Shown in pieces: positions 1-34,190 of a stretch of 34,190 nucleotides of DNA. The translations under genes were made by a program, and so were the position numbers. The notes beneath the pieces are model-generated. The model ran no database searches. It had not been told where the DNA came from and was given only the letters and a program-made list of their open reading frames with translations. The stretch comes from Planctomycetaceae bacterium (lineage in GTDB: Bacteria > Planctomycetota > Planctomycetia > Pirellulales > PALSA-1355): assembly GCA_003153375.1 (NCBI GenBank), contig PLYM01000227.1:1-34190 (forward strand), in the 5' to 3' direction. The number at the start of each line of letters is the position of its first letter. The stretch's first letter is position 1.

Positions 1-626
1 ACATCGCCATCACCGATCACTCGAAGCGCGTGACGATGGCCCGCGGCCTGGACGCCACCCGGCTACGCAACCAGTGGAAGCAGATCGACAAGCTCAACAG
101 CAAGCTGCGCGACTTCAAGATCCTCAAAGGCGTCGAAGTCGACATCCTGGAAAAAGGCGGGCTCGATCTCGACGACGACGTGCTGGCCGAGGCCGACTGG
201 GTCGTGGCCAGCGTACACTACGGCCAGAATCAACCGCGCGAGCAAATCACGGCCCGCATGCTCGAGGCGATTACCAATCCCTACGTCTCGGCCCTCGCCC
301 ATCCGACCGGCCGGCTGCTCACGCGACGCAAGCCCTATGAAGTGGATCTCGACGCCGTGCTGCGCGCGGCCCGCGATCACGGCAAGATGATGGAGCTGAA
401 CGCCAACCCCAACCGGCTCGATCTGGACGACGTGGCCTGCGCGACGGCCAAGAGTTTGGGCATTCCAATCGTGATCTCCAGCGACGCCCACAGCACCGAC
501 GGATTTGGCGTCCTGCGCTACGGCATCCTGCAAGCCCGCCGCGCCGGCCTGACGAAGCGCGACGTCGCGAACACCCGGTCGCTCGAAGAGTTCACCGCGA
601 TGGTCGCCAAAGGCCGCGGTAAATAG
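1..626 (+). CDS. polX: DNA polymerase/3'-5' exonuclease PolX, C-terminal PHP domain (5' partial)
   Basis: The reading frame is open from base 3, so the gene begins outside the window; about 207 residues are visible. They form a PHP metallohydrolase domain: TDHS at the start, [20 protein letters not shown] and ISSDAHS supply the His/Asp metal ligands. In PolX (family X DNA polymerase) this domain is at the C-terminus and gives 3'-5' exonuclease and AP-endonuclease activity in base-excision repair. The arrangement and the way the protein ends shortly after the last motif fit PolX better than a stand-alone histidinol-phosphatase, but the polymerase part is not visible. The gene stops 19 bases before the convergent stop of the Fur-family gene. 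The GTG at 30 is internal and is not the true start. Confidence 0.85.
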
Positions 627-645
627 ACCAGCACGATCGTGGCCT

Positions 646-1125
646 TCACGAATCGGCAAATCGGCCGAGCACTTCCAGCCGATAGCCCGTGACCTGAAAG
701 CCCGACCCGGCCAGTTTTTCGACCAGTTGCGGATCGATCTTGGCCAGCAATTGAGGGTCGAACTCGCCCGGCAGATCGCGAATCTCGCCGGTCTTCACGT
801 CGCGCAGATGATAGTGGTCCTCGCAGCGGCAATCATAACGGGCCGCGTCGTCGCCGTGGGCCAGCTTGGTCGCCAGGCCACAGGCCACCAACACATCGAG
901 CGCCTTATAGATGGTCGCCAGGCTCACTCGCGGCATCGCACGCCGCACGGCACGATAGACTTCCTCCGCCGTCGGATGCGTGTTCACCTGCTCCAGATAC
1001 GAGAAGACTGCCGCGCGTTGCGGAGTAAAGCGGCAGCCGGCGGCCTCCAGTGCCTGGCGAACCTGGGCTTCGGTGGCCAATGCGTGGGGCTTTCTGCGCG
1101 GCCTTTGCGAGCTGGAAGACCTCAT
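646..1125 (-). CDS. Fur-family transcriptional repressor, zinc-site variant
   Basis: 159 residues with the Fur fold: a winged helix at about 20-85 ([13 protein letters not shown], then [15 protein letters not shown] as recognition region) and a C-terminal dimerisation domain. Fur-family proteins repress promoters in response to a bound metal, heme or peroxide. Here the region after the DNA-binding domain reads [17 protein letters not shown] (residues 99-115), so the His pair of the regulatory site is present but the usual CxxC of the structural zinc site is absent. It cannot be assigned to Fur, Zur, PerR or Irr from sequence alone. The start at 1125 is chosen because the ATG lies 7 nt after a good -10 box; longer in-frame extensions upstream would run through that promoter. 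No Shine-Dalgarno is seen, consistent with a leaderless mRNA. It is divergent from sucC. Confidence 0.85.
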
Positions 1126-1132
1126 GTTGCCA

Positions 1133-1161
1133 ACTATAAAACCGACGTTTCGTGCGGTCAA
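1133..1161 (-). promoter_or_regulatory. Sigma70-type promoter of the Fur-family gene (near-leaderless)
   Basis: Read on the minus strand: TTGACC (1161-1156), 17-bp spacer, TATAGT (1138-1133). Only 7 nt separate the -10 box from the ATG at 1125, so the predicted transcription start falls at or next to the start codon. Confidence 0.65.
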
Positions 1162-1185
1162 GCAACACACGCCGCTCGCTTGACC
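1156..1185. repeat. Inverted repeat joining two divergent -35 boxes
   Basis: GGTCAAGC (1156-1163) and GCTTGACC (1178-1185) are a perfect 8-bp inverted repeat separated by 14 bp. Each arm contains the -35 box of one of the two divergent promoters (Fur-family gene and sucC). It could be an operator for the Fur-family protein or simply symmetry of the two -35 boxes; I infer the first only weakly. Confidence 0.5.
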
Positions 1186-1209
1186 CTTGGGCCGCGCGCG
1201 TCCTATAAT
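1180..1209 (+). promoter_or_regulatory. Sigma70-type promoter of sucCD
   Basis: TTGACC (1180-1185), 18-bp spacer, perfect TATAAT (1204-1209). Predicted transcription start about 1216, giving a leader of roughly 65 nt before sucC. Confidence 0.65.
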
Positions 1210-1281
1210 CGCCCGCTTGCACGCTACGTTCCCGCTCCGCTGTGCTCGCTTTGCGAGCCCATTCCGACTGCCGAACCCCGC

Positions 1282-2472
1282 ATGAAAATTCACGAGTTCC
1301 AAGCCAAGCAAATCCTGCGCGATGCCGGGGTCGCGGTGCCACGCGGCATCGTGGCCGAAACCGCCGACCAGGCAGCCGCCGCCTTCACCACGCTGGGCAG
1401 CGCTGTGGCGGTCGTCAAAGCCCAGATTCATGCCGGCGGACGCGGCAAGGGAACCGTCAAGGAGAACCCCAAGCAGCACGGCGTGCAGCTGGTCAAAAGC
1501 GCCGCCGAGGCCAAACAAGTCGCGGCCGCCCTCCTGGGCAATCACCTGGTCACCATTCAAACCGGCCCCGCCGGCCAGACGGTCCGCAAGGTCCTGGTCG
1601 AAGAAGGCTGCGACATCGCCCGCGAACTGTACCTGGGCATTGTCGTCGACCGGGCAGTCGCCGGGCCGGTGCTGATGGTCTCGAGCGAAGGCGGCATGAA
1701 CATCGAAGAGGTTGCCGCCAAAACGCCCGAGCTGATCTTTCGCGAACGGTTCGATCTCGACGCCGGGTTGTTCAGCTACCAGGCCCGCAAGCTCGCGGCC
1801 CTGTTGGGATTGAAGGGAGCCAGTGTTCGCTCGGCCGAAAAGTTCATGCAGTCGCTGTGTCGCGTGTTCGTCAAATCGGATTGCAGCCTGGCCGAGATCA
1901 ATCCGCTGGTCGTCACCGGCGCCGGCGAGCTGTTGGCGCTCGACGCCAAAATGACCTTCGACGACAACGCCCTGCTGCGTCACAAGGATTTGACCACCCT
2001 GCGCGACCTGTCGGAAGAAGAACCGGCCGAGGTGCGTGCCGCCGAGAGCGGTTTGAGCTATGTGAAGCTCGACGGCAATATCGGCTGCCTGGTCAACGGC
2101 GCCGGACTGGCCATGAGCACCATGGATCTGATCAAGCTGCACGGTGGCGAGCCGGCCAACTTTCTCGACGTGGGCGGCGGCGCAAACGTGGAACAAGTCA
2201 CAGAAGCCTTCCGCATTCTGTTGGAAGACAAGCACACCAAGGCGGTGCTCGTCAACATTTTTGGCGGCATCATGCGATGTACGACGATCGCCTCGGCCAT
2301 TCTCGAGGCCTATAAGCTGGTCGGTTTCAGCGTTCCGCTGGTCGTGCGGCTGGAAGGCACTGAGGTCGAGCCGGCCCGCAAGATGCTGGCCGAGAGCAAA
2401 TTTGACATCATCTCCGCGATCGGATTGACCGACGCGGCAAAAAAGGTCGTGGCCGCGGCCAAGGTCGCGTGA
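1282..2472 (+). CDS. sucC: Succinyl-CoA synthetase (ADP/GDP-forming), beta subunit
   Basis: 396 residues, close to the usual SucC length of about 390. With SucD it interconverts succinyl-CoA and succinate with formation of ATP or GTP in the TCA cycle, in the cytoplasm. The N-terminus [12 protein letters not shown] and the glycine-rich [12 protein letters not shown] loop mark the ATP-grasp nucleotide-binding half. EINPLVV and [10 protein letters not shown] provide metal-binding residues. The C-terminal half has [27 protein letters not shown] and [10 protein letters not shown] of the CoA-ligase domain that docks onto SucD. The start is the ATG giving the conserved N-terminus; no clear Shine-Dalgarno precedes it. 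sucD follows after 146 bp with an inverted repeat in between, so the pair is probably one transcription unit from the TATAAT promoter. Confidence 0.97.
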
Positions 2473-2497
2473 GACGAGAAAGAAGTGATTTCGCAGC

Positions 2498-2547
2498 GCA
2501 AGCGAGGGCACCGCGGTTCGTCCCTCGCTCCCGGTTCCCTCGCTTGC
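2498..2547 (+). repeat. Inverted repeat with two alternative hairpins in the sucC-sucD gap
   Basis: GCAAGCGAGGG (2498-2508) is perfectly complementary to CCCTCGCTTGC (2537-2547), an 11-bp stem. Its inner part AGCGAGGG can instead pair with CCCTCGCT at 2522-2529, giving a shorter stem with a 13-nt loop. There is no T-run, so this is not a standard terminator. It may stabilise or tune expression between the two genes, or be a dispersed repeat. Confidence 0.55.
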
Positions 2548-2618
2548 ACGTGCGACCGATTAGCAAGGTTCCAACCACGACTACTGAGCTCCTCTAAAGA
2601 GATTTCGGACTGGTTCGC

Positions 2619-3503
2619 ATGAGCATATTGATCAACAAGCAAACCCGCGTCATCTGCCAAGGCATCACCGGCAAAGTTGGGCACTTTCACACCAAGGGTT
2701 GCAAGGAATACGGCACCCAGATGGTGGCCGGCGTGACCCCGGGCAAGTCGGGCGAAACCGTCGAGGGCGTGCCTGTTTTCGACACGGTGAGCGAAGCCGT
2801 CAAAGCCACCGGCGCCAACGCCACGATGATCTTCGTTCCGCCCGCCTTCACCGCCGATGCCATCCTCGAGGCCGCCGACGCGGGCATTCCGGTCATCATC
2901 GCGATCACCGAGGGCGTGCCCGTGCTCGATATGGTTCGCGTGTACGAAATCATCAAGCGCGGCGACTCGACGTTGATCGGCCCCAACTGTCCCGGCGTGA
3001 TTACCCCGGAAGAGTGCAAGATCGGCATCATGCCCGGCTACATCCACAAGAAGGGCCCCGTGGGCGTGATGAGCCGCAGCGGCACGTTGACCTACGAAGC
3101 CGTCTGGCAGTTGACTGGGCTGGGACTGGGCCAATCGACGTGCGTGGGCCTGGGCGGCGATCCGATCGTCGGCACCTCGTTCATCGACCTGCTCAAACTC
3201 TACGAAGCCGACCCGGCCACCGAAGCCATCATGATGATGGGCGAAATTGGCGGCACCGCCGAGGAAGAAGCCGCCGCCTTCGTCAAGCAGCACGTCACCA
3301 AGCCCGTGGCCGCCTTCATCGCCGGACGCGCCGCCCCCCCGGGCAAGCGCATGGGTCATGCCGGCGCCATCATCTCGGGCGGCAAGGGCACCGCCGTCGA
3401 AAAAGTCGCCGCTCTGGAAGCCGCCGGCATCGAAGTCGCCGAAAGCCCCGCCGACATGGGCACCGCCATGCAGCGTGCCATCAAGCGCAAGGGCCGGGCA
3501 TAA
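2619..3503 (+). CDS. sucD: Succinyl-CoA synthetase, alpha subunit
   Basis: 294 residues, normal for SucD. The alpha subunit binds CoA through its N-terminal Rossmann domain ([16 protein letters not shown], residues 13-28) and carries the phosphohistidine intermediate, here H247 in [26 protein letters not shown] (121-130) and SRSGTLTYE (152-160) are the other signature segments, and [14 protein letters not shown] is intact. Every catalytic feature is present. It ends 18 bp before the convergent stop of the next gene, with no obvious terminator hairpin between them. Confidence 0.97.
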
Positions 3504-3521
3504 GACGAACGGCCATCGTGC

Positions 3522-6500
3522 CTACTTCGCCAGCGCTTCGCGCTGCGAGAGTAGATAGCCCAGCAGGTGGACGAATTCGCTCTCGCTGACCAAGTCGCGT
3601 ACGTTCGACGGCATGAGCGACAGTGCGTTGACGGTGCGCTGGTCGATCTCGTCCGCCGGCACGCGGATCTCCTTGCCCTGGGCGTCGGCCAGCACCAGCA
3701 CCTTGCCTTCTTCGCGCAAGGCAAGCCCCGTGATGATCCGGCCGTCGTTCGAGACGATCTGCGTCGTGCGGAAGGCCTGATCGACGTTGCGATTCGGATC
3801 CAGGATGTCTTCCAGCAACCGATCGGCGCCGCGAATGCCCACCCCGTCGAGGTTCGGTCCGATTTTGGCCCCCTGATCGCCAATGCGATGGCAGATGGCA
3901 CAGTGCTTGGTGAATAACGTGGCACCCGCCACCAGGTCGGGCTGACCGTTAGTGACCTGTTTGCGACGCTGGTCGATCAATTGGCGAATCCGTTGATCCT
4001 GCGGCGGCAGGCCGGCGGTCAGTTGCTCGAGCCGCTCGTCGAGATTCGCCAACTTGCGACCCTTCAGCCGCGTCACAACCGGCGCTTCTTGCAACAATCG
4101 AGCCGAAGCCTTGCCACTCGTCACCGCGGCCAGCAGGCTCTCGCCACCCGGAGCGCTGTCGGCCAGGGCCGATGCGATTTCCACCGCCAAGCGCTCTGGC
4201 GCGGTCGGCAAATTTGCGACGAGCTCTTGCCGCGCGGCTTCGTCATTCACCCGAGCCAGCGCCGTGGCCGCGTGCTGCCGCAGGTTGATCGGTTCGGCCG
4301 CGTTCGCCAGGATGCCGGCCAACAGCGGGGTCGCTCGCTGGCCGTTCGCCGCCACGCAAGCGTCGAGAGCCGCGCCGCGCAAGCCGCCAAACTTCGCCTG
4401 AGGGCCGGCCGCTTGGGCCAACGCCTCATAGGCCGGCGCATCGATCTCCCGCGCCAGTTCAATGCCGGCGCGAACCTGGCCCTCATCGTCGGCCGCCAAC
4501 AGTTCACTCGTGACGCGCCCGCTCCAGGCCACGACATCGGGCGGCAGCTTCGCGCCGCGTTCCTTGGTCGCGCGTCCCAATTCACTTAAAATCCCCGCCT
4601 GCTCGGCCGCCTTGAGGCCCGACAAGTTCAGGGCAAACGCGTACACCTGCGGCAATTGATCAGCCGCAATGTGCCGAGTCACGTGCCTCAGATAGGCGTT
4701 GCGGCCCGTACTCGCCGGCGCCGCCTGCAACTGTCCCCAAACAAACGCCGCCGACTCCTCGGTCGGCACGCCCAGGCTCACGTTGGCCAGCCGGTCGAAC
4801 TGCGGGAGATCCGTTCCGACCACGCCCGGCAGTGCCGCGTAAACCCCCGGCACCTTCAACTGATCGCGGACCGCCATCCGCGCGACGTGAATCAAGTGCG
4901 TATCATTGGCCGGCGTCGCGCTCCAAAGTTCCAGCAGCGGCTTGACGTTTTCGATGCGCGGATGCCGCCCCAGCGCGTCGGCCGCGGCCCGCCGAACGAA
5001 CGGATCGCTATCCGCCAGCGCCGCACGCACCAGCGGCATGTCTTCCCACGTTCGCTCGGCCAGCATTTTGATCACGTGTACACGCACATTGCGATCCTCG
5101 TCGCGCGCCAGTCGCTCGACGGTCGCCGACTCCAATCCGCCCAGCCGTTCCAAGGCCCACATCGCGTGCACCCGCTGCCACGGCGTGCTCGACGGCGCAG
5201 CCAGCACACGCTGGAGCGGCGCGATCGCCGCGCTGCCGACACGGTCGACCAGTTCATCCGTGGCCATCGAACGCGTCGTCAGGTTGTCGTCGCCCAGCAA
5301 CTCAATCAATCGCACCGCCGAAGCCTGGTGTACGTTCGGCCCCCAGGCCGGCGCGGTCTTGGCCGGCTTGTCGACCCCCTTGCCCGTATAAATCACCCGC
5401 CAGATGCGGCCCCGCTCGCGATCGCGACCCGGGTGATCGAGCGGCACTTCGTAGTGCCCAATGATGCGGTTGTAGAAGTCGGCCACATACAGCGCGCCAT
5501 CCGGTCCGACTTGCAGATTCACCGGCCGGAACCAGGGATCGTCGCAACGAATGAAGTCGGGCAGCTCGACGGCTTCGTACGTGGAACCGTGCGCCTGCAA
5601 CCGGTCGTGATTCACCCGTCCCGTCACCGGGTTGCCGACCATGATCGTATTGCGATACTCGGGCGGGAACTGGCTGGCCGAGTAGTAGATGACGCCGCCA
5701 ATGCCGGAGGAGCCGTGATTGTGGCCGATCATGGTGGGCCCGAAGTCGAGCCCGTCGTGCGCTTTGCCAAAGCTCGGATAGTACGCCCCGCGCAACAGCA
5801 TGTAGATCGGCATCGTGTGGCAATCGGCCGAATATAAATTGCCCAGCGGGTCGAACGCGAGGCCAAACGGATTGACCTGGCCATGCGTGAAATACTCCAG
5901 ATTCGAACCATCGAGCCGCATGCGAAAGGTGTTGCCCGAGTTCATCGTGATGCTCTGGCCATCGCCTCCCTTGGGCGACGACGTGTTCGAAAACCCGTGG
6001 CAGGCATAGAGCCACCCGTCGAGCCCGCGCGTGAACGAGTTGACCATGCCGTGCGTGTCGCGCGACTCGAATTTTTGATACAGCGGCTCGCGCGTGTCGG
6101 CCTTGCCGTCGCCGTCGGTATCGCGGCAACGCATCACGGCGGGAATGCTGTAGACGATGACGCCGTCGGCGATCGGCATCAGGCCCAGCGGAATATTCAG
6201 CTGATCGACGAAGGTCGTGATGTCGTCGGCCGCGCCGTCGCCGTTGCGATCGACCAGAATCTTGACGGTGTCGCGCGGCACCGTACCTTCCTTGGCTGGG
6301 TAGGGATACTCGACGGTGTCGGTCACGAACAGCCGGCCCTGACTGTCGAACGTCAGATTGATCGGCTTGTGGATTTGCGGCTCGCTGGCGAAGAGCTGCA
6401 TCTCGAAGCCAGGGGGCAGGTGAAAACGCTGCAATTCCTCGGCCGGCGACAGGGCCTCGGTCGGAGCGACCGTCGGCTGCGCCAGGGCGCTGGATGCGCA

Positions 6501-6548
6501 GAGCACGAGACCCAACGCCAACACCAATCGGCACGTCCGCGGGTGCAT
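3522..6548 (-). CDS. PVC-type heme-binding CxxCH protein (propeller, HEAT region, cytochrome c domain)
   Basis: 1008 residues. A signal peptide (about 1-24, ending SSALAQ) exports it. Residues about 40-400 are a membrane-bound-dehydrogenase-like propeller (FHLPPGFEMQLFASEP, LTFDSQGRLFVTDT, DRNGDGAADD, GPDGALYVADFYNRIIGHYE). The middle (about 410-850) is alpha-helical with HEAT-like pairs such as RDEDRNVRVHVIKML and DSDPFVRRAAADAL. CAICH at 883-887 binds a c-type heme, followed by a C-terminal domain recurring in planctomycetes. Such proteins are abundant in planctomycetes; oxidation of sugars or other small molecules has been proposed, but the substrate is unknown here. The ATG at 6548 is chosen because it gives a clean signal peptide; an upstream in-frame ATG at 6641 would add 31 unrelated residues. 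A homologue lies at 10046-13513. Confidence 0.9.
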   Translation of the reverse strand: MHPRTCRLVLALGLVLCASSALAQPTVAPTEALSPAEELQRFHLPPGFEMQLFASEPQIHKPINLTFDSQGRLFVTDTVEYPYPAKEGTVPRDTVKILVDRNGDGAADDITTFVDQLNIPLGLMPIADGVIVYSIPAVMRCRDTDGDGKADTREPLYQKFESRDTHGMVNSFTRGLDGWLYACHGFSNTSSPKGGDGQSITMNSGNTFRMRLDGSNLEYFTHGQVNPFGLAFDPLGNLYSADCHTMPIYMLLRGAYYPSFGKAHDGLDFGPTMIGHNHGSSGIGGVIYYSASQFPPEYRNTIMVGNPVTGRVNHDRLQAHGSTYEAVELPDFIRCDDPWFRPVNLQVGPDGALYVADFYNRIIGHYEVPLDHPGRDRERGRIWRVIYTGKGVDKPAKTAPAWGPNVHQASAVRLIELLGDDNLTTRSMATDELVDRVGSAAIAPLQRVLAAPSSTPWQRVHAMWALERLGGLESATVERLARDEDRNVRVHVIKMLAERTWEDMPLVRAALADSDPFVRRAAADALGRHPRIENVKPLLELWSATPANDTHLIHVARMAVRDQLKVPGVYAALPGVVGTDLPQFDRLANVSLGVPTEESAAFVWGQLQAAPASTGRNAYLRHVTRHIAADQLPQVYAFALNLSGLKAAEQAGILSELGRATKERGAKLPPDVVAWSGRVTSELLAADDEGQVRAGIELAREIDAPAYEALAQAAGPQAKFGGLRGAALDACVAANGQRATPLLAGILANAAEPINLRQHAATALARVNDEAARQELVANLPTAPERLAVEIASALADSAPGGESLLAAVTSGKASARLLQEAPVVTRLKGRKLANLDERLEQLTAGLPPQDQRIRQLIDQRRKQVTNGQPDLVAGATLFTKHCAICHRIGDQGAKIGPNLDGVGIRGADRLLEDILDPNRNVDQAFRTTQIVSNDGRIITGLALREEGKVLVLADAQGKEIRVPADEIDQRTVNALSLMPSNVRDLVSESEFVHLLGYLLSQREALAK

Positions 6549-6602
6549 CTCGGAAATCCTGAGTCGAGGAATCGCGGGCACGGTCGGCGCGCGGGGCGGG
6601 AA

Positions 6603-6624
6603 GAAACCGTAGCAGCACGGTTTC
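6603..6624 (-). terminator. Perfect 8-bp hairpin between barrel gene and CxxCH gene
   Basis: GAAACCGT (6603-6610) and ACGGTTTC (6617-6624) pair perfectly around a 6-nt loop. On the minus strand the stem is followed by TTCCC, a weak T-tract. It lies downstream of the barrel gene stop and 55 bp upstream of the CxxCH gene start, so it could end the first transcript or sit in the leader of the second. Confidence 0.4.
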
Positions 6625-6720
6625 ATGATAGTTGGGGCCACGGGGGGCTTTCAAGCCGCCTGCTCACGGGGCCGCGGCAAGCAAGAGCCTCTCATCAGCG
6701 AGCCAGAAAGCCCGCGGCGT

Positions 6721-8019
6721 CTAGTAGGACAGGCCGCCGCGCAGCATCACGGTGTCGGCGGCGTTGAAGGTGGGCGTGCCGCTGCGATAGATGACCTTGC
6801 GATCGAAGACGAAACCCGTCTCGAAAAAGTAGTGCTGCCCACGCAGGCCATAGGCCTCAATGCCCAGGTTGACGCGAATGTCGTCGTAGTCGGCCTGGTC
6901 GCTCACTCCGCCCTGACGCTGGATCGTCCACGAGCCGCCGCCATACTCGCCGCTGGTGTAAACCCACACGTCGGTGTTGCCCAAGGTGCTCCAACGACGC
7001 GCGAGCTTCGGATTCGGAAACAAGATCTCGTAGCGCGCATCGGGGTTGGGTGTCCAGATGATGCCGCCAGCCGGCAGCATCTTGATCCGCACGCGGTCAA
7101 TGTAGACGAGGCCCGCCGCGATCTGCACGGTCGGCGTCAGCGTCACGACGCCCAACCCGCGGCCCATGATACGGATGCTGTGCGTGTTGAAGGTGTCGAA
7201 GTCGGTGTAGGCACCGCCGCGCACACCCAGGTTGGCGGCCAGCCAAGGGGTGATCTGCGGGTGCCAGCCGGCGTCGAGATAGGCGTCGTAGGTGCGCGCC
7301 GGCAGATCGGCAAAGTCGGGCGGACCCGTCTGCGGACCGCCAAAGAAGTGCATGCCGAAGCCGGGCGTGATCAACAAGGGCGCGTTCGAGCCAAAAAACG
7401 GAAATGCAAACGTAGCCGACGTCTCCACATCGTTGACCGACAGCGAAGACGACGAACTGCCCATGCCCAACAATTGCGTATCGCGCAAGCGAAGCTCTTG
7501 CAGGAACCGCATCGGCTGGGCGAACGTGTTCTGCGGATAGAGCTGCGGCATCTGAATGCCGTTGGGATACAGCGGTTGCGTGGCGGGGGCCGCATAAGGC
7601 GACGGCGTGTAGGGCGAATAGGGCGCGGGGGTCGCATAGGGCGCCGGCGTTTCGTAGGGCGAAAACGGCGGCGCCGTCGAGGGCACGGCCTGCGTCGAAG
7701 GCACCGAGTAGGGATCGAACGTGCTCGGCGCGCCGGGCGGGCTGCCAACCGGCGGAGCCGTCGGGTTAGGACTTGGCGTGAAAGTCGACGTCGGCCCGCT
7801 GGCCCAGCTCGGCGGCGGCGCCGTCGAGCTCACCGGAGGCGACACGGCGGCGCCACCGTCGTCGGCCATGGTCGCGAACTGCTGGCTTTGGCCCCAGGCC
7901 GGCAACGCCGCTCCCAGGCACAGCGCAAATGCGATGCCGCGCAGACACCAGGCGTTGACGTGTGTGGCCTTCAAGCTCGGAACCGAGTAGTTGCGATGGG
8001 ATTCCGCCGGAGCGGACAT
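6721..8019 (-). CDS. Proline-rich outer-membrane beta-barrel protein (DUF6268-like)
   Basis: 432 residues. A hydrophobic signal segment (about 29-44, IAFALCLGAALPAWGQ) is followed by a low-complexity Pro/Ser/Thr/Tyr-rich stretch (about 55-150, with PYETPAPYATPAPYSPY-like repeats) that probably forms a periplasmic or surface linker. From about 165 on the sequence alternates polar and apolar residues in beta-strand style, with many Gly and aromatic residues (TPGFGMHFFGG, WHPQITPWLAANLGVRGGAYTDF), and ends in an aromatic residue (LRGGLSY), typical of outer-membrane barrels. It resembles planctomycete DUF6268 proteins as I remember them, but this was not searched. Cargo or function is unknown. 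The N-region before the signal segment is long, so a shorter start is possible, although no good in-frame ATG exists there. Confidence 0.75.
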   Translation of the reverse strand: MSAPAESHRNYSVPSLKATHVNAWCLRGIAFALCLGAALPAWGQSQQFATMADDGGAAVSPPVSSTAPPPSWASGPTSTFTPSPNPTAPPVGSPPGAPSTFDPYSVPSTQAVPSTAPPFSPYETPAPYATPAPYSPYTPSPYAAPATQPLYPNGIQMPQLYPQNTFAQPMRFLQELRLRDTQLLGMGSSSSSLSVNDVETSATFAFPFFGSNAPLLITPGFGMHFFGGPQTGPPDFADLPARTYDAYLDAGWHPQITPWLAANLGVRGGAYTDFDTFNTHSIRIMGRGLGVVTLTPTVQIAAGLVYIDRVRIKMLPAGGIIWTPNPDARYEILFPNPKLARRWSTLGNTDVWVYTSGEYGGGSWTIQRQGGVSDQADYDDIRVNLGIEAYGLRGQHYFFETGFVFDRKVIYRSGTPTFNAADTVMLRGGLSY

Positions 8020-8055
8020 TTTTCAGGCGGCATGGAATATCAGCCGCCGGAAAAA
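8019..8055 (-). promoter_or_regulatory. Strong hairpin abutting the barrel-protein start codon
   Basis: TTTTTCAGGCGGC (8019-8031) pairs with GCCGCCGGAAAAA (8043-8055) at 12 of 13 positions around an 11-nt loop. On the minus strand this is the last part of the leader and it runs into the first base of the ATG at 8019. The tracts flank the stem in the wrong order for a terminator on either strand. It could restrict translation initiation. Confidence 0.45.
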
Positions 8056-8184
8056 AGATCAAGATCAACAACGTTCCTGCCGACAGCCTCTCGCGCCTTT
8101 GCCGGTAGGCAGCCGGCCGCTGGCGCTGCTAGTATGGCAAAGCGTTGGATGCGACTGTCAGTTGATTCCGCCCCACGATCCACG

Positions 8185-8964
8185 ATGCCCCCCGCGATCG
8201 ACCATCTGATTCCCGAACGCGTGACAGCTAACCAACTCGCGGCGCGCGTCGAATATTATGAGTCGTTGCCGTCGACGCAGGATCGGGCCCTCGAGCTGGC
8301 ACGCGACCCGGCAACTTCCCCCCTGCCCTGGCTGATCGTGGCCGAGGAACAAACCGCCGGGCGTGGTCGCGGCGCGAACCGCTGGTGGACCGGGCGCGGC
8401 AGTCTGGCCTTCAGCCTGCTGTTCGACCCGGCCGATTGGGCCCTCTCCAGCCAGGCCTTGCCCGAGCGGTCGTTGGCGGTCGGGCTGGCCATCGTCGACA
8501 CCGTGCAACCGCTCGTCGGCGAGCAACGCGTCGGACTGCACTGGCCCAACGATATCTATGTGGCCGGCAGAAAAATGGCCGGCGTGCTGATCGACGTTTT
8601 GCCTGGCGGCCGACACGTGGTCGGCATTGGGCTGAATGTGAACAACACACTGGCGGGCGCGCCCGACGACGTGCGCGCCCGCGCGATCAGCCTCTGCGAG
8701 CTGGCCGGCCACACGTTCGACCGCACCGCGGTGCTGATCGAATTGTTGGCCAATCTCAAATCGTCGATTCGCGAGGCCGCCGCGGCGCCCATCGACTTCG
8801 GCCGCCGCTTTCAAGACCTGTGCCAGCAACTGGGGCGCGAACTGACGATCGAAGTCGGCGCCGAGCGCACGACGGGCCGTTGCCTGGGCATCGCGCCCGA
8901 TGGCGCGTTGTTGCTCGACACGCCCAGCGGACTGCGCAAGTTCTATTCGGGCGTCTTGCGCTAG
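8185..8964 (+). CDS. birA: Biotin--[acetyl-CoA-carboxylase] ligase, monofunctional
   Basis: 259 residues, a class I biotin protein ligase without the N-terminal DNA-binding domain of E. coli BirA, so it should biotinylate acetyl-CoA carboxylase carrier protein but not repress biotin genes. The adenylate-binding loop GRGRGANRWW is at 59-68, the WPNDIYVAGRKMAGVLID segment at 120-137 with catalytic Lys130, and GIGLNVNN at 147-154. The C-terminal small domain ends LRKFYSGVLR. The ATG at 8185 was chosen; an in-frame ATG at 8134 would add 17 residues with no domain support. The gene is divergent from the barrel protein. Its stop overlaps the stop of the convergent methyltransferase gene: both TAG codons lie in one CTAG (8961-8964). 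Confidence 0.93.
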   Translation: MPPAIDHLIPERVTANQLAARVEYYESLPSTQDRALELARDPATSPLPWLIVAEEQTAGRGRGANRWWTGRGSLAFSLLFDPADWALSSQALPERSLAVGLAIVDTVQPLVGEQRVGLHWPNDIYVAGRKMAGVLIDVLPGGRHVVGIGLNVNNTLAGAPDDVRARAISLCELAGHTFDRTAVLIELLANLKSSIREAAAAPIDFGRRFQDLCQQLGRELTIEVGAERTTGRCLGIAPDGALLLDTPSGLRKFYSGVLR

Positions 8965-10046
8965 CGCGTGCTCGGCTTGCGGCGCACGGCACAGACGCAG
9001 ATCTCTTGCCGATTGTGGGCCAGTTGCCGCGCCCGCACCTGGCCATATCCCCAGCGCCGGACGCGATCGAGATACGCCGGCACCTGCTCGGCCAGGTTCC
9101 AATCGAGCAATTTGAGCGTCAACAGCAGCCCCCGGATGTGGACGCTCGGGTGCGTCACGATCGCTTCGACCGTGTCGAGCGTATAATCCGGAGCCACGTT
9201 CATGTCCGCGGCCAGCCAATCGACGTTGCTGAACTCGCGCCGACGCACGTCCGCGCCGCGCTTTTGCAGGTGATGAAACTTGGGATGCGCCAACACCCGT
9301 GGATCGACCGCGGCCGGATCGATGCCGAGCACGTTTTGCCCGCGCGCCAACAAGGCCTGACTCGCTCCTCCCGGAGCGCAGCCGATCTCGACGAAGTGCT
9401 GCTTGGGCCGCAGCGGCAACCCCGACCAATCGAGCGCTTCGGCCATCTTCAGATAAGCCCGCGAGACGGCCTCGGCGGGAAGCTCAATTTCGCACAACCC
9501 GCCCGCGAACTGCGAGGGGCCGGCCGTGGCCCGATGATAGCCAATCCACCATTCGTCCGGTTCCACCAGCGCGCAATCGAGCACCAACTGGCCCGCGGCC
9601 GCGATGCTCGGCCACGTGGCCGCCTGGCGCGCTTCGGCTGGCGCGGCCTGACGAATCGCCGCCTCGGCTTCACGAGCCGTCTCGGTCACATGCGGATCGA
9701 AGCCGCGATAGCCGCAGGCCGCCGTGTCACGCTGCCAAACGTGCAGTGTCTCGAAGGGCCGCTGGCCGGCAATGCGCCAAAACTCCGCCACCCGCGCCGA
9801 TAGCTCGCTGGCCTTCACCTTGCCCAGCGAGAAGCCGTGGGCTCGGGCGAAGACAGACCGCAAATTGAAATCGTCGGGCAATTGATGGCCTTCGGACAGC
9901 TTGAACGTCAGGAACCCCGGCCGCGAGTAAGCAAAGTGCAAATCGACCCAGAGCCGCGCGACCTCGGCCTTCAAAGCCCGTTCGGCGCCCACCTGGCACA
10001 CGGCAAACAAGAAACTGGACCGCTGATCGGCCGCATGAGGCGTCAC
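8961..10046 (-). CDS. rlmM: RlmM-like 23S rRNA 2'-O-ribose methyltransferase
   Basis: 361 residues, as in RlmM/YgdE. RlmM uses S-adenosylmethionine to methylate the 2'-OH of C2498 in 23S rRNA. The N-terminal part (about 10-110) would be the THUMP-like RNA-binding region; the C-terminal part is an RrmJ/FtsJ-type methyltransferase. Motif I is EIGCAPGGAS (220-229), followed by GIDPA (241-245). K200, D281, K312 and E348 are placed like the K-D-K-E catalytic tetrad. It starts with GTG overlapping the stop of the upstream CxxCH gene (TAGTG, 10048-10044), so its translation is probably coupled to a large exported cytochrome protein, an odd partner. The RlmM name is by motif and length only; another FtsJ-like target is possible. 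Confidence 0.75.
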   Translation of the reverse strand: MTPHAADQRSSFLFAVCQVGAERALKAEVARLWVDLHFAYSRPGFLTFKLSEGHQLPDDFNLRSVFARAHGFSLGKVKASELSARVAEFWRIAGQRPFETLHVWQRDTAACGYRGFDPHVTETAREAEAAIRQAAPAEARQAATWPSIAAAGQLVLDCALVEPDEWWIGYHRATAGPSQFAGGLCEIELPAEAVSRAYLKMAEALDWSGLPLRPKQHFVEIGCAPGGASQALLARGQNVLGIDPAAVDPRVLAHPKFHHLQKRGADVRRREFSNVDWLAADMNVAPDYTLDTVEAIVTHPSVHIRGLLLTLKLLDWNLAEQVPAYLDRVRRWGYGQVRARQLAHNRQEICVCAVRRKPSTR

Positions 10047-13000
10047 TATTTGCCCCCGACAATCTGCACTTGGGCTGCCGATCCGGCCACGTCGGCGAGT
10101 TCCAACCGCAGATCATCGGCCGATTTCGCGTCCAACACAAGCGTCAGCGTGTGTACGCCGATCGGCAGATCCACCGCCACCTTGGCGCTGGCCGGCACGG
10201 GTTGGGCGTCGAGCCACATTTTTTCCACCGGCCCGGCAATCAACAGCTCCACCTGGCCAGCCGTGGCGACGTCGAGCTGGCAACGCACGACGTGTCGCGT
10301 GCCGTTGGCTCCCGTGATCGAAGGAAGTGCGGCCAGCGGCAAGCTGCCCGACACCTGGCTATAGGCGTTCGACCAAACGAACCCCTCGGCGTCACCCGGC
10401 GCTTCGTCGGTGTTATTCAACACCCGCACGGCCGGACGACTCTGGTGCAACACCTGCCAGCGCCGCACCACGCGGGCCTTGCTCGTGGCATAGGGTCCGA
10501 CCTTCCCCAACTCCGACAGGAAGCGAACAAGGTCGACCAGTTCGCCCTGCGTGAGCGTGTCGGCCAAACCCAGCGGCATGATCGATCCGCTTTCCTTGCG
10601 CTCCTCGATCGAATCGACCGGCACGGTCAACTCGCGATCCTCGACGTCGCGCAACACGAGCTCCTGCGCGGTCTCGCGAACTTTGACACCGCTCAGCACG
10701 CGGCCATCGGACACCACCGTCAGACCGTGATAGTTTTCCTTGATCTTAGCGCTGGGTTGCAGAATCGACTCGATCAGATAATCCACCTGCGCGCTGGCAC
10801 CGATGCTAACCAGGTCCGGTCCCACGCGTCCGCCGGAGCCGGCAATCGCATGACACTTCAGGCACGACTGCTCATTGCGGCGAAAGACCGCCTCCCCCCG
10901 CTCCGCGTTACCCTTGGCGACCACTTCGGCCACGAGCTGGCTCATTTCCGCCGTCGAGAGAGCGCGCGCGGCGCCCGCGATTCCGCCGGCGGTGTTGAAA
11001 GCCGTAACCAGCGTCGGCTCCTCGCGTGCCGACGATCGCACCGCGCGCACGGCCAACTTGGCGGCATCGGGCAGCAACTTCGCTCCGCTGAGTGCCTCGG
11101 TCAAAGCCGCCGCGCCCGCCTTGCGATCGAGTATCGCCACGATCATGGGCGCCGGATCCTCCACGGCGGGCTCCGCCTGCAACAGCGTCAGACACTCGCG
11201 GGCCGCCGCCTTGACATCCAACGCCGCCATGGCGGCGATCGCCATCGCGCGAACCTTGGCCGGCTGAGGTGCCTTGCACAGCTCGACGAGCGCCGGACCG
11301 TTGTTGCCCATCGCGGCCAAAGCCTCGAGCGCCGTTCGGCGGATTTCGTCGGTCGTGTCGCCGTCGGCGGCGAGCTTTCGCAGAGTTTCGCGACAAGGTT
11401 CAACCTTCCACAATCCGGCGGCCTCGATCGTGGCCGCGCGCAGACCAGGTTCCGCGTCATTCAGCAATGCCGCGTGCAGCCGACCCAAATCGCCTGCCGG
11501 CTGAACCTTGCGCATTCGCGTGGCACGCACCAGCGCTACCAGCAATTCGGCCCGCTGATTCGGCGCGGTGCTGGGCTCCATTGCCAGGTCAAACAGCACG
11601 CGCAGTTCCGGCGGGCCTCCCAATGAGGCGAGCAGCAGCAAGGCTCCCTCCTGTCGATCGGCTGGCAGCTTGCCATCTTTCAGCAGTTGCATCAGCGGCC
11701 GCACCACGCCCGGCGATCCGACGGATTGCAACGCAAACGTCAGGTGCGCCGCATTACCGCCAAAGCCCGCTTTCCCGCTGTCGAGCGCCGGCAGCCAGTA
11801 AGGCTCCAAATCGCGCGCCGTCAGCCACAAGGCGTAATCCAGAAACCGATCCAGCGGCTGATCGAGCGCTCGCATGGCCACCTCGGCGGCGTTTGCGGTT
11901 CGCAGCTCGGCCAAGGCCCGCACGGCTTCCAGGCGAACCTGCGGATGGGCATCGGCAACCTGTGCGGCCAACAACGACTCCGCTTGCGGCACCCGCGCGT
12001 GCCAGGCAGCCAGCACCCGCGTGGCCGCCGCGCGCACGTGATGGTCGGGCGATTGCAACAAGGCCGTCAGCAGCCGCGGCTCGACCACGTCGAACGATTG
12101 ATAGGTCCACAACGCCTCGAGTCGCAAGTGCTCGAATTGCGGATCGGCCGGGTCGAGCCCCTGAGTCCACTGGGCCAGCACCGGCACAACTTCGGCGCCG
12201 CGACCCTTGAGCTGCCATTTGGCATGGAGCCGCGTGAAGTCTTCGGGCTCGCGCAGCAGCGCCAGCAGGCTTTCGATCGACGCGCCCACCAACTTGGGCC
12301 GCTCGACCAGCGGGCGCCCCTTGAACGTCACGCGCCAGATGCGACCGTGCGTGTGGTCGCGGCGTTCGTCGCGAAAATCCACTTCGCCGTGTTGAATGAT
12401 CGGGTTATACCAGTCGGCGATATACAGCGCGCCGTCGGGGCCCATCTTGGCATCGATCGGACGGAACGCGGCGTGCAAGGTTTTGATGATTTCGGTTTGC
12501 TCGCGCGAAGAATAACCCGAGCCGGTCTCGCTGAGCACGAAACGGCAAACCCGATGGGCGCGAAAATCGCTCGTGACCAGGCTCCCCTGCCAGTCCTCGG
12601 GAAAATGGCGCCCGCTGATGGTCTCCAGGCCGCAATGCTTGGGGCTGCCGGGGTTGAGTCCCCGCGAAACCCTGGTCGCGCCGGCATAGGTGAACATCGT
12701 GACGCCGGGAAACACGTAGTTGATGCCCTCGCCCCCCGCGCCATCGGTGGCGAACGATTGCCCCCAGCGGTCGAAGATGTGTCCCCACGGATTGCAGAGT
12801 CCGCGAGCGAACACTTCCAATTGCATCGTCTCGGGCCGGAATTGCCAGATGCCGCCGCTGTTGAGATGACGCACGCCGTGCGGCGTTTCGATGTGGCTGT
12901 GAATATAAATCGACTGGTTGAAATAGAGCATCCCGTCGTTGCCCCAGCGCAACGTGTGCAGGATGTGATGCGTGTCTTCGGTGCCAAAGCCCGAGAGCAC

Positions 13001-13513
13001 CACGCGGCGGACGTCGGCCTTGCCGTCGTTATCCGTGTCCTTGAAGTGCAACAACTCGGTGCTGTTGGCGACATACACGCCGCCATCGCCGGGCTCGATG
13101 CCGGTGGGAATCAGCAAGCCGCTGGCAAAAACCGTGGTCTTTTCGGCGCGGCCGTCGCCGTCGGCGTCTTCCAGCACCAGAATCTTGTCGTTGGCCTGCT
13201 GCCCCGGTTTGACGTGCGGATACACCTCACTGCTCGCCACCCACAAGCGTCCCTGGGCGTCGAAATTGATGTGGATCGGCTTGGCCAGCAGCGGATCGGC
13301 GGCATACAGATTCACTTCCAGGCCGTCGGCCACCTGGAACGATTTCAACTCGAGCGCCGGATCGGGATCGGGAATGACCTTCAATTCGCGCTGCGCCCAG
13401 GCCGGCGCGGCAAAAACTGACACCAGCGCCAGCATGACAATACCGGCGGCAGCGCCGGGGCCGATCGCGCGGGCGGCAGAGTTCTTGATCGCGGGCATGA
13501 AGTCAACGCACAT
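10046..13513 (-). CDS. PVC-type heme-binding CxxCH protein with extra C-terminal domain
   Basis: 1155 residues, homologous in layout to the protein at 3522-6548. A signal peptide ends near APAWAQ (about 36-41). A propeller follows (HINFDAQGRLWVASSEVYP, DADGDGRAEK, DTDNDGKAD, GPDGALYIADWYNPIIQHGEVDFRD). The central part is HEAT-like (HHVRAAATRVLAAW, HPQVRLEAVRALAEL). CLKCH at 884-888 binds heme c. About 125 residues after the heme domain form a further beta-rich module absent from the other homologue. The start at 13513 is chosen because its ATG overlaps the upstream TAA (TAATG) and AGGTGG lies about 11 nt upstream; an ATG at 13498 would also leave a signal peptide. Substrate unknown. It is the middle gene of a three-gene coupled operon. 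Confidence 0.9.
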   Translation of the reverse strand: MCVDFMPAIKNSAARAIGPGAAAGIVMLALVSVFAAPAWAQRELKVIPDPDPALELKSFQVADGLEVNLYAADPLLAKPIHINFDAQGRLWVASSEVYPHVKPGQQANDKILVLEDADGDGRAEKTTVFASGLLIPTGIEPGDGGVYVANSTELLHFKDTDNDGKADVRRVVLSGFGTEDTHHILHTLRWGNDGMLYFNQSIYIHSHIETPHGVRHLNSGGIWQFRPETMQLEVFARGLCNPWGHIFDRWGQSFATDGAGGEGINYVFPGVTMFTYAGATRVSRGLNPGSPKHCGLETISGRHFPEDWQGSLVTSDFRAHRVCRFVLSETGSGYSSREQTEIIKTLHAAFRPIDAKMGPDGALYIADWYNPIIQHGEVDFRDERRDHTHGRIWRVTFKGRPLVERPKLVGASIESLLALLREPEDFTRLHAKWQLKGRGAEVVPVLAQWTQGLDPADPQFEHLRLEALWTYQSFDVVEPRLLTALLQSPDHHVRAAATRVLAAWHARVPQAESLLAAQVADAHPQVRLEAVRALAELRTANAAEVAMRALDQPLDRFLDYALWLTARDLEPYWLPALDSGKAGFGGNAAHLTFALQSVGSPGVVRPLMQLLKDGKLPADRQEGALLLLASLGGPPELRVLFDLAMEPSTAPNQRAELLVALVRATRMRKVQPAGDLGRLHAALLNDAEPGLRAATIEAAGLWKVEPCRETLRKLAADGDTTDEIRRTALEALAAMGNNGPALVELCKAPQPAKVRAMAIAAMAALDVKAAARECLTLLQAEPAVEDPAPMIVAILDRKAGAAALTEALSGAKLLPDAAKLAVRAVRSSAREEPTLVTAFNTAGGIAGAARALSTAEMSQLVAEVVAKGNAERGEAVFRRNEQSCLKCHAIAGSGGRVGPDLVSIGASAQVDYLIESILQPSAKIKENYHGLTVVSDGRVLSGVKVRETAQELVLRDVEDRELTVPVDSIEERKESGSIMPLGLADTLTQGELVDLVRFLSELGKVGPYATSKARVVRRWQVLHQSRPAVRVLNNTDEAPGDAEGFVWSNAYSQVSGSLPLAALPSITGANGTRHVVRCQLDVATAGQVELLIAGPVEKMWLDAQPVPASAKVAVDLPIGVHTLTLVLDAKSADDLRLELADVAGSAAQVQIVGGK

Positions 13514-14793
13514 TATTTCGCATCCACCTGGATGATCTGATACTCGCGAGCCACCGGCGCGCACAGCGCCCGAATCTCCGCCTCACGCTCGGCGACCAGC
13601 GGATCGAACTGCGGAATCTCAACCGCATTGTTCCCCTGCTCGTGCTTGCGGAAGCCGAATAGATAGGTCTCGTTCTGCGGGCGCCAGCGGTAAAAATACA
13701 GCTGGTTCTTGTCCACGATCGTGCGTCGCAGATTTTCCGCCTGGGCCAGGTCGGGGCCGCGGTCGATCGTCACGCCGGCGGCCCATTGCTGGGCGTTGAC
13801 CTGCGCAACTTCCTCACCGACGATTTTCAGCACGTAGTTTCCCGCCGGCAGGTCGTACACGCGCAGCACGCGCTGTCCCTGCGCCGCCACGGCCGCGGGC
13901 GACGAACCGAGGGGCGCCGGGGGCAAGGGAAGCTGGCCGTCGAGGGCCTCGAAGCTGATTTGTGTGGGCGCAAAGCTGGCGTGGCTGATCGTCGTGCCGC
14001 TGGCGGAAATATTACGCTGCCGGGTGTCGATTTCGATGCGCCATCGCCGAGGGTTCAGCCCCAAGGCCTGTTCGATGGTCGGCGCTGCCAGCCAGTAGCC
14101 ATAGGCGGTCAGGTGAATGCCGTTGTCGGTCAGCGGACCGCGGGCCATGGGAAACTTCGTGCCGAGCAGTTCGTAAAGATTGACAAACAGCTCGCCCCGC
14201 CTGGCAGCCACGGCGGCAATCGCGTCGCTGTACAGCTTGAGATTGCGGTTGTGCTCCTTCGGGTCGGGCAGCGGCCGGCCCAGGTCTTCGTGATAGAGCG
14301 GCGAAAGGAAGACGATGCGAGCCTTGGTCTCGTCGAGCGCGGCGAGCAGCACATCGAGGCCGGCCTGAAACGGCGCCAGCCCCGCCTTGCCAGCAAAGGA
14401 CTCGTTGGCGCCATAGTTCAGCAGGATGATCGTGGGATTAACCGCCGCCAAATGGCCCTTGAGCTGGGCGAACCCATCGGCGACCGTGCCAAAGCCGGCC
14501 CGCGCTTCGCCAAACACGTTGTCGCCGCTCCAACCCAGATTGCGAAACGGGATTCCGGCCTGGTGAAACCGGCTGGTGAGCACCGTCTCCAGATATCCGT
14601 GCGTCTGATCGCGCTCGATGAACGTGCCGCCCAGCAGCACGACTCGATCGCCAGACGATAGCGAGAAAGTCGCTAGCGGCGCGGTTTTGCCGGGCGGAGC
14701 CGCGGCCGGCGCCACGGCGGGCGTCGCCAGCAACAGCGTCACCAGGAACGGGGCCGCCAGGCTCGCCGGGATCCAACAACGAGGCACGAACAC
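13513..14793 (-). CDS. Exported SGNH/GDSL-fold protein with degenerate catalytic blocks
   Basis: 426 residues with a signal peptide (about 1-32). The SGNH-hydrolase fold is recognisable by order of blocks: block I VVLLGGTFIERDQ (51-63), block II RNLGWSGDNVFG (84-95), block III LNYGANESF (125-133) and block V DNGIHLTAYGYW (223-234). In active esterases block I contains GDS with the nucleophilic Ser, and block V has Asp three residues before His. Here block I reads GGT and the residue three before His227 is Asn, with Asp one position too early. It may be a pseudo-enzyme, a binding module or use different residues. The region after 240 is a beta-rich domain of unknown function. It is the first gene of the operon and overlaps the CxxCH gene by TAATG, so the two probably act together in the periplasm. 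Confidence 0.8.
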   Translation of the reverse strand: MFVPRCWIPASLAAPFLVTLLLATPAVAPAAAPPGKTAPLATFSLSSGDRVVLLGGTFIERDQTHGYLETVLTSRFHQAGIPFRNLGWSGDNVFGEARAGFGTVADGFAQLKGHLAAVNPTIILLNYGANESFAGKAGLAPFQAGLDVLLAALDETKARIVFLSPLYHEDLGRPLPDPKEHNRNLKLYSDAIAAVAARRGELFVNLYELLGTKFPMARGPLTDNGIHLTAYGYWLAAPTIEQALGLNPRRWRIEIDTRQRNISASGTTISHASFAPTQISFEALDGQLPLPPAPLGSSPAAVAAQGQRVLRVYDLPAGNYVLKIVGEEVAQVNAQQWAAGVTIDRGPDLAQAENLRRTIVDKNQLYFYRWRPQNETYLFGFRKHEQGNNAVEIPQFDPLVAEREAEIRALCAPVAREYQIIQVDAK

Positions 14794-15000
14794 GCGGAAT
14801 TCCTTGGGGAAGGGGCTCGAGGCGGGAAGGACGATCCGGGCGCCCGAACGTGGGCCCGTTGCGATTCGAGTCTAATTGCCCCGCGGCCAAGACGCCAGCG
14901 AAAGCGGCCGTTTTGGCCAAAGGGGGCCCCAGAAAGCACGGGCAATTCGCGGCGTCCCCTGGAAAACGGACGCGGCGGCGGTCAACGGCAAGCGCGGCGA

Positions 15001-15303
15001 TCAGTCGTCCTCGTCAAAATCGTCCAGCTCCGCATCGTCGTCGTCTTCGCTCTTGAAATCCGGGTCGCCGCCCGCCGCATTGAACTCCTCGTCGTCGAAT
15101 TCTTCTTCGAAGTCGTCATCGAAGTCGTCATCGAAGTCGTCGTCGTCGAAATCGTCGACTTGCTCAATGGGTTCAATCGTCTCTTCGATTTCTTCGATTT
15201 CTTCCAACTCCTCTTCTTCGTCCTCGGCGCGCAGGTTACCCGCGGCGGCCAAAGTGCCCAAGAAGAAGTGTTCAGGCAAAACGAAATCAAGCGCCGATTG
15301 CAT
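15001..15303 (-). CDS. Very acidic small protein, function unknown
   Basis: 100 residues. The first 28 residues are mildly hydrophobic (MQSALDFVLPEHFFLGTLAAAGN). Most of the rest is Asp and Glu with scattered Phe, including a tandem FDDD-type repeat. No domain is recognised. Acidic, probably disordered proteins like this could be chaperone- or cation-binding tails, but nothing in the sequence selects a role. Low-complexity DNA makes long frames appear on both strands, so a non-coding interpretation remains possible. The neat Met start and the paired D/E composition favour a gene. No good Shine-Dalgarno is seen, and the flanking gaps hold no other gene. Confidence 0.55.
   Translation of the reverse strand: MQSALDFVLPEHFFLGTLAAAGNLRAEDEEEELEEIEEIEETIEPIEQVDDFDDDDFDDDFDDDFEEEFDDEEFNAAGGDPDFKSEDDDDAELDDFDEDD
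15109..15144 (-). repeat. 12-nt tandem repeat inside the acidic gene
   Basis: GAAGTCGTCATC occurs at 15109-15120 and 15121-15132 and, with one change, at 15133-15144. It encodes the repeated FDDD block on the minus strand. Slippage here would change the length of the acidic tract in steps of four residues. Confidence 0.7.
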
Positions 15304-15385
15304 GCACAGAGTTCCTTAGCAGATTCAGAAAATCAGACGTCCTGGCCCGGGAGCCAATCCTACCGCAAATATATCGCCAAGTGGG

Positions 15386-15402
15386 GCGGCTTTGCCAGCC
15401 GC
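15386..15402. repeat. GC-rich hairpin between acidic gene and esterase gene
   Basis: GCGGCT (15386-15391) and AGCCGC (15397-15402) pair around a 5-nt loop. It lies in the 180-bp gap, where I see no gene. Confidence 0.35.
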
Positions 15403-15445
15403 GATCAACCACGCAACGAAAAACCGCGCTGCCAGCCACATCTGG

Positions 15446-15465
15446 GGGGAAAGGGCAACGCCCTT
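15446..15465 (-). terminator. Possible terminator of the carboxylesterase gene
   Basis: AAGGGC (15451-15456) and GCCCTT (15460-15465) form a 6-bp stem with a 3-nt loop, 19 bp beyond the esterase stop on the minus strand. It is followed on that strand by TTTCCCC including stem bases, so the T-tract is weak. Confidence 0.4.
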
Positions 15466-15483
15466 GGCCGTCTTTCGCACACG

Positions 15484-17112
15484 CTAATTCTCGGCGTGCT
15501 TCGCGGCCGCGTAGGCATCAAAAAAGTCGCACTCGGCTTTCAATAGTGCCGCGCCGGTGCCGATCTTCGCGTTGCCAAATTCGAGATAAGTCTCTTTTTC
15601 AGCATCATACGCGCTCCAGGATGGCAATCCTCCGCCGTTCGGATCGCCGTTTGCAGCAAAGCAGACCCAGCAAGCCGACATTTCCTCGGCCAGGGCCTGC
15701 TCGCTCGGCGAATTGCCCCAGGGGGTCTTGCTCAGATTATTGAAGACATAGGGAATTTCGGCGGCATGATAGGCCCCCAGCTTGGCCGCGTCGGGCCGCG
15801 GGGGGACATGGGAGAAATAGTAGAGATACGACTTCGCGCCCGCCTTCTGCATCATGCGGGCCCAGGTGCGCATCTCCCAGGTAAACCGCTCATCGCGAAA
15901 ACTGTGCAAGAACGCCTCCCGCACGTCGCTGTCGCTGGTCGTGGGATAAACCTTCAGAAACCGCTCGGTCAGGTCGCCAAACTTCTTCTTGGTGGCCCCC
16001 AAAAAACCGTCCATGCTCGTCGGCGCCATCGCCCCCGCCAGGCTCGTGCCTTCATCCGCGTTGGAGCCCACCAACACCGGAACCAGATTCTGCTGGCCGT
16101 CGGCATAAATCTTGGCGATCTCTTGCGGAAACACCCAGCCGTCGACGATCGCACGCATGCGGGCCTGCGCCGGATCCTTGGCGGCCGCGGCCACGAGCGC
16201 TTCGGCTGTCTTGGCGCGCATCGCCTCGAGTGGATCGGCCGCCTGGTCGCAGCCCAGGATCTTGGCCAGGCCCTCGCCGACTTCCTCGCCCGACGGCGCG
16301 CCATGGCGAGCCAATTTGAGATATTGCATCGGCGCGAAGCAGCCGCCACTCTGACCGATCGCCCGCTCGAACAATCCCTTGGCCAACGGCGAAGCCACCA
16401 GGGCGCACACGCTCCACGAGCCGGCCGACTCGCCAAAGATGGTCACGCGCTGGGGGTCGCCGCCAAACGCTCCGATATTCTTCCGCACCCACTCGAGCGC
16501 CGCGATCTGGTCGAGCACGCCATAATTGCCCGATGAGCCGTGCGCCGATTCTTTGGTCAACGCCGGGTGTGCCAAATAACCGAACGGTCCGAGCCGATAG
16601 TTGATCGACACTAGCACGACTCCTTTGCGGGCCAAGGCCTCGCCGTCATAAAACGGAATCGAAGCGGAGCCGCGCGTCAGCGCGCCGCCATGAATCCAGA
16701 CCATCACCGGCCGCTTCTCGTCGGCCCCATCAGCGGTGGCTTTCTCGGCCCCGGTCCAAACGTTGAGATACAAACAATCTTCGCTTTGCGGTTGCGGCAC
16801 TTGCACATAGACCGAACCGGCCGGATACGCCAGTTGCGGACAAATCGAGCTGAACGCCGTACACTCGCGAACGCCCCGCCAAGACGCCACCGGCTGCGGC
16901 GGTTGCCAACGCAGCTTGCCCACCGGCGCAGCGGCAAAGGGAATGCCCTTGTAAACGCGGATCGCCGGATCGTTGCCGACGCGTTGGCCCGAAATCGCGC
17001 CGGCGTCGACTTGCACCACGTCGTCGGCAGCCAGCGCCCAGGCCGCGTGCGCGACAACGACGAAGCATAAGGCCACGCTCAGCGACGCAACGATTGGGCG
17101 ACGAAGTCTCAT
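15484..17112 (-). CDS. Exported type B carboxylesterase
   Basis: 542 residues with a signal peptide (about 1-29). It is an alpha/beta hydrolase of the carboxylesterase type B/cholinesterase family, hydrolysing carboxylic esters outside the cytoplasm; the natural substrate is unknown. Typical segments are IRVYKGIPFAAAPVGKLRW (51-69), EDCLYLNVW (111-119), the oxyanion HGG (141-143) and the nucleophile elbow GESAG with Ser229. E354 in SNADEGT and H449 in AYHAAEIPYVF complete the triad. The ATG at 17112 is supported by AAGGAGAG about 7 nt upstream and by the signal peptide; an extension to 17307 would pass through that site. It is monocistronic and divergent from the ABC exporter genes. Confidence 0.93.
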   Translation of the reverse strand: MRLRRPIVASLSVALCFVVVAHAAWALAADDVVQVDAGAISGQRVGNDPAIRVYKGIPFAAAPVGKLRWQPPQPVASWRGVRECTAFSSICPQLAYPAGSVYVQVPQPQSEDCLYLNVWTGAEKATADGADEKRPVMVWIHGGALTRGSASIPFYDGEALARKGVVLVSINYRLGPFGYLAHPALTKESAHGSSGNYGVLDQIAALEWVRKNIGAFGGDPQRVTIFGESAGSWSVCALVASPLAKGLFERAIGQSGGCFAPMQYLKLARHGAPSGEEVGEGLAKILGCDQAADPLEAMRAKTAEALVAAAAKDPAQARMRAIVDGWVFPQEIAKIYADGQQNLVPVLVGSNADEGTSLAGAMAPTSMDGFLGATKKKFGDLTERFLKVYPTTSDSDVREAFLHSFRDERFTWEMRTWARMMQKAGAKSYLYYFSHVPPRPDAAKLGAYHAAEIPYVFNNLSKTPWGNSPSEQALAEEMSACWVCFAANGDPNGGGLPSWSAYDAEKETYLEFGNAKIGTGAALLKAECDFFDAYAAAKHAEN

Positions 17113-17136
17113 GGCATTTCTCTCCTTGATGCGCGC

Positions 17137-17152
17137 AACGAACCGGTCCGTT
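17137..17152. promoter_or_regulatory. Near-palindrome upstream of the esterase gene
   Basis: AACGAACCGGTCCGTT is a 16-bp palindrome with one mismatched pair, 25 bp upstream of the esterase start in the esterase/ABC divergent region. It could be an operator; no regulator is encoded next to it. Confidence 0.3.
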
Positions 17153-17335
17153 GAACCTATCCGCCGGCCGGGTTTCGTGCAATGTTTTTCGAGCCCAAGC
17201 CGACTGGCGAAACCGAGTGCCCGAACCAAGCAATCGAACCGGCCGCCTCCCGGTGACAAATTCATTGGTCCCACTCGCGTCGATCGGCTACCATGCCCCA
17301 AGGACACCGAAGAGGCTCACCGAGGACCGTGAATC

Positions 17336-18043
17336 GTGCCTGAGCATTCCGGCAGCCATGCGCTCGACGGCCAGGCCATTCGAGCCGTGGACCTGACCAA
17401 GGCCTACGGCCACGCGGATTCACCGGTCTATGCGTTGCGCGGCGTTACTTTCGAGGTTCGCTGGGGCGAACGCGTGGCGCTGTTGGGCAAATCGGGCTCG
17501 GGAAAGTCGACGCTGCTCAATCTGCTGGGCGGGCTCGATCGGCCCACCTCGGGCAGCCTCGATGTCGCCGGCCACTCGATCGCGCGGCTGACCGGCCGGC
17601 AACTGGCCCGCTTTCGTTCCGTTTCGGTGGGCATGATCTTTCAATCGTTTAATCTCATTCACTCGCGCAACGCCTGGCAAAACGTCAAGCTGCCGCTGGT
17701 CTTCGCCGGTCAACAACCGCGTGAGCGACGCGAGGTCGCCCGCCGGGCGCTCGAGGCGGTCGGCCTGGCGGCGCGGTTCGATCATCGACCGGCCGAGATG
17801 AGCGGCGGCGAGAACCAGCGCGTCGCCATCGCCCGCGCGCTGGCCAACCGTCCACAAATCCTGCTGGCCGACGAACCCACGGGCAATCTCGACAGCGCCA
17901 CGGCGCGCGAAGTCGTGCGGCTGATCCGCGAGCACGTCGAGGAGCGGCAGGCCACACTGATCCTGGTCACGCACGACGAGGATCTGGCCGCGGCCTGCAC
18001 CGATCGCGTGCTGCGATTAATAGACGGACAATTGGCAACCTGA
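17336..18043 (+). CDS. ABC transporter ATP-binding protein, MacB/LolD type
   Basis: 235 residues, a full ABC ATPase. It energises the membrane subunit encoded 28 bp downstream. Walker A GKSGSGKST is at 51-59, the Q-loop FQSFNL at 102-107, the signature MSGGENQR at 155-162, Walker B ILLADEPT at 175-182, the D-loop GNLDSATA follows, and the H-loop His is H213 in VTHDED. The Q-loop and DEPTGNLD context place it in the LolD/MacB/FtsE group. The signature has Glu-Asn in place of the more usual Gln-Gln. The start is a GTG with GAGGA about 10 nt upstream. No membrane-fusion (HlyD-type) gene is adjacent, so the exact export role is open. Confidence 0.92.
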   Translation: MPEHSGSHALDGQAIRAVDLTKAYGHADSPVYALRGVTFEVRWGERVALLGKSGSGKSTLLNLLGGLDRPTSGSLDVAGHSIARLTGRQLARFRSVSVGMIFQSFNLIHSRNAWQNVKLPLVFAGQQPRERREVARRALEAVGLAARFDHRPAEMSGGENQRVAIARALANRPQILLADEPTGNLDSATAREVVRLIREHVEERQATLILVTHDEDLAAACTDRVLRLIDGQLAT

Positions 18044-18071
18044 CAATCCGCCTGGCTTGGGAGAACGCGTC

Positions 18072-19601
18072 GTGCGTGTCGGTGATCTTTTTGGACTGGC
18101 TCTGGCCGCCCTCTGGCAGCAGAAGTCGCGGACCGCGATGACCACGCTCGGCGTCCTCTTCGGCAGCTTCGTGCTGGCCGCCAGCCTGTCGATCGGCCAG
18201 GGCGTGCAGGACACGATCGAGCGCGAATCACACCGCAGCGACTTTCTGCGCAAAATCACCGTGCGATCCAACCATCGCGGCGCCAATGCCGACTCCGCCG
18301 GCAAGCAAGTCGAAGTCGCCGGCGAGATGAGCGACGCCAAACGCGATCGGCTTCGCCGCGCGATTGCCGATCATTCCCCAGGCAAGCCGGTCGCCCTGAC
18401 GCGCGACAAGCTCGTCAAGATGGCCACGCTCGAACACGTGGAAGCGGTCGTGCCCATGTTTTGGCTATCGGGCTTTGCGGTGCTCGATCAACAGTCGCAG
18501 CTCGCCTCGCTGGCCGGGGTCCGCCCCGAGAGCATCGATTGCCGGCGGCGGCTAATCGCCGGCGAGTTTTTCAGCTCGTCCCGGCAGCCGGTCTGCACCG
18601 TCAGCGAATATCTGCTCTACCGCTGGGGCCTGACCGACGAAGCCAGTATCGCTGGCGTGCTGGGCAAGAAGATCCGCGTCGAGCTACGCGGCCCCGGCCA
18701 GCAACGCGGGCTGCGTCTGGTGTTGGACAAGCCGGAAGGCGAGGAGCCGACGCTCGAAGAGACGATCGCGCTGGAGAAGATCAAGGAGCAACTTCCCAAG
18801 GTGCTCGATTTCTTTCCCTTGCCCCCCGATCAGTCCCGGCTGCTGCGGGGCATGATCGAGGGCAAGGACGCCAGCCCGGCGAGCGTGGTGAGCGAGGAGT
18901 TCACGATCGTCGGCGTCCTGCGGGCGGCCACGCCCGAGGAGCTCAAAGAGCCGTGGGATCCGCTGCGCGTCAGCGCCGATTTGATTTTGCCCTATGAAAC
19001 GGCCGCCGACTTTTATTTTCGCCAGCAGGGAACCGAAGAGCGCGGCATCGATCACGCGGTGGTCGTCGTCGACGATGAGCGGCACACCAAGGCGATCTAC
19101 CAGCAAATCCTCGACCAGGGACTGACCGCCTTCACCGTGCTGGAATTCATCGAGCAGCAGCAACTGATCTATTTGCTGATCTTTGGCGGCATGACCTGCG
19201 TGGCCGCCGTGGCCTTGCTGGTGGCCGCGTTGGGCATCGCCAACACGATGCTGATGAGCGTGCTGGAGCGAACCCGCGAGATCGGCATCATGAAAGCCGT
19301 CGGCGCCGGCAACACCGAGTTGCAACTCGTGTTCGTGATCGAAGGCGCGATCATCGGCTCGCTCGGCGGCGGCTTGGGCGTGCTGCTGGCCTGGCTGGCC
19401 TCGATGCCCGGCGACGCCTGGGTCCGTTCGATGGTAGCCCACAGCGTGCCCGTCGAGCTGAAAGACTCGCTGTTCGTCTTCCCCCTCTGGCTGATCGCCG
19501 TGACCCTGGCCTTCGCCATCACCATCACCACCCTGGCCGCCCTCTACCCCGCCCGCCGCGCCGCCAGAATCGACCCCGTGGCGGCGCTGCGGCACGAGTA
19601 G
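18072..19601 (+). CDS. MacB/FtsX-type ABC transporter permease
   Basis: About 509 residues with the MacB topology: one N-terminal transmembrane helix (about 10-40, TAMTTLGVLFGSFVLAASLSIG), a large extracytoplasmic domain of some 320 residues, and three C-terminal helices (about 365-395, 420-443, 471-492) forming the FtsX domain, with GIANTMLMSVLERTREIGIMKAVGA and the closing YPARRAARIDPVAALRHE. Such pumps move lipids, lipoproteins, peptides or drugs mechanically without a transmembrane substrate channel. The GTG at 18072 is preferred because GGGAGA ends 8 nt upstream; a TTG at 18057 is also in frame. It forms a transporter with the upstream ATPase. A terminator-like hairpin follows its stop. 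Confidence 0.9.
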   Translation: MRVGDLFGLALAALWQQKSRTAMTTLGVLFGSFVLAASLSIGQGVQDTIERESHRSDFLRKITVRSNHRGANADSAGKQVEVAGEMSDAKRDRLRRAIADHSPGKPVALTRDKLVKMATLEHVEAVVPMFWLSGFAVLDQQSQLASLAGVRPESIDCRRRLIAGEFFSSSRQPVCTVSEYLLYRWGLTDEASIAGVLGKKIRVELRGPGQQRGLRLVLDKPEGEEPTLEETIALEKIKEQLPKVLDFFPLPPDQSRLLRGMIEGKDASPASVVSEEFTIVGVLRAATPEELKEPWDPLRVSADLILPYETAADFYFRQQGTEERGIDHAVVVVDDERHTKAIYQQILDQGLTAFTVLEFIEQQQLIYLLIFGGMTCVAAVALLVAALGIANTMLMSVLERTREIGIMKAVGAGNTELQLVFVIEGAIIGSLGGGLGVLLAWLASMPGDAWVRSMVAHSVPVELKDSLFVFPLWLIAVTLAFAITITTLAALYPARRAARIDPVAALRHE

Positions 19602-19627
19602 CGCAAGCGGACGCTGCGACGAATCAC

Positions 19628-19646
19628 AAAACTCGCAGGGAGTTTT
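19628..19646 (+). terminator. Intrinsic terminator-like hairpin after the exporter operon
   Basis: AAAACTC (19628-19634) and GAGTTTT (19640-19646) pair perfectly around a 5-nt loop, with a T-run in the 3' arm. It begins 27 bp after the permease stop and separates the exporter from the retron promoter. The A/T arms make it potentially bidirectional. Confidence 0.55.
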
Positions 19647-19672
19647 GGCGAGAAGTTCTTTCAGCCATCATC

Positions 19673-19701
19673 TTGACAATCGCGTTAAACTCTGAGATAA
19701 A
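19673..19701 (+). promoter_or_regulatory. Promoter of the retron operon
   Basis: A perfect -35 TTGACA (19673-19678), a 17-bp spacer and GATAAA (19696-19701; four of six -10 positions). The predicted transcription start is about 19708, about 12 nt before the candidate branching G. Confidence 0.65.
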
Positions 19702-19707
19702 CACGCC

Positions 19708-19947
19708 CAGACGACCCTAGCCCCTTACGCACTGGGCTCGTCCCCGTTGCCCCACGGCATGAAAGTGCCTGCCGGGCCTGAAACGGCGTCGTAGACGCCG
19801 CGACCCCTCCCTGCCTCGTGTATGGGAGCGTGCCAGTAGGCACACGGTTGGGAGTTTGCCGCGCGCTCGGAGTGCGCGGACCAACAAATTCCCCTGTTCA
19901 AGATCGTAGGGGGTATGGCGATGAAACGTCTAAACGACGGGTCGTTG
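19708..19947 (+). ncRNA. Candidate retron msr-msd RNA (boundaries uncertain)
   Basis: This leader between promoter and first ORF has no convincing ORF but dense structure. CCGT/ACGG (19744-19747/19754-19757) and GGCA/TGCC (19756-19759/19766-19769) are alternative small stems. CGGCGTC/GACGCCG (19784-19790/19794-19800) is a perfect 7-bp stem. CTCCC/GGGAG (19807-19811/19850-19854) encloses CGTGT/ACACG and GCC/GGC, a long msd-like hairpin. CCGCGCG/TGCGCGG (19859-19865/19873-19879) is another. ACCCTAGC at 19714-19721 resembles the a1-branch context of retron Ec86 as I recall it, making G19720 the candidate branch point. For a1/a2, ACGACCC (19711-19717) matches GGGTCGT (19939-19945), or CCCTA (19715-19719) matches TAGGG (19907-19911). 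The 3' end is therefore near 19911 or 19945. Folding was by eye. Confidence 0.55.
19891..19913 (+). promoter_or_regulatory. Maskable ribosome binding site of the 82-aa gene
   Basis: AGGGGG (19908-19913) is 7 nt before the ATG at 19921 and decides that start over the ATG at 19915. It can pair with CCCCT at 19891-19895 (local hairpin) or, with flanking CGT, with CCCCTTACG at 19721-19729 (8 bp, one bulge). Either pairing would hide the site. Confidence 0.5.
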
Positions 19948-20169
19948 CCAGAATCCGACCATGCGGACGACCGAAGCCGAATCGCAAGAGTAATTGCGTT
20001 CTGGAACGAGTTGCGAGTGTGCGAAGAAACTGGCTGGACAACTTGGGAAGTTCTGGAACTGTTGGAGCGTGAAGTGACGGAGTGCTTAAACCGCGACCCT
20101 CCTGACATAACGTATGCGGAGGGATTAACGGCGAAGGCAAAGCTCCTAATCATCGGTTGCAACCTCTAA
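19921..20169 (+). CDS. Small retron-associated protein, function unknown (possible effector)
   Basis: 82 residues from the ATG at 19921, which has AGGGGG at good spacing; an ATG at 19915 would add two residues but place the site too close. The protein is predicted mostly helical, with an acidic first third and an amphipathic central helix (TWEVLELLEREVTECL) followed by a short hydrophobic C-terminus (KAKLLIIGCNL). No domain is recognised and there is no signal peptide or transmembrane segment. It is the first gene after the structured RNA and lies 32 bp before the HTH gene, so it belongs to the retron operon. By analogy with toxin-antitoxin retrons it could be the toxic effector, but nothing in its sequence shows an activity. 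Confidence 0.65.
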   Translation: MKRLNDGSLPESDHADDRSRIARVIAFWNELRVCEETGWTTWEVLELLEREVTECLNRDPPDITYAEGLTAKAKLLIIGCNL

Positions 20170-20201
20170 ATTTCCCAAAACCGAAATCATAGGCTATCGC
20201 C

Positions 20202-20522
20202 TTGGATATATCGCTTGGTCAAACCGCCCGAGACTTGCGAGAGTCGTTGGGGCTGACGCAACGTGCGGCAGCCACAGCACTGGGCATTTCGTTCGTCCAC
20301 TTGTGCAACATCGAAAAGAATCGTGCCGCCCCTTCCCAAGCCCTGATCGACAAGTTCCGCGAAGTTTGGGGGGTTGATCTTTACGTACTAGCTTGGTGTA
20401 CGTTCGGCAATTCTTCAAAATTGCCGAAGCCGCTGCGAAAGGCCGCTGCGGATTTGGAGAAGGGATGGAAGGAACACGTAAAGACCCTGATCGAAAAGCA
20501 TCGCCAGTCGGCGGGTCATTGA
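20202..20522 (+). CDS. XRE/Cro-CI-type helix-turn-helix protein of the retron operon
   Basis: 106 residues. Residues 5-60 form an XRE HTH: LGQTARDLRESLGLTQRAAATALGISFVHLCNIEKNRAAPS, with TQRAAATALGIS as helix-turn and FVHLCNIEKNR as recognition helix. The C-terminal 45 residues are Lys-rich and helical (KPLRKAAADLEKGWKEHVKTLIEKHRQ). It should bind DNA, perhaps the retron promoter or the msDNA. A TTG at 20202 is the only usable start after an in-frame stop at 20190, with AGG at 20191 as a weak binding site. Its TGA overlaps the RT start (TGATG, 20520-20524), so the RT is probably translated by coupling. Confidence 0.85.
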   Translation: MDISLGQTARDLRESLGLTQRAAATALGISFVHLCNIEKNRAAPSQALIDKFREVWGVDLYVLAWCTFGNSSKLPKPLRKAAADLEKGWKEHVKTLIEKHRQSAGH

Positions 20523-21568
20523 TGATCGGTATCCGTCAAGTCAAGCACTTGGTGGCGATTCTTGACACGACGCCGGAAGAACTCAAAGCGGTGCTTGACT
20601 CGCCAGAATCATTCTACGAAGAATTGATTCTGCGCGACCCCAAAAAGCCTGACAAGCAGCGGATCGTCGTTGACGTTCAAGGCACAATGCGTGCCTATCA
20701 GTTGCGGCTTTACAAGCGAGTCTTGCTCCCTAAGCTGGCCCCTTCCATGCACAGCCACGGGGGCGTTAAGAATCGCAGCATAAAGACGAACGCCGAACCG
20801 CACCTTCGCTCCTCGCACGCTTTCAAAACTGATATTTCAAATTATTACCCCAGCATCCATCACTCCCGCATCTATCGCCTATTCACCAACTCGTTTGGTT
20901 GCTCGCCGGATGTTGCTCGCATTTGCACCAGAATATGTACCTATCATCACCACTTGGCGCTCGGGCTCATAACGAGCCCAATCCTAGCTGATCAAATCCT
21001 GCGAAGAGTTGATCGACGAATCGCTGGACTATGCGCAAAGAACCAGCTGGTCTACACGCGATATGTCGATGACATCACAATTTCAGGGCGATACGATCTT
21101 GAGAAAAGCGGCTTCGCTCGCCTCATCGGCGAAATACTTCAGGAGGATGGATTCAAAACCAATCCTGAAAAGAATCTCTTCGGCCTACTCGAACGAGATT
21201 TGACAATTACGAACCTGCGCATGGTTCGTGGCCATCTTGATGTTCGCTTGGAATACGTTGACGAGTTGATTCGCCAGATTGATGACGCCGCGAGCCTAGC
21301 TAGGGGGGATGAATTTGAAGGGCCGTATTACACTCCCGGACAAATTCTCGGACGTGTACGTTTTGTGTGCTGGGTCAATCCCGGGCGTCGTTTCGATTTA
21401 ATTCGCCGATTCCGATCCATTCAATGGCAAGAGGTTCGTGCAAAGGCCAGAGAACGCAAATATGAGGCCGAGAGGAAAACTCTTGAACCCAAAGTTCCTA
21501 AGGCCGTAGCGGACGTGACAACCGAGGTTGGTTTGTATCTACCTGAAACTGAATCCAAGCGTGAATGA
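20522..21568 (+). CDS. Retron-type RNA-directed DNA polymerase
   Basis: 348 residues, typical retron RT size, with no maturase, endonuclease or integrase domain. It would copy the leader RNA into msDNA. Motifs in order: the retron-specific NAxxH as NAEPH (90-94) after GGVKNRSIKT; the first catalytic Asp in FKTDISNYYPSIH (101-113); GLITSPILAD (148-157) in place of PQGSPxSP; the active site YTRYVDDITISG with YVDD at 181-184; and EDGFKTNPEKNLF (208-220). The VTG motif that helps recognise the RNA is not exact: TITNLRMVRGHLDV (228-241) occupies its place. The C-terminal 100 residues are basic and would bind the RNA. The ATG overlaps the HTH stop; the longer frame upstream overlaps the HTH gene and is not needed. 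Confidence 0.92.
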   Translation: MIGIRQVKHLVAILDTTPEELKAVLDSPESFYEELILRDPKKPDKQRIVVDVQGTMRAYQLRLYKRVLLPKLAPSMHSHGGVKNRSIKTNAEPHLRSSHAFKTDISNYYPSIHHSRIYRLFTNSFGCSPDVARICTRICTYHHHLALGLITSPILADQILRRVDRRIAGLCAKNQLVYTRYVDDITISGRYDLEKSGFARLIGEILQEDGFKTNPEKNLFGLLERDLTITNLRMVRGHLDVRLEYVDELIRQIDDAASLARGDEFEGPYYTPGQILGRVRFVCWVNPGRRFDLIRRFRSIQWQEVRAKARERKYEAERKTLEPKVPKAVADVTTEVGLYLPETESKRE

Positions 21569-21690
21569 CCACGCACCCTATCTCTTTCAGCTGGTGATTG
21601 CCGAGCCGAGAACGGCGCTTCGTCAGCAGCAGCCGAACGGTGACCTTGAATGGGAAGCCGACTCCCCTCTGGAAACGATAGTCTATCGAG

Positions 21691-21715
21691 CCGCCGCGCA
21701 CACGGGCGGCGGTTT
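21691..21715 (+). terminator. Possible terminator of the retron operon
   Basis: CCGCCGC (21691-21697) and GCGGCGG (21706-21712) form a perfect 7-bp GC stem with an 8-nt loop followed by TTT, 122 bp after the RT stop. The rest of 21569-21806 shows no gene I can support. Confidence 0.5.
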
Positions 21716-21806
21716 GCATTCCAAAATCGCTCGGCGCCCACAAATCTCTGCCGCCAAAACCCCAGCCCTTTAAACTCCGCCCCAAGTCGTTAAACTAGAA
21801 CAACTT

Positions 21807-21880
21807 GTCCGCGTAGCTCAATTGGATAGAGCGTCGGCCTCCGAAGCCGAAGGTTAGAGGTTCGAGCCCTCTCGCGGATA
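21807..21880 (+). tRNA. tRNA-Arg (anticodon CCG)
   Basis: A full cloverleaf folds. The 7-bp acceptor stem GTCCGCG/CGCGGAT has a G1-U72 wobble at its end. The D-stem is GCTC/GAGC, and the anticodon stem TCGGC/GCCGA has the loop CTCCGAA with CCG at positions 34-36. The T-stem is AGAGG/CCTCT with loop TTCGAGC, and the discriminator is A. CCA is not encoded. It reads CGG arginine codons. A TTAAACT stands about 11 nt upstream of the gene and again 20 bp further up, possibly part of its promoter. Confidence 0.95.
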
Positions 21881-21883
21881 CTG

Positions 21884-21985
21884 AGAGCCTGGGGACAAAA
21901 CGTCCGGGGAGAGGGGGACAGTCCCATTTTTCTCCCAGGGCACCGAAAAATCGGGACAGTCTCCGACGTTTTCTCCCCAGGCTCT
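21884..21985. repeat. Near-perfect 102-nt foldback element after the tRNA
   Basis: The outer arms (21884-21904 and 21965-21985, beginning AGAGCCTGGGGA) are complementary at 20 of 21 positions. Inside, GGAGA (21908-21912) pairs with TCTCC (21960-21964), and TCCCATTTTTC (21922-21932) pairs with GAAAAATCGGGA (21945-21956) with one bulge. The palindrome GGGACAGTCCC is at 21915-21925. This looks like a REP/MITE-type non-autonomous repeat and could also end the tRNA transcript. Confidence 0.75.
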
Positions 21986-22119
21986 GATGGTGACGGCGAG
22001 CGACCATCGGCGAGCACGTGGCGGCGTGCCGAAGTTGGGTGGCCCAGGGTCTGGGCTCGGCTTTTTCTGGCAGCCTGGGATGCGCACTCCGAAGTCCCTC
22101 GGCGGGTGTTTGACAAGCG

Positions 22120-24174
22120 ATGAATGACGAAGTGGTGAGTGTGCCGTTTCCCGAGCCGCCCAGCCGCCCCAAGGCGGTCACCAAAGTTCATCATCCGGCT
22201 GACGTCTCCAAACCGATCAGCAGCCCCCACATCGATCCTCTCGAGGAGCACCATCCCGGCCACATCTCGCCCTGGCCCTGGGTGATGTGCCTGACCGGCG
22301 TCGACTACTTCAGCACGCTCGGCTATCAGCCGTCGATCGCCTTCGAGGCCGCCGGCATGCTGGCCACGGTGGTGCTGGTCATCGTCACGCTGTTCGGCGC
22401 CCTGCCGGTCTATGCGCACGTGGCCAGCGCCTCGCCGCACGGACAAGGCTCGATCGCGATGCTCGAACGGCTGGTGCGCGGCTGGACCGGCAAGGTGCTG
22501 GTGATCGCACTGCTGGGTTTCGCCGCCACCGATTTCGTGATCACCAAGACGCTCTCGGCCGCCGACGCCGCCGAGCACATGCTGCACAACCCGCTCTGGC
22601 AGGATGCCCCGCAGTGGGTGCAAGCATGGACCGAAGATCAACAGCGGCTGGGGCTGACCATGCTGCTGCTGGTCGTCCTGGGCGCCAGCTTCTTGCGCGG
22701 CTTCAAGGAAGTCATCGGACTAGCCGCCGTGATCGTGGGCGTGTACCTGGCGTTGAACCTGGTGGTCATCGGCAGCGCCCTGACGTTCCTGGTGTTTCAC
22801 CCGCAGCACCTGTCCGATTGGGTCAGCAATCTTTCCGAGGGGCGTTGGCACATCGCCGAGCCGGCGCTGCCGGGCACGAGCTGGGGCGTGATCTTCGCGC
22901 TCAGCTTGCTGTATTTTCCCAAGTTGGCGCTGGGACTCAGCGGCTTCGAAACCGGCGTGGCCGTGATGCCGCTGATCAAGGGGAACGCCGACGATGACAA
23001 GCACAACCCCCTCGGCCGCATTCGCAACACCCGCAAGCTGCTGGCCACCGCGGCGATCGTGATGTCGATCTACCTGCTCTGCTCCTCGCTCGTCGTGACG
23101 ACGTTGATTCCCCCCAACGACCTGCGCGAGCCCGGGCCCGCCGCCAACCGCGCCCTGGCCTTTATCGCGCACGGCGAAAGCCCGCATGCCATCAATCCCT
23201 GGCTGTTCGGCGAAGTGTTCGGCACCATCTACGACCTTTCCACGGTCATCATCCTCAGCTTCGCCGGCCTGAGCGCCATGGCCGGTCTGTTGAACCTGGT
23301 GCCGCAGTATCTGCCTCGCTACGGCATGGCTCCCGAATGGGCCCGCGCCGTGCGACCGTTGGTGCTGCTGTTCACGCTGATCAATTTGCTGGTCACCTGG
23401 CTGTTCGATGCCGACGTCGTGGCCCAGGGCGGTGCCTATGCCACGGGCGTGTTGGTGCTGATGTCCAGCGCCTGCGTGGCCACGGTCATCGATCACTGGC
23501 GCGCCGGCAGAGGCGTGTGGATCAAACGCATGCCGTGGTATTTTCTGCTGGTCGCCTGCGTGTTCATCTATACGACGGCGCTCAACATGGTCGAACGGCC
23601 CGACGGCATCAAGATCGCCAGTTGGTTCGTGCTGGCCATCATCGTGGCATCGTTTATTTCGCGCATCCTGCGCAGCACCGAGCTGCGATTCCGCTTTTTC
23701 GAATTCGTCGACCTGGAATCGAAGTTCCTTTGGGATAGTCTCAAGCACTTCGAGTTTCCGGTGCTGGTGCCCCATCGCCCTGGGCGCCGCGGTCTGGAGG
23801 CCAAGGAGGCGCAGATTCGCGACCGCCACCGCCTGGGCGCCGAAGTGCCGATCGTGTTCATCGAGGCCGAACTGGGCGACCCCAGCGAGTTTCACCAGAG
23901 CCCGCTGCTCGAGGTCAAGGACGAAGGCGGCCGCTTCATCATCAGCGTCACGCGCTGCGCCTCGACGGCCCACGCGATTGCCGTGATCGCGCTGGAGTGC
24001 TCCAAGTCAGGCACCCCGCCCGAGATCCATTTCGGCTGGTCCGACGAAAACCCCCTGGCCGCCGCCATCGGCTTCTTCCTGTTTGGCGAAGGCAACGTTC
24101 CCTGGCGCGTGCGAGAACTGCTCTGCAAAGCCGAAGCCGATCCCGACCGTCGCCCCGACGTGTTCATCGGCTGA
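22120..24174 (+). CDS. APC-superfamily amino acid/polyamine-type transporter
   Basis: 684 residues. After a polar N-terminus of about 48 residues come many hydrophobic helices, starting at SPWPWVMCLTGVDYFSTLGYQPSIAFEAAG, whose TGVDYFSTLGY segment resembles the broken first helix of APC transporters. The glycine-rich stretch LALGLSGFETGVAVMPLIKG resembles the helix-6 region. The last 150 residues (after ILRSTELRFRFFEFVD) are soluble and may be regulatory. It probably carries a small organic cation, amino acid or similar solute across the inner membrane; the substrate cannot be told. The ATG gives the longest frame after the foldback repeat and has no strong Shine-Dalgarno. It has no operon partner. 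Confidence 0.8.
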   Translation: MNDEVVSVPFPEPPSRPKAVTKVHHPADVSKPISSPHIDPLEEHHPGHISPWPWVMCLTGVDYFSTLGYQPSIAFEAAGMLATVVLVIVTLFGALPVYAHVASASPHGQGSIAMLERLVRGWTGKVLVIALLGFAATDFVITKTLSAADAAEHMLHNPLWQDAPQWVQAWTEDQQRLGLTMLLLVVLGASFLRGFKEVIGLAAVIVGVYLALNLVVIGSALTFLVFHPQHLSDWVSNLSEGRWHIAEPALPGTSWGVIFALSLLYFPKLALGLSGFETGVAVMPLIKGNADDDKHNPLGRIRNTRKLLATAAIVMSIYLLCSSLVVTTLIPPNDLREPGPAANRALAFIAHGESPHAINPWLFGEVFGTIYDLSTVIILSFAGLSAMAGLLNLVPQYLPRYGMAPEWARAVRPLVLLFTLINLLVTWLFDADVVAQGGAYATGVLVLMSSACVATVIDHWRAGRGVWIKRMPWYFLLVACVFIYTTALNMVERPDGIKIASWFVLAIIVASFISRILRSTELRFRFFEFVDLESKFLWDSLKHFEFPVLVPHRPGRRGLEAKEAQIRDRHRLGAEVPIVFIEAELGDPSEFHQSPLLEVKDEGGRFIISVTRCASTAHAIAVIALECSKSGTPPEIHFGWSDENPLAAAIGFFLFGEGNVPWRVRELLCKAEADPDRRPDVFIG

Positions 24175-24232
24175 GCGGGCGTCTCGCGCGGCCACTCTTC
24201 TCGAGCGCAGGGGATCCACGAGCTCGAGGGCG

Positions 24233-25015
24233 TTACGAATAGGTGCCGACCACGCTCTGGTCGAAGTCGATGATCGACCCGGTCATCAGGCCGCTGCGAT
24301 CCGAGAGCAAGAACGCCACGACCCCGGCCGCCTCGCTGGGTTTGACCAGTCGGCCAAACGGCTGCGCGGCTTCGGCCTTGGCCAGCCAGTCGTCGCTGGC
24401 GCCGTGAAACCGCTTTTGAATCGCGTCCTCGCCCGGCGTGTCCATCCAACCCAGGTTCAGGCCGTTGCAACGAATGCGATACGCGAGCACCGACTGGGCG
24501 ACATTCTTGGTCAACGTCACCAAAGCTCCCTTCGACATCGAATAGGGACACAAAAACGGTTGCCCGCCATGGCTCGACATGCTGATGATGTTCACGATCG
24601 AGCCCTGAACCTTCCCTTCGATCATCAGCTTGACCGACTCTTGCATCAGAAAAAACGGGGCCCGCACGTTGAGCGCCACCAGCCGGTCGAACAGCTCGGG
24701 CGTCGAGTCGAGAATCGTGCCCCGCTCGGACGTGGCGGCGCTGTTGACCAGATAGTCCACGCGTCCGAACGCCGCACGGGCCTTGGCCACGACCGCCCGG
24801 CAATCCTCCACGCGGGCGAGATCGGCCTCGACGAACTCGGTGCGGCAGCCCTGCGCCGCGAACTCGGCCGCCAGCCGGCTGCCGTTGGCCGCGTTGCGAC
24901 CGCAAATCACCAACCCGCCGATCATCTTCTCATCGACCAGCCGTCGCGCGATGGCCGCGCCCAGCCCCTGCGTGCTGCCGGTGACAATCGCCACCCGTGA
25001 AATCGTCTCGGCCAT
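24233..25015 (-). CDS. Short-chain dehydrogenase/reductase (SDR)
   Basis: 260 residues, a classical SDR with an NAD(P)-binding Rossmann fold. The cofactor loop TGSTQGLG is at 12-19. NSAA (91-94) replaces the common NNAG. The catalytic pair is Y158 and K162 in YSMSK, with Ser147/148 in ISMSS as the third member. The C-terminus includes GWMDTPGED and [25 protein letters not shown], the last resembling the usual GxxxxVDGG region. The substrate is unknown. The ATG at 25015 is supported by AAGGG about 7 nt upstream and by the start just before the Rossmann strand; an upstream in-frame start would add 41 unrelated residues. It is divergent from the propeller gene at 25259. Confidence 0.92.
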
Positions 25016-25157
25016 GCCAGCGCCCTTGAAACCGAACCCGGAAGGAATCGCCGGGCAACCACCCCGGCAAGTTCCCAAGTATAGCGAACCCACGAGGGTC
25101 GCGATGGATGCTGCAATCTGCCGGGACCAGTCGGCCATCAGCGGGCGCCGCTGACCG

Positions 25158-25187
25158 TTGACGGACGCCGGGCCGTCGGACTATCTT
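25158..25187 (+). promoter_or_regulatory. Promoter of the propeller gene at 25259
   Basis: TTGACG (25158-25163), 18-bp spacer, TATCTT (25182-25187). The predicted start is near 25194, leaving a leader of about 65 nt. Confidence 0.5.
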
Positions 25188-25258
25188 TGGAATGCCCCCC
25201 GAATTGTGTCCTCGCCTCGATCGAGGCTGCCCGCCTGTTCCTCTAGCTAGGAAATCCC

Positions 25259-26494
25259 ATGCTTGCGCGACTCGTGTTGCTCGTCGTCCTGTGCACTGTC
25301 AGCGTGGCTCGCGGCGGCGACACTTGGCCGCAATTTCGCGGGCCCGATGGCCAGGGACACTCCGACTCGACGGGCTTGCCCCTCCAATGGAGCGAGACCG
25401 ATCACGTGGCCTGGATGACCGAGATTCCGGGTCAAGGCTGGTCGTCGCCGGTCGTTTCGGGCAACCAGGTGTGGATGACCACGGCCACGGAGAAAGGCTG
25501 CTCGCTGCGCGCCATTTGCGTCGACCGCGCCACGGGCCGCCTGATCCACGATCTCGAAATCTTCCACCGCGAGAAACCGCTCGAGATTCACGCCACGAAC
25601 AGCTTTGCCTCGCCCACGCCGATCCTCGAAGGGCAGCGGGTTTACGTTCACTTCGGCACGATGGGCACGGCCTGTCTCGACACGAAGACCGGACAGGTCG
25701 TGTGGCAATCGAAGGAGTTGCAGTGGGACCATCAGGTCGGCCCCGGCAGTTCGCCCACGATTTATGAGGATCTGCTGCTGTTCAATTGCGACGGCATCGA
25801 CGTGCAGTATGGCGCCGCCCTCAACAAGCACACCGGGGCCCTGGTGTGGAAGACCAATCGCTCGGGCGTGATCGACAAGGATCCGGACCGCAAGAAGGCC
25901 TTTACCACGCCGTTCGTGATCGACGACGGCCAGCGTAAACTGGCCATCATGACCGCCGCCGAATGGGTCTATGCCTGCGATCCGCGGACGGGCGAGGAAA
26001 TCTGGAACGTCAAACACCCGGGTTTTTCGGTGGCCCCCCGGCCCGTTTTTGGGCATGGGCTGATCTTTGTTTGCACCGGATACATGCTGCCCGAGCTGTT
26101 CGCGATTCGCCCCGAGGGCAAAGGCGACGTCAGCGAGACCAACGTGGCCTGGAAGACCGGCAAGGGCGTGCCCGCCAAGCCCTCGCCGCTGCTGGTGGGC
26201 GACGAGCTGTATCTGCTATCAGACGCCGGCGTGATCACCTGCTATGACGCCAAGACCGGCAAGGCTCATTACCGGCAGCGCGTGGGCGGCGACTTCTCGG
26301 CCTCGCCGATCGCCGCCGACGGCCGAATCTACTGCTGCGCCGAGGACGGCCGCACGATCGTCTTCGCGCCCGGCAAGAAGTATCAGGAACTGGCCGTGAA
26401 TCAATTGCCAGGGCGCTTCATGGCGTCACCCGCCGCGGCTGGTCGATCGTTGTTCCTGCGCACCGACTCGCGGCTGTACCGCATCGAAGAGTAG
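25259..26494 (+). CDS. Exported PQQ-like beta-propeller repeat protein
   Basis: 411 residues. A signal peptide (about 1-19, ending VARGG) is followed by WPQFRGPDGQG, the opening common to planctomycete secreted propellers. Blades contain repeated structural motifs such as TGQVVWQSKEL, TGALVWKTNR, TGEEIWNVKHP and GRIYCCAED. These resemble the quinoprotein dehydrogenase and BamB repeats, but I see no evidence of catalytic quinone-binding residues, so an enzyme activity is not supported. It may be a binding or assembly protein in the periplasm. AGGAAAT precedes the ATG. It is convergent with a homologue at 26528, separated by 33 bp. Confidence 0.88.
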   Translation: MLARLVLLVVLCTVSVARGGDTWPQFRGPDGQGHSDSTGLPLQWSETDHVAWMTEIPGQGWSSPVVSGNQVWMTTATEKGCSLRAICVDRATGRLIHDLEIFHREKPLEIHATNSFASPTPILEGQRVYVHFGTMGTACLDTKTGQVVWQSKELQWDHQVGPGSSPTIYEDLLLFNCDGIDVQYGAALNKHTGALVWKTNRSGVIDKDPDRKKAFTTPFVIDDGQRKLAIMTAAEWVYACDPRTGEEIWNVKHPGFSVAPRPVFGHGLIFVCTGYMLPELFAIRPEGKGDVSETNVAWKTGKGVPAKPSPLLVGDELYLLSDAGVITCYDAKTGKAHYRQRVGGDFSASPIAADGRIYCCAEDGRTIVFAPGKKYQELAVNQLPGRFMASPAAAGRSLFLRTDSRLYRIEE

Positions 26495-26527
26495 TGATCC
26501 CGACCAGCGACTCCGGCCTGCCAATCG

Positions 26528-27835
26528 CTACTTCTTCACGTCATAGCAGTACAACGCATCCTGCTCGCGCAGATACATCCGGCCGCCGACGATCACCGGG
26601 TGCGACCAACTGGGCTGTTCGACATTGGGAATCTTGAACTGCCCTTTCTCCTGATATTCCGCCGGCGTCGCGCCGATCAGGGCCATGATGCCGTTCTCGA
26701 AGCGGAAGTACATGTTGCCGTCGGCATAGGCCACGGCGGCCGAGCCCGTGCCTGGCCCGCGATTGTGTCGCCAGACGGTTTTGCCGGTTTTCCATTCCAG
26801 GCACGTCGGGGCGCCTGCGTTGTGGCCGTGGCCACAATAGATGTAATCACCGAGCATGATCATGCCGCCGTGATGGTTCTGAAATTCCTTGCCATCCAGA
26901 AAATAAACCGGCTCGGCTTGGATGCCTCCGTTGGCGGCTTGCAGCTTGAGCAGCACGGCCCCGGCCCCATAGCCCGTCGAACAAAAGACATAGTCGCCAT
27001 GCACCAGCGGCGTGGGAATGTTGGCGGTCTTGTTGACTACGCGATTGAATCCCCACAGGAATTTTCCGTCGCGACTGCCGACGCCGATCACGCCGCGTCC
27101 CATCAGTTGCACGTACTGCCGCAGGCCGCCACCGTGGCTGATGACGATCGACGAATAGGCCGCCCCGTCGGTGCCAAAATCACCCTCGCCCAGCGAGGGA
27201 ATCGCGGTTCGCCAGATCTCCTTGCCCGTTGACTTATCGAGCGCCACCATGGCCGCTTCGGCCCCACCGGGCGTACACACCAGGCGGTCGCCATCGATCA
27301 GCGGCGACTCGCTGTAACCCCAGCCCGAGTGCATCCGGCCGCCAAAGTCGCTCTGCATTTTGCGGTGCCAGACCTCTTTTCCCGACTCCGCTTCCAAACA
27401 CACCAGGTCACCGTGCGGCCCCAGGGCATAGATTCGCTTGCCGTCGATCGTCGGCGTGGCACGCGGTCCGGCATAGCCTTGCGGTTCCCAGACGTCCCCG
27501 ATGCGGGCGCTCCACAGCTCCTTGCCACTGGCCAGATCGAGCGCGATGACAAACTCGCCCGCTTCGCGGTCTCCCATCGTGAAGATCCGACCGTCGGCGA
27601 TGGAGATACTCGAGAAGCCGCGGCCCAGCCCCGTGGCCTTCCAGACGAGAGGAGGTCCCTCGGCGGGCCATTCGTTGAGCAAGCCGGCATCGTGCGAAAC
27701 ACCGTCGCGCAGCGCGCCGCGCCACTGGGGCCAGCCATTCTGGCTGGCCGGTGGACGATTGTCGGCAGCCCTGGACGACAGCCCCAAGGCCCCCACGAGC
27801 AGGCACGAAAACACGACAGCCGATCGACGCTTCAT
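26528..27835 (-). CDS. Exported PQQ-like beta-propeller repeat protein (second copy)
   Basis: 435 residues. A signal peptide (about 1-23, ending SSRAA) is followed by WPQWRGALRDGVS, the same opening as the neighbour at 25259. Blades carry SGKELWSARIG, SGKEVWHRKMQ, TGKEIWRTAIP and TGKTVWRHNRG. GHGHNAGAPTCLEW is an unusual His-rich loop in one blade. The function is unknown; a structural or binding role in the cell envelope is likely. The ATG at 27835 has a perfect AAGGAG 8 nt upstream, so the longer in-frame start at 27970 is rejected. A paralogous pair facing tail to tail suggests an old duplication or recruitment of similar domains. Confidence 0.9.
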   Translation of the reverse strand: MKRRSAVVFSCLLVGALGLSSRAADNRPPASQNGWPQWRGALRDGVSHDAGLLNEWPAEGPPLVWKATGLGRGFSSISIADGRIFTMGDREAGEFVIALDLASGKELWSARIGDVWEPQGYAGPRATPTIDGKRIYALGPHGDLVCLEAESGKEVWHRKMQSDFGGRMHSGWGYSESPLIDGDRLVCTPGGAEAAMVALDKSTGKEIWRTAIPSLGEGDFGTDGAAYSSIVISHGGGLRQYVQLMGRGVIGVGSRDGKFLWGFNRVVNKTANIPTPLVHGDYVFCSTGYGAGAVLLKLQAANGGIQAEPVYFLDGKEFQNHHGGMIMLGDYIYCGHGHNAGAPTCLEWKTGKTVWRHNRGPGTGSAAVAYADGNMYFRFENGIMALIGATPAEYQEKGQFKIPNVEQPSWSHPVIVGGRMYLREQDALYCYDVKK

Positions 27836-28024
27836 CGAGGCAACTCCTTTACGGGGGGACAAATCAAGGCGGGGCAAAGCAGGCAGGAACGCGCCGTGGC
27901 AGGCGGCGGCTGGCACGTAAAGCTCCCCGAGTCTAACCACCGGCACCAAGGCCGGCAAGTTCGCCCTCACAGCGACGAGGGGCCCATGCGAACGCTCGCC
28001 AAGCAGCGCAGCTCCGCACCGCGA

Positions 28025-28879
28025 CTAATTCGCGGGGGCATCGCCAGGGGCGGGAGCATCGAACGTCAGCGTGCCGGCAGTCAAAATCGGCATCGCCTTG
28101 AGATCGGGCTTGGTGTCCGGCGGCGGCGCCAGCGGATTGGGAATCAGCGGGGCATCGGCCACCGGGGGCGGCGCCGGGCCCTCGACCGACGTGGGGGCAC
28201 GCCAACCAACCAACACGATGTAGTCGGTTCCGCTGTACATCCACAACTCAAAAATACCCGGCATGCTTTGCGAGACCGTCTTGTCGGCGACGCGCACCAA
28301 AAAAGGCTGGTCGCCCACGACGCGAATCTTCTTCCATTGCAGCGCCTTGCCCTCGGGCGTGGCCGCGTCGATCGGGTCCCACGCATCCGGCGCGTCCTTG
28401 AACTTTTCCTTGAGTTGTGCCTGCAGTTCGGTTGCCAACTTCTCGGCGTCCCCTGCTCGCGCGGGCAGGGCCGCCAAATAGCAATAGAACGGCACCTTAC
28501 CCCACTGCGGATCCTGGCCCGTGCCTTCATAGCACAATTTGAATCCCGGCAACGGCAAAAAGGGGGGCTGCAATCGCTCGGCGCTGATCTTCGGGCCGTC
28601 CTGAGGATGGGCGCTATTCTCGACGTAGGATTTGCCGAAGGCCATCGGCACGCGAATCTTGATCGGCGTATCGGCGATTTGCGAGGGGCCGAACAGCGTG
28701 CGAAACGCCGCACTCGTGCGAACCTTGTCAACCCGATCGGCCATCAGCCGCCGATATTCCGCGGTGCCGCAACCCGGCAGAACGGCGCCGAAGCTGGCGA
28801 CCGCCAACAGGATCCACAGGGCACTCCGGCGCTGACCGCGCGCCACGTTTTCGTTCCCAGGCATAGAGAGAGGCGTCAT
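28025..28879 (-). CDS. Predicted lipoprotein, function unknown
   Basis: 284 residues from the ATG at 28879. The N-terminus has basic RRSALW, a hydrophobic stretch and a lipobox LPGC with Cys37 as the lipid-modified residue. The rest is soluble with a proline-rich, probably unstructured C-terminal quarter (PAPPPVADAPLIPNPLAPPP). The centre (FYCYLAALP, LWMYSGTDYIVLVGW) looks like a compact alpha/beta domain, but I recognise no family. The start is uncertain: a GTG at 28906 and an ATG at 28864 are in frame, and a TTGACA on the minus strand at 28916-28911 suggests transcription may begin close to the first. The downstream propeller gene is 189 bp away. Confidence 0.7.
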   Translation of the reverse strand: MTPLSMPGNENVARGQRRSALWILLAVASFGAVLPGCGTAEYRRLMADRVDKVRTSAAFRTLFGPSQIADTPIKIRVPMAFGKSYVENSAHPQDGPKISAERLQPPFLPLPGFKLCYEGTGQDPQWGKVPFYCYLAALPARAGDAEKLATELQAQLKEKFKDAPDAWDPIDAATPEGKALQWKKIRVVGDQPFLVRVADKTVSQSMPGIFELWMYSGTDYIVLVGWRAPTSVEGPAPPPVADAPLIPNPLAPPPDTKPDLKAMPILTAGTLTFDAPAPGDAPAN

Positions 28880-28962
28880 TCCATCAATTCTGCTTGCAAT
28901 CGACACGATGTGTCAAGCACTGACGGCAACGCGGCTCGAGCGAGGGCAAGAAACGTCGAAAG

Positions 28963-29436
28963 CTAAGAGGCCGCCTGATCGTCGGCGGCCTTGTCTTTGG
29001 ACTTCTTGCTGGCCTTCTCCTTCTTGGCCTTGGCCGCTTCCTTGGCTGCCCGCTTCTTCTCCTCGCGCGAGGCCAGCGCGTCCGACTTCTTCTTCGAGCT
29101 GCTCTTCTTCGTGCTCGTGGCCGGCTGCGCATTCATCGGCATCTGCTGCGGCGCTCCGCCGCCCATCATGCCATTGTTTCCCAAGGGGATATTCTGCGGA
29201 AAGCCGGTGCGCACCTGATGGCGGCCGCCGTTCTGCATGGCCCGCATCAGCATCATGCTTTGGAACTGTTGCGGCGAGAGTTGCGACGGGTTCGGCACGA
29301 CCGTGCCGGGAAAAGTCTGCTGCGGCATGACAGGCTGTTGGACATTGCCGCTGAACTGCGCCGAGGCCTCAGCGGCCAGCAGCCAGCTCAGGCCAACGAA
29401 CACCCCAAGTCGCAGGCAAGTAACCATGATTCTCAT
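28963..29436 (-). CDS. Small secreted protein with lysine-rich tail
   Basis: 157 residues. A signal peptide (about 1-26, ending ASAQ) is followed by a Gln/Met/Pro/Asn-rich region, including MMGGGAPQQMPMN, and a very basic C-terminal half (about 108-150) with runs such as KKSSSKKKS and KKEKASKKSKDKAADD. No fold is recognised. The basic tail might bind nucleic acid, cell-surface polymers or an acidic partner. The ATG at 29436 has GAGAGGGG upstream. It is separated by 83 bp from the lipoprotein gene on the same strand. Confidence 0.75.
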   Translation of the reverse strand: MRIMVTCLRLGVFVGLSWLLAAEASAQFSGNVQQPVMPQQTFPGTVVPNPSQLSPQQFQSMMLMRAMQNGGRHQVRTGFPQNIPLGNNGMMGGGAPQQMPMNAQPATSTKKSSSKKKSDALASREEKKRAAKEAAKAKKEKASKKSKDKAADDQAAS

Positions 29437-29563
29437 ACCGAGCCCCTCTCCGGCGAAGCCGCAAAAACAACCCTTCTACCCCATGCTATCCAAGTCTCCA
29501 ACCTTTACTCTAACGCCGTGGCGTCTGGATATCAATTGTTTTGAAGGGGGGGACGGCAGGCCT

Positions 29564-29582
29564 GGGGGCGATTTTGGCCCCC
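29564..29582. repeat. GC-rich hairpin downstream of the histidine kinase gene
   Basis: GGGGGC (29564-29569) and GCCCCC (29577-29582) pair around a 7-nt loop. TTTT follows on the plus strand, while the kinase is on the minus strand, so it is a poor terminator for that gene. Confidence 0.35.
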
Positions 29583-29602
29583 TTTTCGGGCCCGCTGCAC
29601 CC

Positions 29603-31567
29603 TCACAGCGGCAGAACCGGGATTTCAACCAGCACTTGGGTCCCCTGGCCCGGACGGCTCAAAATCGAGACGGTGCCGCCAATGAGCCGGGTACGCTCTT
29701 CGATGCCCTGCAGCCCGAAATGCCCCTCGCCCACGGCTTGGCGGTCGAAGCCAACCCCAAAGTCCTGAACTTCCAGCCGCAGCAGGCCGCTGGACTGCGT
29801 GATGCCGACCCGACACCGCTTGGACTTGCTGTGTCGCTCGACATTCGCCAAGGCTTCTTGAACGATGCGGAACATCGCGGCTTCGACCTCGCCGTCCAAT
29901 CGGCCCAGGTCGATCGCGTGCTGAAATTCGATCTCCATGCCGCGGCCGTTCAATTCGTTGATCAGATACTCAATGGCCCCGACAACTCCCTGCTCGTCGA
30001 TCAACGGGGGCCGCAACCCACTGATCATGCGGCGGGCCTCGTCGATCGACTTGCGCAACAGCTTGCGAGCTCGTTTCAGCCGTTGGACCGTCTGCTCGGC
30101 CAGCTCGCCACGCTCCTCGTACGACGGATCGAGGTACATCAACGCGGCGATCACGCCTTGCAAGAACGTGTCGTGGATCTCGTAGGCCACCAGTTGCCGA
30201 TCGCGCTCCTGAGCGCTGAGCAGCCGCTCCATGAAGCGTTGTTTTTCCTTGAGCAAGGATTCGGCGTGACGCCGTTCGGCGACTTCAAGCTCGAGTTCAT
30301 GGTTCTTGCGCGAGATTTCGTCGGTGCGCGCGGCGACCCGGGCCTCGAGCTCGGCTTTGTTTCGCCGTAACGCCTGTTCGGCGGCCTTGCGCTTCGTGAT
30401 GTCGGTGCCGATCGCGATGCGAGTGCCGTCCGATAGCATGATTCGTGCCGCCGAGATGTCGAGCGTGCGGCCGTCGCGCACGCGCACGCGAAAATCCTGC
30501 CAGCCTTCCTGTTCGGTTTGCAGATAATCCTGGGCCTGTCGGCGCGCCACCGGATCGGGAAAGCAGCGAATCAATAACTGGGGAATGGACAGCTCCTTTC
30601 CCCAGCCCAACACCCGAATCCATTCGCGGTTGACCAGCGTGAGCCGCCCCTCGACGTCGAAAAAGCCCACGAGTGCCGGAATGTGGTCGAAGAATTTCTT
30701 GAGAATCTCGCGTTGCTTGCGAACCTGACGCAGAGCGCGTTTGCGCTTGGTCGTGTCGCGCAAGATCTCTTGAACGCATGGCTTTCCATCGTAGAAGCAC
30801 GGCAGCCCAGTGACTTCCACGTGTACCGTTCGCCCGTCGCAGCGCAATTGCAATTGCTCGGCGGGATTCGAGGTCTCGCCGGCCATCGTTCTGGCGAGAC
30901 GAAGACGGGCCGCGTCGCGATGGCGCGGATGAACGAATTCCAAAATGTCACGGCCCACGAATTTGTCGCGTGACTTGCCGCGCCACAAGGCCACCGCCGC
31001 GTCGTTCACAAACACGATCTCGCCGCCGTGATGCACCACGATCGCATAAGGACTGCGCTCGACGAGGCTCCAGTAGCGTTCCTCGCTTTGTCGCAGCGCC
31101 TCTTCAATCTGCTTCGAGTGCGTGACGTCCATCAGCGTGGCAATCACGCTCAGCCACTCTCCCCCGCTCGGCTGCAACAGCGGATTCACGGTCACCGTGG
31201 TCCACAAAATCTCACCGGCCGCGAGCCGTACTCCGATGGTCGTTGGCGGTTGGGCCTGGCCGCTGCGCAAGCACTTGATGGCCGGATAGTCGTCGTAGCC
31301 GCAGGGGCTGCCATCCGGCCAGATCGTGCGCCCCTCGAACTGGCGCAAATTCATCGCGGCGAACTTCTCAAGAGGCAGCCCGAGCAACCGGCGCGCGTGT
31401 ACATTGACGTGCACGAGCTCGCCTTCGGGCGAGATCTGCACCATCGCCACGCCCGCCGCATCCATGACACCGCGCGTCAGCTCCACGACGTCCGACGGCG
31501 TCACGCGTTCCACGGCCGCAAGCGTCTGCAAATCGCTGGTCGTGCTGGGGGCGGCGGTTTCTTTCAC
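29603..31567 (-). CDS. Three-PAS sensor histidine kinase, NarL/DesK type (HisKA_3)
   Basis: 654 residues without transmembrane segments, so a cytoplasmic sensor. PAS domains span roughly 30-150, 160-275 and 285-395. A helical linker (395-455) leads to the HisKA_3 dimerisation helix, where H465 in YEIHDTFLQG is the phosphorylated histidine. The ATPase domain has the N-box FRIVQEALANVERHS (N575), G-box DFGVGFD (602-608) and GHFGLQGIEERTRLIGG. It would phosphorylate a NarL/FixJ-type response regulator, but none is encoded in the window. No conserved heme or flavin ligand could be identified in the PAS domains, so the signal is unknown. The start is GTG, with GGTGGA 8 nt upstream. It follows the sugar kinase gene by 63 bp on the same strand. 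Confidence 0.92.
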   Translation of the reverse strand: MKETAAPSTTSDLQTLAAVERVTPSDVVELTRGVMDAAGVAMVQISPEGELVHVNVHARRLLGLPLEKFAAMNLRQFEGRTIWPDGSPCGYDDYPAIKCLRSGQAQPPTTIGVRLAAGEILWTTVTVNPLLQPSGGEWLSVIATLMDVTHSKQIEEALRQSEERYWSLVERSPYAIVVHHGGEIVFVNDAAVALWRGKSRDKFVGRDILEFVHPRHRDAARLRLARTMAGETSNPAEQLQLRCDGRTVHVEVTGLPCFYDGKPCVQEILRDTTKRKRALRQVRKQREILKKFFDHIPALVGFFDVEGRLTLVNREWIRVLGWGKELSIPQLLIRCFPDPVARRQAQDYLQTEQEGWQDFRVRVRDGRTLDISAARIMLSDGTRIAIGTDITKRKAAEQALRRNKAELEARVAARTDEISRKNHELELEVAERRHAESLLKEKQRFMERLLSAQERDRQLVAYEIHDTFLQGVIAALMYLDPSYEERGELAEQTVQRLKRARKLLRKSIDEARRMISGLRPPLIDEQGVVGAIEYLINELNGRGMEIEFQHAIDLGRLDGEVEAAMFRIVQEALANVERHSKSKRCRVGITQSSGLLRLEVQDFGVGFDRQAVGEGHFGLQGIEERTRLIGGTVSILSRPGQGTQVLVEIPVLPL

Positions 31568-31630
31568 GAACTATTCCACCAAGGGTCGCTCAACCCGAAA
31601 GCCAACGCGGCGGACGGCCACACACCAGCA

Positions 31631-32551
31631 TTATACCGCTTCGACCAGCACACGTTCGGCGCCGGCCATGACCCGATCGGGGTCAAGGCGCGCCGGCAGC
31701 AGCTGCACGACATTCTCGACGGCCGCCGCGACGCCCCAGCGCAACGCATCTTGCGGTCCCTTGCCTTGCGTGAGCCCCCATGCCAGTCCCGCCGCCAGGC
31801 AGTCTCCGGCGCCAATCGGATTCACCGCCGCGACGCGCGGCACCGTGATCCGCAACAATCCCTCGGGACCGCGTGCCCAGGCGGTGCCCGCTCCCGCGGT
31901 CACGACCACCCACGTCGCGCCACGCTCATTGATTTCGCGCATCGCGGCGTGCAGTTCCGCATCGGAGGCCAAAGGCCGCGCGAGCGTGTGGGCCAGTTCT
32001 TCGCGATTCGGCTTGACCAGAAACGGCCGGCCCGCAAGCGCGGCCAGCAGTTCGGGCCCGCGAATATCCAAGATCGTGGTACACCTGGTTTCTTGCGACA
32101 ATTCGCGAAAGAACCCCGGCCCCACGCCCGCTGGCAACGAGCCCGTGACGATGGCCATTTCGGCATCCATCGCCCGATCGCGAAACAGTCGATGAAACTG
32201 CTCCAATTCGGCAGGCGTGACCGGGCCAGCATTTTCGACCAGTTCGGTCACCTGTCCGCTCTGGCGATCGATCAAGGTGGTGCAAATGCGGGTCGCGTGG
32301 TGGGTCTCGACCCAGTATCTCGCGATGCCCAACGACGTGAACTCGCGATCGATTTGTTCCCCCGGTGGGCCTCCCACCAAGGCCACGGTCTCGACGGGTG
32401 CGCCCAGATGAGCCAGCGCCACGCCGACGTTGAGCACTTTTCCCGACGCACACCAATGAACGTCCAGCGCCCGATTCACTTCGCCCGGCTTCACGCCGTC
32501 GAAGCGCATGATCTGTTGCCAGGCCGGCGTTAGTCCTGCGGCCACGATCAC
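31631..32551 (-). CDS. PfkB-family sugar kinase (1-phosphofructokinase/tagatose-6-phosphate kinase type)
   Basis: 306 residues of the FruK/LacC branch of the PfkB (ribokinase) family, which phosphorylates a sugar phosphate with ATP. GKVLNVGVALAHLG (38-51) is the substrate-binding signature, KPNREEL (180-186) is typical of FruK/LacC, and NPIGAGDCLAAGLAWG (244-259) holds the anion hole and catalytic base D250. GKVLN has Val where many members have Gly. It starts with GTG overlapping the upstream alcohol dehydrogenase stop (GTGA, 32551-32548), so the two are translationally coupled and probably share a pathway, for example sugar or polyol use. The sugar is not known. Confidence 0.88.
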   Translation of the reverse strand: MIVAAGLTPAWQQIMRFDGVKPGEVNRALDVHWCASGKVLNVGVALAHLGAPVETVALVGGPPGEQIDREFTSLGIARYWVETHHATRICTTLIDRQSGQVTELVENAGPVTPAELEQFHRLFRDRAMDAEMAIVTGSLPAGVGPGFFRELSQETRCTTILDIRGPELLAALAGRPFLVKPNREELAHTLARPLASDAELHAAMREINERGATWVVVTAGAGTAWARGPEGLLRITVPRVAAVNPIGAGDCLAAGLAWGLTQGKGPQDALRWGVAAAVENVVQLLPARLDPDRVMAGAERVLVEAV

Positions 32552-33729
32552 AAGTTCGCCTCCAAGATTTGCGTGAGCTCAGGATCCGACAAGGTGCGCG
32601 GATTGCCGTCCATGCTGTTGCCTCGTGAATCGCGCACCAGGGCCGGTATCTGCTCGGCCGTCACGCCCAACGCGCCCAGCCTCGACGGCACGCCCACGCG
32701 CCGGCAAATGGCCTCAATGCGCGCGATGAGTAAATCGGCGGCCACGTCGGCCGGCTCCGATTGGGCCAGCCCAGCCGCTTGGGCCAGTTGCGCCAATTGC
32801 GGCAGACAGACCTCGCGATTGATCCGCAGCGCAATCGGCAACATCAAGGCACAAGCCAATCCGTGAGCCGTTCGGCAGTGAACGCCCAACGCCGCCGCCA
32901 CGCCATGAGCCATGCCGAGCCCTGAGTTTGCCAGGGCCATGCCCGAAAGCAGCGCCGCCTGAGCCATTGCCTCGCGTGCTCGTCGCGAACCGCCATCGTC
33001 GACAGCCTCCTCGATCGCACCCAGGGCCAGCCGCAGACCGTCGATCGCCAGCGATCGCGGAATCGGCCGGGCCTTGCGCGAAATGTAGCTCTCGATCAAC
33101 TGGGTGATGGCGTCCATGCCGGTTTGGGCGGTCACTGCCGGCGGCACCGAGACGGCAAGTTGCGGATCGACGATCACGGCTCGCGGCATCATCAGGTCCG
33201 AACGCAGACTCTTCTTGAAGGGCGGATCATAACTGGAAATCACCGCGTTCTTCGTGGCTTCGCTGCCGGTGCCGGCCGTCGTGGGCATCGCAATCAGGGG
33301 CAGCGGGGGCACGCTGATTTGCAGGCCGCGTCCGACCCCCTCCAAATAATCGCGCACGCTGGAACCCGTCGCGTTGGTGGCCAGCGCCGCCACGGCTTTG
33401 GCCAGATCGATCGCCGAGCCGCCGCCAATGCCGATCACCAGGTCGCCAGCGCCGGCGCCGAGCTCCCGAACGCGTCGCACGGCGTCATCGACGTCGGGTA
33501 CCTCGGGCTCATGGGCGATCGTGGCCAATCGGACTGATGTCAGCCCCCGCTCGCCCAGCGCCGCTTGCAGCCGGCCGATAAAGCCACCGGCCGCGAGGGT
33601 TCGCGATCCCTCGATCAGAAATGCCCGCCTGCCCAAGGCCGCGGCCACGGGGGCAACTTCACCCCACCGGCCCCAGCCAAACACGATCCGCCCGGGGGCA
33701 ATGAATTCGTAGCTCGCAACAGCGCTCAC
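32548..33729 (-). CDS. Iron-containing-type alcohol dehydrogenase
   Basis: 393 residues of the group III (metal-dependent) alcohol dehydrogenase family, NAD(P)-linked. The nucleotide loop is GIGGGSAIDLAK (100-111), followed by PTTAGTGSEATKNAVI (149-164). Expected metal ligands are Asp, His, His, His. D206, H275 (MAHG) and H289 (TAHG) are present, but the position of the first His, four residues after D206 (GMDAITQLIES), is Gln210. Related enzymes with Gln there exist as far as I recall, so the protein may still be active, perhaps with altered metal preference. The start is a GTG at 33729 chosen as the longest frame. It is the first gene of the cluster and overlaps the sugar kinase. Confidence 0.9.
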   Translation of the reverse strand: MSAVASYEFIAPGRIVFGWGRWGEVAPVAAALGRRAFLIEGSRTLAAGGFIGRLQAALGERGLTSVRLATIAHEPEVPDVDDAVRRVRELGAGAGDLVIGIGGGSAIDLAKAVAALATNATGSSVRDYLEGVGRGLQISVPPLPLIAMPTTAGTGSEATKNAVISSYDPPFKKSLRSDLMMPRAVIVDPQLAVSVPPAVTAQTGMDAITQLIESYISRKARPIPRSLAIDGLRLALGAIEEAVDDGGSRRAREAMAQAALLSGMALANSGLGMAHGVAAALGVHCRTAHGLACALMLPIALRINREVCLPQLAQLAQAAGLAQSEPADVAADLLIARIEAICRRVGVPSRLGALGVTAEQIPALVRDSRGNSMDGNPRTLSDPELTQILEANL

Positions 33730-33807
33730 GGAGGCGACTCACGGGGTGTCGGACGCTCGCAGGCCGGGCACGGCACGGAGATACCGCCGCCTGGCCAGAG
33801 CGTTCGA

Positions 33808-34190
33808 CTATTCTAGCCCCAACTCGGCGAGTAGCCCATCGAGCGCGTCATCGTGCAGGTGAAATTTCGCGGCCACCTGGTCGATTGCTTGCACCACCGA
33901 CGGATTGCTCGCCAGATTGTGCAACGCTTTGCTGACCGGCGGCAAACTCAAGATGCCGCGCAGGCCAGCCGTGGAAATGGCGGGCACGGTCGGCAAACTG
34001 CCGAGCAGGCTCAGACCACTGGACACCGCGCTCGCTGCGCCGGACGTGCCGACAACTGTCGGCGAAACGGCGGCCGAAGCAGCCGGCGCCGCCGCGCCGC
34101 CGCCGTTGGGGGCGAACGGGCCGGTGGGGTTGGCCAGATAGTGCAATGTGAACACGTTGCTGATAGCCGTGGTGGCATCGCTGCCGTCCA
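33808..34190 (-). CDS. C-terminal part of a protein of unknown function (5' partial)
   Basis: The frame is open to the window edge. A GTG at 34155 exists, but the upstream codons (DGSDATTAISN) continue without a stop, so this is probably the end of a longer protein. The visible part has VFTLHYLANPTGPF, a low-complexity Ala/Ser/Gly/Pro-rich stretch and a C-terminal helical region (LHNLASNPSVVQAIDQVAAKFHLHDDALDGLLAELGLE). No family is recognised. It lies 78 bp upstream of the alcohol dehydrogenase gene on the same strand. Confidence 0.55.
   Translation of the reverse strand, partial: DGSDATTAISNVFTLHYLANPTGPFAPNGGGAAAPAASAAVSPTVVGTSGAASAVSSGLSLLGSLPTVPAISTAGLRGILSLPPVSKALHNLASNPSVVQAIDQVAAKFHLHDDALDGLLAELGLE

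Follow-up and report, generated by a model that had tools for sequence, protein, structure and literature searches.

A foldback beside a tRNA-Arg gene of a Planctomycetaceae bacterium is very probably an IS5-type MITE that encloses a REP-like palindrome

The described systems closest to the locus reported here are found among small insertion sequences on the one hand and among palindromes associated with Y1 transposases on the other. Elements of the IS1031 group of the IS5 family prefer TNA as target and make a 3-bp repeat on insertion, according to PMC12016507, which gives for one member, ISLrh, the ends GAACCTGTCTAGTATCT and the target TGA. PMC2516522 likewise mentions three-nucleotide insertion sites for this group. 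TIRYT genes are described in PMC3733652 as having terminal repeats with a GGGGWSAS motif around them, and for the main TIRYT subclass PMC6006769 states that no REP-like sequence was found nearby. PMC3733652 also describes a REP fused to an unrelated stem-loop in P. putida and P. fluorescens and present in many copies; the REP is of a degenerate GTAG-1 type and its partner is left unnamed in that text.

The stretch of DNA analysed here, hereafter the window, is one whole contig of 34,190 bases from an assembly of 6.7 Mb. Between a tRNA-Arg(ccg) gene on the forward strand (21807-21881 by ARAGORN; 21807-21880 for the Rfam tRNA model) and a large open reading frame at 22120-24174 lies a structure that the first-pass annotation had described as a near-perfect foldback. 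The foldback is real: the arm at 21884-21904 agrees with that at 21965-21985 in 20 of 21 positions. No second foldback with arms matching at 18 or more of 21 positions was found anywhere in the window, scanned with gaps of 20-89 bases and with a match demanded at the first four bases. The triplet TGA occurs at 21882-21884 and again at 21985-21987, as expected of left and right copies of a 3-bp target site duplication. Because of this repeat we set the element at 21885-21984 (100 bases), one base inside the originally annotated span at either end.

The element consists of nested parts. A left terminal inverted repeat, GAGCCTGGGGACAAAACGTC (21885-21904, forward strand), pairs at 19 of 20 positions with the right terminal inverted repeat (21965-21984, reverse strand). 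A spacer between left arm and core (21905-21913), of the TCGGAGAA type in relatives, is present on one side only. The nested core (21914-21964) is a REP-like palindrome formed by the inverted pair GGGGACAGTCCCATTTTT..AAAAATCGGGACAGTCTCC, and within it GGGACAGTCCC at 21915-21925 is palindromic except for its central base. Folded as DNA, the 100 bases surpass 200 of 200 dinucleotide shuffles (z -6.06); for RNA folding, with 31 bases of flank included, z is -4.94 and 0 of 200 shuffles do as well. Rfam models searched against the window region matched the tRNA alone. Of 146 genomes of the order, 42 contain a match to the downstream frame, 22120-24174, but the congener G003 has none, and Pfam and NCBIfam gave no match to this frame at 0.001.

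The first-pass annotation assigned such hairpins to families moved in trans and suggested counting their copies. With the 102-base query, three further matching places were found in the source genome: one long copy, whose arms are different yet again complementary, and two 62-bp copies with the arms of the window element and a shortened core. Four genomes of the family were compared, and of the relatives G003 contains at least 46 pieces that match (out of 87 candidates, 40 were scored), G001 contains three, and G002 gave no match to the query. The commoner arm, taken at up to three mismatches, has 47 + 47 matches in G003 and 2 + 4 in the source genome. Control counts with the reversed arm pattern (20 and 29 in G003) were disregarded, since that pattern itself overlaps the repeat. 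Plasmid and phage records gave no match to the element. Copies were then delimited by six arm strings at up to four mismatches, disregarding the flanks; the end base of these strings was picked after inspection of the copies. Among 70 loci examined, 38 copies allowed both ends to be located, five in the source genome and 33 in G003. These dispersed two-armed copies bear out the earlier view of a MITE-like element that is most likely moved in trans.

By length, 16 of the two-armed copies measure 97-100 bp, 15 measure 114-118 bp and 7 measure 50-78 bp. The copies of 114-118 bp carry a third nested hairpin of the ACCATCC..GGATGGT type, seen as ACCATCC-TGC-GGATGGT in the loop of longer copies of G003 (L111, L115-L119); a similar hairpin occurs in a Pirellulales assembly (L230). 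Nine copies in G003 (L020, L025, L031, L111, L118, L125, L142, L189, L191) edge another repeat, beginning TTCGACTTTYGCACTTTTTG, and a repeat of this type also occurs at L029 with no MITE at its edge.

The flanks of the copies carry the signature of insertion. The same 3-mer lies immediately outside both ends in 26 of the 38 copies, compared with 0, 2, 1, 0, 0 and 0 of 38 when the boundaries are displaced by -3, -2, -1, +1, +2 and +3 bases; the direct repeat is missing in the other 12, including two of the five copies of the source genome. TNA is found on both sides of 28 copies, as a direct pair in 26 and as an inverted pair in two, and this preponderance of direct pairs favours a target duplication over a longer palindrome. 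Insertions at stop codons were counted for 12 of 38 copies versus 361 of 2472 control TNA sites, and an apparent preference of this kind was set aside, the control not having been restricted to the dominant TAA/TTA sites.

Furthermore, the left and right arms of the copies vary together. Across the 38 copies, 87.6% of arm positions pair, compared with 72.9% (sd 1.5) when the right arms are dealt anew among the left ones. None of 2000 such shuffles, in which kinship among the copies is ignored, reached the observed value. Pairing was counted ungapped, because an alignment of the copies moved the right arm of the window copy by one column.

The window copy itself belongs to a rarer arm subtype. 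Searched for at up to three mismatches, TNAGAGCCTGGGGACAAAACGTC is present in 8 of the 396 genomes examined from the order, with three copies in the source genome, and arms similar to those of the window element are found in G006, G014, G020 and G036. The 24 fetched loci of this subtype are short elements or single arms: G036 has a 79-bp element between TTA repeats and one single arm, G020 has a diverged 98-bp element between TAA repeats with a core-like interior, and G216, G260 and G269 have single arms. No full-size IS with this arm subtype was seen on reading through the sequences of these 24 loci. Arms of the window type also surround other interiors. In G006 (17 + 13 arms) we observed elements of about 100 bp with a window-type outer arm and another palindromic interior; such elements, with the outer arm of the window copy on one side, are present at L204, L210, L213, L215, L219 and L221-L224 of G006 and at L203 of G014.

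The commonest MITE arm is GAGCCTATCCGAGAACC, and its like is found at the ends of complete IS5-family elements from the same order. Within the source genome, an unpaired arm at L128 adjoins VERTHSWVNRARSLLVRWEKKVASYFGYLHLQSAIVALRTAGVLG, with a stop codon inside the repeat, and the frame upstream of this arm is broken by stops. The remnant matches NF033580 (IS5 family transposase) at positions 221-257 (4.2e-7). Using a 45-aa probe, only this decayed C-terminal piece of an IS5 transposase was found in the source genome, whose assembly is 96.37% complete, and nothing was found in the three other genomes of the family, the copy-rich G003 included. Across the order, the probe has matches in 38 of 396 genomes, the source genome among them. 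Elements of the IS5 family measuring 916-929 bp, with TAA on both sides, occupy 6 of 30 fetched loci (L153, L157, L164, L168, L170, L171), and shorter similar elements are found at L162 (614 bp) and L165 (639 bp). The other 22 loci are cut by a contig end, decayed, or devoid of such ends. The ranking of possible ends favoured those with a 3-bp repeat; four of the 22 (L155, L156, L166, L180) were flagged in this way but not counted, the repeat not being TNA and the ends being unlike.

The ends of the full-size elements read GAGCCTATCCGAGAACCG at L157, GAGCCTATCCGGAAACC at L168 and GAATCTATCCGAAAACC at L171. L157 reproduces the commonest MITE arm exactly over 18 bases at its left end and over 16 at its right; the reading frame of this element shifts ahead of the C-terminus. 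L168 contains a single frame of 289 aa that matches PF13340 and PF01609, and NF033580 at 4e-66, and provides an example of an IS5 transposase for ends of the GAGCCTATCC type. The resemblance to the IS1031 group, as represented by ISLrh in PMC12016507, comprises the TNA target, the 3-bp direct repeat and short terminal inverted repeats beginning GA(A/G)CCT; the PF13340/PF01609 protein of the partner element L168 is a further likeness to IS1031-group elements of the IS5 family and their MITEs. Unlike full-size IS5/IS1031 elements, the window element is about 100 bp long, gene-less and equipped with a nested REP-like core. Taken together, the TNA duplications, the IS5-like ends and the IS5 transposase in the partner elements indicate that the element is most likely a MITE of an IS5-family, IS1031-like element, placement in the IS1031 group being based on target and ends rather than on a transposase tree.

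In the interior, the inverted pair GGGGACWGTCCC-N-ATTTTGC is the most conserved part of the copies, and the core can be written as the inverted pair GGGACWGTCCC-NATTTT. Cores lacking recognisable arms occur in G001 (L019, L023), in the Pirellulales assembly at L230 and in a Planctomycetota assembly (L231 and L245), as judged by a scan of some 87 bases to each side for six arms at up to five mismatches; the same scan recovers the arms at 3 of 3 copies in G003. Since the core exists apart from the arms and the arms surround other interiors, arms and core are separable. In genomes of named organisms, the strict core pattern gave 0 loci and a relaxed pattern gave 20, distributed over 16 genomes of several phyla.

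These core loci bear on the proposal, made in the first-pass annotation, that a TnpA-REP (RAYT/TIRYT) transposase moves the hairpin as a REP/REPIN-type element. Y1_Tnp (Pfam) is present in 16 of 16 core-holding genomes versus 5 of 14 controls; a home-made Y1 profile found nothing within the 20 core loci, and the Y1 genes that the Pfam search detected lie elsewhere in each of the 16 genomes. We fetched 30 Y1 loci of 63 matches, and at least one exact GGGACWGTCCC is present at 8 of the 30, the expectation from shuffled sequence being 0 to 0.01 per locus. At 6 of the 30, in other phyla, the Y1 gene has the motif on either flank: upstream at 64-473 bases from the Y1 domain, downstream at 46-277, with one more copy 893 bases downstream. 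In this respect the element resembles the TIRYT/RAYT palindromes (compare the GGGGWSAS repeats of PMC3733652 and PMC6006769), and the core is, we infer, of a Y1/RAYT-associated kind, bearing in mind that short palindromes can arise repeatedly. Unlike the palindromes treated there, this one sits inside DDE-type ends, and the Y1 genes of the source family are not closely flanked by the core motif: an exact copy is near 1 of 23 Y1 loci in four genomes (L060), about 1.3 kb from the frame, whose Y1 match is weak (23.6 bits). The Y1 loci L016 and L017 of the source genome have no GGGACAGTCCC at up to one mismatch within 4 kb, and 21 further loci of the family contain the exact motif in one, the same L060. 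At L017:247 and 848 (contig C137 of the source genome) a Y1_Tnp gene is flanked by inverted GCCCAGGGCAACG repeats, which are unlike the window element. Neither GTAG, the tag beside the stem in REPs of the GTAG class, nor CTAC occurs in 21861-22010. What endures of the proposal is the company that the motif keeps with TnpA-REP-type genes in other phyla; given ends that resemble IS5 elements and are bordered by 3-bp TNA duplications, mobilisation of this element by a TnpA-REP transposase is very unlikely.

The neighbouring genes invite two other readings of the hairpin. Upstream of the tRNA, at 20202-21568, are an HTH gene and a reverse transcriptase gene, whose best PADLOC matches are HTH_VI (1.6e-12) and RT_VI (6.2e-53), likely together a type VI retron. 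Retron RNAs contain long hairpins, and these genes end 317 bases upstream of the element, which might then be the msr-msd RNA part of the retron. The chance of this is close to nil, as the copies dispersed elsewhere with no neighbouring reverse transcriptase, together with the 3-bp duplications, show that insertion is independent of the retron. The second reading takes the element, which lies directly 3' of the tRNA, for an intrinsic terminator that evolved together with the tRNA-Arg gene, a role also considered in the first-pass annotation. Two weak terminator-like matches do fall inside the element, among three in the region 21500-22300, where 0.9 are expected. However, the large stem is followed by TGATGGTGACGG rather than by a T run, and downstream of the element, at 22041-22057, lies the third match, a hairpin that does have a T run and where the tRNA-Arg transcript may end. 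At none of four tRNA-Arg(CCG) loci in three relatives (L092-L095) does the element occur within the 500 bases 3' of the gene; one of these loci, L094, has one single arm at five mismatches and no core, a match at chance level. The element is therefore not a conserved terminator. None of six other copies scanned (L010-L012, L018, L020, L031) has a tRNA in its locus. With dispersed copies elsewhere and no counterpart beside the tRNA genes of relatives, the element is neither unique nor conserved with the tRNA, and a terminator that evolved with the gene is highly improbable. The hairpin may affect transcripts, and nothing here suggests selection for such an effect.

The element is thus very probably an IS5-type (IS1031-like) MITE with a nested REP-like palindrome, rather than a REP whose ends are acted on by TnpA-REP. 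A full-size IS would supply the DDE transposase that recognises its 20-bp ends, moves the element in trans into TNA sites and duplicates the 3-bp target. The window copy, moved by such an IS5-type transposase, would have landed in TGA directly 3' of the tRNA-Arg gene, and the foldback would stand beside the tRNA because the element inserted there. A separate REP-like palindrome, the GGGACWGTCCC-NATTTT inverted pair, is carried inside: because the core also occurs apart from the arms and its motif flanks Y1 genes, the element looks composite. As in the Pseudomonas case of PMC3733652, there are many copies of a REP-type unit joined to a second palindrome; the difference here is that the outer part is IS5-like and bordered by TNA duplications. 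A literature search for nested MITE/REP arrangements matched nothing, one search term being unmatchable, and we do not claim that they are absent from print; a search on the exact motif returned only papers looking unrelated by title. A further idea, which we hold to be possible if doubtful, is that the element is a hybrid substrate of two unrelated transposases, with DDE ends that move the whole unit and a Y1-type nested palindrome that can enter or leave it.

The mechanism is most likely ordinary and the build somewhat unusual. A strong hairpin next to a tRNA could readily be annotated as a terminator or a REP; this one is explained here as an insertion. The matched change of arms among subfamilies bears on how such palindromes keep both ends alike. 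The nested core offers a testable case of a REP-like palindrome on an unrelated, DDE-type mobile element. If the hybrid reading were true, a DDE-mobilised carrier would be the vehicle by which REP-like palindromes spread in genomes that do not have such palindromes beside their own Y1 genes.
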